Below are positions 1 to 64,000 of a DNA stretch of 64,000 nt, piece after piece. Numbering within the stretch: the first letter of the stretch is position 1; the number at the start of each line of letters is the position of its first letter. Source of the stretch: Donghicola tyrosinivorans (lineage in GTDB: Bacteria > Pseudomonadota > Alphaproteobacteria > Rhodobacterales > Rhodobacteraceae); NCBI RefSeq assembly GCF_003003355.1, contig NZ_PVTQ01000016.1:1-64000 (forward strand). The letters are read 5' to 3'. The notes under the pieces are model-generated. The model did not search any database. It was not told the origin of the DNA and saw only the letters and a program-made list of their open reading frames with translations. The translations under genes and the position numbers were made by a program.

Positions 1-13
1 GGCCAGACAAAAG

Positions 14-43
14 AAAAGCCCGCCAGAACCGGCGGGCTTTTTT
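14..43. terminator. Bidirectional Rho-independent terminator
   Basis: A 7-bp GC stem (GCCCGCC at 18-24, GGCGGGC at 31-37) with a 6-nt loop is followed by six T on the + strand. On the - strand it is followed by TTTT. It can end both an upstream + strand gene lying outside the window and the - strand gene ending at 94. Confidence 0.85.
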
Positions 44-93
44 CATGAGGCTGCCACGGGAGCGACAGCAGCCTCAGAAGGGGTATCGCGGCA

Positions 94-444
94 TTATTCA
101 GCGGCGATATCAGCAAAGATCGCTGCGGCGCGGTCATTGACGGCGGCGTTGCCGTAAACGGTCACGGTGTTCAGGCCGTAATCTTCACCGTCCTGTGCGG
201 CAATCTGAGCAAACTCGGCTTCGGCGACGGGATTGATCGACGATTTGCTGGAGACAGTTGCCGCAGAAGTCCCGCCGAAATAGGGGGCATCCTCGTCATT
301 GTTCTGTGCGAAATACAGCTCGGCCAGTTGCGAGGTGCTGTATTCGCCAGCGTTTGCGCCAACAAGGCTTTCCAGCTGGGTCTGAGCGGCCAGAGGAGCA
401 GCAACGGCAGCGATCAAGGCGGTGGTAGCAATCAGTTTTTTCAT
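94..444 (-). CDS. Small secreted protein of unknown function
   Basis: The protein has 116 residues. It opens with a clear Sec signal peptide (MKKLIATTALIAAVAAPLAA), so the mature part of about 95 residues is exported to the periplasm or outside. The start at 444 is chosen because AAAGGA lies about 8 nt upstream and the signal peptide begins there; an in-frame ATG at 483 would add 13 charged residues in front. The mature part is acidic and rich in Ala, Asn and Ser, with the phrase EYSTSQLAELYFAQ near its start, and has no cysteine. I do not recognise a domain. It is a single gene, ending at the terminator at 14-43. The function is unknown; the export call is firm. Confidence 0.75.
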   Translation of the reverse strand: MKKLIATTALIAAVAAPLAAQTQLESLVGANAGEYSTSQLAELYFAQNNDEDAPYFGGTSAATVSSKSSINPVAEAEFAQIAAQDGEDYGLNTVTVYGNAAVNDRAAAIFADIAAE

Positions 445-606
445 CTCTAAGGTCCTTTGTCTTTCCTTTGCCCGGCGCATCATTGCGCTGGTGATGAACT
501 ACAGATGGACCTCCGAGGCTCGAACTTCAAAGCACGGAAGCGTGATAATGGCGAGATATTGGTGCGCTAATGCACATATCTTTGTGTGACGAATTTCGGT
601 GAACGC

Positions 607-1425
607 CTATGGCATTTTCCGCAGCACGCACCCATCAGTGACGAACAATGGCGCGGTCATACACAGCCCGCTGGCCACACTATAGGCCGCCAGAACCTTC
701 GGCACGTAATCGCGGGTCTCAGGAAAATCGGGCACCATGCCGCGACTGAGGACCGCATTCTCGCCCGCGTTATAGCCCGCAAGCGCCAGCATCGGATCCC
801 CTTCGAAACGACGCAGCAGCCAGTCCAGATAGGCGACGCCACCGGCGATATTCTGGGCGGGATCAAAGCTGTCTTTGACATTGAACCGGTCGGCTGTCGC
901 AGGAATCAACTGCATCAGACCTTGTGCACCGCTGCGACTGACTGCCGAGGGCTGCCCTGCCGATTCCACCCAGATCACCGCCAGCACCAACGCGGGCGAG
1001 ACCTCTTTGCCGATGGTGGATGCCATAATCGTGGTCCCAAAGCGGTTTGCGACGTCCATCATCAGCTGCAAGCGCGGCGTCGGAACAGAAGGGCCGCCGT
1101 CGGTGCCCTGAATCGCCAGCAATGCCTCTTCGATACGGGCGGGACTGGCGGCCTTGACCGCGGGGGACACGCGATCCCAGAACCAGCTATACCGCGCGTT
1201 CGAGGGTGCGGGCGCGTCCGGATCCTGCACAATCGGCGCATCCGTGGTCTGAGCGTCTTCAGGGGCGATCTGCACATCGATCTTGGGCGGGGTGCCCGGC
1301 GCAGGCGGCTTGATCATCTTGAACGTAAATTCCGGAAAAGGTTTTGGCGCCGAATCTACCGGTGCCGCCATCAGAGCCGATAGGACGATTCCGGCAATTA
1401 CACCGCCCGTGACACGTTGGGACAT
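607..1425 (-). CDS. Lytic transglycosylase, SLT domain
   Basis: This 272-residue enzyme should cleave the MurNAc-GlcNAc bond of peptidoglycan by lytic transglycosylation in the periplasm. The N-terminus is a signal peptide (residues 1-25), followed by a Pro-rich linker to about 75. The catalytic SLT domain lies near 125-260 and shows the family hallmarks: catalytic Glu154 in VIWVESAG, then GAQGLMQLIPATA, and AGYNAGENAV near the C-terminal end. GGAG lies 8 nt before the start. The gene diverges from the Tad pilus genes at 1770, so it may open the wall for pilus assembly, but such enzymes are common and this link is only positional. The exact subfamily is not resolved. Confidence 0.9.
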   Translation of the reverse strand: MSQRVTGGVIAGIVLSALMAAPVDSAPKPFPEFTFKMIKPPAPGTPPKIDVQIAPEDAQTTDAPIVQDPDAPAPSNARYSWFWDRVSPAVKAASPARIEEALLAIQGTDGGPSVPTPRLQLMMDVANRFGTTIMASTIGKEVSPALVLAVIWVESAGQPSAVSRSGAQGLMQLIPATADRFNVKDSFDPAQNIAGGVAYLDWLLRRFEGDPMLALAGYNAGENAVLSRGMVPDFPETRDYVPKVLAAYSVASGLCMTAPLFVTDGCVLRKMP

Positions 1426-1769
1426 CAGTTCACTCCGATCGGGGACTCAGTCCCGGCTTTAGACGGGGGATTCTCTCCGCCCGGACCCGCAACTTTGTGG
1501 CGATAATGACAAGTTTTGCTAACATATACTCCGTTCAAACAGGTCCAATCAAAAATTCTCACGAAAGATCCTATTTGAAACAATGGCTTACATATTTTTG
1601 CATTCATTCGGATGTAACATACCAAAATTGCTGTGACTTTGCCCAAATCTCGCCTGAATCGGAGGGCTATATATGTACATCCGAAACGGAACACTGACCA
1701 AATGAGAGGCCGGTCAGCACGTCCGAAACGGTTAGTGAAATCAACAGTGATCCTCTGGAGGGACTTATT
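1426..1769 (+). promoter_or_regulatory. Regulatory region upstream of the pilin gene
   Basis: This 344-bp AT-rich gap separates the transglycosylase from flp. It holds a direct repeat TCCGAAACGG at 1680-1689 and 1722-1731, spaced 42 bp (about four helical turns). Between the copies lies an inverted repeat CTGACC/GGTCAG at 1694-1699 and 1712-1717. A 13-bp palindrome GGGACTCAGTCCC sits at 1442-1454 in the transglycosylase leader. GGAGGGA just before 1770 is the pilin ribosome site. I could not place a convincing sigma-70 -35/-10 pair. Confidence 0.45.
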
Positions 1770-1964
1770 ATGAAACTGAACAACATCTTCACCGCATTCA
1801 TCAACGACGAGTCGGGCGCAGTAACCGTAGACTGGGTTGTGCTGGCAGCTGCAACTGTTGGCCTGGGCGCCCTGATCGGCACCGCGATCATCGACCGCGC
1901 TGAGACCCTGGCGTCCGACACCGGCACCTACATCAGCACCCTGAAAGCACCGGGCGCAGAATAA
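1770..1964 (+). CDS. flp: Flp-type prepilin, probable major Tad pilin
   Basis: A 64-residue type IVb prepilin, the likely main subunit of the Tad adhesion pilus. The short leader MKLNNIFTAFINDESG ends in the Gly needed by the prepilin peptidase. The mature part starts AVTVDWVVLAAATVGLG, a hydrophobic helix that packs in the pilus core. Position +5 is Asp rather than the usual Glu, and +6 is Trp rather than Tyr, a variant I know from Rhodobacterales. A strong ribosome site (GGAGGGA) precedes it and a long hairpin follows at 1988-2025, which fits high expression from the first gene of the locus. The peptidase that should process it is at 11813-12307. Confidence 0.92.
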   Translation: MKLNNIFTAFINDESGAVTVDWVVLAAATVGLGALIGTAIIDRAETLASDTGTYISTLKAPGAE

Positions 1965-1968
1965 TCCA

Positions 1969-2025
1969 AAGCGATTATCGCTTGATTGTTTGGCAGGCGT
2001 CACCCCACGGCGGCGCCTGCCAAAC
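1969..2025 (+). other. Intercistronic hairpins after flp
   Basis: First comes a perfect 15-nt palindrome, AAGCGATTATCGCTT (1969-1983). Next is a perfect 12-bp stem, GTTTGGCAGGCG (1988-1999) with CGCCTGCCAAAC (2014-2025), around a 14-nt loop. No T-run follows. The structure lies 23 nt after the flp stop and probably protects the flp mRNA 3' end or limits read-through into the rest of the operon. Confidence 0.7.
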
Positions 2026-2091
2026 CGCTTTCGGCCTGACAAGAAGAGGGCGATCCTGCCTTCTCGCCGCGTGACCTTCGTATGTAGGGAC

Positions 2092-2295
2092 ATGTCTTTG
2101 CCATTTCGAAATTTTATTAGTCGTCTGAAACGGTTTGCCCGCCGCGAAGACGGATTTACCTCGGTCGAATGGGTCGTCATTTGCGCCGCCCTTGCAGGCT
2201 TTGCGTATGCGACAGGCTCGATGGTGACCAATAGCGCCCTGCCCGTCATGAACGGAACGGGTGAGTTCATCGCAGGCCTTGAAGCCCCAGAATAA
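2092..2295 (+). CDS. Second Flp-type prepilin
   Basis: A 67-residue protein with a basic leader (RLKRFARREDG) and a type IVb pilin core FTSVEWVVICAALAGFAY. The Gly before Phe is the likely processing point and Glu occupies +5 as in classic Flp proteins. It shares the helix-core design of the first pilin but not its sequence, so it is more likely a minor or alternative subunit than a recent duplicate. The ATG at 2092 gives the most pilin-like leader. Its upstream AGGGA is too close to be a good ribosome site, and earlier in-frame starts (GTG at 2071, or further upstream at 1990) remain possible. Confidence 0.82.
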   Translation: MSLPFRNFISRLKRFARREDGFTSVEWVVICAALAGFAYATGSMVTNSALPVMNGTGEFIAGLEAPE

Positions 2296-2407
2296 CTCAT
2301 AGTGGCCGGGCAAGTTTTCTTGTCCCGGCTACATGCCATGTCGCACCTGCGCATGGATTGAACAGTATCGCGCCCCTATCGGGCTGCATAGGAAAAGGAA
2401 CGAAAAG

Positions 2408-3265
2408 ATGCGTCTCGTCTTTGGTCTGGTTCTTGTTATCGGCGTCGGCCTGGCAGGCCTGGCCGTCTTTTTGGCGAAGGATCGCATCCAAGCCTATCGC
2501 AGCGAGTTGGCGCGACGTGACGCAGCCCTAGCCCAGATCGTTCCCACTGAACCGGTCTATATCCTGACCGACCGCGTGGGATACGGCGACAAGCTGACCA
2601 AAGAGATGGTCACGCAGGTCCTCTGGCCGACCGCCGCGATCCCCGAAGGCGCGTTCACATCGGAAGAGGCCCTTTTCCCCAAGGGCGAAGAAGAATTGCG
2701 CGTGGCTGTCCGCCGCATGGAAAAAGGCGAGGCTGTCATGGCCGTCAAAGTCACCGCCCCCGGTGAAGACGTTGGCCTGAATGCTCTGCTGGACCCCGGC
2801 ATGCGCGCCTTTGCCATTGCTGTAGATGCGACGCGCGGCGTTTCGGGCTTCCTACGCCCTGGTGACAAGGTCGACGTTTACTGGACCGGCGGCGTGAACG
2901 GGATCGGCGGTATGGGCGGCGGCGATTTCACCAAGCTGATCGAAACCGGCGTCCAGATCATCGCTGTTGACCAGACCACCGACCACGACAGCGCTGATGC
3001 CATCATGGCGCGCACCGTGACTGTCTCGGCCACGCCGCAGCAGATCGCAACACTGGCACAGGCCCAATCCACCGGCCGCATGTCGCTGTCACTGGTCGGC
3101 GCCCGCGATGAGACCGTCGCCATGTCGATCGAGGTCAACCAGCGCCAGCTTTTGGGCATCAAGGAAGAGGTTCAGGTCGAAGCAGCGCCCATCAAAGAGG
3201 TCTGCACAATCCGTCAGCGTCGCGGGGCCGAAGTGATAGTTACAGAAATTCCCTGTACAAACTAA
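2408..3265 (+). CDS. cpaB: Tad pilus assembly protein CpaB/RcpC
   Basis: A 285-residue periplasmic, membrane-anchored protein of the Tad machine, thought to work with the secretin. An N-terminal membrane helix (residues 1-22) is followed by an SAF-type domain near 45-105, and then by the RcpC/CpaB core that contains GMRAFAIAVDATRGVSGFL and PGDKVDVYWTGG. The Gly-rich stretch GGVNGIGGMGGGDF lies inside the core. Length and order match the family. The start at 2408 has AAGGAA about 10 nt upstream and begins directly with the membrane helix; an in-frame ATG at 2333 is not supported. The gene follows the two pilin genes and is followed by a hairpin at 3293-3317. Confidence 0.92.
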   Translation: MRLVFGLVLVIGVGLAGLAVFLAKDRIQAYRSELARRDAALAQIVPTEPVYILTDRVGYGDKLTKEMVTQVLWPTAAIPEGAFTSEEALFPKGEEELRVAVRRMEKGEAVMAVKVTAPGEDVGLNALLDPGMRAFAIAVDATRGVSGFLRPGDKVDVYWTGGVNGIGGMGGGDFTKLIETGVQIIAVDQTTDHDSADAIMARTVTVSATPQQIATLAQAQSTGRMSLSLVGARDETVAMSIEVNQRQLLGIKEEVQVEAAPIKEVCTIRQRRGAEVIVTEIPCTN

Positions 3266-3292
3266 CAAATCAGGCGCTTCAAAATGCCCTAA

Positions 3293-3317
3293 AACAAAGG
3301 CCTTTCTGGCCTTTGTT
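3293..3317 (+). terminator. Hairpin terminator/attenuator between cpaB and cpaC
   Basis: A perfect 10-bp stem (AACAAAGGCC with GGCCTTTGTT) closes a 5-nt loop TTTCT. The tail GTATTATATCC is only weakly T-rich, so it may stop transcription partly. About 130 nt remain before the cpaC start, enough for a separate promoter. Confidence 0.6.
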
Positions 3318-3446
3318 GTATTATATCCACATGCGCTTCGCTTCAGAACAACCTGATTATTGAAATAAAATTCCCTTTGACGCATACTTGTCCGAAAAAG
3401 CGCAACAACGCGTAAACAATCCGGCGTGATCGGAGAGGCAGGTCAC

Positions 3447-4862
3447 ATGTGCAGTTCTAAGTTTACACGCTCGTTACTCGTTGCATTGGCAATGGGTATG
3501 GCAGCGACCCCAATTTTATCTCCCCCTGCGTTTGCAGAGGCACTTCGCGTGATCAAGGACGGCCCCAGCAGTACGCTGGAAGTTCCGATGAACCGCGCAG
3601 TTGTCGTGGAAAGCCAAACCCCCTTCGCGGAGTTGAGCATCGCGAACCCCAATATCGCGGATATCTCGTCCCTGTCTGATCGCACAATCTACGTGCTGGG
3701 TAAGACACCGGGCCTGACCTCGCTGACGCTGTTCGACAGCACAGGCAGCCTGATCAGCAACGTGGATGTCCGTGTTGCAGCCGATATCTCGGAATTCAAA
3801 GAGCGTCTGGGCCAAATCCTGCCCGGCGAGAAGATCGAAGTCCGCACCGCCAACGACGGCATCGTTCTGTCCGGCACGGTCACCAGCGCAGCGCGCCTCC
3901 AGCGAGCGCTTGATCTGGCCGAACGTTACGCCCCTGAGCGCGTTTCGAATCTGATGACAGTCGGCGGCGTTCAGCAGGTAATGTTGAAGGTCCGCTTCGC
4001 TGAAATGCAGCGCTCTGTTGCCAAATCTCTAGGCTCGTCGGTTAGTCTTTCCGGTGGCGACAACGTTCGCGTCTTCGGCGGTAGCGGCAGCTACAACAAC
4101 TCGGGTTCAATTGTTACCGGAAATAACGGCTATACGCCTGGTGTGAACGACAACAACGCAGCCATGCTGTTCGGCTTTGGCGCGGGCTCTGTCGAAGTGG
4201 GCATCCTGCTGGAAGCGTTGGAAAGCAAAGGCATGGTCCGCACGCTGGCCGAGCCGAACCTGACCGCCCTTTCAGGTCAGGAAGCGAAATTCCTAGCGGG
4301 TGGTGAATATCCCGTACCCGTCGCGCAAGACGGCGGTGAAATCACCGTCCAGTTCAAACCCTTTGGCGTTGAGCTGAACTTCATCCCCCGCGTGGTGGAT
4401 GAGGACATCATCAACCTTGAACTTGAAGCAGCGGTTTCGGCAGTTGACCCGCAGAACGGCTATTCGGTCAACGGCTTCGAGATTGACGCATTCACCCGCC
4501 GCGAGGCCAGCACCACCGTTGAAATGCGCGACGGCGAAAGCTTTGCCATCGCAGGCCTCTTGCTGGACGACTTCCGCGACCTGAATGGTCAAGTGCCGTG
4601 GCTGGGGGATATCCCCGTGCTTGGCGCCCTGTTCCGCAGCGTGGAATACAGCCGCGAGCAGACCGAACTGGTGATCATCGTCACGCCCCATCTGGTCACC
4701 CCGACCCGAGGCGAGGCGCTGGCATTGCCGACAGACCGCATCCGTCCGCCGACCGAAAAGGACCTGTTCCTGTTCGGCAACGTGGTGGGCAAACAGACCG
4801 GCGCGGCTGCCGAAGTGGCGAAACAGGACTTTAACGGGTCCTACGGCTATGTAATGGAGTAA
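3447..4862 (+). CDS. cpaC: Tad pilus secretin CpaC/RcpA
   Basis: The outer-membrane channel through which the Flp pilus is extruded. From 3447 it has 471 residues: signal peptide to about residue 30, an N-terminal periplasmic domain with VVESQTPFAELSIANPNIAD, a BON-like segment (IVLSGTVTSAARLQRALDLA), then the secretin core. The core shows VEVGILLEALESKG, EPNLTALSGQEAKFLAGGEYPVP and, near the end, VPWLGDIPVLGALFRS. These are classic type II/IV secretin signatures. A GTG at 3426 would add seven residues; the ATG at 3447 is preferred because GGAGAGG lies upstream and the signal peptide starts better there. It overlaps nothing and is 4 nt from the OmpA-type gene. Confidence 0.93.
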   Translation: MCSSKFTRSLLVALAMGMAATPILSPPAFAEALRVIKDGPSSTLEVPMNRAVVVESQTPFAELSIANPNIADISSLSDRTIYVLGKTPGLTSLTLFDSTGSLISNVDVRVAADISEFKERLGQILPGEKIEVRTANDGIVLSGTVTSAARLQRALDLAERYAPERVSNLMTVGGVQQVMLKVRFAEMQRSVAKSLGSSVSLSGGDNVRVFGGSGSYNNSGSIVTGNNGYTPGVNDNNAAMLFGFGAGSVEVGILLEALESKGMVRTLAEPNLTALSGQEAKFLAGGEYPVPVAQDGGEITVQFKPFGVELNFIPRVVDEDIINLELEAAVSAVDPQNGYSVNGFEIDAFTRREASTTVEMRDGESFAIAGLLLDDFRDLNGQVPWLGDIPVLGALFRSVEYSREQTELVIIVTPHLVTPTRGEALALPTDRIRPPTEKDLFLFGNVVGKQTGAAAEVAKQDFNGSYGYVME

Positions 4863-4866
4863 GCGG

Positions 4867-5532
4867 ATGCGTCGTTTCTGGAAAACCACCGCTGCTCTTT
4901 CGGCGCTGACCCTTAGCGCCGCCTGCGTCCCCGGCGATCCGGTCTATCGCGGCTTCTACATGGAAGCAGGCACTCTGGACGATCCTGACTTCGGATCAAG
5001 CATTGCCCATAACGCTGCGATCCAGTCTGGCGAGAAGCAGTACCGCATCGATCTGGCCAGCCGCTTTGCAGCCGAAGTGGACACCACCGTCAACTTTACC
5101 TTCAACAGCGCCCAACTGGGCCCTGAGGCGCGTGAGACGCTGGATGTACAGGCATCGTGGATCCGTCAGTTCCCCGAAGTCCGCTTTAAGGTCTATGGCC
5201 ATACAGACGCTGTAGGCAGCAACGACTACAACCGCCAGCTTGGCCAGCGCCGCGCAAATGCAGTTGTGGCTTACCTAATGAGTCGCGGAATCAGCCGCTC
5301 TCGCCTTGAAGCTGTCGTTTCCTATGGCGAAAGCCAGCCGCTGATCGTGACGGATGGCCGCGAACGCCGCAACCGCCGTACCGTGACCGAGGTTTCGGGC
5401 TTCATCGAGTCGCATCCCACTGTAATAGATGGGAAATATGCCGCGATTGTCTATCGCGAGTATGTAGCCAGCGGTACAGCAAAGACCGGCCTTTCGAGCA
5501 TCAAGGGCTCCGACTTCGCGACGGAAAAGTAA
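4867..5532 (+). CDS. OmpA-family lipoprotein of the Tad locus
   Basis: A 221-residue outer-membrane lipoprotein expected to tie the Tad secretin region to peptidoglycan. The N-terminus has a lipobox, TLSAAC, with Cys20 as lipid site. The OmpA-type peptidoglycan-binding domain covers about residues 75-180, with VNFTFNSAQL, the core YGHTDAVGSNDYNRQLGQRR and SRSRLEAVVSYGE. It stands exactly where cpaD is found in many Tad loci, and no CpaD-like gene is present, so it may take that place; that is inference. It starts 4 nt after cpaC and is followed by a 150-nt gap with several RNA hairpins before cpaE. Confidence 0.85.
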   Translation: MRRFWKTTAALSALTLSAACVPGDPVYRGFYMEAGTLDDPDFGSSIAHNAAIQSGEKQYRIDLASRFAAEVDTTVNFTFNSAQLGPEARETLDVQASWIRQFPEVRFKVYGHTDAVGSNDYNRQLGQRRANAVVAYLMSRGISRSRLEAVVSYGESQPLIVTDGRERRNRRTVTEVSGFIESHPTVIDGKYAAIVYREYVASGTAKTGLSSIKGSDFATEK

Positions 5533-5554
5533 CTTAAGTTTACAATTTCCGTAC

Positions 5555-5577
5555 AATTGGGCGCATGTAGCCCAATT
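5555..5577 (+). other. Intercistronic hairpin before cpaE
   Basis: A perfect 8-bp stem, AATTGGGC (5555-5562) with GCCCAATT (5570-5577), closes a 7-nt loop. It lies 22 nt after the OmpA-type stop codon. No T-run follows, so it is more likely an mRNA end protector or processing site than a terminator. Confidence 0.5.
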
Positions 5578-5643
5578 ATCGCCCAGATTACATGTCACCT
5601 TGTCCGTTGACGCGGCCTCCCTGTTTAGGAGCGCCGCAGATAC

Positions 5644-5678
5644 GGGGAAGAGATTCCCCTCGTTTGAATGTAACGAGG
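5644..5678 (+). promoter_or_regulatory. Two overlapping hairpins covering the cpaE ribosome site
   Basis: Helix A pairs GGGGAA (5644-5649) with TTCCCC (5654-5659). Helix B pairs CCTCGTT (5658-5664) with AACGAGG (5672-5678), and its right arm contains the cpaE Shine-Dalgarno GAGG (5675-5678). The helices share bases 5658-5659, so they compete. Helix B would hide the ribosome site; helix A would weaken helix B. Confidence 0.45.
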
Positions 5679-5684
5679 TACATG

Positions 5685-6923
5685 ATGACCGGTGCGGTAA
5701 GCGAAAACGAAAACAGTGCCATCCTGGCTTGTACCATCTCGCGCGATGTCCAGCAGTTCGACCTGCTGATCGAAGACATGGAGACGGTTCTTGGCGAAAG
5801 CTGGGGGGACTTGGGCTTTGACGAGGCACAAGCCTTTTTGCAGCAGCCCGACGCCGAAACGCTAGAATTCATCGCCATCGCTCTGGACGAGAGCGATGAG
5901 GACGACAGCCATCTGATCGAAGACCTGATCGCACTTGCCAAAGCCCGTGGCATCAAGGTGGTTCTGATCACCGAAGACCTGCCCACGAACACCCTGCACC
6001 GCCTGATCAGGGCCGGTGCCGACGAATTCCTGCCTTACCCCCTGCCCGAAGGCGAACTTGCCGGTGCGGTGGAGCGTCTGCGTGCAGCGCCTACGCCCGT
6101 GGAAGAGCCCGAAAAAATCTCGCGCGTGGCGCCAAGCAGCCACAATCAGGACGGAGCCATCTTTGCAGTGCAAGGCATGGCGGGCGGTACTGGCGCGTCG
6201 ATGCTGACGGTCAATCTGGCGTGGGAACTGGCGCTTCAGAAAACCAAAAAGCCCCTGCGGATCTGCATTCTGGATCTGGGCCTGCAGTTCGGCAACGTCT
6301 CGACCTATCTGGACCTGCCCCGCCGTGACGCGGTACATGAACTGCTGTCCAACGTGGATATGATGGACGATGAGACTCTGTGCTCGGCCATGATCACGTT
6401 CAACGACAAGATCCACGTGCTGACCGCACCGCCGGAATTGCTGCCGCTGGACTATGTGTCCTCGGAAGACATCGGCAAGATCATCGACGTGGCTGCTGCG
6501 AACTTTGACTACGTGCTGATTGACGTGCCCAACACCATTTCGGCGTGGACTGATGCGGTGCTGACCCGTGCCCACGTGTATTTCGCGACGCTGGAACTGG
6601 ACATGCGCTGCGCCCACAACATCAAGCGTCTGAAACAGGCCCTTGAAGGCGAAGACCTGCCTTTGGAGAAGCTGCGCTACATTCTGAACCGCACGCCGAA
6701 GTTCACCGATCTGTCGGGTCGCAGCCGCATCAAGCGGATGGCGGAAACGTTGGAAATCTCGCTGGATGTGCATTTGCCTGATGGCGGCAAGCAAGTCACG
6801 CAGGCCACCGACCACGGACTGCCCCTTGCCGAGAATTGCGGCAAGAACCCGCTGCGTAAGGAAATCGCCAAACTGGCCGCATCGCTGCACAGCATCAGCG
6901 AAGCCGAAGACGCCGCTGCGTAA
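5685..6923 (+). CDS. cpaE: Tad pilus localisation ATPase-like protein CpaE/TadZ
   Basis: A 412-residue cytoplasmic protein that in other species places the Tad machine at the cell pole. The N-terminal 150 residues resemble an atypical receiver (ALDESDEDD, VVLITEDLP, IRAGADEFLPYPLPEGELAGAVERL). The C-terminal part is a MinD/ParA-like fold with AGGTGASMLTVNLAWEL, CILDLGLQFGNVSTYLDLP and YVLIDVPNT. The P-loop has Ala171 where the nucleotide-binding Lys is expected and no signature Lys upstream, the atypical form known in CpaE/TadZ. The start is at ATGATG; the second ATG (5685) is chosen because GAGG is 6 nt away rather than 3 nt. A hairpin can mask that site. Confidence 0.88.
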   Translation: MTGAVSENENSAILACTISRDVQQFDLLIEDMETVLGESWGDLGFDEAQAFLQQPDAETLEFIAIALDESDEDDSHLIEDLIALAKARGIKVVLITEDLPTNTLHRLIRAGADEFLPYPLPEGELAGAVERLRAAPTPVEEPEKISRVAPSSHNQDGAIFAVQGMAGGTGASMLTVNLAWELALQKTKKPLRICILDLGLQFGNVSTYLDLPRRDAVHELLSNVDMMDDETLCSAMITFNDKIHVLTAPPELLPLDYVSSEDIGKIIDVAAANFDYVLIDVPNTISAWTDAVLTRAHVYFATLELDMRCAHNIKRLKQALEGEDLPLEKLRYILNRTPKFTDLSGRSRIKRMAETLEISLDVHLPDGGKQVTQATDHGLPLAENCGKNPLRKEIAKLAASLHSISEAEDAAA

Positions 6924-6947
6924 CCTATCGTCCGGAGCCCCTGCCTG

Positions 6948-8372
6948 ATGTTTTCCAAGTACAAGAAATCCTCTGCTGCGCCTAAGGCCGCTGCTCCGAC
7001 GGCGACGGCTGCGCCCGTTGCACCGACACCTGCCGCAAGCCTTCGCAAGCCCCTGCCGATCAAGGCCGCACAGGCGGCTGCTTCGGACAAAGAGAAAAAG
7101 CGCAAAGAGCGTCTGGCAGAGATCAAGCTTCAACTGCACCGCGAGCTGCTGGACAACCTGAACCTTTCGGCGCTGGAACATGCGGCGGAAAAGGACCTGC
7201 GGTCCGAGATTGCCGACATCAGCTCTGAGGTGCTGTCCGAGCGCGGCGTCGTTCTGAACCGCGAAGAACGTACCGCGCTGTTTTCCGAACTTTATGATGA
7301 GGTTACCGGCCTTGGCCCGCTGGAAACCCTGCTGAAAGACGACAGCGTCAGCGATATTCTGGTGAACGGCCCCAAGCGTATCTTTGTGGAACGCGGCGGT
7401 AAGCTGGAACTGAGCGAGATCACCTTCAAGGATGAAAAGCACCTGCTGCGGATCATCGACAAGATCGTCTCCGCCGTAGGTCGCCGTGTGGACGAATCCA
7501 CCCCCTACGTCGACGCCCGTCTTGCTGACGGCTCGCGTTTCAACGCGATGGTGCCGCCTGTGGCGGTCGATGGCTCGCTGGTGTCGATCCGGAAATTCAA
7601 AAAGGAGAAGCTGAGCATTGACGATCTGGTCAAGTTCGGCGCCTTCACCGAGGAGATGGCTGCCTACCTACAGGCCGCCGTGGCCACGCGCCTGAACGTG
7701 ATCGTCTCGGGCGGTACGGGTTCGGGTAAGACCACCACACTGAACGCCCTGTCGTCCTTCATCGACAACAGCGAACGCATCCTGACCATCGAGGATACGG
7801 CGGAACTTCAGCTGCAACAGACCCACGTGGGCCGCATGGAAAGCCGCCCGCCGAACGTCGAAGGCAAAGGCGCTGTGACCCAGCGTGACTGTCTGCGCAA
7901 CGCCCTGCGTATGCGTCCTGACCGCATCATCGTGGGGGAAACCCGCGGCGAGGAGGTCATCGACATGTTGCAGGCCATGAACACCGGCCACGACGGCTCT
8001 ATGACCACGATCCACGCGAACAACGCCCGCGATGGCATCAGCCGTCTGGAAAATATGGTCGCGATGGCCGGGATCGAAATGCCCCTGAAGGCGGTCCGCA
8101 GCCAGATCGCCTCGGCGGTGAACCTGATCGTGCAGGCCTCGCGCCTGCAGGACGGCTCGCGCCGGATGGTATCGATCACCGAGATCACCGGCATGGAAGG
8201 TGACGTGATCTCGATGCAAGAGATCTTCCGCTTCCAGCGCACGGGCATCAGCCCCGACAACAAGATTTTGGGCCACTACACCGGCACCGGCGTGCGCAGC
8301 TTCTATAACGAACGCTTCCGCCTGTGGGGGTACGATCTGCCCGCCTCGATCTACGAACCCGTGAAATACTGA
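6948..8372 (+). CDS. cpaF: Tad secretion ATPase CpaF/TadA
   Basis: The 474-residue hexameric motor that powers Flp pilus assembly at the cytoplasmic membrane face. An Ala/Pro-rich, poorly conserved N-terminal tail (to about residue 45) leads to the conserved N-domain with [25 protein letters not shown]. The ATPase core has Walker [15 protein letters not shown], the Asp box [12 protein letters not shown], Walker [15 protein letters not shown] and the His box [13 protein letters not shown]. Length and motif order are normal for a type II/IV secretion ATPase. It lies 24 nt after cpaE and 7 nt before tadB, clearly in one operon. Confidence 0.95.
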
Positions 8373-8379
8373 GACCCAC

Positions 8380-9348
8380 ATGACCATCGATCCCGAACTG
8401 ATTATCTATGTGGTCATCTTCATCGCCGTTCTGGCGCTGGTAGAGGGCCTGTACCTGACGGTCTTTGGCAAATCGATCAGCCTGAACAGCCGCGTGAACC
8501 GCCGCCTGGAAATGCTGGACAAGAAGGGCAACCGCGAAGAGGTGCTGGAGCAGCTGCGCAAAGAGATGCAGCAGCATCTGGCCGCGCAGAAGATCCCCCT
8601 CTATTCGATGCTGTCCTCCAAGGCCCAGAAGGCCGCACTGGCGTTCAGCCCCAAGCAATTGCTGATGATGATGGTGGGCGTGACCATTCTGGTCTTTGTC
8701 GCCCTGACCTTCGGCACCGAGGCCGAGCCCTTGGTGCGCGGTGGCGTCTCGGTCGCGATCGGCGTCGGTGGCATCTATTTCTGGCTGTCGAAAAAGGCCG
8801 CCAAGCGTATGGCCCTGATCGAAGAGCAGCTGCCTGATGCGGTGGAGCTGATGGTGCGCTCGCTGCGTGTGGGGCACCCGTTCAGCTCGGCGATCAACAT
8901 CGTTGCCAAAGAAGTCGCGGACCCATTGGCAACCGAGATTGGCGTCATCGCTGATGAGGCCGCCTATGGCCGTGAAGTCGGCGAAGCCCTGAAGGAAATG
9001 GCGAACCGTCTGGACAATCAGGACCTTCGCTTTCTGGCCGTCGCCGTCACCATCCAGCAGCAGTCAGGCGGTAACCTTGCCGAGATTCTGGCCGGTCTGG
9101 CCAAAGTGATCCGTGCCCGCTTCAAACTGTTCCGCCGCGTGAAGGCGATCACCGCCGAAGCTAAATGGTCGGGCATGTTCCTGTCGGGCTTTCCCATTGC
9201 CGGTCTGGCGATGATGAACATCATCAACCCCGGCTACTACGACGAAGTGAAGGAAAGCGTTTACTGGGTTCCCGCCTGTCTTCTGGTCGCGGGCTTTCTA
9301 GTCGCGAACATCATCGTCATGCGCGCTCTCGTGAATATCAAGGTGTGA
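8380..9348 (+). CDS. tadB: Tad inner-membrane platform protein TadB
   Basis: A 322-residue inner-membrane protein of the GspF/T2SF family that, with TadC, forms the platform on which the CpaF motor acts. A membrane helix lies at residues 5-25, a pair of helices near 85-130, and two more at the C-terminal end. The T2SF domain includes EEQLPDAVELMVRSLRVGHPF and the tail FLAVAVTIQQQSGGNLAEIL, both typical for TadB. It starts 7 nt after cpaF and is 3 nt from tadC. Confidence 0.93.
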   Translation: MTIDPELIIYVVIFIAVLALVEGLYLTVFGKSISLNSRVNRRLEMLDKKGNREEVLEQLRKEMQQHLAAQKIPLYSMLSSKAQKAALAFSPKQLLMMMVGVTILVFVALTFGTEAEPLVRGGVSVAIGVGGIYFWLSKKAAKRMALIEEQLPDAVELMVRSLRVGHPFSSAINIVAKEVADPLATEIGVIADEAAYGREVGEALKEMANRLDNQDLRFLAVAVTIQQQSGGNLAEILAGLAKVIRARFKLFRRVKAITAEAKWSGMFLSGFPIAGLAMMNIINPGYYDEVKESVYWVPACLLVAGFLVANIIVMRALVNIKV

Positions 9349-9351
9349 TCC

Positions 9352-10314
9352 ATGTTGACGACTTTGACTGATACCTTGGGCCCCTTTGGCCCGCTGATCG
9401 TAATCGGTGTTCTGGGCGTCATGCTGATCGCCGGCGCGGTTGTGATGTTCGTCCGCCAGCCAGCCGATCCGCTGGACAAGCTGCGCAATAATGGCCCCGC
9501 CGCTGTCAGCGGCCAGATGTCCGAACGCCGCCTGCGCCAAGGGGGCGGCCACGAACAGAAGCTGGAAAAATACGCCACCTTCCTTGAACCCCAGAATGAG
9601 GAAGAGCTGTCCAGCATCCGCAAAAAGCTGATGCAGGCGGGCTATCGGACCAAGGGCGCGGTGCGGGTTTATTTCTTTGCCCAACTGGTGCTGTCGCTTG
9701 GCACATTGGTGGCCGGTCTGGCCTATGCGTTCCTGACCACCACCGGCGAGACCGACATGCAAAAGCTGATCATCAGCGCCTTGCTGCCTGCGGTGATCGG
9801 CTACATGGCCCCGCGCTACTGGGTCAACAAGCGCCTGCAAGAGCGGCAGAAATCCATCGTCGAGGGCTTTCCTGATGCGCTGGACATGATGCTGGTCTGC
9901 GTCGAGGCCGGTCAGTCCATGGACCAATCGATCATCCGCGTCAGCAAAGAGATCGCCGTAGGTTACCCCGCGCTGGCCGAAGAATTCGAACTAGTCGCCT
10001 ATGAGATCAAGGCCGGTAAGGACAAGGGCACCGTTCTGCGCGACATGTCCGAACGCTGCGGTGTGGCCGACGTGGCCAGCTTTGTGACCGTGCTGGTCCA
10101 GTCGATCGCCTTCGGTACGCCGATCACCGACGCCCTGCGCGTCTATGCCGAAGAGATGCGCGACAAGCGCGTTATGCGCGCCGAGGAAAAGGCAAACACC
10201 CTGCCCACCAAGATGACACTGGCCACAATGGGACTGACCGTTCCGCCACTGGTTCTGATCCTGATTGGCCCGTCCCTTTTCGGCATCGTTGAGATGTTCA
10301 AAGGCATGCAATAA
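9352..10314 (+). CDS. tadC: Tad inner-membrane platform protein TadC
   Basis: A 320-residue partner of TadB with the same T2SF fold. Membrane segments are at about 12-32, 100-145 and 290-315. The domain carries VEGFPDALDMMLVCVEAGQSM and the second-half motif DVASFVTVLVQSIAFGTPI, with the phrase RAEEKANTLPTKM before the last helices, a usual TadC feature. It follows tadB by 3 nt and precedes tadD by 35 nt. Confidence 0.93.
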   Translation: MLTTLTDTLGPFGPLIVIGVLGVMLIAGAVVMFVRQPADPLDKLRNNGPAAVSGQMSERRLRQGGGHEQKLEKYATFLEPQNEEELSSIRKKLMQAGYRTKGAVRVYFFAQLVLSLGTLVAGLAYAFLTTTGETDMQKLIISALLPAVIGYMAPRYWVNKRLQERQKSIVEGFPDALDMMLVCVEAGQSMDQSIIRVSKEIAVGYPALAEEFELVAYEIKAGKDKGTVLRDMSERCGVADVASFVTVLVQSIAFGTPITDALRVYAEEMRDKRVMRAEEKANTLPTKMTLATMGLTVPPLVLILIGPSLFGIVEMFKGMQ

Positions 10315-10349
10315 ACCGGATCGCAGACACCTGATTTCTGGGAGCTGCG

Positions 10350-10922
10350 ATGACTTATCACCGACCAATGAAAGACTTCGGACTCATGATCGTCGCAACA
10401 GCATTTCTGGCATCCTGTGGGACCTTGGGCAGCAGCAAACTGCCCGAGAACCCCTATGCCCCCGCTGTCGACTATCGTGGCGAATCCGTGGACGGTCTGC
10501 TGGTGGGCCACCGCCTGCTGGCCGCCGGTGAATATGAACTGGCGCTGAACGCCTTCACCCGCGCCGCCGCCGAACAGGGCATGACCGCCGATGTTCTTGG
10601 GGCATTGGGCACGGCAAACCTGCAATTGGGCCGCTTGGGTCAGGCAGAAAAGCAACTGCGCGAAGCCATCGAACTGGATGAGGATTATTTCGAAGCCTGG
10701 AACAATCTGGGCGTCGTCCTGCTGGAAACCGACCGCACCCCCGAGGCCGTGCAGATCCTGCGCAAGGCCTTTGCCCTGTCAAACGGGGACAGCGACGAAA
10801 TCCGCGACAACCTGCGCTTGGCTCTCGCAAAATTCGACAATTCACAGTACACTGAAGAACAGAACACTTACAAATTGGTGGGCCGGGGCGGCGGAAACTA
10901 TCTGCTTCGGACAACGCCATGA
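10350..10922 (+). CDS. tadD: Tad TPR lipoprotein TadD
   Basis: A 190-residue lipoprotein with tetratricopeptide repeats, needed in known Tad systems probably as an outer-membrane pilotin for the secretin. The lipobox FLASC puts the lipid on Cys23. Two to three TPR units follow near 50-155 (AAGEYELALNAFTRAAAE, LGRLGQAEKQLREAIELD, YFEAWNNLGVVLLETDR). GGGAG lies 5 nt before the ATG, which supports the start. The gene is 28 nt from a second TPR lipoprotein. Confidence 0.87.
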   Translation: MTYHRPMKDFGLMIVATAFLASCGTLGSSKLPENPYAPAVDYRGESVDGLLVGHRLLAAGEYELALNAFTRAAAEQGMTADVLGALGTANLQLGRLGQAEKQLREAIELDEDYFEAWNNLGVVLLETDRTPEAVQILRKAFALSNGDSDEIRDNLRLALAKFDNSQYTEEQNTYKLVGRGGGNYLLRTTP

Positions 10923-10950
10923 GGCAGAAGCAGTGAAAAGGACGCAGAAA

Positions 10951-11802
10951 ATGCGCCACAGTGTACTTGTGACGGTGTGTATCAGCACCGCAATGATCCT
11001 GAGTGCGTGCGGGGATTCCAGCAAAAGCAAAGTCGATCGCGCCCTTCAGGACGTCAACGTTGTTGATGAAACCAACCTGAACGAAGTGATGCTGACAGTG
11101 GCCGACCCCAATGAGGCGGTCGCCTATTTCCAACGCTCCAGCATGGCGAACCCCGACCGGATCGATCTGAAGCGCGGACTGGCCACATCGCTGGTGCGGG
11201 CGAAACGCTCGGAAGAGGCGGTGATCGCATGGCGCTCTGTCGCGCAGATGCCCGAGGCAAACGATGACGACCGGATTTCTCTGGCCGATGCCCTGATCCG
11301 CGCCAGCCGCTGGGACGAGGCCCGCGCCACCCTGAACGCTGTTCCCCCCACCTATGAGACCTTCCAGCGCTATCGCCTTGAGGCGATGGTGGCCGATGCA
11401 GGCAAGCAGTGGGAAAAGGCCGACAGTTTCTATGAAACTGCTGTGGGCCTGACCACGACCCCTGCTGGCGTGCTGAACAACTGGGGTTACTCCAAACTGA
11501 CCCGTGGCGATTTCAAAGCGGCCGAACGCCTGTTCTCGGATTCGATCCGTCAGGACAGCAGCATGTTCACCGCCAAGAACAATCTGGTGCTGGCCCGCGG
11601 GGCGCAGCGCAACTACACCCTGCCGGTCGTGCCTATGACCCAGACCGAACGGGCCGAGCTGCTGCACACCATGGCGCTGGCCGCCATCAAGCAGGGCGAT
11701 ACCCAGACCGGTCAGGCCCTCTTGCAAGAGGCCATTCAAACCCATCCCCAGCATTTCGAGGCCGCAGCCCGCAGCCTTCGTGCTTTGGAAGGCAAAAGTT
11801 AA
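10951..11802 (+). CDS. Second TPR lipoprotein of the Tad locus
   Basis: A 283-residue lipoprotein with a lipobox MILSAC close to the N-terminus and TPR-like helical repeats over most of the mature part (PNEAVAYFQRSSMANPDRID, ASRWDEARATLNAVPPTYET, TRGDFKAAERLFSDSIRQD). It is related in design to TadD, so the pair may act together on the secretin; this is inference from position. The start at 10951 is preferred, but a GTG at 10933 with GAGG 8 nt upstream would give a more basic signal region (six extra residues) and is a fair alternative. It ends 10 nt before the prepilin peptidase gene. Confidence 0.82.
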   Translation: MRHSVLVTVCISTAMILSACGDSSKSKVDRALQDVNVVDETNLNEVMLTVADPNEAVAYFQRSSMANPDRIDLKRGLATSLVRAKRSEEAVIAWRSVAQMPEANDDDRISLADALIRASRWDEARATLNAVPPTYETFQRYRLEAMVADAGKQWEKADSFYETAVGLTTTPAGVLNNWGYSKLTRGDFKAAERLFSDSIRQDSSMFTAKNNLVLARGAQRNYTLPVVPMTQTERAELLHTMALAAIKQGDTQTGQALLQEAIQTHPQHFEAAARSLRALEGKS

Positions 11803-11812
11803 GAAGGTTCCT

Positions 11813-12307
11813 ATGTCTCTAGATCCCAATCAGGCTTTACTGTTTTTTGTACCTCTTTTACCCACGTGCCTCTTTGTGATCTGGAGCGATCTGGCCACCA
11901 TGAAAATCCCCAACAAAGTGGTGTTGGGGATTCTGGCAATCTACGTGGTGGTTGGACCCTTCGTCCTGCCGCTGGAAGACTACGCATGGCGCTTCACCCA
12001 CTTTGCGGTGATGCTGATCGCAGGGATGGCCTTTACTGCAGCCCGCGTCATGGGTGCAGGTGACGCGAAATTTCTTGCCGCCGCCGCACCCTTTATTGCA
12101 CTGAATGATGCGATCCTTGTGGGCGCAATCCTTGCCCCCACCATCATTGTGACCTTCATTCTGCACCGCATCGCCCGCGCCACGCCCCTGCGCACCGCAA
12201 CAGCCAGTTGGGAAAGTTGGGAGCGCCCCCGCGAATTCCCGATGGGTGTGCCGCTGGCGCTGACAGTTCTGCTGTATCTGGGCCTGCGCGCCCTTGGCCT
12301 AGTCTGA
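11813..12307 (+). CDS. cpaA: Prepilin peptidase TadV/CpaA
   Basis: A 164-residue membrane aspartic protease that cuts the leader of Flp prepilins. It is the short Tad-type form, lacking the N-methylation domain of PilD. Both catalytic aspartates are visible: the first in WSDLATMKIPN (about residue 25) and the second in the GAGDAKF motif (about residue 84). About five membrane helices span the chain. The start at 11813 has AAGAAGG upstream; an in-frame ATG at 11780, inside the previous gene, is not favoured. Its substrates should be the pilins at 1770 and 2092. Confidence 0.92.
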   Translation: MSLDPNQALLFFVPLLPTCLFVIWSDLATMKIPNKVVLGILAIYVVVGPFVLPLEDYAWRFTHFAVMLIAGMAFTAARVMGAGDAKFLAAAAPFIALNDAILVGAILAPTIIVTFILHRIARATPLRTATASWESWERPREFPMGVPLALTVLLYLGLRALGLV

Positions 12308-12333
12308 TCCGCCCCACTTGAGGCTTTGACGCA

Positions 12334-13650
12334 ATGACCGACCAAACTCCGACCAGTGGCGTTCAGGCGCCTCCTGCCCCGCGCCGTCTGGAAGACATGC
12401 AACTGAGCATGGTGATGATGCGGGACATCCTGCTGAAGACCATGTTCCGGATGAACCTTGCGATGGTCAGTGACCTGTCCAAGGCAATCTGCCTGCCGAT
12501 CCCCGTGACCCAAGAGCTGGTCGATCTGGCCCGTGGTCAGCGGATGCTGGAAGCCACCGGTACCCTCAGCGCCACTGCGGGCGGCGAGATGGGCTATCAG
12601 CTGACCGACCTCGGTCGCGCCCGCGCCATGGATGCCCTCTCGCAGTCTGAATATTACGGCGCAATGCCGGTCCCGATGGATGTCTACGCACAGCAGGTCA
12701 AACGCCAATCCGTGCGCGACATCCAGATCAGCCGCAAGCAATTGACCGACGCTATGGGGCATCTGGTGCTGCCACCCGATCTGCTGAGCCACTTGGGACC
12801 TGCGGTGACTTCGGGGCGATCAATCCTGATGTACGGACCGCCGGGGAACGGCAAATCCTCGATCTCCAACGGGATCAGGGATGCGCTGGGGGACAAGATC
12901 TACGTGCCCCGCGCCATCGAATATTCCGGTCAGGTCATCACCGTCTACGACCCCATTGTTCACACCGCCGCCGAGGCCGAGGTCGAAGACCCCACGTCCC
13001 TGCGCCGCACCACAGGGCGGTTTGACACCCGCTATGTGCGCTGTGAACGGCCGACCGTAATCACCGGCGGTGAGCTGTCACTGGACATGCTCGATCTGGT
13101 CTACAACCCGACAGCCCGCACCTATCAGGCGCCCCTACAGCTGAAATCGTCAGGCGGGATTTTCATCGTAGATGACCTTGGTCGTCAGGCCGAGCCCCCG
13201 CAGGCGCTGATCAACCGCTGGATCGTTCCGCTAGAAGAGGGCAAAGACATTCTTGCCCTTCAATCGGGCGAGAAATTCGAGGTGCCCTTCGACACGCTGG
13301 TCATCTTCTCGACCAACTTCCACCCGAACGAGATTTTCGACAAAGCGGCCCTGCGCCGGATCTTCTTCAAGATCAAGATCGACGGTCCCAGCCAGGAAGA
13401 TTTTCTGAAAATCTTCGCCCTCGTAGCGCGGAAGAAAAAGATGCCGCTGGACGAAAAGTCCCTGATCCACCTTCTAAAATCCAAGTACCCGACAATCGAC
13501 AACGTCTATGCGAACTACCAGCCGGTGTTCCTGATCGACCAGATCATCGCCATCTGCGAATTCGAAGGCATCCCCTACCAGATGACCCCAGAGTTGATCG
13601 ACCGAGCTTGGGACAACATGTTCGTCAAGGAATCCAAGATCGTCCACTAA
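12334..13650 (+). CDS. AAA+ ATPase with N-terminal winged-helix-like domain
   Basis: A 438-residue soluble protein. Residues 20-110 look like a winged helix (MVSDLSKAICLPIPVTQELV, a wing with GEMGYQLTDLGRARA). The AAA+ core follows with Walker A GPPGNGKS (168-175, Lys174), Walker B IFIVDDLGRQ (Asp280-Asp281), sensor-like VIFSTNFHPNE, and an arginine-rich ALRRIFFKIKID. There is no membrane segment or peptidase domain. It lies 26 nt after the prepilin peptidase and closes the Tad operon. I know homologues only as unnamed ATPases of alphaproteobacteria. A role as chaperone, remodeller or regulator of the pilus is possible but unproven. Confidence 0.75.
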   Translation: MTDQTPTSGVQAPPAPRRLEDMQLSMVMMRDILLKTMFRMNLAMVSDLSKAICLPIPVTQELVDLARGQRMLEATGTLSATAGGEMGYQLTDLGRARAMDALSQSEYYGAMPVPMDVYAQQVKRQSVRDIQISRKQLTDAMGHLVLPPDLLSHLGPAVTSGRSILMYGPPGNGKSSISNGIRDALGDKIYVPRAIEYSGQVITVYDPIVHTAAEAEVEDPTSLRRTTGRFDTRYVRCERPTVITGGELSLDMLDLVYNPTARTYQAPLQLKSSGGIFIVDDLGRQAEPPQALINRWIVPLEEGKDILALQSGEKFEVPFDTLVIFSTNFHPNEIFDKAALRRIFFKIKIDGPSQEDFLKIFALVARKKKMPLDEKSLIHLLKSKYPTIDNVYANYQPVFLIDQIIAICEFEGIPYQMTPELIDRAWDNMFVKESKIVH

Positions 13651-13657
13651 GCGGCAA

Positions 13658-13710
13658 AAGAATTTTCGGCGAAAATTCTTCTAGGAAAACCCTTCGCAGA
13701 AGGGTTTTCC
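13658..13710 (+). terminator. Tandem strong hairpins after the Tad operon
   Basis: Hairpin 1 is a 10-bp stem, AAGAATTTTC (13658-13667) with GAAAATTCTT (13671-13680), loop GGC. Hairpin 2 is a 12-bp stem, GGAAAACCCTTC (13684-13695) with GAAGGGTTTTCC (13699-13710), loop GCA. Neither has a T-run outside the stem. They probably mark the 3' end of the Tad transcript by blocking exonucleases or helping termination. Confidence 0.6.
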
Positions 13711-13719
13711 CCCGCCCCG

Positions 13720-13743
13720 CATACCCCATATCTATGGGGTATG
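13720..13743 (+). promoter_or_regulatory. Perfect palindrome spanning the helicase start codon
   Basis: CATACCCCATA (13720-13730) and TATGGGGTATG (13733-13743) are exact inverted repeats 2 bp apart, and the last three bases are the ATG of the helicase gene. In RNA this forms a 10-bp stem with a 4-nt loop that buries the start codon; in DNA it is a possible dimeric operator. No separate Shine-Dalgarno is visible. Confidence 0.6.
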
Positions 13744-16155
13744 AACGCCCTGCCCCCTGTCTTTGAAAACTGGTTTGCCCGCCACGGCTGGTCGCCCCAT
13801 CCCCATCAGTTGGAGATGCTGGATCAAGCTATGGCCCCTGCCCTGTTGCTGATCGCCCCAACGGGCGGCGGCAAGACGATGGCGGGTTTTCTACCCTCGC
13901 TGGTCGATTTGGCAGATGGCACCCATGAGGGGCTGCACACCCTCTATATTTCCCCGCTCAAGGCGCTGGCCTCGGACATCCGCCGCAACCTTGAGCGCCC
14001 CGTGGCCGAGATGGGCCTGCCCATCCGGATTGAGGATCGCACCGGCGACACGTCCAGCGCACGAAAGCGGCGGCAACGGGCGGACCCGCCTCATATCCTG
14101 CTGACCACACCAGAGAGCCTCGCGTTGCTGACCAGCTATGAGGATGCCGCGCGGACATTTGCGGGGCTGAAACGGGTGATCGTTGACGAAATCCATGCGC
14201 TTGAGGAATCGAAACGCGGCGATCAGTTGATGCTGGCCCTGTCGCGACTGCAAAGTCTCTGCCCTGATCTGCGGCGCGTGGGGCTTTCGGCAACAGTCGA
14301 TGATCCGCAAGCCATCGCCCATTTGCTGACGCGACATCCGGACCCTTGCCGTATCGTTCAGGCCGATCCGGGACCGAACCCCGACATCCGGATGCTAGAG
14401 ACAGACACGCCTCCCCCTTGGTCGGGCGGCGGTGGGCGCTATGCTATTCCCGCCGTTCTGGAAGAGGTGAAGAAGCACAACACCACGCTGATCTTTCACA
14501 ACACCCGCGCTCAGGCCGAGATCTTTTTCCACCACCTGTGGCTGGCCAATGACGACGCGCTGCCCATTGGCATCCACCACGGTAGCCTGTCTCGCGAACA
14601 GCGCGAACGTGTGGAACAGGCCATGGTGGACGGTCATCTAAGAGCGATCGTCTGCACCGGCAGTCTTGATCTGGGGATCGACTGGGGCGATGTGGATCTG
14701 GTCATTCAGGTCGGCGCCCCGAAGAACGTCAAACGTCTGGTCCAGCGGATTGGGCGGGCGAACCACCGCTACAATGCGCCCTCCAAGGCGCTGCTGGTAC
14801 CCGCCAACCGGTTCGAGATTGTCGAGTGCCACGCTGCCCTTGCCGCCGTTCGCGAACATGATCTGGACGGCGAGACCCGCACCCGTGGCCCTAAGGATGT
14901 GCTTTGCCAGCACATCCTGATCCGTGCCTGCGCCGGACCGTTCAAGGAGACCGACCTGCTGGCTGAAATACGCACCGTCGGCAAATACGCCGATCTGACG
15001 CGGGCCGAGTTCGACGATTGCCTCGATTTTGTGGCAACCGGTGGCTATGCGCTACGGGCTTATGACAAATGGCAGCGCCTGATGCAGCGACCCGACGGGC
15101 TATGGCAATTGCGCGATCCACGGGCCACGCGGCAAATCCGGATGAACATCGGCACCATCATGGACCCCGAGACCCTGAAGGTCCGCTACAAAGGGCGCGG
15201 CGGCGCACCCTTGGGCGAGATCGAAGAGGGCTTCGCTGCCACCCTTACCCCCGGTGACACCTTCCTGATCGGCGGGCAGGTGGTCCGCTATGAGGGCCTG
15301 CGCGAGATGACTGTTCAGGTCACGCGCAACCCCGGCAAAGAGCCAAAGATCGCCACGTTCAACGGCACCAAATTCGCCACCAGCACGCAACTGAGCCAAC
15401 GCATTCTGCGGATGCTGGAACAAGACAGCTGGCCAGAACTGCCCCCCCACACGGCCGAATGGCTACACTTGCAACGTGAGGTCAGCCAGCTGCCCAAAGC
15501 GGGCCGTTTGCTGATCGAGAGCTTTCCCCGCGACAGCCGCCACTACACCTGCGTCTACGGGTTCGCGGGACGGAACGCGCAGCAGACCCTTGGCCTGTTG
15601 TTGACCAAGCGGATGGAAGAGTTGGGCCTGCACCCGATGGGCTTTGTCGCCACGGATTATGCCACGCTGATCTGGGGACTGGACCCCTTGTGCGATCCCG
15701 AGCCCCTGTTTGACATCACAGCGCTGCGCGAGGGGCTGGACAGTTGGCTGGCTGGCAATGCGGTGATGAAGCGAACCTTCAAAGCCAGCGCCGTGATCGC
15801 TGGTTTGATCGACCGGAACTATGCGGGCCAGCGCAAATCGGGGCGGCAAGCGACGTTCAGCTCGGACATCCTCTACGACACGTTGCTGCGCTATGATCCT
15901 GACCACCTGATGATGCGTATCACCCGCGAAGAGGCTGAACGGGGTCTGGTCGATTTCGCCCGTATCGAAGAGATGATCGCCAGCATCAAAGGCCGGATCG
16001 ATCATGTTACGCTGGATCGGCTCACGCCTCTGTCCGCGCCGCTGTTCCTTGAACATGGCCGGACGCCCGTAGAAGGTGCCGCGCAGGACCGTCTGCTGGC
16101 CGAAGCCGAAGCCGCCCTGATGGCAGATGCCGGATTGGATGGCCTGCCTGTCTAA
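13741..16155 (+). CDS. Ligase-associated DEXH-box DNA helicase (Lhr family)
   Basis: An 804-residue superfamily 2 helicase of the small Lhr type found in bacterial DNA-repair cassettes with an ATP-dependent DNA ligase. Motif I is APTGGGKT (near 40-47), motif Ia TLYISPLKALA, motif II DEIHAL, motif III VGLSATV, motif V SLDLGIDWGDVDLVIQVG and motif VI QRIGRANHR. The C-terminal winged-helix and Lhr core domains follow to about 790. The length is normal for the family. The next gene is the matching phosphoesterase; no ligase or exonuclease gene of the set lies within the window. The start codon sits inside a perfect palindrome. Confidence 0.92.
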   Translation: MNALPPVFENWFARHGWSPHPHQLEMLDQAMAPALLLIAPTGGGKTMAGFLPSLVDLADGTHEGLHTLYISPLKALASDIRRNLERPVAEMGLPIRIEDRTGDTSSARKRRQRADPPHILLTTPESLALLTSYEDAARTFAGLKRVIVDEIHALEESKRGDQLMLALSRLQSLCPDLRRVGLSATVDDPQAIAHLLTRHPDPCRIVQADPGPNPDIRMLETDTPPPWSGGGGRYAIPAVLEEVKKHNTTLIFHNTRAQAEIFFHHLWLANDDALPIGIHHGSLSREQRERVEQAMVDGHLRAIVCTGSLDLGIDWGDVDLVIQVGAPKNVKRLVQRIGRANHRYNAPSKALLVPANRFEIVECHAALAAVREHDLDGETRTRGPKDVLCQHILIRACAGPFKETDLLAEIRTVGKYADLTRAEFDDCLDFVATGGYALRAYDKWQRLMQRPDGLWQLRDPRATRQIRMNIGTIMDPETLKVRYKGRGGAPLGEIEEGFAATLTPGDTFLIGGQVVRYEGLREMTVQVTRNPGKEPKIATFNGTKFATSTQLSQRILRMLEQDSWPELPPHTAEWLHLQREVSQLPKAGRLLIESFPRDSRHYTCVYGFAGRNAQQTLGLLLTKRMEELGLHPMGFVATDYATLIWGLDPLCDPEPLFDITALREGLDSWLAGNAVMKRTFKASAVIAGLIDRNYAGQRKSGRQATFSSDILYDTLLRYDPDHLMMRITREEAERGLVDFARIEEMIASIKGRIDHVTLDRLTPLSAPLFLEHGRTPVEGAAQDRLLAEAEAALMADAGLDGLPV

Positions 16156-16197
16156 GCCCTCTTGCCATCAGAAAATGTTCATGCTTTGTGCTTACTG

Positions 16198-16866
16198 ATG
16201 GACGGGTATGATTTCACCTTCTCGGGGGCCACGCTGCGGGCCCTGCCCCAAGGCGCACTGTATTGGCCTTGTGAAGGGGTGCTTGTGGTCTCGGACCTGC
16301 ACCTAGGGAAATCCGAACGGATCGCGCGGCGCGGGGGCAGCCTGCTGCCCCCTTATGAAACGATCGAGACGTTGCGCCGTCTGGATACGGTCATCGAAGG
16401 ATGCGGCCCGAAGACGGTAATTTGTCTGGGTGACAGCTTTGACGATCTGGCCGCAGGACAAGACCTTCCGCGCGAGATTTGCGAATGGCTTCTGCGCCTT
16501 CAAGCGGGGCGGCGCTGGGTCTGGATCGAAGGCAACCACGATCCCGGTCCACTGGCTTTGGGCGGCAGCCATCTGGCTGAATTGACCATTGCCACGCTGA
16601 TCTTCAGACATATTGCTGTGCCATCTGCCACACATGAAGTATCGGGCCACTATCACCCCAAGGCACGACTGACATTGCGGGGGCGGCATATTGCGCGGCC
16701 CTGTTTCGTGGTGGATGAGAACCGGCTGATCCTGCCTGCCTTCGGCGCATACACAGGTGGCATGGACTGCACCGATCCGGTGATCGCGGGGCTCTTCCGC
16801 CCCAAGGCTTTGGCGCTTTTAACCGGACCACAAGTCCGCGCCCTGCCGCTGGCCAAACTGGGTTAA
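16198..16866 (+). CDS. Ligase-associated metallophosphoesterase
   Basis: A 222-residue calcineurin-like phosphoesterase of the DNA ligase-associated family, probably acting on DNA ends or nucleotides in repair. Metal-binding motifs are in the usual order: SDLHLGKS, CLGDSFDD, EGNHDPG and GHYHPKA. The ATG at 16198 is chosen because homologues start a few residues before the first strand; a TTG at 16162 would add 12 unlikely residues. It follows the helicase by 42 nt. Its stop TAA (16864-16866) overlaps the stop of the convergent LytTR gene (16863-16865). Confidence 0.88.
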   Translation: MDGYDFTFSGATLRALPQGALYWPCEGVLVVSDLHLGKSERIARRGGSLLPPYETIETLRRLDTVIEGCGPKTVICLGDSFDDLAAGQDLPREICEWLLRLQAGRRWVWIEGNHDPGPLALGGSHLAELTIATLIFRHIAVPSATHEVSGHYHPKARLTLRGRHIARPCFVVDENRLILPAFGAYTGGMDCTDPVIAGLFRPKALALLTGPQVRALPLAKLG

Positions 16867-17648
16867 TCGGTCAGAAGGCCCGCGTCCTCGACATCTTGAC
16901 GATAAGTCCGGCTGACCGGCACTTCGCTGCCGTCATTCATGACCAGAAAAATCTTGCTGCCCTCGCGGCGCGATCCCAGCACAGCCGATTTCATCACCCA
17001 ATGCGAGCGGTGCGTGAACATACCGTACCCCTCGCCCATTTCACGGGCGGCATCGGTGAGGCGCATCAAGAAACTCTCAACCCCTTCGTCGGTGTATACG
17101 TCCACATAATGATCGCGCGAGGTGATGCGGATCACCTGTTCCAACCGGTCCACCTGCAACCGCTTCAGCATTGGCGCTTCGGGGGTAGGATCGGTTTCAG
17201 GCAGCGGCGGTGCCTGCCGCAAAAGGCGGCGCAACGCAGCAACGCTAAAACTGCTGAGGGCGCAGGTCGCGAAGACCTCCAGATTGCTGGGATAGTGACT
17301 TACTGAAACGCCAAGCAACCAAAGCATGACAAAACGCAGAACCGGCGTTGCGATCAGCCCCAGTATCGCCGCCGAAATGATCGACCGCAGCCAGTAATTC
17401 CACCCCTCGAAGATGCGGTCCACAGCAATCCGGTTCGCGATTCCAACCAGCGTCATCGACCAGATCACAAGCGACCACAGAACCAGCCGCTCCGCTGCAT
17501 TATAGTAGGAATATGAGTAAAACGGCCCGATGACCGTGAAGATCACAGGTGCCAGAACCAAAGCAATCGGCAACACCGGATGGGTAAGCCATGCCTTCAT
17601 CTCTTGCCTCAGAGAGTGGATTTGGTTGTCTGAATTCTGGCCCTGCAC
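16863..17648 (-). CDS. Membrane-anchored LytTR transcription regulator
   Basis: A 261-residue protein with about four membrane helices in residues 18-145 (PIALVLAPVIFTVIGPF, LVLWSLVIWSMTLVGIA, SIISAAILGLIATPVL, LEVFATCALSSFSVAAL) and a LytTR DNA-binding domain in residues 160-255. The LytTR part has VIRITSRDHYVDVYT, MFTHRSHWV and VPVSRTYRQDVEDAG. There is no receiver domain, so it may sense a membrane signal directly. It is a single gene, convergent with the phosphoesterase and divergent from valS. Its targets cannot be read from the window. Confidence 0.88.
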   Translation of the reverse strand: MQGQNSDNQIHSLRQEMKAWLTHPVLPIALVLAPVIFTVIGPFYSYSYYNAAERLVLWSLVIWSMTLVGIANRIAVDRIFEGWNYWLRSIISAAILGLIATPVLRFVMLWLLGVSVSHYPSNLEVFATCALSSFSVAALRRLLRQAPPLPETDPTPEAPMLKRLQVDRLEQVIRITSRDHYVDVYTDEGVESFLMRLTDAAREMGEGYGMFTHRSHWVMKSAVLGSRREGSKIFLVMNDGSEVPVSRTYRQDVEDAGLLTD

Positions 17649-17964
17649 TGTAACTAGCTCGGCGTTCCGGTCCTCTACACCGCAAAATCGAAATGCGGTT
17701 TTTCAAATATTTAAATGGTTAACAAATCCTTGCAACACACCTTTTATCGCAAAAGTCGGTTACTTTTTCGCAAATACCCCTCCGTAAATTGGCGAAACTA
17801 CCCGAATGCCTTCCTAAAACTCTACTTACATCTCATGCATCACCAGCGCCCACTGGTCCGAAACAACTGTTTCAACCGTATAATGGCCGCAGAATCCCCT
17901 ATGCCCTTTTCCTCAGGCGGAGGCGGCGTTAGAACGGCGCGCAGGAAAACAAGGGGATCTCTCC
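17649..17964. promoter_or_regulatory. Divergent intergenic region of LytTR gene and valS
   Basis: This 316-bp gap is AT-rich in its first half. At 17715-17722 it has ATGGTTAA, the reverse complement of TTAACCAT, which resembles a CtrA half-site; one 8-mer is weak evidence. AAGGGGA at 17951-17957 is the valS ribosome site. No tRNA, T-box or coding gene is apparent. Confidence 0.35.
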
Positions 17965-20900
17965 ATGGCCATGGAAAAAACCTTCAACGCGGCCGAAGCC
18001 GAGCCGCGGATTTCGAAGAAATGGGAAGAGCAGCAGGCCTTTGCGGCTGGCGCGAACAAGAAACGTGATGAGACCTTCACCATCATGATCCCCCCGCCGA
18101 ACGTGACGGGCGCCCTGCACGTGGGCCACGCGTTCAACAACACTTTGCAAGACATTCTGGTGCGCTGGCACCGGATGCGCGGCTTTGACACCCTGTGGCA
18201 GCCCGGTCAGGACCACGCAGGCATCGCGACCCAGCTACAGGTCGAAAAGATGCTGGCCGCCACCGGTCAGCCCGGCCGCCGCGATCTGGGCCGAGAAAAG
18301 TTTCTGGACAAAGTCTGGGAATGGAAGGGCGAATACGGCGGCACTATCGTGAACCAGCTGAAGCGTCTTGGCTCTAGCTGCGACTGGGACCGCAACGCCT
18401 TTACGATGGCGGGCGCACCCGGCGACCCCAAGACCGGCCATGAGAACAGCCCCAACTTCCACGACGCCGTGATCAAGGTCTTTGTTGAGATGTACAACAA
18501 GGGCTTCATCTATCGCGGCAAGCGTCTGGTGAACTGGGACCCCCACTTTGAAACCGCGATTTCGGACCTTGAGGTCGAGAATATCGAAGTCGACGGCCAC
18601 ATGTGGCACTTCAAATACCCGCTGGCTGGCGGCGAGACCTACACCTACGTCGAGAAGGACGAAGACGGGAACGTCACCTTCAGCGAAGAGCGTGACTATA
18701 TCTCCATCGCGACCACTCGCCCCGAAACCATGCTGGGTGACGGCGCGGTTGCGGTTCACCCCGATGACGAACGCTACGCTCCCATCGTTGGCAAGCTGTG
18801 CGAAATCCCCGTTGGTCCCAAGAAACAGCGCCGCCTGATCCCGATCATCACCGACGAATACCCCGACATGGCCTTCGGCTCAGGCGCGGTGAAGATCACT
18901 GGTGCGCATGACTTCAACGACCACGAAGTCGCCAAGCGCGGGAACATCCCCCAGTACCGCCTGATGGACACCACCGCGAACATGCGTGCTGACGGTGCCT
19001 CATATATCGAAGAGGCCAAGAAGGCTGCGGAATACGCAGGCGGCAAGCCCTTCACCGTGCAGGAAATCGACGCGATCAACCTCGTGCCCGATGAATATCG
19101 CGGTCTGGATCGCTATGAGGCCCGCAAGCTGGTGGTGCAGAACATCGTCGACGAAGGTCTGGCCGTGATGACCCGCGCCGATGACACCCGTCTGGGCAAA
19201 GCCGCGGTCAAAGAGGGTGAAGAAGGCGCGGACGCGCTGGTTCCCCTGATTGAGGCCAAGAAGATCATGCAGCCCTTCGGCGACCGCTCTAAGGTGGTGA
19301 TCGAGCCCATGCTGACCGACCAGTGGTTCGTGGATGCCGAAAAGGTCGTCGGTCCCGCGCTGGACGCAGTGCGCGAAGGCCGCACCAAGATCATCCCCGA
19401 GTCCGGCGAGAAGACCTATTACCACTGGCTGGAAAACATCGAGCCTTGGTGCATCAGCCGCCAGCTGTGGTGGGGTCACCAGATCCCCGTGTGGTATGGT
19501 CTGGATATGGCCGCCACCGGCTTTAAGGATGACGAAGGCAACGGCGATCTGGATGAGGTTGAAATCCTGCGTCTGCTGACCCGTGAGAATCTTGTCCACC
19601 GCGGCGAGGTCTACCACGCAGGCAGCGATGCCGAGGATGCGGGCAAGCAGTTCGTTGACGTTCTGGCCGGTCTGCCCACTCCCCTGAACCACGCCCGCGT
19701 GATTGAGGTGGAAAACCGTCACGCCGCGATCGAAGCATTTGCCGAAGGTCTGGCCCAGTACAACGTGACCCAAGACCCGACCCAACTGGTCTACCCGATC
19801 TGGCGCGATGCGGACGTTTTGGACACTTGGTTCAGCTCCGGCCTGTGGCCCATCGGCACGCTGGGCTGGCCGAACTGGGACGAGAGCACTTCGAAATACT
19901 TCCCGACCGATGTGCTGATCACCGGCTTTGACATCCTGTTCTTCTGGGTTGCGCGCATGATGATGATGCAGCTGGCCGTGGTGGATCAGATCCCGTTCCA
20001 TACCGTCTACCTGCACGACCTCGTCCGCGACGAGAAGGGCAAGAAGATGTCCAAGACCACCGGCAACGTCATCGACCCGCTGGAGATCGTGGACGAATAC
20101 GGCGCCGACGCCCTGCGCTTTACCAACGCAGCGATGGCCTCGATCGGTGGCGTGCTGAAGCTGTCCAAGGACCGCATCGCGGGCTACCGCAACTTTGGCA
20201 CCAAGATCTGGAACGCCTCGCGCTTTGCAGAGATGAACGGCGTGTTTGAAGGCTACACCCCCCAAGCCGCCGCCCCCGAAGCCAAGGAAACCGTGAACCG
20301 CTGGATCATCGGTGAGGTTGCCCGCGCCCGCGTGGCGACGGATGCGGCTCTGACCGCGTACCGCTTCAACGATGCGGCTCTGGGTCTATATGCCTTCGTC
20401 TGGGGAAAGGTCTGCGACTGGTACGTGGAATTCGCCAAGCCTCTGCTCAACAGCGATGATGAGGCCGTTCTGGCCGAAACCCGCGCCACTATGGGCTGGG
20501 TCATCGACCAGTCGCTGCTGATGCTGCACCCCTTCATGCCCTTCATCACCGAAGAGCTATGGGACGGTCTGGCCAAGCGCGACAAGATGCTGGTCCACGG
20601 CGATTGGCCCGAATACGGCGAAGAGCTGATCGACGCTGGCGCAGATGCGGAAATGAACTGGGTCATCGCCCTGATCGAAGGCATCCGCTCGGCCCGTGCG
20701 CAGATGCACGTGCCCGCTGGCCTGCATGTGCCGCTGGTGGTCACCGGCTTTACCGAGGACGCCAAAGCCGCCTATGCCCGCAATGAGGCGCTGATCAAAA
20801 AGCTGGCCCGCGTGGACTGCCTGACCGAAGTGGACGCCTTCCCCAAAGGCTGCGCGACCCTTGGCGTTTCGGGTGGCAGCTTCGGCCTGCCGCTGGCGGA

Positions 20901-21117
20901 CATCATCGACGTGGCCGAAGAAAAGGCCCGCCTCGAGAAAACCATCGCCAAGCTGGCGAAGGAAATCAAAGGCCTCTCGGGCCGCGTCAACAACCCCAAA
21001 TTCGTTGAAAGCGCCCCCGAAGAAGTGGTCGAGGAAGCCCGCGCCAACCTGGCCGAGCGCGAAGACGAAGAAGCCAAATTGAAAGAGGCGCTCGCCCGCC
21101 TCGCAGAGATCGGCTAA
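17965..21117 (+). CDS. valS: Valyl-tRNA synthetase
   Basis: Charges tRNA-Val with valine in the cytoplasm. This class Ia enzyme has 1050 residues. The HIGH motif appears as HVGHAF in [15 protein letters not shown] (near 45) and the KMSKS motif as KKMSKTTGN (near 695). The editing domain has the valine-type signature [13 protein letters not shown], and the C-terminal coiled-coil arm runs from about 985. It is longer than most ValRS (about 880-950) because roughly 100 residues lie between HQIPVWYG and [12 protein letters not shown] (513-615), where E. coli has about a third of that. A second ATG two codons downstream could also start. Confidence 0.97.
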
Positions 21118-21172
21118 CGCACCCCACGGCGGGCCTTGCAAGGCGCAGGGCCCGCACGTAACCATTCGGCGC

Positions 21173-22276
21173 ATGACACATCCGCGCTATACCAAGCTGC
21201 TCGACAGCCTGCCCCCCACCGTTCCTTTCGTCGGCCCCGAAGTGATCGAACGCACCACCGGCCAGCCCTTCTCGGCCCGCCTTGGCGCGAATGAAAACAC
21301 CTTTGGCCCCTCGCCCAAAGCGCTAGAGGCCATGCGGCAGGCAGACACCGAAATCTGGAAATATCCCGACAGCGCCAGCCATGACCTGAAGTCCGAAATC
21401 GCCGCCCAGAACGATGTGGGCTACGACAATATCGTTATCGGCGAAGGGGTGGACGGATTACTTGGCTATCTGGCCCGCATGATGGTGGAACAAGGGGACG
21501 CGGTGGTCACCTCTGACGGGGCCTATCCGACGTTTAACTACCATGTGGCAGGCTTTGGCGGTGTGCTGCACAAGGTCCCTTTCAAGGACGACCATGAAGA
21601 TCTGGACGCCCTCATCGCCCGCGCCGCCGAGGTGGACGCCAAGCTGCTCTACCTGTCGAACCCCGACAACCCGATGGGCAGCTACATTCCGGGCGACACC
21701 ATCGCCGCAGCCTTGGACCGCTTGCCGACAGGCTGCCTGATGATCCTTGATGAGGCCTATATCGAACTGGCCCCCCAAGACGCCCGCACCCCCATTGCAA
21801 CCGAAGACCCGCGCGTTATCCGCATGCGGTCCATGTCCAAAGCCTACGGTCTGGCCGGTGCGCGCGTCGGCTACGCCCTTGGAGCCGCGCCGCTGATCAA
21901 GAACTTCGACAAGATCCGCAACCACTTCGGCATGAACCGCAGCGCCCAACACGCCGCGCTTGCGGCTCTGCAAGACACCGAGTGGCTGGCCCACATCCAG
22001 ACCCAAGTGCAACAAGCGCGCGATCACTTGACCCGCATCGCCAATGACAACGGCCTTACCGCCCTGCCTTCGGCGACCAACTTCGTCACCATCGATTGCG
22101 GAAAAGACGGCGCCTACGCCAAAGCGGTGCTGGACAACCTTGCCGCCCAAGGCATTTTTGTGCGCATGCCCGGCCCTGCGCCGCTCAATCGTTGCATCCG
22201 CGTCAGTTGCGCGCAAACCGCCGCGCTGGACCTTTTCGCCGCCGCTTTGCCCGCCGCCTTGAAAGCCGCCCAATAG
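21173..22276 (+). CDS. PLP-dependent aminotransferase, histidinol-phosphate type
   Basis: A 367-residue fold-type I aminotransferase close to HisC. Visible features are the N-terminal ARLGANENTFGPS, VIGEGVDGLLGYLARM, the LSNPDNPMG cofactor motif, LDEAYIELAP, and the Schiff-base Lys223 in SMSKAYGLAGARVGYA. The C-terminal Arg region is FVRMPGPAPLNRCIRVS. The most likely reaction is histidinol phosphate or aromatic amino acid transamination, but substrate cannot be told from sequence and no his genes lie near. It starts 55 nt after valS and ends before a terminator at 22320. Confidence 0.88.
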   Translation: MTHPRYTKLLDSLPPTVPFVGPEVIERTTGQPFSARLGANENTFGPSPKALEAMRQADTEIWKYPDSASHDLKSEIAAQNDVGYDNIVIGEGVDGLLGYLARMMVEQGDAVVTSDGAYPTFNYHVAGFGGVLHKVPFKDDHEDLDALIARAAEVDAKLLYLSNPDNPMGSYIPGDTIAAALDRLPTGCLMILDEAYIELAPQDARTPIATEDPRVIRMRSMSKAYGLAGARVGYALGAAPLIKNFDKIRNHFGMNRSAQHAALAALQDTEWLAHIQTQVQQARDHLTRIANDNGLTALPSATNFVTIDCGKDGAYAKAVLDNLAAQGIFVRMPGPAPLNRCIRVSCAQTAALDLFAAALPAALKAAQ

Positions 22277-22319
22277 GCTTCTTCATGATGAAAATACTCT
22301 CGCCCGAAGGGCGAAACCC

Positions 22320-22347
22320 ACGCCGCGCCCATCGGGTGCGGCGTTTG
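22320..22347 (+). terminator. Probable terminator after the aminotransferase gene
   Basis: An 11-bp stem with one G-T pair, ACGCCGCGCCC (22320-22330) with GGGTGCGGCGT (22334-22344), closes a 3-nt loop and is followed by TTG. It lies 43 nt after the stop. The T-run is short. Confidence 0.6.
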
Positions 22348-22536
22348 TCATTGTGCCGTCACGTCCGTTTTTCACAATCCGATATAGCCCGATGGAACAT
22401 TTACATTCTGCCCCACGCATGTTCCATTTGCGACATTCGGACGAATTTAGGTCGCTTTTGAACAAGTCCGGCCTACAACCAGAACTGAAGCTGGAAGAAA
22501 ATCCGGCACAACTCACCCTCAAAGGGAGGACAGACT

Positions 22537-23541
22537 TTGAAACTTACACATCTCGCATCGGCCGCAACTCTTGCCATCATCGCGGGCAGCGCCGCCAGCG
22601 CATCGGAATGTGGCGAGCTGACCATGGCCGAAATGAACTGGGCCTCGGCCGAGTTGATGGCGAACGTGGACAAGATCATCCTTGAGGAAGGCTATGGCTG
22701 TGACGTCGAACTGATCCCCGGTGCCACCACCACCACCTTTGCGTCGATGAACGAAAAGGGCGAGCCCGATGTGGCGGGCGAATTGTGGATCAACGCGGTC
22801 CGCGATCTGCTGGTCCCCGCCATGGAAGAAGGCCGCCTGCATTCGCTGGTCGAAGGCCCGATCACCGGTCTGGGTGAAGGCTGGTGGGTCACCGAGAAAT
22901 TCGCCGCAGATCACCCCGAACTGAACACCGTCGAGAAGGTGCTAGAGCATCCCGAACTCTTCCCCTACGCCGAAGATGCATCCAAAGGGGCCTTCATGGG
23001 CTGCCCCGCAGGTTGGGGTTGCCAGCTGTCGAACGCCAACCTCTTCCGTGCCTTCGACATGGAGAACAAGGGCTGGACGCTGGTCGATCCGGGCTCGGCT
23101 GCCGGTCTGGACGGCGCGATCGCCAAAGCCGCCGAGCGGGATGAGCCGTGGTTCGGCTATTACTGGGCACCCACCGCGATCATCGGCAAATACAAGCTGA
23201 AGATGCTGGATTGGGAAACCGAATGGGCGGGCAGCGAAAACTGGGACGGCTGCATGGTCAAGCCGGAACAGGAATGCCTTGACCCCAAGCCCTCGTCCTA
23301 CACCGAATCCGAGGTCCACACCGTCGTTACCGATCGCTTGGTGAAAGAAGGCGGCATCGCGGTTGAATACCTGAAATCCCGCGTCTTCCCCGGTGAAGTG
23401 ATGAACGAAATGCTGGTCTACATGAACGAGAACCAGGCAACCGGCGAGGACGCGGCCTACCACTTCCTCGAAGCCTACCCCCAGATCTGGGAGGCATGGG
23501 TGTCGCCTGAGGCTGCCGAAGGTATCAAATCCGAGCTCTAA
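22537..23541 (+). CDS. Glycine-betaine-type ABC substrate-binding protein
   Basis: A 334-residue periplasmic binding protein of the OpuAC/ProX family, expected to capture glycine betaine or a related quaternary amine. The signal peptide is MKLTHLASAATLAIIAGSAA. Mature-part signatures are MNWASAELMANVDKIILEE, VAGELWINAV, GEGWWVTEKF (the paired Trp is typical of a cation box) and FGYYWAPTAIIG. It starts with TTG: GGGAGGA is 6 nt upstream and the signal peptide begins exactly there. It is the first gene of a three-gene importer operon and is followed by a stable hairpin. The true ligand is not settled by sequence. Confidence 0.88.
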   Translation: MKLTHLASAATLAIIAGSAASASECGELTMAEMNWASAELMANVDKIILEEGYGCDVELIPGATTTTFASMNEKGEPDVAGELWINAVRDLLVPAMEEGRLHSLVEGPITGLGEGWWVTEKFAADHPELNTVEKVLEHPELFPYAEDASKGAFMGCPAGWGCQLSNANLFRAFDMENKGWTLVDPGSAAGLDGAIAKAAERDEPWFGYYWAPTAIIGKYKLKMLDWETEWAGSENWDGCMVKPEQECLDPKPSSYTESEVHTVVTDRLVKEGGIAVEYLKSRVFPGEVMNEMLVYMNENQATGEDAAYHFLEAYPQIWEAWVSPEAAEGIKSEL

Positions 23542-23561
23542 ACGCTCCAAAGAACCACGTG

Positions 23562-23585
23562 ACGGGGGGCACCAACGCCCCCCGT
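23562..23585 (+). other. Intercistronic hairpin after the binding-protein gene
   Basis: A perfect 9-bp GC stem, ACGGGGGGC (23562-23570) with GCCCCCCGT (23577-23585), and loop ACCAAC. Only TT follows. It lies 20 nt past the stop and probably limits read-through into the permease or protects the upstream message. Confidence 0.65.
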
Positions 23586-23646
23586 TTCGCGTCAGAACAT
23601 CTAGCAAAAAGCTGGCAACGATAACAAACCCTGAGGAGACCCTCCC

Positions 23647-24531
23647 TTGGAATTCTTTGAAGAATTTCCCTCACTCGGACGGAAAACGCTGAGCGGGATG
23701 AAACAAGCGGTCGATGAAACCTTCAAAGGTTTCTCCCGTGCCTACGGCGAACAGCTCGAAAACTTTTTTGATCCCCTTCTGCGATTCCTCATCTGGTTCG
23801 AAAGACTTCTGGAGGCCACCCCTTGGCCTATCATCCTGCTGGTGGTCGGCGCGCTGGCATGGATCGGATCGCGGTCATGGAAGATCACCGCAGGCTCGGT
23901 GCTGGCCTTTGTGGTCATCGGCGTGCTGGACATGTGGGAAGACACCATGGCGACGCTGGCGATCATCTCGGTCGCGACGCTGCTGTGTATCGCCATAGGC
24001 ATTCCCATCGGCATCCTCATGAGCCGCTCTGACAGAATGCAGGCGATCATCACACCGATATTGGATGTCATGCAGACGATCCCGTCGTTCGTCTATCTGA
24101 TCCCAGTGGTGATGCTGCTGGGGATCGGCAAGGTTCCCGGCCTGATTGCCGTATGCATCTACGCCATCCCGCCCATCGTGCGCCTGACCAATCTGGGCAT
24201 CCGCCTTGTGGACAAGGATGTGCTAGAGGCCGCCGACGCCTTTGGCACCAGCCCGTGGCAAAAGCTTTGGGGTGTGCAGGTGCCACTGGCGCTGCCCAAC
24301 ATCTTTGCGGGCATCAACCAGACCATCATGATGGCGCTGTCGATGGTCGTGATTGCCTCGATGATCGGGGTAAAGGGTCTCGGGGTGCCGGTGCTGCGGG
24401 CGATCTCGAACCAGTATCTGGCGCTGGGTCTGATGAACGGTCTGGCCATCGTGGCCTTGGCGATCATCTTTGACCGCGTGTCGCAAACCTATGGCAAGCG
24501 TCTGCAAGCCTACCGTCAGGGAGGCAAATGA
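23647..24531 (+). CDS. Glycine-betaine-type ABC permease
   Basis: A 294-residue inner-membrane permease of the ProW family with about six to seven helices. The EAA-type cytoplasmic loop that docks the ATPase is EAADAFGTSPWQKLWGVQVP (near 198-217). IPSFVYLIPVVMLLGIG and MMALSMVVIASMIG are typical of ProW/OpuAB. It starts with TTG at 23647, with GAGGAG 8 nt upstream, the second TTG start in this operon. Its stop lies 1 nt before the ATPase start. Confidence 0.92.
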   Translation: MEFFEEFPSLGRKTLSGMKQAVDETFKGFSRAYGEQLENFFDPLLRFLIWFERLLEATPWPIILLVVGALAWIGSRSWKITAGSVLAFVVIGVLDMWEDTMATLAIISVATLLCIAIGIPIGILMSRSDRMQAIITPILDVMQTIPSFVYLIPVVMLLGIGKVPGLIAVCIYAIPPIVRLTNLGIRLVDKDVLEAADAFGTSPWQKLWGVQVPLALPNIFAGINQTIMMALSMVVIASMIGVKGLGVPVLRAISNQYLALGLMNGLAIVALAIIFDRVSQTYGKRLQAYRQGGK

Positions 24532-24532
24532 T

Positions 24533-25546
24533 ATGAGCCAGTCCAAGGTACAGATCAAAAACCTCTACAAGATCTTCGGCAAGACCCCGAAAAAGGTGCT
24601 GGCGCAGGTCAAGGCAGGCATGGGCAAGCCGGAGTTGCTGGAGCAAACCGGCCATGTTCTGGGCATCCAGAACGTCAGTCTGGATATTCCGGAAAAGCGC
24701 ATTCAGGTGGTGATGGGGCTTTCGGGCTCGGGTAAATCCACGTTGATCCGCCACATCAACCGCTTGATCGAGCCCACCGACGGGCAAATCCTGATCGATG
24801 GCGAAGATGTCCTGTCGATGAGCGACAAGCAGTTGCGCGAAGTGCGCCGCAAGAAGACCTCGATGGTGTTCCAGAAGTTCGGCCTGCTGCCTCACCGCAA
24901 AGTGGCCGAGAATGTGGGCTATGGCCTTGAGGTCCAAGGCGTCAGCAGCGACGAGATCGCCAAACGTGCGCAGCACTGGATCGATCGCGTGGGGCTGACG
25001 GGCTATGAGAACCACTACCCCGGACAGCTTTCAGGCGGCATGCAGCAGCGCGTGGGGTTGGCCCGCGCACTGGCGACCGATGCGGAAATCCTGCTGATGG
25101 ACGAAGCCTTCAGCGCCCTTGATCCGCTGATCCGCTACGACATGCAGTCGATCCTGCTGGAGTTGCAAGATGAGTTGCACAAGACCATCATCTTTATCAC
25201 CCACGATCTGGATGAGGCCCTGCGCCTTGGCGACAAAATCGCGATCCTGCGGGATGGTGCGTTGATTCAGGAAGGCACCGCGCCGCAGATCGTGCTGACA
25301 CCGGCGGACGACTACATCGCGGACTTCACCAAGGACATCAACCGCGGCAAGGTCATCCGCCTCAAGGCGCTGGCCGCGGCTGGCTCCCCCTATGACGGCG
25401 CGATGATTGATGGCAGCACAGTATTGGCCGATGCGCTGCTGCCCCTTTCACAAGCACCTGATCAACGGTTGGGCGTGACGGACGCAAATGGGGCCTATCT
25501 GGGCGCAGTTACCCTGACGCAGGCGATTGCCGCCCTACAAGGCTAA
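24533..25546 (+). CDS. Glycine-betaine-type ABC ATPase
   Basis: A 337-residue ATPase of the ProV/OpuAA family that drives the importer. Walker A is GLSGSGKSTL, the Q-loop MVFQKFGLLPHRKV, the signature LSGGMQQRVGLARAL, Walker B ILLMDEAFSALD and the switch His in ITHDLDEAL. An N-terminal extension (IFGKTPKKVLAQVKAG) before the nucleotide domain is usual in ProV. The C-terminal 80 residues look like a shortened CBS-type regulatory segment. The start at 24533 has GGGAGG about 7 nt upstream. The operon ends at the terminator at 25571. Confidence 0.93.
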   Translation: MSQSKVQIKNLYKIFGKTPKKVLAQVKAGMGKPELLEQTGHVLGIQNVSLDIPEKRIQVVMGLSGSGKSTLIRHINRLIEPTDGQILIDGEDVLSMSDKQLREVRRKKTSMVFQKFGLLPHRKVAENVGYGLEVQGVSSDEIAKRAQHWIDRVGLTGYENHYPGQLSGGMQQRVGLARALATDAEILLMDEAFSALDPLIRYDMQSILLELQDELHKTIIFITHDLDEALRLGDKIAILRDGALIQEGTAPQIVLTPADDYIADFTKDINRGKVIRLKALAAAGSPYDGAMIDGSTVLADALLPLSQAPDQRLGVTDANGAYLGAVTLTQAIAALQG

Positions 25547-25570
25547 GCCAGCCAAATCGCTGATCTTTCG

Positions 25571-25602
25571 AACGTCGCCCTTGCCCAAGGGGCGGCGTTT
25601 TT
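25571..25602 (+). terminator. Rho-independent terminator after the betaine importer
   Basis: AACG-T-CGCCC (25571-25580) pairs with GGGCG-G-CGTT, with a small bulge and an inner loop around TTGCCCAAG. The tail is TTTTT. It lies 24 nt after the ATPase stop. Confidence 0.75.
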
Positions 25603-25754
25603 CATGGCTGCCGTAGCGTCACCTTCCAGTATGCAGAAAATTGGTCAGTTTCCCTTGCCAGAATGCGATCTATGTGGCCCTCTACCAACACAGGAGAGAG
25701 ACGGAGCGCACCTAAGCGGACATACCGCAGCGCCCGACCAATGGGAGGAAAACC

Positions 25755-26765
25755 ATGAAGACATTGCTTGGCCGTACGGCCATTGCCCTTGTTGCTGTCA
25801 GTTTCGCCGCAGAGGCCAGCGCCACCGAATGGAACGTTTCGGTTTGGGGCAAGCGCCGCGCTTTCACCGAACACATTGAAAAATTGGCCGAGCTGGTCGC
25901 GGAAAAGTCCGGTGGCGACTTTACCATGAACGTCAGCTACGGCGGCCTGTCCAAGAACACCGAGAACCTTGACGGTATCTCGATCGGGGCCTTCGAAATG
26001 GCCCAGTTCTGCGCGGGCTATCATGCGGACAAGAACCGCGCGATCACCGTTCTGGAACTGCCGTTCCTTGGCGTGAACACCCTGGCTGAAGAAGTCGCTG
26101 TGTCGAACGCCGTCTACGCGCACCCCGCCGTGGCCGAAGAAATGGCCCAGTGGAGCGCAAAGATGCTGATGACCAGCCCGATGCCCCAGTACAATCTGGT
26201 CGGCACCGGCGAGCCTCGTGATGAGCTGGCCGAATTCAACGGTATGCGCGTCCGTGCAACCGGCGGCATCGGCAAAGCGTTTGAGGCTGTCGGCGCCGTG
26301 CCCACCTCGGTCACCAGCTCTGAAGCCTATCAGGCCATGCAGTCGGGCGTTGTGGACACTGTGGCCTTTGCACAGCACGCGCACCTGTCCTTCGGCACCA
26401 TCAATGAAGCCGACTGGTGGACCGCAAACCTGAACCCCGGCACCGTGAACTGCCCCGTTGTGGTGAACATCGACGCCTATGAGGCACTGTCGGACGCGAA
26501 CCGCGCCATTCTGGATGAATCGGTTCCCGAGGCGATTGACTACTACCTCGCCAACTACGGTGAGCTGCTGAAAAAGTGGGACAGCGTTCTGGAAGAAAAG
26601 GGCGTGCAGAAGGTCATGATCTCGGACGCGGAACTGGCGGCATTCAAAGAGACAGCCGGCAAGCCCATCCACGATGCATGGATCGCAGACATGAGCGCGC
26701 AGGGCCTGCCCGCGCAAGAGCTGTATGATCTGGTGAACTCCACGCTGGCAGACGCCCGCAAGTGA
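25755..26765 (+). CDS. dctP: TRAP transporter substrate-binding protein DctP
   Basis: A 336-residue periplasmic binding protein of the DctP/TRAP family. The signal peptide is residues 1-23 (ending SFAAEASA). Family features are the Gly/Ala-rich core with LDGISIGAFEMAQF, FNGMRVRATGGIGKAFEAVG (the region with the ligand-binding Arg) and a middle part rich in Ala and Val. TRAP systems of this clade import organic acids or related small molecules by a sodium gradient; the ligand is unknown. GGAGG lies 9 nt upstream. A 12-bp hairpin separates it from dctQM. Confidence 0.88.
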   Translation: MKTLLGRTAIALVAVSFAAEASATEWNVSVWGKRRAFTEHIEKLAELVAEKSGGDFTMNVSYGGLSKNTENLDGISIGAFEMAQFCAGYHADKNRAITVLELPFLGVNTLAEEVAVSNAVYAHPAVAEEMAQWSAKMLMTSPMPQYNLVGTGEPRDELAEFNGMRVRATGGIGKAFEAVGAVPTSVTSSEAYQAMQSGVVDTVAFAQHAHLSFGTINEADWWTANLNPGTVNCPVVVNIDAYEALSDANRAILDESVPEAIDYYLANYGELLKKWDSVLEEKGVQKVMISDAELAAFKETAGKPIHDAWIADMSAQGLPAQELYDLVNSTLADARK

Positions 26766-26790
26766 TCGACTGATCCCATCCAACATGTTG

Positions 26791-26818
26791 CAGGCTCCGA
26801 GGAAGACCTCGGGGCCTG
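26791..26818 (+). other. Intercistronic hairpin between dctP and dctQ
   Basis: A 12-bp stem with one G-T pair, CAGGCTCCGAGG (26791-26802) with CCTCGGGGCCTG (26807-26818), and tetraloop AAGA. No T-run follows. Such a structure is expected to keep dctP mRNA more abundant than dctQM. Confidence 0.7.
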
Positions 26819-26839
26819 TCCATTCTGTAGAAACGGGGA

Positions 26840-27475
26840 ATGCGTATGGCAGGCTCTGCCGCAGTATTGACCAACGACAGCTTGCTGAGCCATCTGGATC
26901 GCAAGTTGCTGCGTCTTGAACGTTTTATGGCCCTGCTGGCAGGGCTATCGGTCTTTGGCCTGATGGTACTGGCTGTGGTGTCCGTCACCGGCCGCAACGG
27001 CTTTAACCAGCCCCTTCCGGGCTATGTGGACTGGATCCAGCAGCTGATGCCGCTGATTGCCTTTATGGGCATCAGCTTTGTGCAGCGCGACGGTGGCCAC
27101 ATCCGCATGGACATTCTGGTCTCGCGTCTGTCGGGCCGCGCGCTATGGTTGTTCGAGTTCATCACGACCGCGCTGGTCCTTTTGCTGATGGTGATGCTGG
27201 TCTGGGGCACTTGGGCCCACTTTGACCGCAGTTTTGACATGACCAAACCCATGTGGAGCCGCGATAGCACCATCGACATCGGCTTGCCGATCTGGCCCGC
27301 CAAGCTATTGGCTCCCGTGGCATTTTTCGTGCTGTGCCTGCGCTGCTCGATCCAGTTGATCGGCTATGGCAAAGCCATCGTCACGGGCACCGACAGCCCC
27401 GTCGCCGTTCCCCTGATCCAAAGCGCCGCCGAACAGGCCGCCGCCGAGGCTGAACACATCGAAGGCAGGGACTGA
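26840..27475 (+). CDS. dctQ: TRAP transporter small membrane subunit DctQ
   Basis: A 211-residue protein with four membrane helices (about 30-50, 70-85, 105-128 and 155-175), the usual DctQ fold. The motif GYVDWIQQLMPLIAFMGISF and QRDGGHIRMDILVSRL in the first half are typical. The C-terminal 30 residues are Ala/Glu-rich and cytoplasmic. An alternative start two codons downstream (26846) is possible. The stop is 2 nt before dctM. Confidence 0.9.
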   Translation: MRMAGSAAVLTNDSLLSHLDRKLLRLERFMALLAGLSVFGLMVLAVVSVTGRNGFNQPLPGYVDWIQQLMPLIAFMGISFVQRDGGHIRMDILVSRLSGRALWLFEFITTALVLLLMVMLVWGTWAHFDRSFDMTKPMWSRDSTIDIGLPIWPAKLLAPVAFFVLCLRCSIQLIGYGKAIVTGTDSPVAVPLIQSAAEQAAAEAEHIEGRD

Positions 27476-27477
27476 TC

Positions 27478-28878
27478 ATGGACAGCATTGAAATCGGCCT
27501 GTGGGTTACAGGTGGCATGATGGTCATGGTCCTTCTGGGCATGCGTGTCGCCTTTGCGGCAGCCATGGCGGGTCTAATCGGTCTGATCTGGATCTTCTGG
27601 GCCAAGAAGGGCATGGACCCCGAGCAATTCATGTGGGCGCTGACTGTGGCGGTCAAAACCGCCGGACAGGTTCCCCACGGCAAGGTGGCCAGTCAGGCCC
27701 TTAGCCTGATCCCGACCTTCATCCTGATCGGCTATCTGGCATATTACGCAGGCCTCACCCGCGCCTTGTTCGAGGCTGCCAAGCGCTGGATCGCTTGGGT
27801 TCCGGGTGGCCTTGCGGTCTCGACCGTCTTCGCGACGGCGGGCTTTGCGGCGGTGTCCGGTGCCTCGGTCGCGACGGCGGCAGTCTTTGCCCGCGTCGCA
27901 ATCCCCGAGATGCTGAAGATCGGCTATGACAAACGCTTTGCGGCAGGTGTTGTGGCCGCAGGCGGTACGCTGGCCTCATTGATCCCGCCCTCGGCCATCC
28001 TTGTGATCTACGCGATCATCGTGGAACAGGACGTGGGAAAACTGCTGCTGGCAGGCTTTATTCCCGGTGCCTTTAGCGCAGTGATCTACGGCATCCTGAT
28101 CGTCGGCCTTGCCCTGACCATCAAAGGTTTTGGCCCTGCGGTGCGCGGCTTTACGTGGCGCGAGCGTTTCGCCTCGCTGCCCCCTGCACTGCCCATCGTG
28201 GCGGTGGTCGTGATCATCATCTTCTTTGTCTACAACCCCTTCGGCGGCGACGCTTGGGGCACCCCCACCGAGGGCGGCGCGATCGGGGCCTTCATCATCT
28301 TTTTGATGGCGCTCTTCCGCGGCATGCGTTGGGCCGAGTTCAAAGACGCGATCATCGAGACCGCAAAGCTGTCGGCCATGATCTTTACGATCATCTGGGG
28401 CGTGTTGATTTACGTGCGCTTCCTTGGGTTTGCCGATCTGCCCCATGCGTTCTCGGACTGGATCACCTCGCTGCACTATAGCCCGATGCTCATTCTGATC
28501 TGCATCCTGCTGGCCTATGCGGTGCTGGGGATGTTCATGGATGCCATCGGGATGCTGCTGCTGACCCTGCCGGTGGTCTACCCCGCCGTCATGGCCCTGA
28601 ACGGGGGCGAGATGGTCAGCGCCGCCGACAGCACCTTTGGCATGTCCGGTCCCATGTGCGCGATCTGGTTCGGTATTCTGGTCGTAAAAATGGCCGAGTT
28701 CTGCCTGATCACTCCGCCCATCGGCCTGAACTGCTTTGTGGTAGCAGGGGTCCGCGATGACCTGAGCGTGCAGGACGTGTTTAAAGGCGTCACACCGTTC
28801 TTTATCGCCGATGCGGTCACAATCGCGCTTCTGGTGGCATTCCCCCAGATCGTGCTGTGGTTGCCCTCTTTGGCATAA
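27478..28878 (+). CDS. dctM: TRAP transporter large membrane subunit DctM
   Basis: A 466-residue transporter subunit with about 12 membrane helices, which carries the substrate and sodium path. Signatures include GFAAVSGASVATAAVFARVAIP, AAGGTLASLIPPSAILVIYA and, near the end, MAEFCLITPPIGLNCFVVAG. The length is typical of DctM. It closes the dctPQM operon and is followed by a strong terminator at 28913. Confidence 0.95.
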   Translation: MDSIEIGLWVTGGMMVMVLLGMRVAFAAAMAGLIGLIWIFWAKKGMDPEQFMWALTVAVKTAGQVPHGKVASQALSLIPTFILIGYLAYYAGLTRALFEAAKRWIAWVPGGLAVSTVFATAGFAAVSGASVATAAVFARVAIPEMLKIGYDKRFAAGVVAAGGTLASLIPPSAILVIYAIIVEQDVGKLLLAGFIPGAFSAVIYGILIVGLALTIKGFGPAVRGFTWRERFASLPPALPIVAVVVIIIFFVYNPFGGDAWGTPTEGGAIGAFIIFLMALFRGMRWAEFKDAIIETAKLSAMIFTIIWGVLIYVRFLGFADLPHAFSDWITSLHYSPMLILICILLAYAVLGMFMDAIGMLLLTLPVVYPAVMALNGGEMVSAADSTFGMSGPMCAIWFGILVVKMAEFCLITPPIGLNCFVVAGVRDDLSVQDVFKGVTPFFIADAVTIALLVAFPQIVLWLPSLA

Positions 28879-28912
28879 GCCGCGCTCTCCTTCGGGATAG
28901 ATTCGAAAATCC

Positions 28913-28948
28913 AAAACCGCCGCCAGCCCCCGCTGGCGGCGGTTTTTT
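28913..28948 (+). terminator. Strong Rho-independent terminator after dctM
   Basis: An 11-bp GC stem, CCGCCGCCAGC (28917-28927) with GCTGGCGGCGG (28932-28942), loop CCCC, then six T. Four A in front let it also work on the - strand. Confidence 0.93.
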
Positions 28949-29137
28949 GGTTTGGAAATGGCGCCTTAGGGCTAGGTTCCTATCCGCTTTTCAATCGAAT
29001 GACACCACCCCCTACACGTTCGGGGTATAAGGCGACCGTTCTACCAGACGTTTTAACAGGATGCGGAAAACCCGCTACGCAGACAGAATTAGCATGTCGC
29101 GTAAACCAGCAGACTCAGCCTGCATCCGGGGGAACAT

Positions 29138-29440
29138 ATGGCAGACAATACGATCAAAGTGTCGACCGACTATGAAACAGGTCTGGATGATCTGGATGCA
29201 CTTCGTGCCGATCTGGCCCGTCTGGAAACGTCCGAAGGCATCAATCTGGACGTCTCGGTCGATGACACCACGAACGAAGCCGTTCTGTTCGGCTTGGTCC
29301 AACTGCTGACAGCAGCCCTGCACCACAAAGCAATTACAGCAAGCGCCGTGCAAGACACGCTGAAGGCAATCCCGCGACTGGCTCAGGCCTTCGAGAAGGC
29401 GGGGGTTCCCATGAACGAACTTGCCGCTTCGTCGAACTGA
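29138..29440 (+). CDS. Small STAS-like protein heading the chemotaxis operon
   Basis: A 100-residue soluble protein that precedes cheY by 29 nt. Its pattern (INLDVSVDDTTNEAVLFGLV followed by QLLTAALHHKAITASAV and a final amphipathic helix) suggests a degenerate STAS fold, as found in front of other alphaproteobacterial che operons. Such proteins are thought to bind partners in signalling complexes. I do not see the Asp-Ser phosphorylation motif of a SpoIIAA protein. CGGGGGAAC just before the ATG supplies the ribosome site. The STAS call is tentative; gene reality is well supported by spacing and composition. Confidence 0.65.
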   Translation: MADNTIKVSTDYETGLDDLDALRADLARLETSEGINLDVSVDDTTNEAVLFGLVQLLTAALHHKAITASAVQDTLKAIPRLAQAFEKAGVPMNELAASSN

Positions 29441-29469
29441 TCCGCAGACATGACATTGGAAAAAGAAAC

Positions 29470-29835
29470 ATGAGCAAAGAAATCCTCATCGTCGACGACT
29501 CGCCTTCCGTACGCCGGATGGTCTCGATGACGCTTCAACAAGCTGGCTACACCGTGGCCGAGGCCGTGGATGGTGCCAAAGGTCTGGAGGCGGCAAAAGC
29601 CCGTCGCTACGACATGGTCATCACCGACCAGAACATGCCCAACATGACCGGCATCGAGTTCATCGAAGCCTATCGTAGTGATCCCGGCAGCAAGGGCGTG
29701 CCGATCATCTTCCTGTCGACCGAAAGCGAAGGCGGCCTGAAAGAGCGTGCGCGCTCGGCTGGCGCTCTGGGCTGGATCGTAAAGCCTTTCGAGCAGGAAA
29801 AACTGTTGGCAGTTGTGAAGAAGGTAGCTGGATAA
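29470..29835 (+). CDS. cheY: Chemotaxis response regulator CheY
   Basis: A 121-residue single receiver domain that carries the signal from CheA to the motor or another target. The acidic pocket is Asp9-Asp10, the phosphoacceptor Asp53 in VITDQNMPNMTG, the switch Ser/Thr in FLSTES and Lys105 in IVKPFE. There is no output domain. It overlaps cheA by 1 nt (TAATG). Confidence 0.92.
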   Translation: MSKEILIVDDSPSVRRMVSMTLQQAGYTVAEAVDGAKGLEAAKARRYDMVITDQNMPNMTGIEFIEAYRSDPGSKGVPIIFLSTESEGGLKERARSAGALGWIVKPFEQEKLLAVVKKVAG

Positions 29836-31850
29836 TGATGGACGCGGAAACACAGGAAATCTTCCGTCAGGAAGCCGAAGCCCTGATGGAAAGTCTCCAG
29901 TCGGGGCTACTGACCCTGAAAGAGACGCCAGACAATATGGAGCTGGTCGCCAGTGTCTTCCGCGATCTTCACACCATCAAAGGCACAGGCGCGATGTTCG
30001 GATTCACGCGCCTTGCTGCATTTGTACATAACTTCGAGGCGGCCTTTGACGCGGTGCGCTCTGGCAAGTCGAGCATTACGCCCGACCTGATCCAAGTATC
30101 GCTGCGGGCCTATGACCTGATTGCTGATCTACTGGAAGGCAACGATCCCGATCCTGCTTTGGATGCCGAACTGACTGAAGCGCTGAGCGCAGTGACCGAA
30201 AGCGGCGCAACCGGTGGCGGGGCATCTGCTGCCGCACCCAAGGCGGCGGCCGGTGGCGATGTGGATCATTGGGAACTGGTGTTCTATCTGCCCAAGGATT
30301 TCGTAGAGATCGGCGGCAACCCGATGGGGATGCTGGACGAGCTGCGCGAGGTTGGCGGCGAGGATATCACTTGCCGCATGCTGACGGGCCGCATGCCCGC
30401 GCTTGAGGATTATATCCCCAGCGAACTTTATGTGGGCTGGCAGGTCATCCTGCCCGGATCAGTCAAGGAAGACGCCATCCGCGATGTCTTCATGTTCCAT
30501 GAAGACCAGATGGAGCTATCGCTGACCGCACACAAGAAAGAAGGCGCGGCCGAGGCTGCTGCACCCGCTGCCGAGGTTGCGGCTGAAGAGGCCCCCAAAG
30601 CGGATGCGGCCCCTGCCCCCGCTGCGGCGAAGCAAGAGGCGAAGCAAGAGGCGAAGGCCTCCGGCCAGAAGGCCCCCGTTACGCAGTTGCGTGTCTCTGC
30701 CGACCGCGTTGATCTGATCATGGACCGCGTGGGCGAATTGGTGATCGCCGAGGCCCGTCTGGCCGCTATCGCCGCCCGCCTGACCGACGAAGGTCTGTCC
30801 GGAGTGGTCGAGGACATCCAGCGTCTGGCCCTTGGCCTGCGCGATTCCACGATGGCACTGCGCATGACGCCCCTGTCGTCGATCATGGGTCGTTTCCGCC
30901 GTCTGACCCACGATCTGGCAACCACCACCGGTAAAGCGTTCGACTTCATCGTCGAAGGCGAAGAGACCGAGCTGGACAAAACTGTTGTGGAACGTCTGAC
31001 CGATCCGCTGGTGCACATGCTGCGCAACTCGGTCGACCATGGTCTGGAAGATCCCGAAACCCGCCGCAAAGCGGGCAAGCCCGAGCGCGGACAGGTTATT
31101 CTGTCGGCCAGCCATGCAGGTGCCGAAGTGGTGATCGAGATCATCGACGACGGTCGCGGCATGAACGAAGAGGCCATCCGCAAACGCGCCATCGAACGGG
31201 GCCTGATCACCGAAGACAGCGACATCGCCCGCCGCGATCTGCTGAAACTGGTGCTGGAACCTGGCTTCTCGACCGCGGCGCAGGTCACGGCTCTGTCGGG
31301 TCGCGGCGTGGGCGCGGACGTGGTGAAACAGGCCATCGACTCGCTCAACGGGACGATCGAGATTGAATCCGAACCCGGTGAAGGCACCGTCTTTACCATG
31401 CGTCTACCTCTGACGCTGGCCATCATCGAAGGCCTGCTGATCGACGTGGCGGGCGAGCGCTATGCGATCCCGCTGCTTGCCGTTGAACAAATTCTGGAAC
31501 TGCCGGAAGATATGGTGGACGACCTTGATGCAACCGACACGATGGTTCTGAACGATGAGATGCTGCCCGTGTTGCGGCTGCGCTCGATGTTCGGCAGCAC
31601 CTCAGAGGCACCGACCCATCCCAAGATCGTCATCGTTGGCGCAGGTGATACCCGCGTGGGTCTGGTTGTCGACCAGATCATCGGCACCAACCAGACAGTG
31701 ATCAAGCAACTCTCGCCCGTTCATAGCCGCCTGAAAATCTTCTCGGGGGCAACGATCCTTGGCGACGGTAGCGTCGCGCTGATCCTAGACGTGGTGAACA
31801 TGGTCAATCGTGGCCAGCAAATTGAAACGAACAAAGGCAAAGCGGCATGA
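29835..31850 (+). CDS. cheA: Chemotaxis histidine kinase CheA
   Basis: A 671-residue kinase that phosphorylates CheY and CheB in response to receptors. Domains in order: HPt with His46 in DLHTIKGTGAMFG; a middle P2-like region (about 140-235); an Ala/Glu/Lys-rich linker (KQEAKQEAKASGQK); dimerisation helices; ATPase with N-box HMLRNSVDHGLE, G1 DDGRGM and G2 GRGVGADVV; and a C-terminal CheW-like domain. All catalytic motifs are intact. It begins ATGATG at the cheY stop and overlaps cheW by 4 nt. Confidence 0.96.
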   Translation: MMDAETQEIFRQEAEALMESLQSGLLTLKETPDNMELVASVFRDLHTIKGTGAMFGFTRLAAFVHNFEAAFDAVRSGKSSITPDLIQVSLRAYDLIADLLEGNDPDPALDAELTEALSAVTESGATGGGASAAAPKAAAGGDVDHWELVFYLPKDFVEIGGNPMGMLDELREVGGEDITCRMLTGRMPALEDYIPSELYVGWQVILPGSVKEDAIRDVFMFHEDQMELSLTAHKKEGAAEAAAPAAEVAAEEAPKADAAPAPAAAKQEAKQEAKASGQKAPVTQLRVSADRVDLIMDRVGELVIAEARLAAIAARLTDEGLSGVVEDIQRLALGLRDSTMALRMTPLSSIMGRFRRLTHDLATTTGKAFDFIVEGEETELDKTVVERLTDPLVHMLRNSVDHGLEDPETRRKAGKPERGQVILSASHAGAEVVIEIIDDGRGMNEEAIRKRAIERGLITEDSDIARRDLLKLVLEPGFSTAAQVTALSGRGVGADVVKQAIDSLNGTIEIESEPGEGTVFTMRLPLTLAIIEGLLIDVAGERYAIPLLAVEQILELPEDMVDDLDATDTMVLNDEMLPVLRLRSMFGSTSEAPTHPKIVIVGAGDTRVGLVVDQIIGTNQTVIKQLSPVHSRLKIFSGATILGDGSVALILDVVNMVNRGQQIETNKGKAA

Positions 31851-32335
31851 GCAAGAAAATCCCCGCCGATCTGGCCAACCGTATCCAGAGTGTCGTGATC
31901 TTCGAAATGGGCGACGAGCGACTGGCCGTGCCCACAGACATCCTGCGCGAAGTGCTAGAGCCGCCGCAGATCACCCGCGTTCCCTGCGCCGACAATTTCT
32001 CGGCCGGTCTGGCAAACGTACGCGGCGTGGTGCTGCCCGTTGTGGACATGCGCCCCATGTTCAACATCGAGCAAAGCGACTTTACCCGCGAAACCCGCGT
32101 GCTGATCCTTGAGACCACCCACGCCGAGGCCCCCCTGACCGTGGGCGTCATCGCGGACCGCGTCCATGCCATCGTATCGCTGGATGCGGACACCATCCGT
32201 CCGGTGCCCCCCGTGGGCAGCCGTTGGCCACACGGCACGCTTTATGCACTTGCCCGTTGGGAAGGTGACTTCGTCGCCCTGCCGGACATGGAATACATCT
32301 TCGAAACCCAACTTGCCGCACCCGCTGTCGCCTGA
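31847..32335 (+). CDS. cheW: Chemotaxis coupling protein CheW
   Basis: A 162-residue CheW domain linking receptors to Che[22 protein letters not shown] at the start is the first beta barrel and [20 protein letters not shown] the second. It overlaps cheA by 4 nt (ATGA). A second, distinct CheW is encoded at 34049, so the operon makes two couplers. Confidence 0.92.
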
Positions 32336-32352
32336 GCTACGAAAGATCAAGA

Positions 32353-34056
32353 ATGTTTTTGACAATCAAAGCGAAGCTCGCGTTCACCTGCTTGGTGCTG
32401 ATCTCGCTATCCGCAGCGTCCGGTTATGTAGGGCAATCGGAACAGGCCACCATGCGGGCAAATGCAGCGCGGGTTCTGGAGCAGGCTTTGGAGCAGGCCC
32501 ACATCGCTAGCGAGATGATGGACCTGCAGGACGAATACCAGATGCTGTTGCGGGACTATATCCTGACCCAAGACGCTCAGGCCCGTATGGCCATTGATGG
32601 CGGCATCTCGAACATCCGCAACGAACAGACCGCACTTCTGAAACTGGCCACTGAACATTTCAGCAGCGGCGCTTGGGCCTCGGAAGAGGGGCTGGCACTG
32701 GTTACAGACTATGAAGGGGTCCGGAACGATCTGAACGCTATGCTCAGCGACATTCAGGCCAATATGCTGTTCAACGATGCCGAAGCAGCTGTTGCCTTGA
32801 TCCGCGAAGAAGGCCCTGCACTGGAAGAACGCACAACCGTTATCGGCGATAAGATGGCCGAAATCGGCGCGGCCGCAATCCAGCGCGCCAGCGACACCGC
32901 TGATCAAGAACTTGCAAGAAACCAGATGCTGATCATGATCATGACAGGCACTGCCATTCTGGTGGGCATTCTGGCGACCTTGTGGATCATCCGGTCGATC
33001 ACACGTGGTCTGAACCGCGCCAAAGACCTGACCCGCGCTGTTTCCGAGGGCGATCTGACCCAAACCGCGAACCTCAAGGGCCGCGACGAGATCACCGAAC
33101 TGTTGATCAACGCCAACACCATGGTCGAGCGTCTGCGCAGCGTCGTGGGCGAGGTCTGGATGGGCGCATCCAACGTCTCGACCGGTGCGAACCAGATGGC
33201 GACCACTTCAGAAGACCTCAGCAAAGTGGCCAGTCAGCAAGCCGCCTCGACCGAAGAGGCGTCGGCCTCGATCGAGGAAATGGCGGCAAACATCAGCACC
33301 ACAGCTGAGAACGCCAACCAGAGCGAAGAGATGGCCCAGAGTATCGCCTCTGATGCCCGTGCCAGTGGCGCGGCTGTTGAACAGGCCGTCATCGCCATGC
33401 GCACCATCGTCGATCGGATCAACGTCGTGCAAGAGATCGCCCGTCAGACCGACCTGCTGGCCCTGAACGCCGCGGTTGAGGCTGCCCGCGCGGGCGAACA
33501 TGGCCGTGGCTTTGCGGTTGTGGCCTCCGAAGTACGCAAGCTGGCCGAACGCAGCCAGAACGCCGCAGGCGAGATTAACGCCCTGTCGGGCACCACAATG
33601 ACGGCTGCGGAAGAAGCAGGCGAGATGCTGAAGCGTCTGGTGCCCGCGATCGAATCCACCGCCACTCTGGTCAGCAAAATCTCTCTGGCGAACCGGGAAA
33701 TGCACACCGGCGCAAGTCAGGTGAACGGTGCGATCCAGAATCTGGACCGCGTGACCCAATCCAATACCGCCGCCGCCGAAGAGATGTCGGCCACCGCAGA
33801 AGAGCTGGCCGCACAGGCCGCGACCCTGCGCTCGTCGATCTCGTTCTTCCGGACCGGCGAGGATGATCCCACAACCATGACGTTTGAACTGGAAGAGCCC
33901 GCAGCGCCTGCGCCTACGCCCGCAGCACCGCGCGCTACCAGCCAGCCCGCTCCTTCCTTCGGCAATGGTCCCTCTGACGGAGGTTTCTCCTTCGAAATGG
34001 CCGGTGCCGACGATGACAAGGTGATCGATTTCAAGCCGGAGACCCGTAATGCGTAA
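32353..34056 (+). CDS. Methyl-accepting chemotaxis protein
   Basis: A 567-residue transmembrane receptor. TM1 is near residues 7-27, a four-helix-bundle type sensor domain (about 170 residues) lies in the periplasm, TM2 is [19 protein letters not shown], then a HAMP domain and the cytoplasmic signalling hairpin. The hairpin tip is intact: [20 protein letters not shown] followed by [19 protein letters not shown]. The tail is Pro/Ala-rich and ends without the NWETF-type pentapeptide that tethers CheR and CheB. The ligand is unknown. It overlaps the second cheW by 8 nt. Confidence 0.95.
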
Positions 34057-34585
34057 ACGTATCAGTACCCAAGTCGAAGCGAAGAAATCCGCGGGAACCT
34101 ACCTGATCTTTCAGCTTGCCGGACAGCACATGTCGGTCCCCGTTGACCGCGTGCGCGAGATTCTGGACGCCCGTGAAATCCAGCCCCTGCCGCAGGCGCC
34201 CAAATACATCATGGGCTTTATCGACCTGCGCGGTGACAGCATCATGGTGATCGACCTGCGCACCCTGCTGTCCGAAGCAGCACGGGCAGACGATCTGGAC
34301 ACCCGTATCATCGTTCTGATGGTCAACTCGGGCGACAAAGAGCAAATCCTTGCCCTGCGCACGGATAAGGTTCTTGAGGTTGCCTCGTTCGACAATGACC
34401 GGATCGAACCCATTGAGACAGGCACCATCCTGAACTGGGACCGCCGCATCGTCAGCGGGCTGGCCCGCCGTGAAGGCCAATATATCAGCGTTCTGGATCT
34501 GGACCGCATGATGAGCACCGAAGTCGTTGCCAGCCTCAAAGCCGCCCATAAGCAGCTGGACGCAAACGAGGCGGTTGACGCATGA
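34049..34585 (+). CDS. cheW: Second chemotaxis coupling protein CheW
   Basis: A 178-residue Che[21 protein letters not shown] and [20 protein letters not shown] mark the two barrels. It differs strongly from the CheW at 31847 and has an N-terminal basic extension ([14 protein letters not shown]). The two may couple different receptors or compete for CheA. Its start lies inside the receptor gene and its stop overlaps cheR by 4 nt, so translation is probably coupled. Confidence 0.92.
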
Positions 34586-35427
34586 TCCCGATGCCCAACA
34601 CCAGCACTGCGCCCGGCAGTGATCTGCAGGTGCGGTTTCGGGACCTGATTACCCGAGTGACCGGCATCCAGATGCCGGCCAGCAAACAGAACATGATCGA
34701 CGGCCGGATGCGCCGTCGCTACAGCACGCTCGGGCACTCTGATCTAGAGAGCTATCTGAAGCTGCTGTTCGAAGAAGACCGAATTCAGCAAGAATTGCCC
34801 CACATCGTGGATCTCATGTCCACGAACAAAACGGACTTTTTCCGCGAACCGGCGCATTTCCATCTGCTGCGAAACACCATCCTGCCTGCCCACAACACCG
34901 AAAAGCCCTTCAAGTTCTGGAGCGCGGCAAGCTCTAGCGGACAAGAGGCCTACACAACCGCCATGCTGCTGGCCGAATACCAGCGTGTGACGCCTTCGTT
35001 CCGTTACGGGATTCTGGGCACCGACATCTCTCCGAACATTCTGGAAGAGGCCCGCGCAGGGGTCTATCCGCAGGACGTTCTACGGGACGTTCCCGAAGGT
35101 TTCCGCGAGCGTTATTTCGTCCCCGGTCAGGATAGTCGCGGCAATCCATGCGGCCGTGTCGTCGAAAACCTGCGTAAAAAAGTACGCTTTGAACAACTGA
35201 ACCTGATCCACGGAAACTTCCCGCTGGATAAGGACATCGACGTGGCGTTCCTTCGTAACGTCTTGATTTATTTCGATGATGCGACCCAATGCAAGGTCGT
35301 CTCATCCGTTGCTGACCATGTGAAGGTTGGTGGCTACTTCTTCGTGGGCCACTCGGAATCCATGATTGTTCGCGACAAACGCTTAAAACAAATCGCAGCT
35401 GCCGTTTTTCGTAAAGAGAAGGGGTGA
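34582..35427 (+). CDS. cheR: Chemotaxis protein methyltransferase CheR
   Basis: A 281-residue SAM-dependent enzyme that methylates receptor glutamates. The N-terminal helical domain is followed by the methyltransferase core with FWSAASSSGQEAYTTAMLL (SAM motif I), ILGTDISPNILEEAR and FLRNVLIYFDD. MSTNKTDFFRE is the usual CheR motif before the core. It overlaps both neighbours by a few bases. Confidence 0.94.
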   Translation: MIPMPNTSTAPGSDLQVRFRDLITRVTGIQMPASKQNMIDGRMRRRYSTLGHSDLESYLKLLFEEDRIQQELPHIVDLMSTNKTDFFREPAHFHLLRNTILPAHNTEKPFKFWSAASSSGQEAYTTAMLLAEYQRVTPSFRYGILGTDISPNILEEARAGVYPQDVLRDVPEGFRERYFVPGQDSRGNPCGRVVENLRKKVRFEQLNLIHGNFPLDKDIDVAFLRNVLIYFDDATQCKVVSSVADHVKVGGYFFVGHSESMIVRDKRLKQIAAAVFRKEKG

Positions 35428-35429
35428 AC

Positions 35430-36560
35430 ATGCCTGACAGCAACGCAAACAAAATCAAGGTATTGATCGTCGAGGACTCGATCACCGCCCGCACCATGCT
35501 CAAGATGATGCTTGAGAGTGCGCCGGATATCCGTGTTGTCGATACCGCCCGCGATCCCTTCGATGCGGTTGAAAAGATGAAGAACGGCCTGCCCGACGTC
35601 ATCTTGCTGGATATCGAGATGCCCCGCATGGATGGCCTGACCTTCTTGCGCCGGATCATGTCGCAGCACCCGCTGCCCGTCGTCATCTGCTCGAACCACA
35701 CGGCTGCCGGATCGGACACCGCCCTGAAGGCCCTGTCGATGGGCGCGGTCGAAGTTCTGTCCAAAGGCGATCTGGGTCACACCATTTCCGATGATGCCAA
35801 GATGCGCATCTGTGACGTGGTACGAGCGGCCTCGCATGCGCGGGTGCGTCCGAACCGGACGGCTGCCGCAGCACCCCCTCCCCCTGCCCCGCCTAAACCG
35901 CTGGTCGCAGAGAAGAAGCTGTCGGCTGATGTGATTATGCCCCGCCGCAGCCCGAACAGCCGAAGCCCGATGAACACGCCGCCGCTGGTGGCCATGGGTG
36001 CATCAACCGGCGGGACCGACGCGCTGGCGCAAGTACTGGAAAAGCTGGAGCCCAACTGCGCGCCGATCATCATCGTGCAGCACATGCCCGAACGCTTTAC
36101 CGAAGCCTTCGCCCGCCGCCTGAACGGCCTGTGCAAGATCAACGTCAAAGAGGCCGCCCAAGGGGACATCCTTGAACCGGGCTCTGCACTGATCGCACCG
36201 GGTCATTCCCACGTGACCATCACCCGCGAAGGCCGCCGCTATCGCTGCAACGTGGTGAACGGTCCTTTCGTCTGCCGCCATCGCCCGTCGGTGGACGTGT
36301 TGTTCCGCTCGGTCTCGATCGAGGCAGGATCGAACGTTCTTGGGGTCTTGATGACCGGCATGGGCGACGACGGTGCCGAAGGCATGGTCGAAATGAAAGA
36401 AGCGGGGGCTGTCACCCTTGCCCAAAACGAAGCCAGCTGCGTGGTCTACGGCATGCCCCGTGAGGCCGCGTTGCGTGGCGGCGCCTCGCGCGAGGTGCAT
36501 CTGAATGCCATCGCGCAGGAAATCATGAAATTCTCGTCCGGCGTCAGCGTCCGGGCATAA
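35430..36560 (+). CDS. cheB: Chemotaxis methylesterase CheB
   Basis: A 376-residue enzyme that removes receptor methyl groups. The receiver domain has Asp61 (LLDIEMPRMDG), and a Pro-rich linker (APPPPAPPKPL) leads to the esterase domain. The catalytic triad regions are GASTGGTDAL (Ser), HMPERFTEAF (His) and LMTGMGDDGAEGM (Asp). The ATG at 35430 is preferred since AAGGGG lies 5 nt away; a GTG at 35424 would overlap the cheR stop. Phosphorylation by CheA should activate it. Confidence 0.94.
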   Translation: MPDSNANKIKVLIVEDSITARTMLKMMLESAPDIRVVDTARDPFDAVEKMKNGLPDVILLDIEMPRMDGLTFLRRIMSQHPLPVVICSNHTAAGSDTALKALSMGAVEVLSKGDLGHTISDDAKMRICDVVRAASHARVRPNRTAAAAPPPPAPPKPLVAEKKLSADVIMPRRSPNSRSPMNTPPLVAMGASTGGTDALAQVLEKLEPNCAPIIIVQHMPERFTEAFARRLNGLCKINVKEAAQGDILEPGSALIAPGHSHVTITREGRRYRCNVVNGPFVCRHRPSVDVLFRSVSIEAGSNVLGVLMTGMGDDGAEGMVEMKEAGAVTLAQNEASCVVYGMPREAALRGGASREVHLNAIAQEIMKFSSGVSVRA

Positions 36561-36576
36561 CCACAGGAAGACCACC

Positions 36577-38301
36577 ATGGCGCATCAGGCACATCAGGAC
36601 TTCAGAAACATTCTCGAAAGCCCCCTGTTCCGGCTCGAGACTGTTTTCAGCCGGGTCACAGACAACCTTTTCACGGCCTCGGACAAGGCCACCGGCCTGA
36701 AAACCGCCGTGGGCCAGCTGGTCGAGGTCACAACCCCTGCCAAGCTGACCAAGGTGTCTGAAGGGCTGGACGAAGTGCAGCAACTGCGCCAGTCCATCGA
36801 TACGATGATCCAGACCAGTCAGGGGTTTGTCCATCATATCGCCGCCAACCGTCGCAAGATGAACGCGGACCTCAAGGATCTGGCCGAGAACATCCATTCA
36901 GCCGGGATCGTGTCCCTGAACGCACGTATCATCGCGCAGGGCCACCGCGCCCTGAAGCAAGGCGAACAACTGGTCCGTCTGGCCGAGAATATCTCGGGCA
37001 TCACCGAAAGCGCCTCGGGTCAGGTGACCGAGATGCTGAAGGCGACCGAGGCCATCACCCGCGCCCTGACCAACCTGACCGCAATGGCCGAGGATCGCGC
37101 AGTTATGCTGGCAGACAGGTCCCTGCCCGACATGGTGCGGACGGATGAAGTTCTAAGCACCCTGCATCGTGGCATGACTTCGTCGCAGGATGGGGCAAAG
37201 TGGCTGTCCGACTATCTGGGCCGGATCGAATACGACGTGATGCGCGTGATCGAGGTTCTGCAGATCGGCGACCGCGCCCGCCAGCGCGCCGAGCATATCC
37301 AGCAAATCCTGAACGAAGCCCGCAGCTTCCCCGAAGGTTCGGTGGAACAAAATGCCCTGCGCAAGATGGCTCGCGCCCAGTTGCAGCAAGCGGCCGAGCA
37401 TACCTTGCAGTCGGCCGAGAAAGGCGTAAAGCACCTGTCCGGTCTGGCCGCTGAACTACAGACCTACAGCGCCCATTGCAGCGCCTTGCAGAAATCCTTC
37501 CGTGGCAAGCAGGGGATGGTGGCCGACTCCAGCGATCTGGAAACCCGCCTAGAACAGTTCCGTTCGGTCAGCAGCTGCTCGGACACGACTAAGTCCTGTA
37601 TGAGCACGATCTTTGACTATGAGAACGCCCTGCACCAGTACAGCAAAGAGCTGGGGAATGCGGCCTTCTCGATGCAGTTGGCCTCGCTGAACACGATCAT
37701 CGCTTGTGCCCGCGAGGGCCGTGCCGCGGCGGATATGATTGTGATCTCGCAGCAGGTGAACTCTGTCGTATCCACGGTGCCCGAGCTTTTCGAAAGCTTT
37801 ACCGGCGCCTATGAGCAAACCAAGACAGAGCTGAACGGCTTTATGCAGGTGTCCAGCATTGACGCCGAAGCCCGCCATCTGAGCGAAGCCGCCGTCGAGG
37901 TTCTGCCCGCGCTGGCCCACGCCCTAAGCGATCTGCTGCCCCGCCTATCGGGCGATGCCGAGCAACTGGCCCGCGCTGTTGCTGCCGCCGATCAGCTGCT
38001 GGCCAGTCTGGTGACCGATCTACGCGCTTCGCTGAAAGGCGCTAACGCCGCCCCCGGCCCGCGTATCCCGACCGTGGCAGCCGAGGCACGTTTCTATCGT
38101 GCCACAGACCGTCTGCGCCGAATCTACACCATGGAAGAAGAGCGCTCGCTGCACGACGAAATCCTTGAGCCACTGCTGCGTGAACGCCCCGACGGGGCGC
38201 CCGCGGCACCGGCAAAGGCTGCGGCTCCCAAGGCGGCAGCCCCTGCGCCTGCCCCTGCTGCCGAAGCTGCGGATGACGATCTGTCTGACATCCTGTTCTA
38301 A
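36577..38301 (+). CDS. Soluble MCP-like coiled-coil protein with CheZ-like motifs
   Basis: A 574-residue cytoplasmic, mostly helical protein closing the che operon, 16 nt after cheB. It has no membrane segment. Two segments resemble receptor hairpin tips: IVSLNARIIAQGHRALKQGE (112-131) and QLASLNTIIACAREGRAA (367-384). Between them is VIEVLQIGDRARQRAEHI with Asp232 and Gln236, the same D-x-x-x-Q spacing as the catalytic pair of CheZ. After a long Ala/Pro linker it ends in DDDLSDILF, which looks like the C-terminal CheY-binding peptide of CheZ (DDLLDSLGF). No cheZ, cheX or cheC is seen nearby. I infer a CheY-phosphatase or CheY-binding role; a decoy receptor or scaffold is the alternative. Confidence 0.7.
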   Translation: MAHQAHQDFRNILESPLFRLETVFSRVTDNLFTASDKATGLKTAVGQLVEVTTPAKLTKVSEGLDEVQQLRQSIDTMIQTSQGFVHHIAANRRKMNADLKDLAENIHSAGIVSLNARIIAQGHRALKQGEQLVRLAENISGITESASGQVTEMLKATEAITRALTNLTAMAEDRAVMLADRSLPDMVRTDEVLSTLHRGMTSSQDGAKWLSDYLGRIEYDVMRVIEVLQIGDRARQRAEHIQQILNEARSFPEGSVEQNALRKMARAQLQQAAEHTLQSAEKGVKHLSGLAAELQTYSAHCSALQKSFRGKQGMVADSSDLETRLEQFRSVSSCSDTTKSCMSTIFDYENALHQYSKELGNAAFSMQLASLNTIIACAREGRAAADMIVISQQVNSVVSTVPELFESFTGAYEQTKTELNGFMQVSSIDAEARHLSEAAVEVLPALAHALSDLLPRLSGDAEQLARAVAAADQLLASLVTDLRASLKGANAAPGPRIPTVAAEARFYRATDRLRRIYTMEEERSLHDEILEPLLRERPDGAPAAPAKAAAPKAAAPAPAPAAEAADDDLSDILF

Positions 38302-38357
38302 TGCACCCGAATGGTTCCGGGGCGGACCATGTCCCCCACTGAAACCTCCCCGGAATC

Positions 38358-38388
38358 AAAAGACCCCGCAGCGATGCGGGGTCTTTTT
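38358..38388 (+). terminator. Strong Rho-independent terminator of the che operon
   Basis: AAAAGACCCCGCA pairs with TGCGGGGTCTTTT over 13 bp around the loop GCGA and ends in a run of T. It may also serve the convergent exoD gene. Confidence 0.92.
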
Positions 38389-38420
38389 GTTTTGATCGGA
38401 TGCCGGATCGGGCCAAGTCC

Positions 38421-39056
38421 TTAGAAGATAACGGCACCAAAGACCGTGATCGGCACAAAGGCCGCAAAAGCCATCAGCGCAAGCCCCATCAGCGCGAACA
38501 CGCCATCACGGGTCAGGATCGCTGTTGAAAACAGCAGGATTGCCCCGCCAAGGATCGACGACGAAAACGGCACCAGTTCCAGAAACGGCATGCACAGGCC
38601 GCACAGGATGCACAGCAGTTGCAGTCCCTTTTTCGCCGGTCCCCGTACCAGCGGCATCAGACGCCGGCGGGCGTGATCATCCAGCCAGTCCGCCAGCCCC
38701 CCGAGCCGCTGTATTCCGTGCCGCAACCGCTGCCCCGTCACCTGTTGCCGCCCGATAACATCTGGCAACCAAAGATGATCGCGTCCCATAAACATCTGCG
38801 ACGCCACAAAGGCCGTGGAAATCCCGCAAAGGGAAGAGAACAGGGGAATGCCACTTAGCGGAGAGATCAGCAGCAGGGCGATCACCATCAGGATCGGCAG
38901 AAACGAGGCCTCGCCAAACGAGACCACGATCTGATGCATGCTGATGCACTTCTGACTGGCAATGTCCTGCAACTGGTCGACGACCTTACGCACGGGCTTG
39001 TGTGACACCACTGGCAGGGCTCTGCGCCGTGGCATCCTTCGTTGCCAGACAGGCAT
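38421..39056 (-). CDS. exoD: ExoD-family membrane protein
   Basis: A 211-residue inner-membrane protein of the ExoD family, named for an exopolysaccharide and alkali-tolerance phenotype in rhizobia; its biochemical role is not known. The family pattern is present: an N-terminal cytoplasmic part (VSFGEASFLPILMVIALLL), LSGIPLFSSLCGI, and four or more helices, ending ALMGLALMAFAAFVPITVFG. GGGGA lies 4 nt before the ATG. It follows the entericidin gene by 11 nt and so likely shares its EcfG-type promoter. Confidence 0.88.
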   Translation of the reverse strand: MPVWQRRMPRRRALPVVSHKPVRKVVDQLQDIASQKCISMHQIVVSFGEASFLPILMVIALLLISPLSGIPLFSSLCGISTAFVASQMFMGRDHLWLPDVIGRQQVTGQRLRHGIQRLGGLADWLDDHARRRLMPLVRGPAKKGLQLLCILCGLCMPFLELVPFSSSILGGAILLFSTAILTRDGVFALMGLALMAFAAFVPITVFGAVIF

Positions 39057-39067
39057 AGCATCCCCGA

Positions 39068-39208
39068 TCAGTTCTGGGCGTCCCGTGCGGTACTGGAGAT
39101 CGTGGCACCTGCGTGCTGAATATCCTGACCGGCACCTTCGACGGTTTCACAAGCCGCCAGACCGAACAGGGTCAAGGCGGCGATGGCAAATGCAGTCACT
39201 CGGGTCAT
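39068..39208 (-). CDS. Entericidin-like small lipoprotein
   Basis: A 46-residue lipoprotein. The signal peptide MTRVTAFAIAALTLFGLAAC ends in a lipobox with Cys20, and the mature part has the EcnA/EcnB pattern CETVEGAGQDIQHAG. Entericidins are stress-linked envelope lipoproteins; in enterobacteria an A/B pair forms an antidote-toxin set, whereas here only one is seen. A near-perfect EcfG promoter lies 37 nt upstream and exoD lies 11 nt downstream. Confidence 0.85.
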   Translation of the reverse strand: MTRVTAFAIAALTLFGLAACETVEGAGQDIQHAGATISSTARDAQN

Positions 39209-39244
39209 GGGAAACTCCGTAAGAGGATTATCTAATACGGAAAG

Positions 39245-39269
39245 AACGCAAGCGGCTGGTTTCGGTTCC
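39245..39269 (-). promoter_or_regulatory. EcfG-type promoter of entericidin-exoD
   Basis: On the - strand GGAAC (39269-39265), 16 nt, then CGTT (39248-39245). This exactly matches the alphaproteobacterial general-stress promoter GGAAC-N16/17-CGTT and points at the entericidin ATG 37 nt away. Confidence 0.78.
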
Positions 39270-39304
39270 CTGTTTCGCCCGCGTTCCCCTTAAAAATAAG
39301 CGGA

Positions 39305-41101
39305 TCAGTGCCGACGGGCGGGGATCAGCCCGGCAGGAACGGTTTCCGGTTCCTCATTCGCGTCAGGGCATTCTTCGGGCATGACTTCGAAAGTGACATG
39401 AACCCCGTAGCGTTCGTCCTTGTCCTCGACCTCGATCTGGCCTTGCAGCTGGCTGGCGAACGAACGGATCAGTTTTGACCCAAGCGAGGGCACACCGGAT
39501 TTCTCTTCGGCCAGCACGTCACCCTTCGAGTTGACGACACTAAAGCAGACCTTGTTGTCGCCAAGGTCTCCCAAAACGATGGAAATCCAAGGCTGCCCGT
39601 CAGTGCCCCCTTCGATACCGCAGTATTTGACGGCGTTGGTCGCCGCCTCGCAGGCCATCAATGACAAAGGTACCGACTGTTCGGGCGTAATTTCCACGGG
39701 CGCAAGATCGGTACTGATGTTAACGCGGCTGCGGCGGCCATCCATACCGCCGACGATCACCAACTGGTTGATGATGTCTTCCAGCAGCTTGTCCGCCCGC
39801 ACCATCGACAGCTTGCGCGCGGTGTAGAGGTAGCGGTGGATTGCGGCCAAAGCCATGACCCGATCCTGCACGCGGCGCAGCAGGCGCTTTGCCTCCATCG
39901 TCTTGGTATGACGCACCTGCATGTTCATGATCGAGCAGATCAGTTGCAGGTTATTCTTCACCCGATGGTGAACCTCTTTCAGAAGGATGGTCTTTTCGGC
40001 CAGATCCTCTTCGCGCTGGCGTTCTTGGCGGCTGAGGCGGTTCGCCATCTCCCGGAAGGACTGGGCCACGGCCTCCATCTCTTCGGGGGCGTTGTCCAGA
40101 TGGGCGTCTTCCACCTCGGTCCTGCCAGCCGCATAAAGGCGCATCCAGACCCGCAGGCGCTGGATGTGGCGGATCACCAGACGGTGGGTGCCGAAATAGG
40201 CCACGACCACCCCTGCCACCCACATCAACAGCGGGAAATACAGCGCCATCACCCGTCCCATCAACGGGAAGGGTGCGCTGACCTCAGGCTCCCAACTGCC
40301 CATGACGAAAATCTGGTCCTGAATGATCGGGACAACTGCGAACTGCCGTTCTACCCCTGCGCGGTTCAAGCCACGGTGCAGGGAAGAGACCGGATAGACG
40401 AAATCCACCAGCTCTTTTTCCTTGGGCAAAAAATCGTGCAGCTCTGCCTTGGTGAAATCAGCTGCCAGCGGCACGCCGGAACTGCCAAACAGCAGCAAAT
40501 CAACGGTGCTGCCTTCCATCCGCAGCATTTCATGGATCATCGGGTAAGGGATCGAAATCCAGACATAGGCCTGATCTGTGCCATTCGTCTGAATCGGGAC
40601 CGCAACCGACAGCACGATCGGGCCGTCCTCGCCAATCCGGCGGGTGCTGGACCAGAATTCGGCATCGGGATCGCCCTGCTGGATTTTGTCCAAAAGGTCT
40701 TTGCCGATGAATTGCTCGGCAGGACCCGTTGCGGCACCGCAACGCAGGGTGCCATCGCCTTCGATCACGCCAGCCATCACATATTCGCGCGAGGTCTCAA
40801 GGATCGCTTGGGTGACTTGCGTACAAATCGCGGGGTCCGAGAGGAAAACGCTTTCCGCCGCAGCCATCGCGCGGGCCGAGCCGATCGCCGCCTGGATCAC
40901 CTTTTGTACGTTGTTTGCAGCCTTGCCCGTGTTGTCCAGCAACACGCTTTCCGCAAGGTTCGTGGTTTCCTTGATGACCTGAGCGGTCTGGTAGAACGAG
41001 ATCAAGGCCAATGGCAAAATCGCCAAAGTCATGACGGCAATCAACCGCAGGGCAAGCCCTCCGGTCGCCGCCTTTGTTGCCTCAATCATGCTTTTGATCA
41101 T
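39305..41101 (-). CDS. Membrane sensor histidine kinase of the general stress response
   Basis: A 598-residue kinase. TM1 lies at about 18-38, a periplasmic sensor region of roughly 240 residues follows, TM2 is at about 290-310 (FPLLMWVAGVVVAYF), and then come a HAMP-like linker and a HisKA_2-type dimerisation domain with the His in KEVHHRVKNNLQLICSI. The ATPase part has EAATNAVKYCG and the tail SLGSKLIRSFASQLQGQIEV. This class (PhyK-like) phosphorylates PhyR. It overlaps ecfG by 4 nt and ends 36 nt from the entericidin promoter. The stimulus cannot be read. Confidence 0.9.
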   Translation of the reverse strand: MIKSMIEATKAATGGLALRLIAVMTLAILPLALISFYQTAQVIKETTNLAESVLLDNTGKAANNVQKVIQAAIGSARAMAAAESVFLSDPAICTQVTQAILETSREYVMAGVIEGDGTLRCGAATGPAEQFIGKDLLDKIQQGDPDAEFWSSTRRIGEDGPIVLSVAVPIQTNGTDQAYVWISIPYPMIHEMLRMEGSTVDLLLFGSSGVPLAADFTKAELHDFLPKEKELVDFVYPVSSLHRGLNRAGVERQFAVVPIIQDQIFVMGSWEPEVSAPFPLMGRVMALYFPLLMWVAGVVVAYFGTHRLVIRHIQRLRVWMRLYAAGRTEVEDAHLDNAPEEMEAVAQSFREMANRLSRQERQREEDLAEKTILLKEVHHRVKNNLQLICSIMNMQVRHTKTMEAKRLLRRVQDRVMALAAIHRYLYTARKLSMVRADKLLEDIINQLVIVGGMDGRRSRVNISTDLAPVEITPEQSVPLSLMACEAATNAVKYCGIEGGTDGQPWISIVLGDLGDNKVCFSVVNSKGDVLAEEKSGVPSLGSKLIRSFASQLQGQIEVEDKDERYGVHVTFEVMPEECPDANEEPETVPAGLIPARRH

Positions 41102-41649
41102 GCTGCGGGCTTGCCTGACATCACAGAAAGGGTCGCCTTGTCGGTGAAATCCAGCGACTCATTCTCTTCCATCTGCATCAACTCGGCCAGACGCTTGCGG
41201 GCGCGGTTGGTGCGGCTTTTGATGGTGCCGACAGCGCAGCCACACATCTCGGCAGCTTCCTCATAGGAAAAGCCCTCTGCCCCGACCAAGGTCAGTGCTT
41301 CGCGCTGTTCATCATTCAATTGGCTGAAGGCCGCCTCAAAATCGCGCATCGCCATGGTGCCATCGTGGCTGGGTTTCACCGACAACTGCCCCGCCATCAC
41401 GCCTTCAGGGTCTTCAACCTCGCGGCGGCGCTTGCGGTGCAGGGAATAGTAGGTGTTCCGCAGAATGGTGAACAACCACGCACGCATGTTGGTGCCCGCC
41501 TCAAAGCTGTGAAAGTTCGACCACGCCTTCACAACCGCGTCCTGCACCAGATCATCCGCCGTGGCAGAGTTTCTGGTCAAGCTCATGGCAAAGGCGCGCA
41601 TCGCGGGCAAATGCGTGATCAACTCGTCCTTGGGGTCCATGACGCTCAC
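41098..41649 (-). CDS. ecfG: General stress ECF sigma factor EcfG
   Basis: A 183-residue ECF sigma factor that directs RNA polymerase to GGAAC promoters. Region 2 shows ATADDLVQDAVVKAWSNFHSF and NMRAWLFTILRNTYYS; region 4 shows LNDEQREALTLVGAEGFSYE followed by CGCAVGTIKSRTNRARKRL. The start is GTG at 41649, overlapping the nepR stop (GTGA), with GGTGGGG 7 nt upstream; an internal ATG at 41640 is less well placed. Free EcfG activates its own operon in related species, and an EcfG-like promoter is present at 41852. Confidence 0.95.
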   Translation of the reverse strand: MSVMDPKDELITHLPAMRAFAMSLTRNSATADDLVQDAVVKAWSNFHSFEAGTNMRAWLFTILRNTYYSLHRKRRREVEDPEGVMAGQLSVKPSHDGTMAMRDFEAAFSQLNDEQREALTLVGAEGFSYEEAAEMCGCAVGTIKSRTNRARKRLAELMQMEENESLDFTDKATLSVMSGKPAA

Positions 41650-41810
41650 TTATCGGCCCCACCTTTTTCAGAGGTTTGCTCCTGCTCACGCAGTTGCTCA
41701 AGGAGTTGCATGAAGCGATCCGGGACGGGCTCTTCGGCCATGCTTTGATAGACACGACGCAAGTTTGCGTCGATCTGTTCCCCCAAAGGATCTTTTTCTC
41801 TATCCGGCAT
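41646..41810 (-). CDS. nepR: Anti-sigma factor NepR
   Basis: A 54-residue anti-sigma factor. The conserved two-helix core is plain: IDANLRRVYQSMAEEPVPDR then FMQLLEQLREQE. NepR binds EcfG in unstressed cells and switches to phosphorylated PhyR under stress. GGAAG precedes the ATG. It overlaps ecfG by 4 nt, so the pair should be translated in balance. Confidence 0.95.
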   Translation of the reverse strand: MPDREKDPLGEQIDANLRRVYQSMAEEPVPDRFMQLLEQLREQEQTSEKGGADK

Positions 41811-41851
41811 GCCTGACTTCCGTGAAAAATTGTTCCGTATCCATGGAACTA

Positions 41852-41876
41852 AACCTCATCAGGCGACTTAGGTTCC
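41852..41876 (-). promoter_or_regulatory. EcfG-type promoter of nepR-ecfG-kinase
   Basis: On the - strand GGAAC (41876-41872), 16 nt, then GGTT (41855-41852), one mismatch from CGTT; the nepR ATG is 42 nt downstream. This implies autoregulation. A second GGAAC on the + strand (41845-41849) faces it, forming an imperfect inverted repeat ATGGAACTAA / TTAGGTTCCAT. Confidence 0.65.
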
Positions 41877-41905
41877 ATAGAAGTTGAAAATTTTTTGAGG
41901 ATGCG

Positions 41906-42721
41906 ATGACAACTACAAACGGTACCGCCAGCATGTCCGAGGCGATCGCAGCGGATCTGCCCTATCTGCGCCGTTATGCGCGCGCTTTGACGGGGAACCA
42001 GACCTCTGGTGACCGCTTTGCTGTCACCACTCTTGAAGCGATCCTTGCTGATACGTCTATCTTTAATGATTGTTCCTCGCCGCGGGTCGCATTGTTCAAA
42101 GTGTTCAATTCGATCTGGGTCTCGCTTGGATCGCCGGTTGATGAAAGCGGCGCCACCGGCCCCGAGGCCCGCGCCCAGTTGCGTCTATCGCGACTGACCA
42201 AAAACACCCGCGAAGCTCTGCTGCTGCACAGCATCGAAGGGTTCACCACCAATCAGATCGGCGAGATCATGAACGTTTCCGGTGATGAGGCCGCGCAACT
42301 GCTGGAGATCGGCCGCGACGAGATGCAGAAATCGATCCTTGGCAACATCATGATCATCGAGGACGAGGCCATCATCGCCATGGACATCTCCGAGATCGTC
42401 GCCAGCATGGGCCACGAGGTCACCGGCATCGCCCGCACCAAAACGGCAGCGGTAGAACTGGCTCGCAAATCGCCCCCCGATATGATCCTGGCTGACATCC
42501 AACTGGCCGACAAATCCTCGGGCATTGATGCGGTCAACGACATTCTGGCCGAGCTTGGCGACCGCCCCGTCGTCTTTATCACCGCCTTCCCCGAGCGTCT
42601 GCTGACCGGCGATCGCCCCGAGCCTGCCTTCCTGATCACTAAGCCCTACAGCGAAGATCAGGTCCGGTCGGCGGTGGCGCAGGCCATGTTCTTTACCAGC
42701 ACCGAGACGCTGAACGCCTAA
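41906..42721 (+). CDS. phyR: Anti-anti-sigma response regulator PhyR
   Basis: A 271-residue regulator with an N-terminal sigma-like domain (about 1-140, with LPYLRRYARALTGNQTSGDR and LLLHSIEGFTTNQIGEIMNV) that mimics EcfG and binds NepR, and a C-terminal receiver (about 148-265). The receiver has IIEDEAIIAMDI, phosphoacceptor Asp197 in MILADIQLAD, and Lys in FLITKPYSEDQV. Phosphorylation opens the protein to titrate NepR. TGAGG lies 5 nt before the ATG. It is divergent from nepR-ecfG, the classic arrangement. Confidence 0.96.
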   Translation: MTTTNGTASMSEAIAADLPYLRRYARALTGNQTSGDRFAVTTLEAILADTSIFNDCSSPRVALFKVFNSIWVSLGSPVDESGATGPEARAQLRLSRLTKNTREALLLHSIEGFTTNQIGEIMNVSGDEAAQLLEIGRDEMQKSILGNIMIIEDEAIIAMDISEIVASMGHEVTGIARTKTAAVELARKSPPDMILADIQLADKSSGIDAVNDILAELGDRPVVFITAFPERLLTGDRPEPAFLITKPYSEDQVRSAVAQAMFFTSTETLNA

Positions 42722-42744
42722 GACGCGTACCCGTTGGACATCAG

Positions 42745-42780
42745 AAAGCCCCGCTGTTTCGAACAGCGGGGCTTTTCGTT
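42745..42780 (+). terminator. Rho-independent terminator of phyR
   Basis: A 14-bp stem, AAAGCCCCGCTGTT (42745-42758) with AACAGCGGGGCTTT (42762-42775), loop TCG, tail TCGTTT. It lies 23 nt after the stop. Confidence 0.92.
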
Positions 42781-42830
42781 TGTGCCTCTAAGGCGTGAGG
42801 GCAGCGCATGTTGCGCCACCCTTCAAGATA

Positions 42831-43328
42831 TCAGTCCTTGGCAATCGCCCGCAGCATCCACGCGGCTTTCTCATGAAACGCCGAACGGGCGGTGGCCATG
42901 TCTTCGGTGACCGCATCTTTGCGGCCTTCGGTCATCTCGATCAGCGCATGCATCCGGTGGGCAATACGCTCATGATCCTTGGCCAGATCTTCCACCATCG
43001 TGCGGGCGTCAGGGGTGCCTTCGGCATCCTTGATCACCGACCGCTCTAGAATGTCGGCCATAGTCAGCGGTGCCAGATGACCCAAGGCGCGAATGCGCTC
43101 TGCCAATTCGTCCGCTGCGGCAAAGAGGTCTTCGTACTGCTCTTCCGTCAGATTGTGGATCGAGAAGAACAGCGGCCCTTCCACATTCCAATGATAGGCG
43201 TGGGTCTTGAACATCAGGCGATACGTGTCCGCCAGCACATCCGATAGCGCCTCGGCCAGTGGTCCGGTGTCGCGGACACCTGTGTTGACGGGTGCATTCT
43301 GCGGGGTGGTTTCAAGTACGTCTTTCAT
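42831..43328 (-). CDS. dps: Dps-family DNA-protecting ferritin
   Basis: A 165-residue miniferritin that stores iron and uses peroxide at an intersubunit ferroxidase site, protecting DNA under stress. The ferroxidase region is HAYHWNVEGPLFFSIHNLTE followed by ADELAERIRALG. The length is typical. It is 46 nt downstream of the DUF1328 gene and has no GGAAC promoter of its own in that gap, so it is likely read from the EcfG promoter at 43587-43612. Confidence 0.93.
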   Translation of the reverse strand: MKDVLETTPQNAPVNTGVRDTGPLAEALSDVLADTYRLMFKTHAYHWNVEGPLFFSIHNLTEEQYEDLFAAADELAERIRALGHLAPLTMADILERSVIKDAEGTPDARTMVEDLAKDHERIAHRMHALIEMTEGRKDAVTEDMATARSAFHEKAAWMLRAIAKD

Positions 43329-43374
43329 GTGGTCCTCCTAAATCAGTTTCACCGGGAACGGGGATGGTGCGGGG

Positions 43375-43536
43375 TTACCCGCGCACCAACCGTGCAATGA
43401 GGGTCACGACGAACAGGACCAGGAACAGGAAGAACAGGATCTGCGCGATGCCTGCCGAAGCCGAGGCAATACCACCAAAACCAAAGACTGCCGCGACCAG
43501 TGCGACGACGAAGAAAATTACAGCCCAATACAGCAT
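43375..43536 (-). CDS. DUF1328 small membrane protein
   Basis: A 53-residue protein with two membrane helices: [20 protein letters not shown] and [19 protein letters not shown]. This is the DUF1328 family (YtjA type), often stress-induced in alphaproteobacteria, function unknown. AAAGGAACCACGTT precedes the ATG and supplies the ribosome site. A perfect EcfG promoter lies 51 nt upstream. Confidence 0.9.
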
Positions 43537-43586
43537 AACGTGGTTCCTTTCTGATTGAATAAACAGTGATGACGTTCTGGCTGGAC

Positions 43587-43612
43587 AACGGCATCCGCAC
43601 GGAAAAAGTTCC
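43587..43612 (-). promoter_or_regulatory. EcfG-type promoter of DUF1328-dps
   Basis: On the - strand GGAAC (43612-43608), 17 nt, then CGTT (43590-43587). An exact match to the general-stress consensus, 51 nt before the DUF1328 ATG. Confidence 0.78.
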
Positions 43613-43657
43613 GAAAAATAAATCAAATCACGAAAATGAGAGAATTGTATTTTGAAT

Positions 43658-43682
43658 GGAACCTTTCTAGCCCACATGCGTT
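43658..43682 (+). promoter_or_regulatory. EcfG-type promoter of the DUF883 gene
   Basis: GGAAC (43658-43662), 16 nt, CGTT (43679-43682). An exact consensus match, 37 nt before the ATG at 43719. It points away from the promoter at 43587-43612, giving a divergent pair. Confidence 0.78.
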
Positions 43683-43718
43683 CTGTTTGCAGATAATTCA
43701 CGCATAATGAGGACTATT

Positions 43719-44033
43719 ATGGCTACCACCCGCAACGCCCCCGACGCAGCAGATCTTTCGGCACAGATCGAAGCCCTGAAAAACGACATCAGCGCGATCA
43801 CCAAGACCCTGTCCGAGATGGGTGTCGCGCAGCGCGACGCCGCTGTCAGCAGCGTCCGCGAAAAGGCCGAGACCTTGCGCGATGAAAGTCAGCGCACGGT
43901 GGAATATGCACAAGGTCGCGCCGAAGAGATGGGCCAACAGACCGTTGATGCGATCCGTCGCCAGCCTGCCGCCGCTGTAGGTATCGCCGTCGCGGTAGGC
44001 TTTATCGCCGGTATGCTGACAGGCCGCAAATAA
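43719..44033 (+). CDS. DUF883-family stress protein
   Basis: A 104-residue protein with a long amphipathic helical part (residues 10-80, IEALKNDISAITKTLSEM and similar) and one C-terminal membrane helix (AAVGIAVAVGFIAGML). This is the ElaB/YqjD-like DUF883 family; members in E. coli attach to the inner membrane and bind ribosomes in stationary phase. GAGG lies 8 nt before the ATG at 43719; an ATG at 43707 is less well placed. Confidence 0.88.
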   Translation: MATTRNAPDAADLSAQIEALKNDISAITKTLSEMGVAQRDAAVSSVREKAETLRDESQRTVEYAQGRAEEMGQQTVDAIRRQPAAAVGIAVAVGFIAGMLTGRK

Positions 44034-44046
44034 GAGGTCGCGGACG

Positions 44047-44379
44047 ATGTTCTATGCTCTTCGCTGCTCGGCGCGCCACGTTGCCCGTGCTTTGGCCCTC
44101 TCGGCGGCGGGGGGGGTAATGGTGGCTGTCGGCGCAGGCTTTCTGACAGTTGCCGCATGGATTTTGCTTGCGACATCCTATGACACGCTGACAGCCGCAG
44201 CAGTAATTGGCGCGGTCTATACGGGGGTCGGACTGATCTTGCTTGGGCTAGCAGGACGCCGCTCGCATCGGCATCACTACCACAGCCCGCCGCCGGTCGA
44301 TCCAACTGCCCACTTGGTCGCGCAACTGGCCGAGGGGTTCCTGACAGGCTTGCGCGCCGGACGGCGCAGTAAGCTCTAA
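44047..44379 (+). CDS. Small membrane protein, holin-like (DUF1469 type)
   Basis: A 110-residue protein with two membrane helices (about 18-42 and 50-70) and a His-rich turn RRSHRHHYHS. It is similar in design to phage-holin-superfamily proteins that commonly sit after DUF883 genes; it is not evidence of a prophage. It starts 13 nt after the DUF883 gene and so belongs to the EcfG-driven unit. The role is unknown. Confidence 0.75.
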   Translation: MFYALRCSARHVARALALSAAGGVMVAVGAGFLTVAAWILLATSYDTLTAAAVIGAVYTGVGLILLGLAGRRSHRHHYHSPPPVDPTAHLVAQLAEGFLTGLRAGRRSKL

Positions 44380-44389
44380 ATCACCGCTT

Positions 44390-44412
44390 AGCCCGCCTTC
44401 TGGCGGGCTTTT
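44390..44412 (+). terminator. Rho-independent terminator of the DUF883 operon
   Basis: AGCCCGCC (44390-44397) pairs with GGCGGGCT (44402-44409), loop TTCT, followed by TTT. Confidence 0.82.
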
Positions 44413-44450
44413 GCGTTTCCGACTGTTCGCACCACATCTGCGCTTACATA

Positions 44451-44547
44451 AAAAAACCCCGCCTCAAGGGCGGGGTACAGTAGATTGGGACGAGCCTGCC
44501 CGTCAAAGGCGGGCAAAAACAGTGCTAGGGATTACCACTGTTCTCTT
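44451..44547 (-). ncRNA. Candidate small RNA under EcfG control
   Basis: A non-coding stretch of about 97 nt read on the - strand. It has an EcfG-type promoter in front and ends in an excellent Rho-independent terminator (CCCCGCC at 44457-44463, GGCGGGG at 44469-44475, then six T in - sense). Before it lie two more hairpins: AACAGTG/CACTGTT with loop GTAATCCCTAG, and TGCCCG/CGGGCA with loop CCTTTGA. The CCC-bearing loop and the CGTCCC linker are the kind of C-rich single strands sRNAs use to bind ribosome sites. No gene follows, so it is not a leader. It might instead be only the 3' trailer of the PLDc_N-type gene. Confidence 0.5.
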
Positions 44548-44553
44548 TAAGTA

Positions 44554-44578
44554 AACCGCCGAATCTAGGTTTGGTTCC
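44554..44578 (-). promoter_or_regulatory. EcfG-type promoter facing the candidate sRNA
   Basis: On the - strand GGAAC (44578-44574), 16 nt, GGTT (44557-44554). The spacing and the GGTT variant are the same as at the nepR promoter. The only sequence downstream before a terminator is the 97-nt non-coding segment. Confidence 0.55.
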
Positions 44579-44602
44579 ATGACCCGTAAGGATTATTTTG
44601 CG

Positions 44603-44788
44603 TCACATCCGGCCAGCGCGGGGACCGAAAAGCAGCCAAAGGATAAAACCCAGAACCGGTAGCAACAGCACCAGGATAACCCAGATCACCTTACGTCCCG
44701 TTGAGGCCGAAGACCCTACGATTGAGATCAAAGCCCAGACATCCAAAATCAGGACCAACAGGCCGCCTACACCACCAACTTCCAACAT
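44603..44788 (-). CDS. Small PLDc_N-domain membrane protein
   Basis: A 61-residue protein with two membrane helices (about 8-28 and 36-58) and the PLDc_N pattern KVIWVILVLLLPVLGFILWL followed by FGPR. This motif is the N-terminal membrane part of cardiolipin synthases, but here it stands alone without catalytic HKD motifs. GAGGAA lies 9 nt before the ATG at 44788, which favours that start over one 7 codons upstream. It lies in the stress island; a clear GGAAC promoter of its own was not found. Confidence 0.82.
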   Translation of the reverse strand: MLEVGGVGGLLVLILDVWALISIVGSSASTGRKVIWVILVLLLPVLGFILWLLFGPRAGRM

Positions 44789-44913
44789 CTGAAATTCCTC
44801 TTGTTCCAAAGGCGCAATCGCGCCGTTGTTACCAAGGTAAGCATTTCACACGTATTTTGTTCCCCAAACACGGACTGCTCAAGCAGATGTGAGCGGATTG
44901 GGCCAACTCGTTC

Positions 44914-44938
44914 GGAACGTTCGCGGTGCTCATGCGTA
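44914..44938 (+). promoter_or_regulatory. Probable EcfG-type promoter of the lipid kinase operon
   Basis: GGAAC (44914-44918), 16 nt, CGTA (44935-44938), one mismatch in the -10. It lies 43 nt before the ATG at 44981. Confidence 0.5.
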
Positions 44939-44980
44939 GGTCTTCCAAGATTTCAGTCCTACTAATTTCAAGTGAGCCCC

Positions 44981-45916
44981 ATGATCCATTCGACCGTTCG
45001 GGCCGTCGAGGCCTTAGACCAGAACCAATCCCGCGCCTGCATTATCTTCAATCAAGGGTCGGGCAAGGCCGAGGGGCCGACCGCCACGCAGCTTCGCCGA
45101 ATGACCGACGACATCATAGGCCCCGGGGTCAAGATCCTTCAGGTGTCCCGCAAGGCCGGTCCGGCACAACTGGCGCAATGGGCGCTCGATCAAGGATTTG
45201 GAACTGTGGTCGCCGCTGGCGGGGACGGCACGATTGCCGGAGTGGCTTCGGCGCTGAATGGGACGGGGGTCACGTTGGGCGTTTTGCCCTTGGGCACCTT
45301 CAACTATTTCGCGCGAGGGCTGGATATCCCTCAGGACGCGGCGGGCGCGCTAGAGGTATTGCGCGACGGCTCCCCCCGCACCTTGGGCACGGGCACCATC
45401 AACGGCCAGCTTTTTCTGAACAATGCCAGCATCGGGGTTTATCCCGCGATCCTGAAAGAACGCGAGACACTCTATTCCCGATGGGGTCGCAGCCGCCTGA
45501 TCGCCTATTGGTCGGTCCTGTCGGGCATCAGCGCCCTGCGCAGCCCCTACCAGTTGGACCTGACCATCGACGGCACCGCGCATCAGGTCCGGACCGCATT
45601 GCTGTTCGTCGCCAACAGCGCCTATCAGCTGAATGCCTTCAATCTGGACGGGGCCGAGGCTGTGCGGGATGGTCAACTGGCGATTTTCACCTCCAAGGCG
45701 CAGACCCGAGCCGAAATGGCGCATCATGCGCTGAACCTGATGCGGGGCGCGACATTGAACGGGCGCGAATTCGATTTGTGGACAGGGCGCGACATTGACG
45801 TCAGCGTCGGAAGACGCCGCAAGGTTCTGGTAGCACGTGACGGAGAGAAAGCGCCCATGCCCGCCCCGTTCAAGATACAGCACAATGCGGACGCCTTGCG
45901 CGTAATCGCTCCGTAA
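44981..45916 (+). CDS. Diacylglycerol/lipid kinase family protein
   Basis: A 311-residue protein of the DAGK catalytic family, which phosphorylates diacylglycerol or related lipids. The nucleotide-binding motif is VVAAGGDGTIAGVASAL and the second motif LGVLPLGTFNYFARGLDIP. N-terminal IIFNQGSGKAEG is the first strand and loop of the fold. The ATG at 44981 is used; a GTG at 44972 is an alternative, and no strong ribosome site favours either. It is 6 nt from a metallophosphoesterase gene, so the two may form a lipid-turnover pair. Confidence 0.88.
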   Translation: MIHSTVRAVEALDQNQSRACIIFNQGSGKAEGPTATQLRRMTDDIIGPGVKILQVSRKAGPAQLAQWALDQGFGTVVAAGGDGTIAGVASALNGTGVTLGVLPLGTFNYFARGLDIPQDAAGALEVLRDGSPRTLGTGTINGQLFLNNASIGVYPAILKERETLYSRWGRSRLIAYWSVLSGISALRSPYQLDLTIDGTAHQVRTALLFVANSAYQLNAFNLDGAEAVRDGQLAIFTSKAQTRAEMAHHALNLMRGATLNGREFDLWTGRDIDVSVGRRRKVLVARDGEKAPMPAPFKIQHNADALRVIAP

Positions 45917-45922
45917 GGCCCG

Positions 45923-46708
45923 ATGAAATACCTTTACCATATTTCCGACCTGCATTTTGGCCGTGACCGCGCCACCCTGTACGAGCCGCTGCTGGAAGAA
46001 CTGCAACAGGCTGATGCGGTGGCCCTGTCCGGTGATCTGACTCAGCGGGCGCGTCATGGTCAGTTTCGTGCCGCCAAGGAATTGCTGGACCGGATTCCCG
46101 CGCCCTGCCTTGTAGTACCGGGGAACCATGACGTGCCGCTGGATTTGTTCTGGCAGCGGATCTTCACGCCGTTCCGGAACTACAAGCAGCACATCAATCG
46201 CAACCTAGCCCCAGAGATGGCCCTGCCCGATATGACGCTGATCGGGATGAACACCGTGAACCCCCTACGCTGGCAGCGGGGCAAAGTGCCGTGGCTGTCG
46301 ATGCCGCTACTTTGCCAACGCCTGCCCTCTATGGCAGGGCTGCGCATTCTGGTGGCCCACCACCCGTTCGAGCAACCGGAAGACAGCCGCAAAGCCCCCA
46401 TGCGCGGCGGCGTGGCCGCGCTGAACACGCTTGCCGATTGCGGGCTGCATATGGTGCTGACCGGCCATCTACATAAATGGCGCATGACCAGTTTCATCAC
46501 CCGCCACAACCAACCCAAAGTGCTGCAAGTCCATGCAGGCACTGGCCTATCCACCCGCCTGCGCGGCGAAGAGAATGATTTTGCGAAGATCGGGATTGAT
46601 GGGGATCAGGTGCAGATCACCCGTATGGTCGCCGGTGAAGAGGCCCGCTTCAAGCCCGCCCAAACCCAGCTATTCCGCCTGACCGGCGATGGATGGGTCC
46701 GGCACTAG
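45923..46708 (+). CDS. Calcineurin-like metallophosphoesterase
   Basis: A 261-residue metal-dependent phosphoesterase of the cyclic-nucleotide phosphodiesterase (CpdA-like) type. Metal motifs are HISDLHFG, ALSGDLTQRAR, VPGNHDVP, VAHHPF and TGHLHKW. The substrate is uncertain: cyclic nucleotides, UDP-sugars or lipid phosphates are all possible, and pairing with a lipid kinase leans to the last. It is transcribed with the kinase and converges on the Anbu gene. Confidence 0.88.
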   Translation: MKYLYHISDLHFGRDRATLYEPLLEELQQADAVALSGDLTQRARHGQFRAAKELLDRIPAPCLVVPGNHDVPLDLFWQRIFTPFRNYKQHINRNLAPEMALPDMTLIGMNTVNPLRWQRGKVPWLSMPLLCQRLPSMAGLRILVAHHPFEQPEDSRKAPMRGGVAALNTLADCGLHMVLTGHLHKWRMTSFITRHNQPKVLQVHAGTGLSTRLRGEENDFAKIGIDGDQVQITRMVAGEEARFKPAQTQLFRLTGDGWVRH

Positions 46709-46726
46709 GCCGGACCCGATCCCAAT

Positions 46727-47458
46727 TCAGTTCCAGAGCGCGTCCATCTCATCGAACGACCGGCGCAATGCCGCACTCCAGCCTTTGGACAAGGCGTCAA
46801 AGCTGGGGTCGTCGTTTTCGATCCGGCGGGCTTCCGAGATGCGGAATTCGTCCGTGCGAATAACAGTTAGGTCCAGCGGCATCCCCACCGACAGGTTTGA
46901 CCGCAGGGTCGAGTCCATCGAAAGCAGCGCTGCCGTCACAGCAGTTTTCAGCGGTGTTTCCACGGTGATCACGCGGTCAATGATCGGCTTGCCGTATTTA
47001 TGCTCGCCAATCTGGAAATAGGGGCTGTCTGCGGTCGCTTCGACAAAGTTGCCGGCTGCATAGATGTGGAACAGGCGCGGACGCCCGCCCGCCCGCTGAC
47101 CAGCCACGATGATCGAAGCGGTCGAGCTTTCGCCCATCTGCGCCAGCGCCGGACCGTCGCGACCCTGTACAACACGCATAGCATCGCCAACGATCTCGGC
47201 GACGCGATACATGGAAGTCGCCGAAAACAGTGTCTCGATCCCCGGTTGCGGGTTTTCGATGTTCTCTTGCAGCAGGCCCATCACCGCTTGAGTGATGGCA
47301 AGGTTGCCTGCCGTCATCAGCACGATAGCGCGTTCACCCGGCACTTCCCAAGTGAAGCTTTTGCGGAACTTGGAGATATTATCCAGACCCGCGTTGGTGC
47401 GTGTATCCGACAGACACACGACACCTTCGTTTAGTAGCATTGCTAGGCAGTAAGTCAC
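46727..47458 (-). CDS. Anbu-type proteasome-related peptidase
   Basis: A 243-residue Ntn hydrolase related to proteasome beta subunits (Anbu/BPH). It begins MTYC: Thr2, exposed after Met removal, is the expected nucleophile, and there is no propeptide. Family phrases are VVCLSDTRTNAGLDNISKF, MTAGNLAITQAVMGLL and ASIIVAGQ. The start is GTG at 47458. It is the last gene of a - strand operon with alpha-E and ATP-grasp genes, a set known from comparative genomics (Iyer, Aravind and colleagues) and proposed to make and degrade a peptide-like product. Anbu proteins assemble into open rings. Confidence 0.92.
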   Translation of the reverse strand: MTYCLAMLLNEGVVCLSDTRTNAGLDNISKFRKSFTWEVPGERAIVLMTAGNLAITQAVMGLLQENIENPQPGIETLFSATSMYRVAEIVGDAMRVVQGRDGPALAQMGESSTASIIVAGQRAGGRPRLFHIYAAGNFVEATADSPYFQIGEHKYGKPIIDRVITVETPLKTAVTAALLSMDSTLRSNLSVGMPLDLTVIRTDEFRISEARRIENDDPSFDALSKGWSAALRRSFDEMDALWN

Positions 47459-47524
47459 GTTTCGTCAGCTCCTGGCAGGCATTCACCTCAGGACCTACCG
47501 CCCGGCCTTCGGAACGGCAAGCCC

Positions 47525-48553
47525 TCAGTTCTGATGCTGCAACTGCTCGGAATTGGAGGCGGTTCCCTCTAATTCGTCGGGTTCCGGCGTATCTGCCTTG
47601 ACCGGCTCAAAAAAGCCGTAGGCGTCTGCCAATTCGATACCCAACTGATTGGTTTCAACAATCATCTCGGTCAGCCATTCGTGCAGACCTTTGTCGATGA
47701 TCTCAAGCGCCGAGAGCTGGGACATGTCATTCAGCAACCGTTCAGCCTTGGCCAGACCGTTGCGTTGGGCACGGGTGAACAGACCCACATCGCGCAGATC
47801 ATTGCAAATCGCCTCATATGAGAATCGCAACGAACGCGGGAACTGCCGGTTCAGCACCAGCAAATCCACCACGCGCGGCGGCGTTGTGGCTTCGTGGTAG
47901 ATGTGCCGGAAAGCCAGCAGAGCGTTCGAGGCCCGAAGGATCTGCTGCCATTGCATCAGGTCCAGACCTTGCCCGACCTCATCAGCGCGGGGCAGCAACA
48001 CGTTGTACTTCACGTCCAAAAGACGCGCGGTGGCATCTGCCCGTTCGATGTTCTTGCCCAGATTGATGAAGGCCAGACGTTCATCGCGCAAGAGCGTGCC
48101 GTTCACAGCCCCGCGGAAATGGAAGCTGAACGCCAACACCCAATCGATGAAGTCCGCGTATTTCCCCTCGGCCATGTCCTCCATGGATTTAGAGCGCGCT
48201 TCGGACCAAGTGCTGTTGATCGCGGTCCAGACCTCTTTGGTGATCGCGCCGCGCATGGCGCGGGCGTTTTCGCGGGCCGCTTCGATACAGCTGAAGATGC
48301 TGGACGGATTTTCACGGTCGAAGGCTAGATGGTGGGTGACCGTCTCGCGATCCGCCTTTTCCAACTTGTCCTCGCCAAAGGTTTCCTCGCACCCCGCTGC
48401 GATGATGATCGAGGCCCACTCACTATGGGCAAAATCATCCGAGCCGGGCAGCCCTTCCATCCGGCGCCCAGCATCCAGCAGACGGGCCACGTTCTCGGCG
48501 CGCTCAACGTAGCGCGACATCCAGTAAAGTCCCTGTGCAGTCCGGCTCAGCAT
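47525..48553 (-). CDS. Alpha-E domain protein
   Basis: A 342-residue all-helical alpha-E protein. It starts MLSRTAQGLYWMSRYVERAE, the standard opening of the family, and continues with helices rich in Arg and Glu. The extra nine residues from an upstream GTG/ATG at 48580 are not needed because the ATG at 48553 overlaps the ATP-grasp stop (TAATG). The C-terminal 25 residues are acidic and variable. Its biochemical role is unknown; it always travels with circularly permuted ATP-grasp proteins. Confidence 0.92.
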   Translation of the reverse strand: MLSRTAQGLYWMSRYVERAENVARLLDAGRRMEGLPGSDDFAHSEWASIIIAAGCEETFGEDKLEKADRETVTHHLAFDRENPSSIFSCIEAARENARAMRGAITKEVWTAINSTWSEARSKSMEDMAEGKYADFIDWVLAFSFHFRGAVNGTLLRDERLAFINLGKNIERADATARLLDVKYNVLLPRADEVGQGLDLMQWQQILRASNALLAFRHIYHEATTPPRVVDLLVLNRQFPRSLRFSYEAICNDLRDVGLFTRAQRNGLAKAERLLNDMSQLSALEIIDKGLHEWLTEMIVETNQLGIELADAYGFFEPVKADTPEPDELEGTASNSEQLQHQN

Positions 48554-49974
48554 TACAGACTCTCCCCACGCAAAACCCACGTATCCTTCACCCCGCCCCC
48601 TTGGGACGAGTTCACCACAAGCGAGCCTTCGCGCAATGCCACACGAGTCAGACCACCGGGGATCAACTCTGTTGTCTTGCCCGAGATCACGAAAGGCCGC
48701 AGGTCCACATGGCGCGGGGCCAGACCTTCCTCGACCAGCGAAGGCACCGTGGACAGAGCCAAGGTGGGCTGCGCGATGTAGTTGGCCGGATTGGCGCGGA
48801 TCAGATCGGCAAAGGCGGCGATCTCGGCCTTCGTGGATTTCGGCCCGATCAACATGCCGTACCCGCCCGAGCCGTGGACCTCTTTGACCACCAGTTCATC
48901 CAGATTATCCAGCACGTATTTGCATTCATCCTCAACGCCGCATTGCCATGTCTGGACGTTCGGGATGATCGGCTCTTCGCCGAGGAAGAAGCGGATCATC
49001 TCAGGCACGTAAACGTAAGTTGCCTTGTCGTCCGCAACACCCGCACCGGGGGCGTTCACAACGGTCACGCCGCCCGCCTTATAGGCGCGCATTAGGCCCG
49101 GTACACCCAGCATACTGTCGGGACGGAACGCTTCGGGGTCGAGGAAGGAATCGTCGATCCGGCGATACAGCACGTGGACGCGCTGAGGCCCGCGGATTGT
49201 TCGCATGTACAGTTTGTCGTCTTCAACGAACAAATCCTGCCCCTCGACCAGTTCAATCCCCATGATGTCGGCAAGGAAGCTGTGTTCGAAGTAGGCCGAG
49301 TTGAAATGGCCGGGCGTCAGGATCGCCAACGTCGGCGGACCGTCGCAATCGGCGGGGGCCACGCTTTCCATCGCGCTGGCCAGCATCTCGCCATAATGAT
49401 CCACTGGGCGTATCTGCCCGCTGCGAAACATTTGCGGCATAATACGCTGCATCACTTCGCGGTTCTGAAGGACGTAAGAAATGCCGGACGGGGTGCGGCA
49501 GTTGTCTTCCAAAACGTTAAATTCATTTTCGCCGGTCCGGACCAGATCCACGCCAATGATATGCGAGAAAATGCTTTGAGCAGGCGTAAACCCTTGCATG
49601 ATTTTCTCATAGGCGGGGTTGCCGTCCACCAGTCGGGGCGGGATTTTCCCAGCTTTGATAAACTCTCGCTTACCATAAACATCTGTCAGGAATGCATTCA
49701 AAGCGCGGGCGCGCTGGATCGAGCCACGCTCGATCATGTCCCACTCGGTCCCCGTGAACACACGAGGCATCAGATCAAAGGGAATCAAACGTTCCGGATC
49801 ACCGCCTTCGCCATAGACTGCAAAGGTAATCCCGTTACGACGAAACAGCGCCTCGGCCTCAGCCTGTCTGTGTTGCAGTTGATCAGCCGGCGTCTGCGCA
49901 ATCCATCTTGCCAATTCTGCATAGGCCGGTTTGATCCCTGCCTGTTGATTCATCTCATCAAAAATATCTGCCAC
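48553..49974 (-). CDS. Circularly permuted ATP-grasp protein
   Basis: A 473-residue enzyme of the circularly permuted ATP-grasp type 2 family, predicted to form peptide-like amide bonds. Motifs include FNVLEDNCRTPSGISYVLQN, LVEGQDLFVEDDKLYMRT, VVNAPGAGVADDKATYVYVP, LVVKEVHGSGGYGMLIGP and LRPFVISG. It is the promoter-proximal gene of the - strand operon and is divergent from the transglutaminase-type gene. The substrate is not known. Confidence 0.92.
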   Translation of the reverse strand: MADIFDEMNQQAGIKPAYAELARWIAQTPADQLQHRQAEAEALFRRNGITFAVYGEGGDPERLIPFDLMPRVFTGTEWDMIERGSIQRARALNAFLTDVYGKREFIKAGKIPPRLVDGNPAYEKIMQGFTPAQSIFSHIIGVDLVRTGENEFNVLEDNCRTPSGISYVLQNREVMQRIMPQMFRSGQIRPVDHYGEMLASAMESVAPADCDGPPTLAILTPGHFNSAYFEHSFLADIMGIELVEGQDLFVEDDKLYMRTIRGPQRVHVLYRRIDDSFLDPEAFRPDSMLGVPGLMRAYKAGGVTVVNAPGAGVADDKATYVYVPEMIRFFLGEEPIIPNVQTWQCGVEDECKYVLDNLDELVVKEVHGSGGYGMLIGPKSTKAEIAAFADLIRANPANYIAQPTLALSTVPSLVEEGLAPRHVDLRPFVISGKTTELIPGGLTRVALREGSLVVNSSQGGGVKDTWVLRGESL

Positions 49975-50085
49975 CTAACACCCCGAATTCTATGGTGAAG
50001 TACTGTGCAGTGGGGCAGTTTCATGGTCAAACTTCAAGCAGATGCCTGACAAAAAGCCGAATTTTAGAACGGAGCGCCTAAATAA

Positions 50086-53000
50086 ATGACAATTACTGTC
50101 TCTCTCCGACATGTGACGACGTACAAGTACGACCGGCTGGTTGGTCTTGGCCCTCATGTCGTGCGACTGCGCCCCGCGCCCCACACGCGTACACCTATAA
50201 AGAGTTATGATTTACAGATTACACCAGAAAGCCACTTTTTAAACTGGCAACAAGATGCTTTCGCCAATTGGCAGGCACGGCTGGCATTTCCCGAGAAGGC
50301 GCATGAACTGTCTGTGGCCGTCACACTGGTGGCCGAGATGGTCGCCATCAACCCGTTTGACTTCTTCTTGGACGAATCAGCGCAAGAGGTCCCGTTCGAC
50401 TACGGGCGAGATCTGGAGCGTGATCTGCAACCCTATCTGGCGCAAGTCGATCAGGCCAATGACAGCGCCGAGCATCGCGCAGGGTTTGAGGCGTTTCTTG
50501 CTGCCGCGCCCAAGCCCGAAGGCGGCACGATTGATTGGCTGGTCGCCCTGAACAGCTATCTCCAGCGCGAGATCAACTACACCGTTCGCATGGAACCCGG
50601 TGTGCAGGTGCCCGGTGAAACCGTGACCAAGGCGCTTGGGTCGTGCCGTGACAGTGCTTGGCTGATGGTCGCGATGTTCCGGCGCATGGGCTATGCGGCG
50701 CGCTTTGTGTCGGGATACCTGATCCAGTTGGCCTCGGACGTGAAGGCCGTAGATGGCCCCTCTGGTCCAGAAGAAGATTTCACCGACCTGCACGCATGGT
50801 GCGAAGTTTATTTGCCTGGCGCCGGTTGGGTTGGCCTCGACCCGACATCCGGCCTTTTTGCAGGCGAAGGGCATATTCCGCTGGCATGCACCCCATCGCC
50901 CTCGTCGGCAGCACCGATCACCGGCGCCCATGACAAGGCCGAAGTCTCGTTCGAATTCGAGATGGAAGTCACCCGCATCGCCGAGCCGCCGCGCATCACC
51001 CGTCCGCTGACGCCCGCCCAATGGGCGCAGATCGACCGGGCGGGCAAAGTTATCGACGAGAAGCTGAACCGGAACGATGTACGTCTGACCATGGGCGGCG
51101 AGCCGACCTTTGTGTCCGAATACAACCGCGATGCGGAGGAATGGACCATCGGCGCGGTTGGCCCGACCAAGCGCGGCTTTGCCGATAATCTGATCCACCG
51201 CCTGCGCGATAAATTCGCCCCCGGCGGGGTCATCCACCACGGCCAAGGCAAATGGTATCCGGGCGAGCCTCTGCCACGCTGGGCCTTTGCGCTGATCTGG
51301 CGCGCGGATGAGCAGCCGATCTGGAAAGACCCCAGCCGTTTCACCCGTGAGGCAGCCAAGGATTACACCCATGAGGACGCAGCCGTTCTCATGTCCCATC
51401 TGACGGAAAGCCTTGGCGTGAACGCCGAAGCTGCGATGCCCGCCTATGAAGACCCGCTAGAGTTTCTGGAGCAGGAACATAAGCTGCCCGCCGATGTGTC
51501 CCCAGAAGACAACCGGCTGGAAAACCCCGTAGACCGGATGCGTCTGGCGCGGGTGTTCGATCAGGGGTTCAAAGACCCCGTGGCCTATGTGCTGCCCCTG
51601 CAATTGGCTCAGGCACAGGACAAGCGCAAGAACCAGCGCCGTTTCCGTTGGGAGGCCAGCAAATGGACCACGCGCCGTGGCCAGATCTTCCTGATCCCCG
51701 GTGACAGCCCTGCGGGTTTCCGTCTGCCGCTAAATGCCCTCAGCAGCTACCCCGGTGCGCCGATGGAGCTGTACCGCGATCCAATGACGCAGCCCCGTGA
51801 ACTGGAGCCGGAAACCGAAACTGAGATCGAGGAACAGCGCGCAGAGACGCTCCGCCAGATGCGGATTTCCCGCCGTCAGCAGGATTGGGTTGGTTCAGGC
51901 GGGTTGGTGTCGAACGGCAGTTTCGCCCGCACCGCCCTGAGCATCGAGCCGCGCGATGGCAAGCTGACCATCTTCCTGCCGCCGACAGCGTCGACCGAGG
52001 CCTATCTGGATCTGGTCGAAGCCATCGAAGAGGCGTCCGAGGCCTGCGATCTACCCATCCGTCTGGAAGGGTACGAGCCACCCCACGATCCGCGCTTTAA
52101 CATGATCAAGGTCACCCCCGACCCCGGCGTAATCGAGGTGAACATCCACCCTGCCCAAGGTTGGGACCAGCTGAGCCACATCACCGAAACCCTCTATGAA
52201 GAGGCGCGGCAGTGTGGGCTGGATTCGACGACCTTCCAGATCGACGGGCGCCCTGTGGGGTCCGGCGGCGGCAACCACATTGTGGTGGGCGGGAACACTC
52301 CCGAAGACAGCCCGTTCTTGCGCAGACCGGATGTTCTGGGCTCGATCATCCGCTATTGGCAGAACCACCCTTCGCTGTCCTATCTGTTCTCAGGCCTCTT
52401 CATCGGGCCGACCTCGCAGGCCCCGCGTCTGGATGAGGCCCGCCACGATTCCCTCTATGAGATGGAAATCGCCCTGAAGGAACTGGACCGTCTGGGACCG
52501 AACCCGCCCCTGTGGCTGGTGGACCGCCTGTTCCGCAACCTTCTGGTGGACAGCACCGGCAACACCCACCGCGCCGAGATTTGCATCGACAAGATGTATT
52601 CACCCGACGGTCCGACAGGGCGTCTGGGGCTGGTGGAATTCCGTGGCTTTGAAATGCCGCCCCATTGGCAGATGAGCATGGCGCAGGCCCTGATCATTCG
52701 TGGCCTAATCGCGTGGTTCTGGGAAAAGCCCTATACTGCGGCGCTCAAGCCAATGGGCACCCATCTGCACGACAGCTTCCTGCTGCCAACGCCGCTATGG
52801 GATGACTTCAAGGTCGTTCTGGATGATCTAAGCCGTGCGCACGGGATGAATTTCGACATCGAATGGTACCGCGCGCAGTTGAACTTCCGCTTCCCCGTCG
52901 CGGGCGAAGTCACAGTAGACAACACCAAGATGACCGTCCGCAACGCCATTGAGCCGTGGTTGGTCTTGGGCGAAGAGGGCATCCCCGGCGGTACCGCCCG

Positions 53001-53427
53001 CTACGTGGACAGCTCGGTCGAGCGGGTCGAGGTCAGCTTGGACAACTATGACCCAACCACCCAGCAGTTGCTGTGCAACGGGGTCGTGGTGCCGGTGACC
53101 AAAATGCCGGACGGCCAGTACATCGCGGGCATCCGCTTCCGCAGTTGGCAGCCGTGGAAGGCGCTGCATCCCACCATCGGCGCCCATGGCCCGCTGCGAC
53201 TGGCGATCTACGACCAACTGACCGGCGTGGTGAAGGGTGGTGCGACCTATCACACCTTCCATCCGGGCGGGCGCAGCCATGAGATCCGCCCCATCAACGC
53301 GCTTGAGGCCGAAGGCCGCCGCATGTCCCGCTTCTGGCCCGGTGCCGATCTGGCCCCCGGACAGGTGCCTTATTACGGCGGCAGCCATCCGGCCTTTCCG
53401 ATGACACTGGATCTACGCCGCCTGTAA
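50086..53427 (+). CDS. Transglutaminase-like protein with DUF2126 domain
   Basis: An 1113-residue two-part protein. The N-terminal 290 residues are a bacterial transglutaminase-like cysteine protease or amidase with Cys187 (LGSCRDSAWLM), His236 (LHAWCEVYLPGAGW) and Asp252 (GLDPTSGLF). From about 330 to the end is the DUF2126 region, with VRLTMGGEPTFVSEYNRD, VDGRP-like DGRPVGSGGGNHIVVGG, and a C-terminal part rich in Gly and Pro. This fusion is a standard member of Anbu/ATP-grasp clusters. It is divergent from the ATP-grasp gene over 111 bp, so both may share control. No signal peptide is seen, so it should act in the cytoplasm. Confidence 0.92.
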   Translation: MTITVSLRHVTTYKYDRLVGLGPHVVRLRPAPHTRTPIKSYDLQITPESHFLNWQQDAFANWQARLAFPEKAHELSVAVTLVAEMVAINPFDFFLDESAQEVPFDYGRDLERDLQPYLAQVDQANDSAEHRAGFEAFLAAAPKPEGGTIDWLVALNSYLQREINYTVRMEPGVQVPGETVTKALGSCRDSAWLMVAMFRRMGYAARFVSGYLIQLASDVKAVDGPSGPEEDFTDLHAWCEVYLPGAGWVGLDPTSGLFAGEGHIPLACTPSPSSAAPITGAHDKAEVSFEFEMEVTRIAEPPRITRPLTPAQWAQIDRAGKVIDEKLNRNDVRLTMGGEPTFVSEYNRDAEEWTIGAVGPTKRGFADNLIHRLRDKFAPGGVIHHGQGKWYPGEPLPRWAFALIWRADEQPIWKDPSRFTREAAKDYTHEDAAVLMSHLTESLGVNAEAAMPAYEDPLEFLEQEHKLPADVSPEDNRLENPVDRMRLARVFDQGFKDPVAYVLPLQLAQAQDKRKNQRRFRWEASKWTTRRGQIFLIPGDSPAGFRLPLNALSSYPGAPMELYRDPMTQPRELEPETETEIEEQRAETLRQMRISRRQQDWVGSGGLVSNGSFARTALSIEPRDGKLTIFLPPTASTEAYLDLVEAIEEASEACDLPIRLEGYEPPHDPRFNMIKVTPDPGVIEVNIHPAQGWDQLSHITETLYEEARQCGLDSTTFQIDGRPVGSGGGNHIVVGGNTPEDSPFLRRPDVLGSIIRYWQNHPSLSYLFSGLFIGPTSQAPRLDEARHDSLYEMEIALKELDRLGPNPPLWLVDRLFRNLLVDSTGNTHRAEICIDKMYSPDGPTGRLGLVEFRGFEMPPHWQMSMAQALIIRGLIAWFWEKPYTAALKPMGTHLHDSFLLPTPLWDDFKVVLDDLSRAHGMNFDIEWYRAQLNFRFPVAGEVTVDNTKMTVRNAIEPWLVLGEEGIPGGTARYVDSSVERVEVSLDNYDPTTQQLLCNGVVVPVTKMPDGQYIAGIRFRSWQPWKALHPTIGAHGPLRLAIYDQLTGVVKGGATYHTFHPGGRSHEIRPINALEAEGRRMSRFWPGADLAPGQVPYYGGSHPAFPMTLDLRRL

Positions 53428-53447
53428 GGCGCAGTTGCCTAAAAATT

Positions 53448-53487
53448 ATGCCTCCGGAAGAATTTGCCTATTCCGGGGGCATGTTTT
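53448..53487 (+). terminator. Probable terminator after the transglutaminase gene
   Basis: ATGCCTCCGGAA (53448-53459) pairs with TTCCGGGGGCAT (53471-53482), 12 bp with one G-T pair, loop 11 nt, then GTTTT. Confidence 0.75.
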
Positions 53488-53557
53488 GAAGTGTTCGGAC
53501 TTTTCCCCGCGGCAAAGGCGCTGCACTGAAAGCCTTGAGCTACCAGAAAGTGGTCAC

Positions 53558-54151
53558 ATGCCCTCGGAAGCAACGAGACTCTCCATCGTCTTGGTCGAGC
53601 CTAACAAGGATCGCGCCATTCAGATCATCGATAGCCTGCAAGACGCGGGTTCGTATGATATCCATGTCATCGCTGAAAACACGGGGTTGGCCCGTGCTGT
53701 CGTCGCCCATAACCCCGATGTGGTGCTGGTTGATCTGGCGAACCCCTCGCGCGATGTGATCGAGGAACTGTCGCTGGCCTCTGGCCCGATGGACCGGCCC
53801 GTCGCGATGTTCGTGGACACCAGCGATGACACCATGACCAAAGCCGCGATCGAGGCTGGGGTTTCTGCCTATGTCGTGGACGGTCTGCGCGCTGACCGGA
53901 TCAAACCGATCATGGATGCGGCCATCACGCGCTTTAACATGTTCAAGCGCATGCGGACCGAGCTTGAGACCACCAAGAAAGCCCTTGAGGAACGCAAGAT
54001 CATCGACCGCGCCAAAGGCGTGCTGATGAAGGCCCGCGGCATTGATGAAGAAGCCGCGTATCAACTGCTGCGCCGCACGGCGATGGACCAGAACAAGAAG
54101 GTGGTCGATGTGGCCTCGGCGCTGGTGACGGCAGCGGGGCTACTCTCATGA
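53558..54151 (+). CDS. nasT: ANTAR antiterminator NasT
   Basis: A 197-residue regulator that binds a leader RNA and allows transcription past a terminator. The N-terminal receiver-like domain has VVLVDLANPSRD, but the usual Lys-Pro near its end is replaced by VVDGLRAD, as in known NasT proteins, so it is probably controlled by NasS binding, not phosphate. The C-terminal ANTAR domain (about 140-192) has EERKIIDRAKGVLMKARGID and AYQLLRRTAMDQNKKVVDVA. The ATG at 53558 is chosen because the receiver begins there. It overlaps nasS by 4 nt; the target leader is at 55353-55592. Confidence 0.93.
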   Translation: MPSEATRLSIVLVEPNKDRAIQIIDSLQDAGSYDIHVIAENTGLARAVVAHNPDVVLVDLANPSRDVIEELSLASGPMDRPVAMFVDTSDDTMTKAAIEAGVSAYVVDGLRADRIKPIMDAAITRFNMFKRMRTELETTKKALEERKIIDRAKGVLMKARGIDEEAAYQLLRRTAMDQNKKVVDVASALVTAAGLLS

Positions 54152-55326
54152 GGATCACCAAGCTTAACGTCGGATACATGCCGCTGGTGGATGCGGCCCC
54201 CTATATCATCGCGCAAGAAATGGGATTTGCCGCCGCCGAAGGGTTGGAACTGGACCTGATCCGCGCGCCCTCATGGTCAGGCCTGCGGGATATGCTGGCC
54301 TTTGGTCGCGTGGATGCGGCCCATATGCTGTCAGCTGTACCCGTCGCCATGGCGATGGGCGTGGGCGGCATTCCAGGGCGCATCATCGCGCCTGCGGTGA
54401 CCTCTGTGAACGGCAACGTCATCGGCGTCAGCCAGCCCCTTTATGCGCGGATGCAGGAACAGGGCACCAATCTGGATTTCGCGGACGCCGCCAGTATCGG
54501 CCACGGGTTGATGCGCGCTGCGGGCGAGACTTTGCGGATCGGCGTGCCATTCCCCTTCTCGATGCATGCAGAGCTGCTGTATTACTGGCTGTCCTCACTG
54601 GGATATGCCGCGCCGCAAGGGATCGCGATCAAGACTGTCCCGCCGCCCCTCATGGCCGACGCCTTGGCCGCCGATGAGATTGACGCCTTCTGTGTGGGCG
54701 AGCCGTGGGGCTCGATCGCGGTCGAGCGCGGATATGGCTCGCTGATCCTGCCGGTCAGTGCGATCTGGAGCTTTGCCCCCGAAAAGGTGCTGGCCGTCCG
54801 CGAGGAATGGGCCAACAGCGAAATGGAACTGCTGTCCCGCCTGACCCGCGCCCTCTGGCAAGCGGGGCGCTGGCTGGCCGATCCGGGCAACCTCTTGGCC
54901 GCGTCCGAGGCGCTGGCCCAAAAGCAGTATCTGCAAACCCCCTCCGAGGTCATCGAGCGCGCCCTCAGCGGACGCCTGATCGTTGATCAATCTGGCACCA
55001 GCCGACAGGTGCAGAACTTCCTCGAGTTCCACGCAGGCGCGGCCAATTTCCCGTGGCGCAGCCAAGGTTCGTGGATCGCGCAGCAACTGGCCGCCCGTCT
55101 GGGACTGGATCGCAAGCAAGCTATGACCGCAGGACGTTCGGTGTTCCGCAGTGACCTTTACCGGACCGCCATGCAGCGCACCGGAGCCGACCTGCCCGGC
55201 GCGTCAGAGAAGGTCGAAGGTGGAATCGATGCCCGCCAACCGGCAGCATCCGAAGGCGGGACGCTGTATCTGGAACCAAACCTGTTTTTTGACCGCATAG
55301 TTTTTGACCCCGGCCCGCACAGCTGA
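54148..55326 (+). CDS. nasS: Nitrate sensor NasS
   Basis: A 392-residue protein with the fold of the nitrate-binding protein NrtA but without a signal peptide, so it works in the cytoplasm. It is expected to hold NasT when nitrate is absent and let it go when nitrate or nitrite binds. Shared motifs with NrtA are YMPLVDAAPYIIAQEMGF, DAAHMLSAVPVAMAMG, PPPLMADALAADEIDAFCVG and EPWGSIAVE. It follows nasT with a 4-nt overlap and ends just before the nas leader. Confidence 0.92.
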   Translation: MRITKLNVGYMPLVDAAPYIIAQEMGFAAAEGLELDLIRAPSWSGLRDMLAFGRVDAAHMLSAVPVAMAMGVGGIPGRIIAPAVTSVNGNVIGVSQPLYARMQEQGTNLDFADAASIGHGLMRAAGETLRIGVPFPFSMHAELLYYWLSSLGYAAPQGIAIKTVPPPLMADALAADEIDAFCVGEPWGSIAVERGYGSLILPVSAIWSFAPEKVLAVREEWANSEMELLSRLTRALWQAGRWLADPGNLLAASEALAQKQYLQTPSEVIERALSGRLIVDQSGTSRQVQNFLEFHAGAANFPWRSQGSWIAQQLAARLGLDRKQAMTAGRSVFRSDLYRTAMQRTGADLPGASEKVEGGIDARQPAASEGGTLYLEPNLFFDRIVFDPGPHS

Positions 55327-55352
55327 TCAAAAAATAAGCAAACGACTGGTTT

Positions 55353-55402
55353 GGCGTCAGAATTTACCGGCAATTTCGGGAACTCTGGCGCCTTTCTCTT
55401 TC
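55353..55402 (+). terminator. Hairpin after nasS at the start of the nas leader
   Basis: GGCGTCAGA (55353-55361) pairs with TCTGGCGCC (55384-55392), 9 bp with one G-T pair; an inner CCG/CGG pair closes part of the 22-nt loop. A T-rich tail TTTCTCTTTC follows. It likely ends nasTS transcription or is the first element of the leader. Confidence 0.55.
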
Positions 55403-55406
55403 AAAG

Positions 55407-55488
55407 ACTGGGCCAACAACCCAGTATGAATGCAGCTGCAGCAATGGCGTTGCAGCGACCGAATTTTCCCAAAGAACGGGACATCCCG
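55407..55488 (+). promoter_or_regulatory. Candidate ANTAR-binding leader hairpins
   Basis: The central hairpin is GCTGCAGC (55435-55442), hexaloop AATGGC, GTTGCAGC (55449-55456). The loop has A at position 1 and G at position 4, the signature recognised by ANTAR proteins. A second hairpin lies upstream (ACTGGG/CCCAGT, 55407-55425, 7-nt loop). Downstream, TCCC/GGGA (55467-55481) encloses AAAGAAC and competes with CGGG/CCCG (55477-55488). One hexaloop fits well; the partner hairpin is ambiguous. Confidence 0.6.
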
Positions 55489-55492
55489 AGCA

Positions 55493-55554
55493 CAGCCGCT
55501 CGACCCATTGCGCCTCCTCCCGCGCAGTGTGTGTCGTCGGCTGTTTTTCGTTTT
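55493..55554 (+). terminator. Leader attenuator terminator before nrtA
   Basis: A long interrupted stem: CAGCCG (55493-55498) with CGGCTG (55538-55543), CGAC with GTCG, and TGCGC (55509-55513) with GCGCA (55522-55526). It is followed by TTTTTCGTTTT. It stands 39 nt before the nrtA ATG, so every transcript of the nas operon that starts upstream must pass it. NasT is expected to prevent its formation. Confidence 0.8.
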
Positions 55555-55592
55555 CTGCCCGAACAATCGGTTCCAACAGAGGAAGTATACGA

Positions 55593-56960
55593 ATGAAGAA
55601 ATTCATCATCGCCCTTGCTGCCACAACAGCGCTGACCGGCCCCGCGCTGGCAGAACAGCTTGCGCTGGAAAAGGACGAGCTGACCTTCGGCTTTATTAAA
55701 CTGACCGACATGGCACCGCTGGCGGTTGCTTATGAGCAGGGCTATTTCATGGATGAGGGCCTGTTCGTGACCCTCGAAGCGCAAGCGAACTGGAAGGTTC
55801 TGCTGGACGGCGTGATCGACGGCAAACTGGACGGCGCGCACATGCTGGCCGGTCAGCCTCTGGCGGCGACCATCGGTTTCGGCACCGAAGCCCACATCAT
55901 TACTCCCTTCTCGATGGACCTGAACGGCAACGGCATCACCGTGTCGAACGAAATCTGGGAACAGATGAAGCCGAATATCCCCACCAACGCGGACGGCCTG
56001 CCCCAGCACCCCATCAGCGCAGCGGCTCTGAAGCCCGTCGTTGAGAAGTACAAGTCCGAAGGCAAGCCCTTCAACATGGGCATGGTGTTCCCCGTTTCGA
56101 CCCACAACTACGAACTGCGCTACTGGCTGGCCGCTGGCGGCCTTGAGCCCGGCTACTACAGCCAGGACAACATCTCGGGCCAGATCGGCGCCGACGTTCT
56201 GCTGTCCGTGACTCCGCCGCCCCAGATGCCCGCAACTCTGGAAGCTGGCACCATCTACGGCTACTGCGTGGGTGAGCCTTGGAACCAGCAGGCCGTCTTC
56301 AAAGGCATCGGCGTTCCGGTCATCACCGACTATGAGCTGTGGAAGAACAACCCCGAGAAAGTCTTCGGCATCACCGCAGAGTTCGCGGAAGAGTACCCCA
56401 ACACCACCAAAGCGGTTGTGAAGGCCCTGATCCGCGCGGCCATGTGGCTGGATGAGAACGACAACGCCAACCGCCCCGAAGCGGTGGAAATCCTGTCGCG
56501 TCCCGAATACGTGGGTGCGGATTACGACGTGATCGCGAACTCGATGACCGGCACCTTCGAATATGAAAAAGGTGATAAGCGCGAAGTTCCCGACTTCAAC
56601 GTGTTCTTCCGCTACAACGCGACCTACCCCTACTACTCGGACGCGGTCTGGTACCTGACCCAGATGCGCCGTTGGGGCCAGATCCCCGAAGCCAAGACCG
56701 ACGCATGGTACGACGAGACCGCCAAGTCGGTTTACCGTCCTGACATCTATCTGGAAGCGGCAAAGCTGCTGGTGGACGAAGGTCTGGCGAACGAGGCGGA
56801 CTTCCCTTGGGATAGCGATGGCTACAAGGCAGCAACCCCTGCCGAAGACATCATCGACGGCATTCCCTACGACGGCAAAACGCCCAACGCATACCTCGAT
56901 AGCCTGCCGATCGGCCTGAAAGGCGACCAGACGGTCGTCGGTACCGAAGTCCAAGGCTAA
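55593..56960 (+). CDS. nrtA: Nitrate ABC transporter substrate-binding protein NrtA/NasF
   Basis: A 455-residue periplasmic or membrane-anchored nitrate/nitrite-binding protein. The signal peptide is [20 protein letters not shown] and there is no lipobox. NrtA motifs are [52 protein letters not shown] and [21 protein letters not shown] is 10 nt before the ATG. It is the first gene after the attenuator and is followed by its own strong hairpin with a T-run. Confidence 0.93.
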
Positions 56961-56973
56961 TCCCTGAACGACT

Positions 56974-57002
56974 GGGGCGCGGCACGCTCGCGCCCCCTTT
57001 TT
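56974..57002 (+). terminator. Terminator-like attenuator between nrtA and nrtB
   Basis: GGGGCGCG (56974-56981) pairs with CGCGCCCC (56989-56996), loop GCACGCT, then C and five T. Since nrtB must still be expressed, this is best seen as a partial terminator that favours the binding protein. Confidence 0.8.
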
Positions 57003-57052
57003 CCCCTCTCGAAAATTACGCGACCCACGTCCGACCCGCAGGAGCCCGATCC

Positions 57053-58135
57053 ATGACCACCGTCGATCCCGAATTTGCCGCCGCAGAGGCCCGCGAAGCC
57101 CGGCGTGCCCGCATGTTCACCCGCATCAACGCCGCCGACAAATGGCTGACCGTTCTGGGCCTTGGCTGGGTGACCCCCATTCTGCGCGCCAGCGCAGGCG
57201 ACAACCCCCAAGCACAGGCGAAGGAAATCTGGCGCCTGCTGGGGATGCCTGTTCTGGCAATCGCACTGTTCCTTGGCATGTGGGCCGCGCTTGCCCCCAA
57301 AGTGCAAACCTCGCTTGGCGCGATCCCCGGCCCCGTGGCTGTCTGGAGCGAGGCCGTGTCCTTGCATGATGACGCGATGGCCAAAGCCGCCAAGCAAGCC
57401 AAATTCGAAGCCCAAGTCGCCGCCCGCAACGAAAAGCTGATCGCTTCGGGCCGTGCGGATGAGGTCAAAGTCATCGCCTACACCGGCGCGCCCAGCTACT
57501 ACCAGCAAATCTGGACCTCGATCAAAACCGTGTTCTTCGGCTTTCTGCTGGCGACCTTCGTCGCTGTGCCGCTGGGGATTTTCGCCGGTCTGTCGCCTTA
57601 TGCAAACGCTGCGCTGAACCCGATCATCCAGATTTTCAAGCCCGTCTCGCCGCTGGCATGGCTGCCCATCGTGACCATGGTTGTTTCGGCCACCTACACC
57701 ACCACCGACGGCTGGTTCGCCAAAGCCTTCCTGACCTCGGCTATCACTGTGACCCTGTGTTCGCTGTGGCCGACACTGATCAACACCGCGCTGGGTGTGG
57801 CCTCGATCGACAAGGATCTGGTGAACGTGTCGAAGGTTCTGAAAATGAACACCTGGACCAAGATCACCAAGCTGGTTCTGCCTTCGGCCCTGCCCCTGAT
57901 ATTCACCGGTCTGCGTCTGTCGCTGGGTGTGGGCTGGATGGTTCTGATCGCCGCCGAGATGCTGGCCCAGAACCCCGGTCTTGGCAAATTCGTCTGGGAT
58001 GAGTTCCAGAACGGCTCGTCCAGCTCGCTGGCACGCATCATGGTGGCTGTCTTCACCATCGGCATCATCGGCTTCCTGCTGGACCGTCTGATGTACGCCA
58101 TCCAAGCCGCCTTTACCTTCTCGAACAACCGGTGA
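57053..58135 (+). CDS. nrtB: Nitrate ABC transporter permease NrtB
   Basis: A 360-residue inner-membrane permease of the NrtB/SsuC family. A 60-residue cytoplasmic N-terminus leads to a first helix (GMPVLAIALFLGMWAALAP), an Ala/Lys-rich connecting segment of about 60 residues, then five more helices. The EAA-type loop is VSKVLKMNTWTKITKLVLP with SALPLIFTGLRLSLGVGWM. It overlaps or abuts the ATPase gene. Confidence 0.92.
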   Translation: MTTVDPEFAAAEAREARRARMFTRINAADKWLTVLGLGWVTPILRASAGDNPQAQAKEIWRLLGMPVLAIALFLGMWAALAPKVQTSLGAIPGPVAVWSEAVSLHDDAMAKAAKQAKFEAQVAARNEKLIASGRADEVKVIAYTGAPSYYQQIWTSIKTVFFGFLLATFVAVPLGIFAGLSPYANAALNPIIQIFKPVSPLAWLPIVTMVVSATYTTTDGWFAKAFLTSAITVTLCSLWPTLINTALGVASIDKDLVNVSKVLKMNTWTKITKLVLPSALPLIFTGLRLSLGVGWMVLIAAEMLAQNPGLGKFVWDEFQNGSSSSLARIMVAVFTIGIIGFLLDRLMYAIQAAFTFSNNR

Positions 58136-58140
58136 TCGAT

Positions 58141-59823
58141 ATGGCTGTCATCGAATTCAAGAATGTCACCAAAAGCTTCGGCACGGGCGAGCATGCGACC
58201 CAAGTCCTGAAGAACATCAACCTGAATGTCGAAGAGGGCGAGTTCCTCGTCCTCCTCGGCTTCTCCGGCACCGGCAAGACGACTCTGATCAACCTGATGG
58301 CGGGCATCGAAAAGCCCACCACTGGCGGCATCACCTACCGCGGCAAGGAAATCACCGGCCCCGGCCCCGAGCGCGGCGTGATCTTTCAGAACTACTCGCT
58401 GATGCCTTGGCTGACAGTGCACGGCAACGTCATGCTGGCGCTGGACACCGTGTTCCCCAAGATGCCCAAGGCGGAAAAGGAACAGAAGGTTGCCCATTAC
58501 ATCAAGATGGTGGGCCTGAGCCACGCCACCACCCGTCGCCCTGCCGAGCTTTCCGGCGGTATGCGCCAGCGTGTGAACGTGGCCCGCGCCTTGGCAATGG
58601 ACCCCGATGTTCTGCTGCTGGACGAGCCTCTGTCCGCGTTGGACGCACTGACCCGCGCCAACCTTGGTGACGAGATCGAAGCGATCTGGAACGAGGACAA
58701 AAAGACCTGCGTTCTGATCACCAACGACGTGGACGAAGCCATCCTGCTGGCCGACCGGATCATCCCCCTGAACCCCGACGGGTCTTTGGGTGAGCCGGTG
58801 CGCGTGAACATCCCCCGTCCCCGTGACCGGATGGAAATGAACCACAACGAGACCTTCAAACAGCTGCGCATGCAGGTGACCAACTACCTGATGGACGTCG
58901 GCATTGAGGCCAAGGTCGAAGGCACCCGCCAGCTACCCGATGTAACTCCGATCCACGGCATCCCGTCGGCGGTGAAAGAGGCGCAGGAAGGTCTGATCGA
59001 AGAGCGTTTTCTCGACTTCTCGCAGCTTCACAAGATCTACCCCACCCCCAAGGGTCCGCTGACCGTGGTGGAAGACTTTGACCTGAAGGTGAACCGCGGC
59101 GAATTCATCAGTCTGATCGGCCATTCGGGCTGCGGCAAATCTACCGTGCTGACCATGGCTGCCGGTCTGAACGACATCTCTAAAGGTGCGATCAAGCTGG
59201 ACGGTCGTCACGTCGAAGGCGCGGACCCCGAACGCGCTGTGGTGTTCCAGTCGCCCAACCTGTTCCCTTGGCTGACCGCCAAGGAAAACGTGGCGATCGG
59301 TGTGGACAAGGTCTACCCCCGCGCCTCTCAGGCCGAGCGTCAGGATGTGGTGGAATACTATCTGGAACGCGTGGGTCTGGCAGATGCGATGGACCGCGAG
59401 GCATCCTCGATGTCGAACGGGATGAAGCAGCGTGTGGGGATCGCCCGCGCTTTCGCTCTGTCGCCCAAGCTGCTGCTTCTGGATGAGCCCTTCGGCATGC
59501 TGGACAGCCTAACCCGTTGGGAGCTGCAAGAGGTTCTGATGGAAGTCTGGTCGCGCACCAAAGTGACCGCCATCTGCGTCACCCACGACGTGGACGAGGC
59601 GATCCTTCTGGCGGATCGCGTGGTCATGATGACCAACGGCCCGCAGGCGACCATCGGCAAGATCGTCGATGTCGACCTGCCCCGTCCGCGCACCCGCAAG
59701 GCTCTGCTAGAGCATCCGGATTACTACACCTACCGTCAGGAGGTTCTGGATTTCCTCGAAGAGTACGAGCACGGCGCGAAGCCCAAAGCGAAACCGGCAC
59801 CAAAGCCAATCGCTGCGGAATAA
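58141..59823 (+). CDS. nrtD: Nitrate ABC transporter ATPase, two fused ATPase domains
   Basis: A 560-residue protein with two complete ABC ATPase domains in one chain. Domain 1 (about 3-235) has Walker A GFSGTGKT (40-47), LSGGMRQRVNVARAL and LLLDEPLSALDALT. Domain 2 (about 290-545) has Walker A GHSGCGKS (327-334), the altered signature MSNGMKQRVGIARAF and LLLDEPFGMLD. In cyanobacteria NrtC and NrtD are separate and NrtC carries an NrtA-like part; here both halves are plain ATPases. In domain 1 the switch His is replaced (LITNDVDEAI), while domain 2 keeps it (CVTHDVDEAI). ATG 58141 is used; GTG 58132, overlapping the nrtB stop, is an alternative. Confidence 0.92.
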   Translation: MAVIEFKNVTKSFGTGEHATQVLKNINLNVEEGEFLVLLGFSGTGKTTLINLMAGIEKPTTGGITYRGKEITGPGPERGVIFQNYSLMPWLTVHGNVMLALDTVFPKMPKAEKEQKVAHYIKMVGLSHATTRRPAELSGGMRQRVNVARALAMDPDVLLLDEPLSALDALTRANLGDEIEAIWNEDKKTCVLITNDVDEAILLADRIIPLNPDGSLGEPVRVNIPRPRDRMEMNHNETFKQLRMQVTNYLMDVGIEAKVEGTRQLPDVTPIHGIPSAVKEAQEGLIEERFLDFSQLHKIYPTPKGPLTVVEDFDLKVNRGEFISLIGHSGCGKSTVLTMAAGLNDISKGAIKLDGRHVEGADPERAVVFQSPNLFPWLTAKENVAIGVDKVYPRASQAERQDVVEYYLERVGLADAMDREASSMSNGMKQRVGIARAFALSPKLLLLDEPFGMLDSLTRWELQEVLMEVWSRTKVTAICVTHDVDEAILLADRVVMMTNGPQATIGKIVDVDLPRPRTRKALLEHPDYYTYRQEVLDFLEEYEHGAKPKAKPAPKPIAAE

Positions 59824-59826
59824 TCC

Positions 59827-60303
59827 ATGGACCCCTACGCCATCAGCTTGATCCAAAACAGCTTTTCGCAGGTTCGCCCGCAAAAAGAGGCGTTTGCCGA
59901 ACACTTCTATGACGATCTGTTCGCCACATCGCCCGAAGTCAAAGACTACTTTGACGGAGTGGATATGCGCCAGCAAGGCGACAAGCTGATGGCCGCGCTG
60001 CATCTGGTGGTGAAGGGGCTGACCAATCTGGACGCCTTGGTTCCTCTGGTCGAGGACATGGCCATACGGCACGTGGATTACGGCGTACAGCCTGACGACT
60101 ACGACAAGGTGGGGGCGTCCTTGCTGCGCACGTTCGCCCGCACCCTGAACGAGGGATTTACCCAAGAAGCCGAAATGGCCTGGTCAGAAGCCTATGACAC
60201 GCTGGCGACCGTGATGAAAGTCGCCGCCTATCCCGCAGGCGGGCGCGGATTTTCCGCCGCCCCTGCCTCGGACAAGAAACCCTTTTGGAAGTTTTGGTCA
60301 TGA
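59827..60303 (+). CDS. Single-domain globin within the nitrate operon
   Basis: A 158-residue haemoglobin-like protein of the Vitreoscilla/flavohaemoglobin globin type without a reductase domain. The probable proximal haem ligand is His82 in MAIRHVDYGVQPDDYDKVG, a family hallmark. HFYDDLFATSPEVKDYF holds the B10 Tyr and CD region. The C-terminal tail (SAAPASDKKPFWKFWS) is outside the fold. It begins 3 nt after the ATPase gene and overlaps nirB by 4 nt, so it is made together with nitrite reductase. Nitric oxide handling during nitrite reduction is the likely role, by inference. Confidence 0.88.
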   Translation: MDPYAISLIQNSFSQVRPQKEAFAEHFYDDLFATSPEVKDYFDGVDMRQQGDKLMAALHLVVKGLTNLDALVPLVEDMAIRHVDYGVQPDDYDKVGASLLRTFARTLNEGFTQEAEMAWSEAYDTLATVMKVAAYPAGGRGFSAAPASDKKPFWKFWS

Positions 60304-62738
60304 CACAGAAACTTGTTGTTATTGGTGCCGGCATGGCCTCGGGTCGCGCCCTGGAGCACCTGTTCGAGGCGAATGCGGACTGGGATGTCACCCTGTTCAA
60401 CGCCGAGCCGCGCGGGAACTACAACCGCATCATGCTAAGCCCCGTTCTGTCGGGTGAGAAAACCTATCAGGATATCGTGACCCACGATGAAGCCTGGTAT
60501 GAGGCGAACGGTGTGGATTGCCATTTCGGCACCCGCGTGACCGAGATCGACCGCGCCGCCAAGATCGTCCGTGCAGATGACGGCAGCGAAGTGACTTATG
60601 ACAAGCTGCTGTTCGGCACCGGCTCGAACCCGTTCATCATTCCGATGCCCGGCCACGATCTGGAGGGCGTGATTGCCTACCGCGATCTGGAAGACACCGA
60701 GCGCATGATGAACATGCCTGCAGGCAGCAAGGTTGTTGTCATCGGTGGCGGCCTTCTGGGTCTGGAAGCCGCCGCTGGCATGGCTGCCCGCGGCGTTGAG
60801 GTCACCGTGGTTCACATCATGGGCCACCTGATGGAGCGTCAGCTGGACGAGCCCGCAGGTTATCTGTTGCGCAAGGCGCTGATGGACAAGGGCATCACCG
60901 TCAAGTGCAAGGCGAACTCGAAAGAAATTCTGGGCGAAGACGGCAAGGTCCGCGCCCTGTTGCTGGACGACGGCACCGAACTACCCTGTGACCTGCTGGT
61001 CATGGCGGTCGGTATCCGCCCCAACACCAAACTGGCCGCCGATTGCGGTCTGGCTGTCGGTCGCGGCATTCATGTGGATGACCAGATGGTCACCTCGGAC
61101 CCCGATGTACTGGCGGTTGGCGAATGCGTGGAACACAACGGCGCAATCTTCGGGCTGGTGGCTCCGCTCTATGACCAAGCCAAGGTCGTGGCGAAAACCC
61201 TGATGGGCGAAGAGGCGGCGTTCCAGCCCCGCGAAATCTCGACCAAGCTAAAAGTCACCGGCTGTGATCTGTTCAGCGCAGGAGACTTTGCCGATGGGGC
61301 CGACCGCGAAGACATCGTGTTCCGCGATCCCGCACGCGGCGTTTACAAGCGTCTGGTCATTCAGGACAACAAGATCATCGGCGCAGTCATGTATGGTGAC
61401 ACCGCCGACGGCAACTGGTTCTACGGAATGCTGAAGGACGGGACCGACATCGCCGAGATGCGCGAAACCCTGATCTTTGGACCCGCATACCAAGGGGGGG
61501 CCGCATCGGACCCTATGGCAGCCGTTGCAGCCTTGCCGGCTGACGCAGAAATCTGCGGCTGCAACGGCGTATGCAAAGGTCAGATCGTTGATGCCATCAA
61601 TGCTGGGGCCCATGATCTGGGCGCCATCCGTGCAACCACCAAAGCCAGCGCGTCCTGCGGTACCTGCACAGGTCTGGTCGAGCAGGTTCTGGCGGTCACT
61701 CTGGGCGATGACTTTGTCATGCCCTCAGTCCCGTCGGTTTGCGGCTGCACTGACCTCAGCCACGAGGACGTGCGCCGTCTGATCAAATCGCAGGAACTGA
61801 AATCTCAGCAGGCCGTCTGGCAGGAACTGGGATGGAAAACCGTCAACGGTTGTCACGTCTGCCGTCCGGCGATCAACTACTACCTGCTGGCCGATTGGCC
61901 GATCGAATACCAAGACGATCCGCAGTCGCGCTTTGTGAATGAACGCAACCACGCGAACATCCAGAAAGACGGCACCTATTCGGTCGTACCGCGTATGTGG
62001 GGCGGGATCACCACCCCCAACGAGCTGCGCGCCATCGCCGATGTGGCGGACAAGTACAAAGTCCCCACCGTCAAAGTCACCGGCGGTCAGCGCATCGACC
62101 TTCTGGGCGTCAAGAAAGAAGATCTGCCAGCCGTCTGGTACGATCTGAACCAAGCGGGGATGGTCTCGGGCCACGCTTATTCCAAAGGTCTGCGCACGGT
62201 GAAAACCTGTGTGGGCAAGGATCACTGCCGCTTTGGCACGCAGGATTCCACCGGTCTTGGCATCAAGCTGGAAAAGCTGCTTTGGGGCAGCTGGACCCCG
62301 CATAAGGTCAAGCTTGGCATCTCGGGTTGCCCGCGCAACTGCGCCGAGGCCACCTGTAAAGACGTAGGCATCGTCTGCGTGGATAGCGGCTATGAAGTCA
62401 GCGTGGCAGGCGCCGCCGGTATGGACGTGCGCGAAACCGAACTGCTGGCCAAGGTTGCCACCGAGGAAGAGGCCATCGCCGTCACCACCGCCTTCATCCA
62501 GATCTACCGCGAAAACGCCAAATATCTGGATCGTGGCTACAAGTGGGTGGCCAAGGTCGGCCTTGATTGGGTCAAGGAACAGGTCGTCGACGATCTGGCG
62601 AACCGTCAGGCGTTGGTTGATCGGTTTGAACTGTCCCAGACCATCTATCGCAAGGACCCCTGGGCTGATCTGGCGCAGCCCCAGAAGGCCGAGCGCTTTG
62701 CCCCTGTCGCAGATTTCACCATGGAGGCCGCAGAATGA
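60300..62738 (+). CDS. nirB: Assimilatory NADH nitrite reductase large subunit NirB
   Basis: An 812-residue sirohaem, Fe-S and FAD enzyme reducing nitrite to ammonium in the cytoplasm. Domain order: FAD/NAD oxidoreductase (VVIGAGMASGRALEHLF and VVVIGGGLLGLEAAAGM); two BFD-like [2Fe-2S] segments (first from Cys419, CGCNGVCKGQI with SCGTCTGLV; second CGCTDLSHEDVRR with CHVC); then nitrite/sulfite reductase domains. The sirohaem/[4Fe-4S] cysteines are Cys637 and Cys643 (TCVGKDHCRFG) and Cys677 and Cys681 (SGCPRNC). All are present. It overlaps the globin and nirD genes by 4 nt each. Confidence 0.96.
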   Translation: MTQKLVVIGAGMASGRALEHLFEANADWDVTLFNAEPRGNYNRIMLSPVLSGEKTYQDIVTHDEAWYEANGVDCHFGTRVTEIDRAAKIVRADDGSEVTYDKLLFGTGSNPFIIPMPGHDLEGVIAYRDLEDTERMMNMPAGSKVVVIGGGLLGLEAAAGMAARGVEVTVVHIMGHLMERQLDEPAGYLLRKALMDKGITVKCKANSKEILGEDGKVRALLLDDGTELPCDLLVMAVGIRPNTKLAADCGLAVGRGIHVDDQMVTSDPDVLAVGECVEHNGAIFGLVAPLYDQAKVVAKTLMGEEAAFQPREISTKLKVTGCDLFSAGDFADGADREDIVFRDPARGVYKRLVIQDNKIIGAVMYGDTADGNWFYGMLKDGTDIAEMRETLIFGPAYQGGAASDPMAAVAALPADAEICGCNGVCKGQIVDAINAGAHDLGAIRATTKASASCGTCTGLVEQVLAVTLGDDFVMPSVPSVCGCTDLSHEDVRRLIKSQELKSQQAVWQELGWKTVNGCHVCRPAINYYLLADWPIEYQDDPQSRFVNERNHANIQKDGTYSVVPRMWGGITTPNELRAIADVADKYKVPTVKVTGGQRIDLLGVKKEDLPAVWYDLNQAGMVSGHAYSKGLRTVKTCVGKDHCRFGTQDSTGLGIKLEKLLWGSWTPHKVKLGISGCPRNCAEATCKDVGIVCVDSGYEVSVAGAAGMDVRETELLAKVATEEEAIAVTTAFIQIYRENAKYLDRGYKWVAKVGLDWVKEQVVDDLANRQALVDRFELSQTIYRKDPWADLAQPQKAERFAPVADFTMEAAE

Positions 62739-63064
62739 GCTGGACCGATATCGCTGCATTGGACGACATCCCCCTGCGCGGGGCACGGATCGTCAAAACC
62801 CACGCGGGTTGCGTCGCGGTGTTCCGCACCGACGAGAACGAGGTCTATGCCGTCAGTGACACCTGCCCCCACAAGGGCGGGCCTCTGAGCGAAGGCATCG
62901 TGCACGGCAAAAAGGTGACCTGCCCGCTGCACAACTGGGTTTTCAGCCTAGAGACAGGCGAGGCGCAGGGCGCCGACGAAGGCCAGATCGCAACCTATTC
63001 GGTCCGCGTCGAGAATGGACGCGTGCTGATGGACCTCAGCCAGATCAGCAAGGTGGCAGCATGA
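62735..63064 (+). CDS. nirD: Nitrite reductase small subunit NirD with Rieske motif
   Basis: A 109-residue Rieske-fold subunit of NirBD. Unlike E. coli NirD, which as I recall lacks the cluster ligands, this one keeps the full Rieske pattern: CPHKGGPL and, 16 residues after the His, CPLHNW. It may therefore carry its own [2Fe-2S] centre. It overlaps nirB (ATGA) and nasA by 4 nt. Confidence 0.93.
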   Translation: MSWTDIAALDDIPLRGARIVKTHAGCVAVFRTDENEVYAVSDTCPHKGGPLSEGIVHGKKVTCPLHNWVFSLETGEAQGADEGQIATYSVRVENGRVLMDLSQISKVAA

Positions 63065-64000
63065 TGGACGGTGCAGACCTACCCCGACACATTCCCCGTC
63101 GTTCGGCGAATATCTCTGCCGGTCCTACGGTCTGCACCACCTGTCCCTACTGCGGCGTTGGCTGCGGCGTGCTTGCCACGCCCGACGCCACTGGCGGCCT
63201 GACGGTCAAGGGTGACCCCAACCACCCTGCGAACCTTGGCCGCCTTTGCTCCAAGGGCTCGGCCCTTGGAGAAACCACCGACCTTGGCGATCGCCTGCTT
63301 GAGCCGAAGTTCAAGGGCCAACCCATCGGCTGGAACGATGCGCTGGATATGGTCGCGCGCAAGTTCAATGACGCTATCGAAGCCCACGGGCCAGACAGCG
63401 TAGCGTTTTATGTCTCGGGTCAGCTGCTGACCGAGGATTACTATGTGGCCAACAAGCTGATGAAAGGTTTCATCGGGTCGGCCAATATCGACACAAACTC
63501 CCGCCTCTGCATGGCCTCGACCGTGGCAGGGCACAAACGCGCCTTTGGCACCGACACCGTGCCAGGCACCTATGAAGACCTTGAGACCTGTGACCTGCTG
63601 GTTCTGGTCGGCTCGAATTTGGCATGGTGCCATCCGGTGCTGTACCAGCGCGTTGCCGCAGCCAAGGCCGAGCGTCCCCAGATGAAGGTTATCACCGTGG
63701 ACCCCCGCCGCACGGCGACCACGGATATCAGCGATCTGCATCTGGCGCTGCAACCGGGATCAGACGTGGCCCTGTTCAACTACCTGCTGGCCGAGATTAT
63801 CCGCCGCGATGCTGTGGATCAGGCGTGGGTCGATGCTCATATCGAAGGTTTCGACGATGCTGTTGCCGCCGCCCAAGCGGGCGATGCCAGCGTCACCGGC
63901 CTTAGCGATCCGGACCTGACCGCTTTTGCCGACATTTGGATCGGCACCGAGAAAGTCGTGACCATCTTCAGCCAAGGGGTGAACCAGTCCACCTCGGGCA
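63061..64000 (+). CDS. nasA: Assimilatory nitrate reductase catalytic subunit NasA, partial
   Basis: The first 313 codons of a molybdopterin oxidoreductase that reduces nitrate to nitrite; the gene runs off the right edge. The N-terminal [4Fe-4S] motif is CPYCGVGCGVL (Cys28, Cys31, Cys35), with the fourth ligand in GRLCSKGSALG. Later come SANIDTNSRLCMASTVAGHK and ITVDPRRTATTDISDLHLAL, both typical of the NasA/NarB branch. There is no Tat signal, as expected for a cytoplasmic assimilatory enzyme. ATG 63061 overlaps the nirD stop; ATG 63064 is equally possible. Confidence 0.95.
   Translation, partial: MMDGADLPRHIPRRSANISAGPTVCTTCPYCGVGCGVLATPDATGGLTVKGDPNHPANLGRLCSKGSALGETTDLGDRLLEPKFKGQPIGWNDALDMVARKFNDAIEAHGPDSVAFYVSGQLLTEDYYVANKLMKGFIGSANIDTNSRLCMASTVAGHKRAFGTDTVPGTYEDLETCDLLVLVGSNLAWCHPVLYQRVAAAKAERPQMKVITVDPRRTATTDISDLHLALQPGSDVALFNYLLAEIIRRDAVDQAWVDAHIEGFDDAVAAAQAGDASVTGLSDPDLTAFADIWIGTEKVVTIFSQGVNQSTSG

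Follow-up and report, generated by a model that had tools for sequence, protein, structure and literature searches.

A structured stretch on the minus strand of the window, i.e., the 64,000-nt piece of Donghicola tyrosinivorans DNA analyzed here, is in all likelihood a genuine RNA gene, as judged from its sequence and that of its relatives. The gene (44548–44450) is held, with fair though lesser confidence, to encode a trans-acting small RNA (sRNA) of Donghicola, which in the window species would have an EcfG promoter of its own and would use UCCC motifs for pairing with G-rich mRNAs. A small RNA gene had been proposed at this site in a preliminary description, and the proposal is well supported by compensatory changes, by unpaired stretches that stay constant, by synteny, and by the finding that every genome has a single strong match.

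Genomic position and fold of the RNA

The RNA locus is flanked by a convergent plus-strand gene pair, encoding DUF883-like and holin-like proteins and ending at 44379, and by a minus-strand PLDc_N gene whose end lies at 44603, in line with the convergent plus-strand operon and minus-strand gene of the preliminary description. The Pfam score of the DUF883-like protein is slightly under the cut-off, and the holin-like gene has a terminator-like site of its own at 44390–44409. Read along the minus strand from 44578 to 44450, the locus consists of an EcfG-type promoter, a structured stretch of ~97 nt, and a terminator (Table 1). The stop codon of the PLDc_N gene is separated from the -35 element of the RNA gene by 24 nt, and the terminator scan of the window reported no minus-strand terminator between the two genes. 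Close proximity to ecfG, nepR, and phyR was found in the window, where the RNA lies ~2.9 kb from ecfG, and likewise in the loci L061 and L062. In addition to ecfG, phyR, and an HWE kinase gene, the neighbors named by Pfam include genes for a ferritin-family protein (Dps-like by reading), a diacylglycerol kinase-like protein, and a metallophosphatase, and the window therefore represents a general stress response island.

Table 1. Predicted elements of the RNA locus and nearby genes in the window.
Feature	Position	Strand	Description
-35 element GGAAC, EcfG-type	44574..44578	-	motif; same form as in the nepR promoter
-10 element GGTT	44554..44557	-	spacer of 16 nt, equivalent to GGAAC-N17-GTT
Predicted transcript	44450..44548	-	~97-99 nt; 5′ end deduced from the -10 element, 3′ end from the T run
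Hairpin 1, stem AACAGUG/CACUGUU	44518..44542	-	covarying pairs
UCCCU in loop 1	44527..44531	-	invariant; proposed seed; UCCC mean unpaired probability 1.0
Hairpin 2, GCCCG/CGGGC	44498..44514	-	from the fold; longer in three relatives
Linker GGCUCGUCCCAAUC	44483..44496	-	14 nt, invariant in four; proposed second seed; UCCC mean unpaired probability 0.85
Intrinsic terminator ACCCCGCC/GGCGGGGU	44450..44476	-	8-bp stem with 7 G-C pairs; T's to 44450
PLDc_N small membrane protein gene	44603..44788	-	upstream of the RNA; PF13396, E 6.4e-13
Holin-like gene (Phage_holin_3_6)	44047..44379	+	convergent to the RNA; Pfam
ecfG, general stress sigma factor	41098..41649	-	Pfam; ~2.9 kb from the RNA
phyR	41906..42721	+	Pfam
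HisKA_2/HWE kinase	39305-41101		Pfam

The 104 nt from 44548 fold with -39.4 kcal/mol (z = -3.69), a stability equaled by none of 200 shuffles, and the RNAs of the relatives likewise fold well (z = -4.32, -4.20, and -3.41). Three hairpins had been described, and the total is right, with the correction that it is made up of two hairpins and the hairpin of the terminator; the same-strand terminator that had been claimed is present. The relatives carry a small extra (third) hairpin, which is absent from the window. The described exposure of C-rich bases holds for UCCCU of loop 1 and GUCCC of the linker and fails for loop 2 of the window, whereas the hairpin 2 loop of L032, L061, and L062 also bears UCCC. 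The C tract near the 5′ end of the RNA is that of loop 1, with three C in a row. A coding reading of the RNA was rejected, as the open frame that runs through the linker and the terminator in L032, L061, and L062 is broken in the window (by eye), and a comparison of frames by eye revealed no ORF common to all four genus RNAs.

Homologues within Donghicola and covariation

The genus (Donghicola, Roseobacteraceae, Rhodobacterales) is represented by the four genomes that were returned when 61 genomes were searched with plain DNA. No convincing match to the RNA lay outside G000 in this search, and thus none in the three remaining Donghicola genomes. When 140 loci were scanned with nhmmer, L032, which had entered via the diacylglycerol kinase search, gave a full-length but weak match and L061 a partial one, and the linker then revealed L062. 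The latter belongs to Donghicola eburneus DSM 29127 and L061 to a metagenome-assembled genome; in coordinates and scores, these two genomes are identical to G001 and G003 of the genus. The window RNA shares an identity of 61–62% with the other three, which are 68–77% identical among themselves. The PLDc_N gene precedes the RNA in every one of the four genus genomes. In L061 and L062, the RNA is also faced by holin-like and DUF883-like genes (by eye).

A covariance model (R1) built from L061, L062, and L032 only, with the window left out, finds the window with 42.5 bits (E 2.5e-9; match 44556–44450) among 82 sources (1.63 Mb), where the best non-member, L082, reaches 27.2 bits. Over 22 whole-genome entries, including two pairs of identical genomes, R1 matched each of the four genus genomes strongly at a single site, and no other match exceeded 29.9 bits. 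The same picture was obtained over 15 genomes with a second model that includes the window (R2), the best other match having 28.2 bits. With R2, L082 reached 31.6 bits, a match that was rejected as terminator-like sequence right after a Dps-like ORF (by eye). In the four-sequence alignment (A4), which was fitted to the model structure so that its pair counts lean towards the model (R1 itself being made without the window), 93.3% of cells are paired, compared with 35.9–54.3% when the partners are slid by 1–3 columns. Two-sided changes occur in 9 of the 28 pairs of these four sequences, on which the covariation rests, vs. 3.1 in shuffles, and none of 500 shuffles scored as high. Hairpin 1 alone has two-sided changes in four of its six pairs, with 100% pairing and a constant UCCCU loop. 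The covariation in homologous regions that the preliminary description had named as a check was thus found within the genus.

In the wider family, R1 was searched over 394 genomes and gave 24 genomes at E <= 3e-4, namely G002 with 131.7 bits and 23 others with 26.6–30.7 bits. Nineteen of these 23 were read (L202–L220) and rejected, as none has an EcfG-like site upstream; seven are SorX-like and the rest terminator-like. This search used stricter filters, under which the window's own match was lost, and therefore does not exclude distant relatives. The pattern CTCGTCCCAATC-N-CCGCC has 18 matches in 17 of 394 family genomes, and those in G000 and G002 were accepted. Nine others (L141–L145, L148, L150, L157, and L158) were discarded for want of the promoter–hairpin–terminator layout; as to the rest, the motif was not found in L149 in the orientation read, and L151–L156 lay outside the reading.

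No Rfam family reached its threshold on the window. The Pseudomonas sRNA P9 (RF00624) scored 39.6 bits there, under its gathering score of 43, with its terminator stem and preceding hairpin aligning to the RNA. However, searches of L061 and L062 that admitted E values up to 1 did not report P9, and it was rejected as the identity of the RNA. Matches over the terminator to anti-hemB (sense) and Hrs1 (antisense) in the window, L061, and L062, and to mmgR in two of these three, all well under the respective gathering scores, were also set aside. SorX (RF02784), which occurs in Rhodobacter, scored 20.2 bits in L061 and 16.6 bits in L062 vs. the 46.6 required and was not reported for the window. 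According to its Rfam name, it is a singlet-oxygen stress sRNA family. A CUUCCUCCCUGUCAGACU-type C-rich non-coding segment followed by a terminator was seen from about 1501 in L202, L206, L207, L209, L212, L213, and L215. Among the five such segments searched in Rfam, L212 alone meets the SorX gathering score (48.6 bits), and all seven are probably SorX homologues.

The promoter and the origin of the transcript

Both the GGAAC-N16-GGTT promoter before the RNA (44578–44554) and its sameness with the variant before nepR (41876–41852), noted in the preliminary description, were borne out. GGAAC-N17-GTT, the form to which this promoter corresponds, has six sites in the window vs. 1.58 expected, and none of 100 shuffles reaches six, while GGAAC-N16-GTT has one site (1.53 expected). 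Across 81 ecfG loci (1.62 Mb), GGAAC precedes CGTT 203 times at N16 and 111 times at N17, compared with 15.1 per other spacing, i.e., the enriched spacings before GTT are N17 and N18. The RNA promoter of the window belongs to this kind, with GGTT instead of CGTT, and the RNA of the window is likely under EcfG control. The general-stress promoter that had been described rests on this consensus motif in the window. In the three congeners the site departs from consensus, the -35 of the L032, L061, and L062 homologues reading G(G)AAAC. In the 81 loci, GAAAC precedes CGTT 21 times at N16 and 24 times at N17 vs. 14.4 per spacing, and also 21 times at N14. This variant is ~1.5-fold enriched at the EcfG spacing, barely above an unrelated spacing, and EcfG control is therefore uncertain in L032, L061, and L062. 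The expected GGAAC upstream of homologues was thus not borne out within the genus, but it stands before RNAs that follow PLDc_N in five other roseobacter loci.

Further GGAAC-N17-GTT sites were seen in the window at 36631–36607(-), 39269–39245(-), 43658–43682(+), and 52292–52316(+), the one at 43658 directly before the DUF883-like gene. The permease gene in L190, L191, L192, and L193 and the PLDc_N gene in L194 have a GGAAC-N17/18-GTT of their own just before the start codon; such permease and PLDc_N genes suggest a wider membrane-stress set under EcfG. Beside PLDc_N, the diacylglycerol kinase-like gene is preceded by a consensus EcfG site in L061 (6870, minus strand) and L062 (6859, minus strand), and in the window the corresponding upstream sequence at about 44914(+) is GGAAC-N17-GTA, with a degenerate -10.

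The constant place of the RNA after PLDc_N (4/4 genus genomes), the window's lack of a reported minus-strand terminator between the two, and the deviating internal -35 in three of the four genomes would also agree with a structured 3′ UTR belonging to the PLDc_N transcript. Such a region would arise by read-through and would either protect this mRNA or be freed from it by processing, the internal promoter having little or no activity. This origin is considered unlikely, if still worth weighing, because in the window a consensus promoter stands directly upstream of the structured part, the constant loop 1 and linker amid changing stems point to pairing over mere stability, and a similar RNA in L063–L065, again GGAAC-promoted, follows a different gene (YihY-like by reading). 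Released 3′ ends can also act as regulators, and a UCCC-pairing function would therefore survive such an origin.

A real sRNA transcribed with another sigma factor, the EcfG motif of the window being coincidental or secondary, is improbable. The G(G)AAAC of three of the four species, a variant at most weakly enriched, would be in line with it, whereas all four genomes have a -10 GTT and a spacing (17 or 18) that suit EcfG, and the sole sigma-70-like site reported between 42500 and 46500 is on the strand opposite to the RNA. The consensus GGAAC at RNAs after PLDc_N in five other loci also argues for EcfG. Finally, a mere terminator region between convergent genes, with hairpins and promoter match arising by chance, is hardly credible, for while GGAAC-N16-GTT and GGAAC-N17-GTT are each expected ~1.5 times per 64 kb and terminator stems yield weak model matches in many genomes, the fold (z = -3.69), the recovery of the window by a model built without it (E 2.5e-9), and the covariation around invariant unpaired stretches speak against it.

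Putative function and counterparts in other roseobacters

UCCC remains constant and accessible between changing stems, the pattern of a base-pairing sRNA with G-rich targets. The putative Donghicola sRNA probably adjusts other mRNAs during stress. We infer the following course of events. Once the general stress response is on, the RNA would be transcribed from its EcfG promoter in the window species, and the unpaired UCCCU loop and the GUCCCAAUC linker, constant between changeable stems, would act as seeds that pair with G-rich stretches, e.g., the Shine-Dalgarno regions of target mRNAs. Hfq, whose gene (PF17209) is present in all four genus genomes, would probably assist the pairing. The outcome would be a post-transcriptional arm of the stress response, like that of GsrN in Caulobacter. 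The invariant 14-nt linker and the constant loop provide exact, mutable seeds.

In Caulobacter crescentus, GsrN is an sRNA behind an EcfG-class promoter that pairs with the G-rich katG leader, according to the accessible portion of its description (Tien, Fiebig, and Crosson, 2018; PMC5869019). In the same portion, predicted GsrN homologues typically lie near the general stress response (GSR) locus, and an exposed C-rich loop near the 5′ end is described; BLASTn hits are confined to Caulobacteraceae, and homologues are predicted in Rhizobiaceae, Brucella, Rhodopseudomonas, and Bradyrhizobium. The window RNA resembles GsrN, as there described, in its EcfG-class promoter, the GSR locus nearby, and the exposed C-rich 5′ loop. 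In contrast to the six tandem C in one 5′ loop of GsrN, the window RNA has UCCCU in loop 1 and a UCCC linker. The katG leader was rejected as a conserved GsrN-type target, since the leader of katG carries no conserved G tract across the four genus genomes; duplex energies computed without accessibility gave no guidance. In the window genome (L198), GATTGGAGCGA just before the katG ATG (about 1444) can pair at 10 of 11 positions, one of them G-U, with UCGUCCCAAUC of the linker, a pairing seen by eye, without background, and missing from the katG leaders of the three relatives. The accessible portion of a study on Rhodobacter sphaeroides ascribes to its PhyR cascade no major role in general stress and a role in membrane stress (PMC5830050), and the stress relevant to the RNA may therefore be narrower.

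As far as the accessible portion of PMC5869019 goes, the general stress response of Alphaproteobacteria has a known sRNA arm in Caulobacter, with predictions for Rhizobiaceae and a few further groups, and the main text there contains no word beginning with Rhodobacter. No description of an EcfG-linked sRNA in Rhodobacterales was found in the accessible portions of the literature on GsrN, roseobacter sRNAs, and the general stress response. Experimentally found sRNAs are listed in a Ruegeria pomeroyi paper (PMC4809877), and a relative of the RNA may already be catalogued in its supplementary sRNA tables, without the EcfG interpretation. A Rhodobacterales member, if true, would suggest that the sRNA arm is a general feature of the alphaproteobacterial stress response, and marine roseobacters would gain a testable post-transcriptional stress regulator.

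Beyond the genus, terminator-ended GGAAC-N16-18-GTT stretches with UCCC or CUCC motifs occur near ecfG in L063, L064, L065, L072, L076, L080, L103, and others. A promoter-plus-terminator scan reduced 344 EcfG motifs to seven C-rich cases (window, L063, L064, L072, L076, L080, and L103) and 882 control motifs to two (P = 0.003, a value computed after the fact, with ORFs of 130 aa masked and the terminator rule changed after a stricter first scan). That first scan, masking ORFs of 60 aa, kept one EcfG and two variant sites as well as one control, which was not C-rich. A GGAAC site lies within 200 nt after PLDc_N in 6 of 29 loci (window, L067, L068, L069, L071, and L072), a count that leaves out L032. 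For other genes in these loci, the count is 118 of 1218 (P = 0.06) and falls to 82 of 1218 (P = 0.013) once ORF-leading sites are excluded, and the synteny argument beyond the genus is therefore of only moderate weight. In L063, L064, and L065, the GGAAC-promoted RNA follows a YihY-like gene (named by reading). Sixteen RNAs contain 31 accessible UCCC vs. 7.0 in shuffles, but nine of these RNAs (L063, L064, L065, L071, L072, L076, L080, L090, and L103) had been preselected for C-richness. The remaining seven contain nine accessible UCCC vs. about 2.1 in shuffles, and all nine are in the four genus RNAs (about 1.3 in shuffles), the RNAs of L067, L068, and L069 having no UCCC above the accessibility cut-off.

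Eight roseobacter RNAs (L063–L065, L067–L069, L071, and L072) are like that of the window in their GGAAC-N17/18-GTT, intergenic position, UCCC, and location within 10 kb of ecfG; five follow PLDc_N and three the YihY-like gene. Unlike the window RNA, they have sequences beyond the reach of the models, except perhaps L063, which aligns from its -10 with 17.3 bits (E 0.06) for R1 and 21.0 bits (E 0.017) for R2 and shares CUCGUCCCA. The L063 RNA, with this weak sequence link, is a probable homologue, and the others are tied by promoter, neighborhood, and motif alone. It is conceivable, albeit tentative, that roseobacters generally possess a fast-evolving EcfG-promoted sRNA near ecfG, with several UCCC and often after a PLDc_N or YihY-like gene. 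If true, this would be the Rhodobacterales counterpart of GsrN, in which promoter, place, and UCCC display are kept while stems and sequence turn over. A neighbor search with the convergent permease returned 9 of 34 genomes, among which no clear new member was seen. As DNA queries against 50 genomes, the L064 RNA matched one, namely its own, and the L068 RNA matched nine, i.e., its own, one at 90%, and seven weakly.
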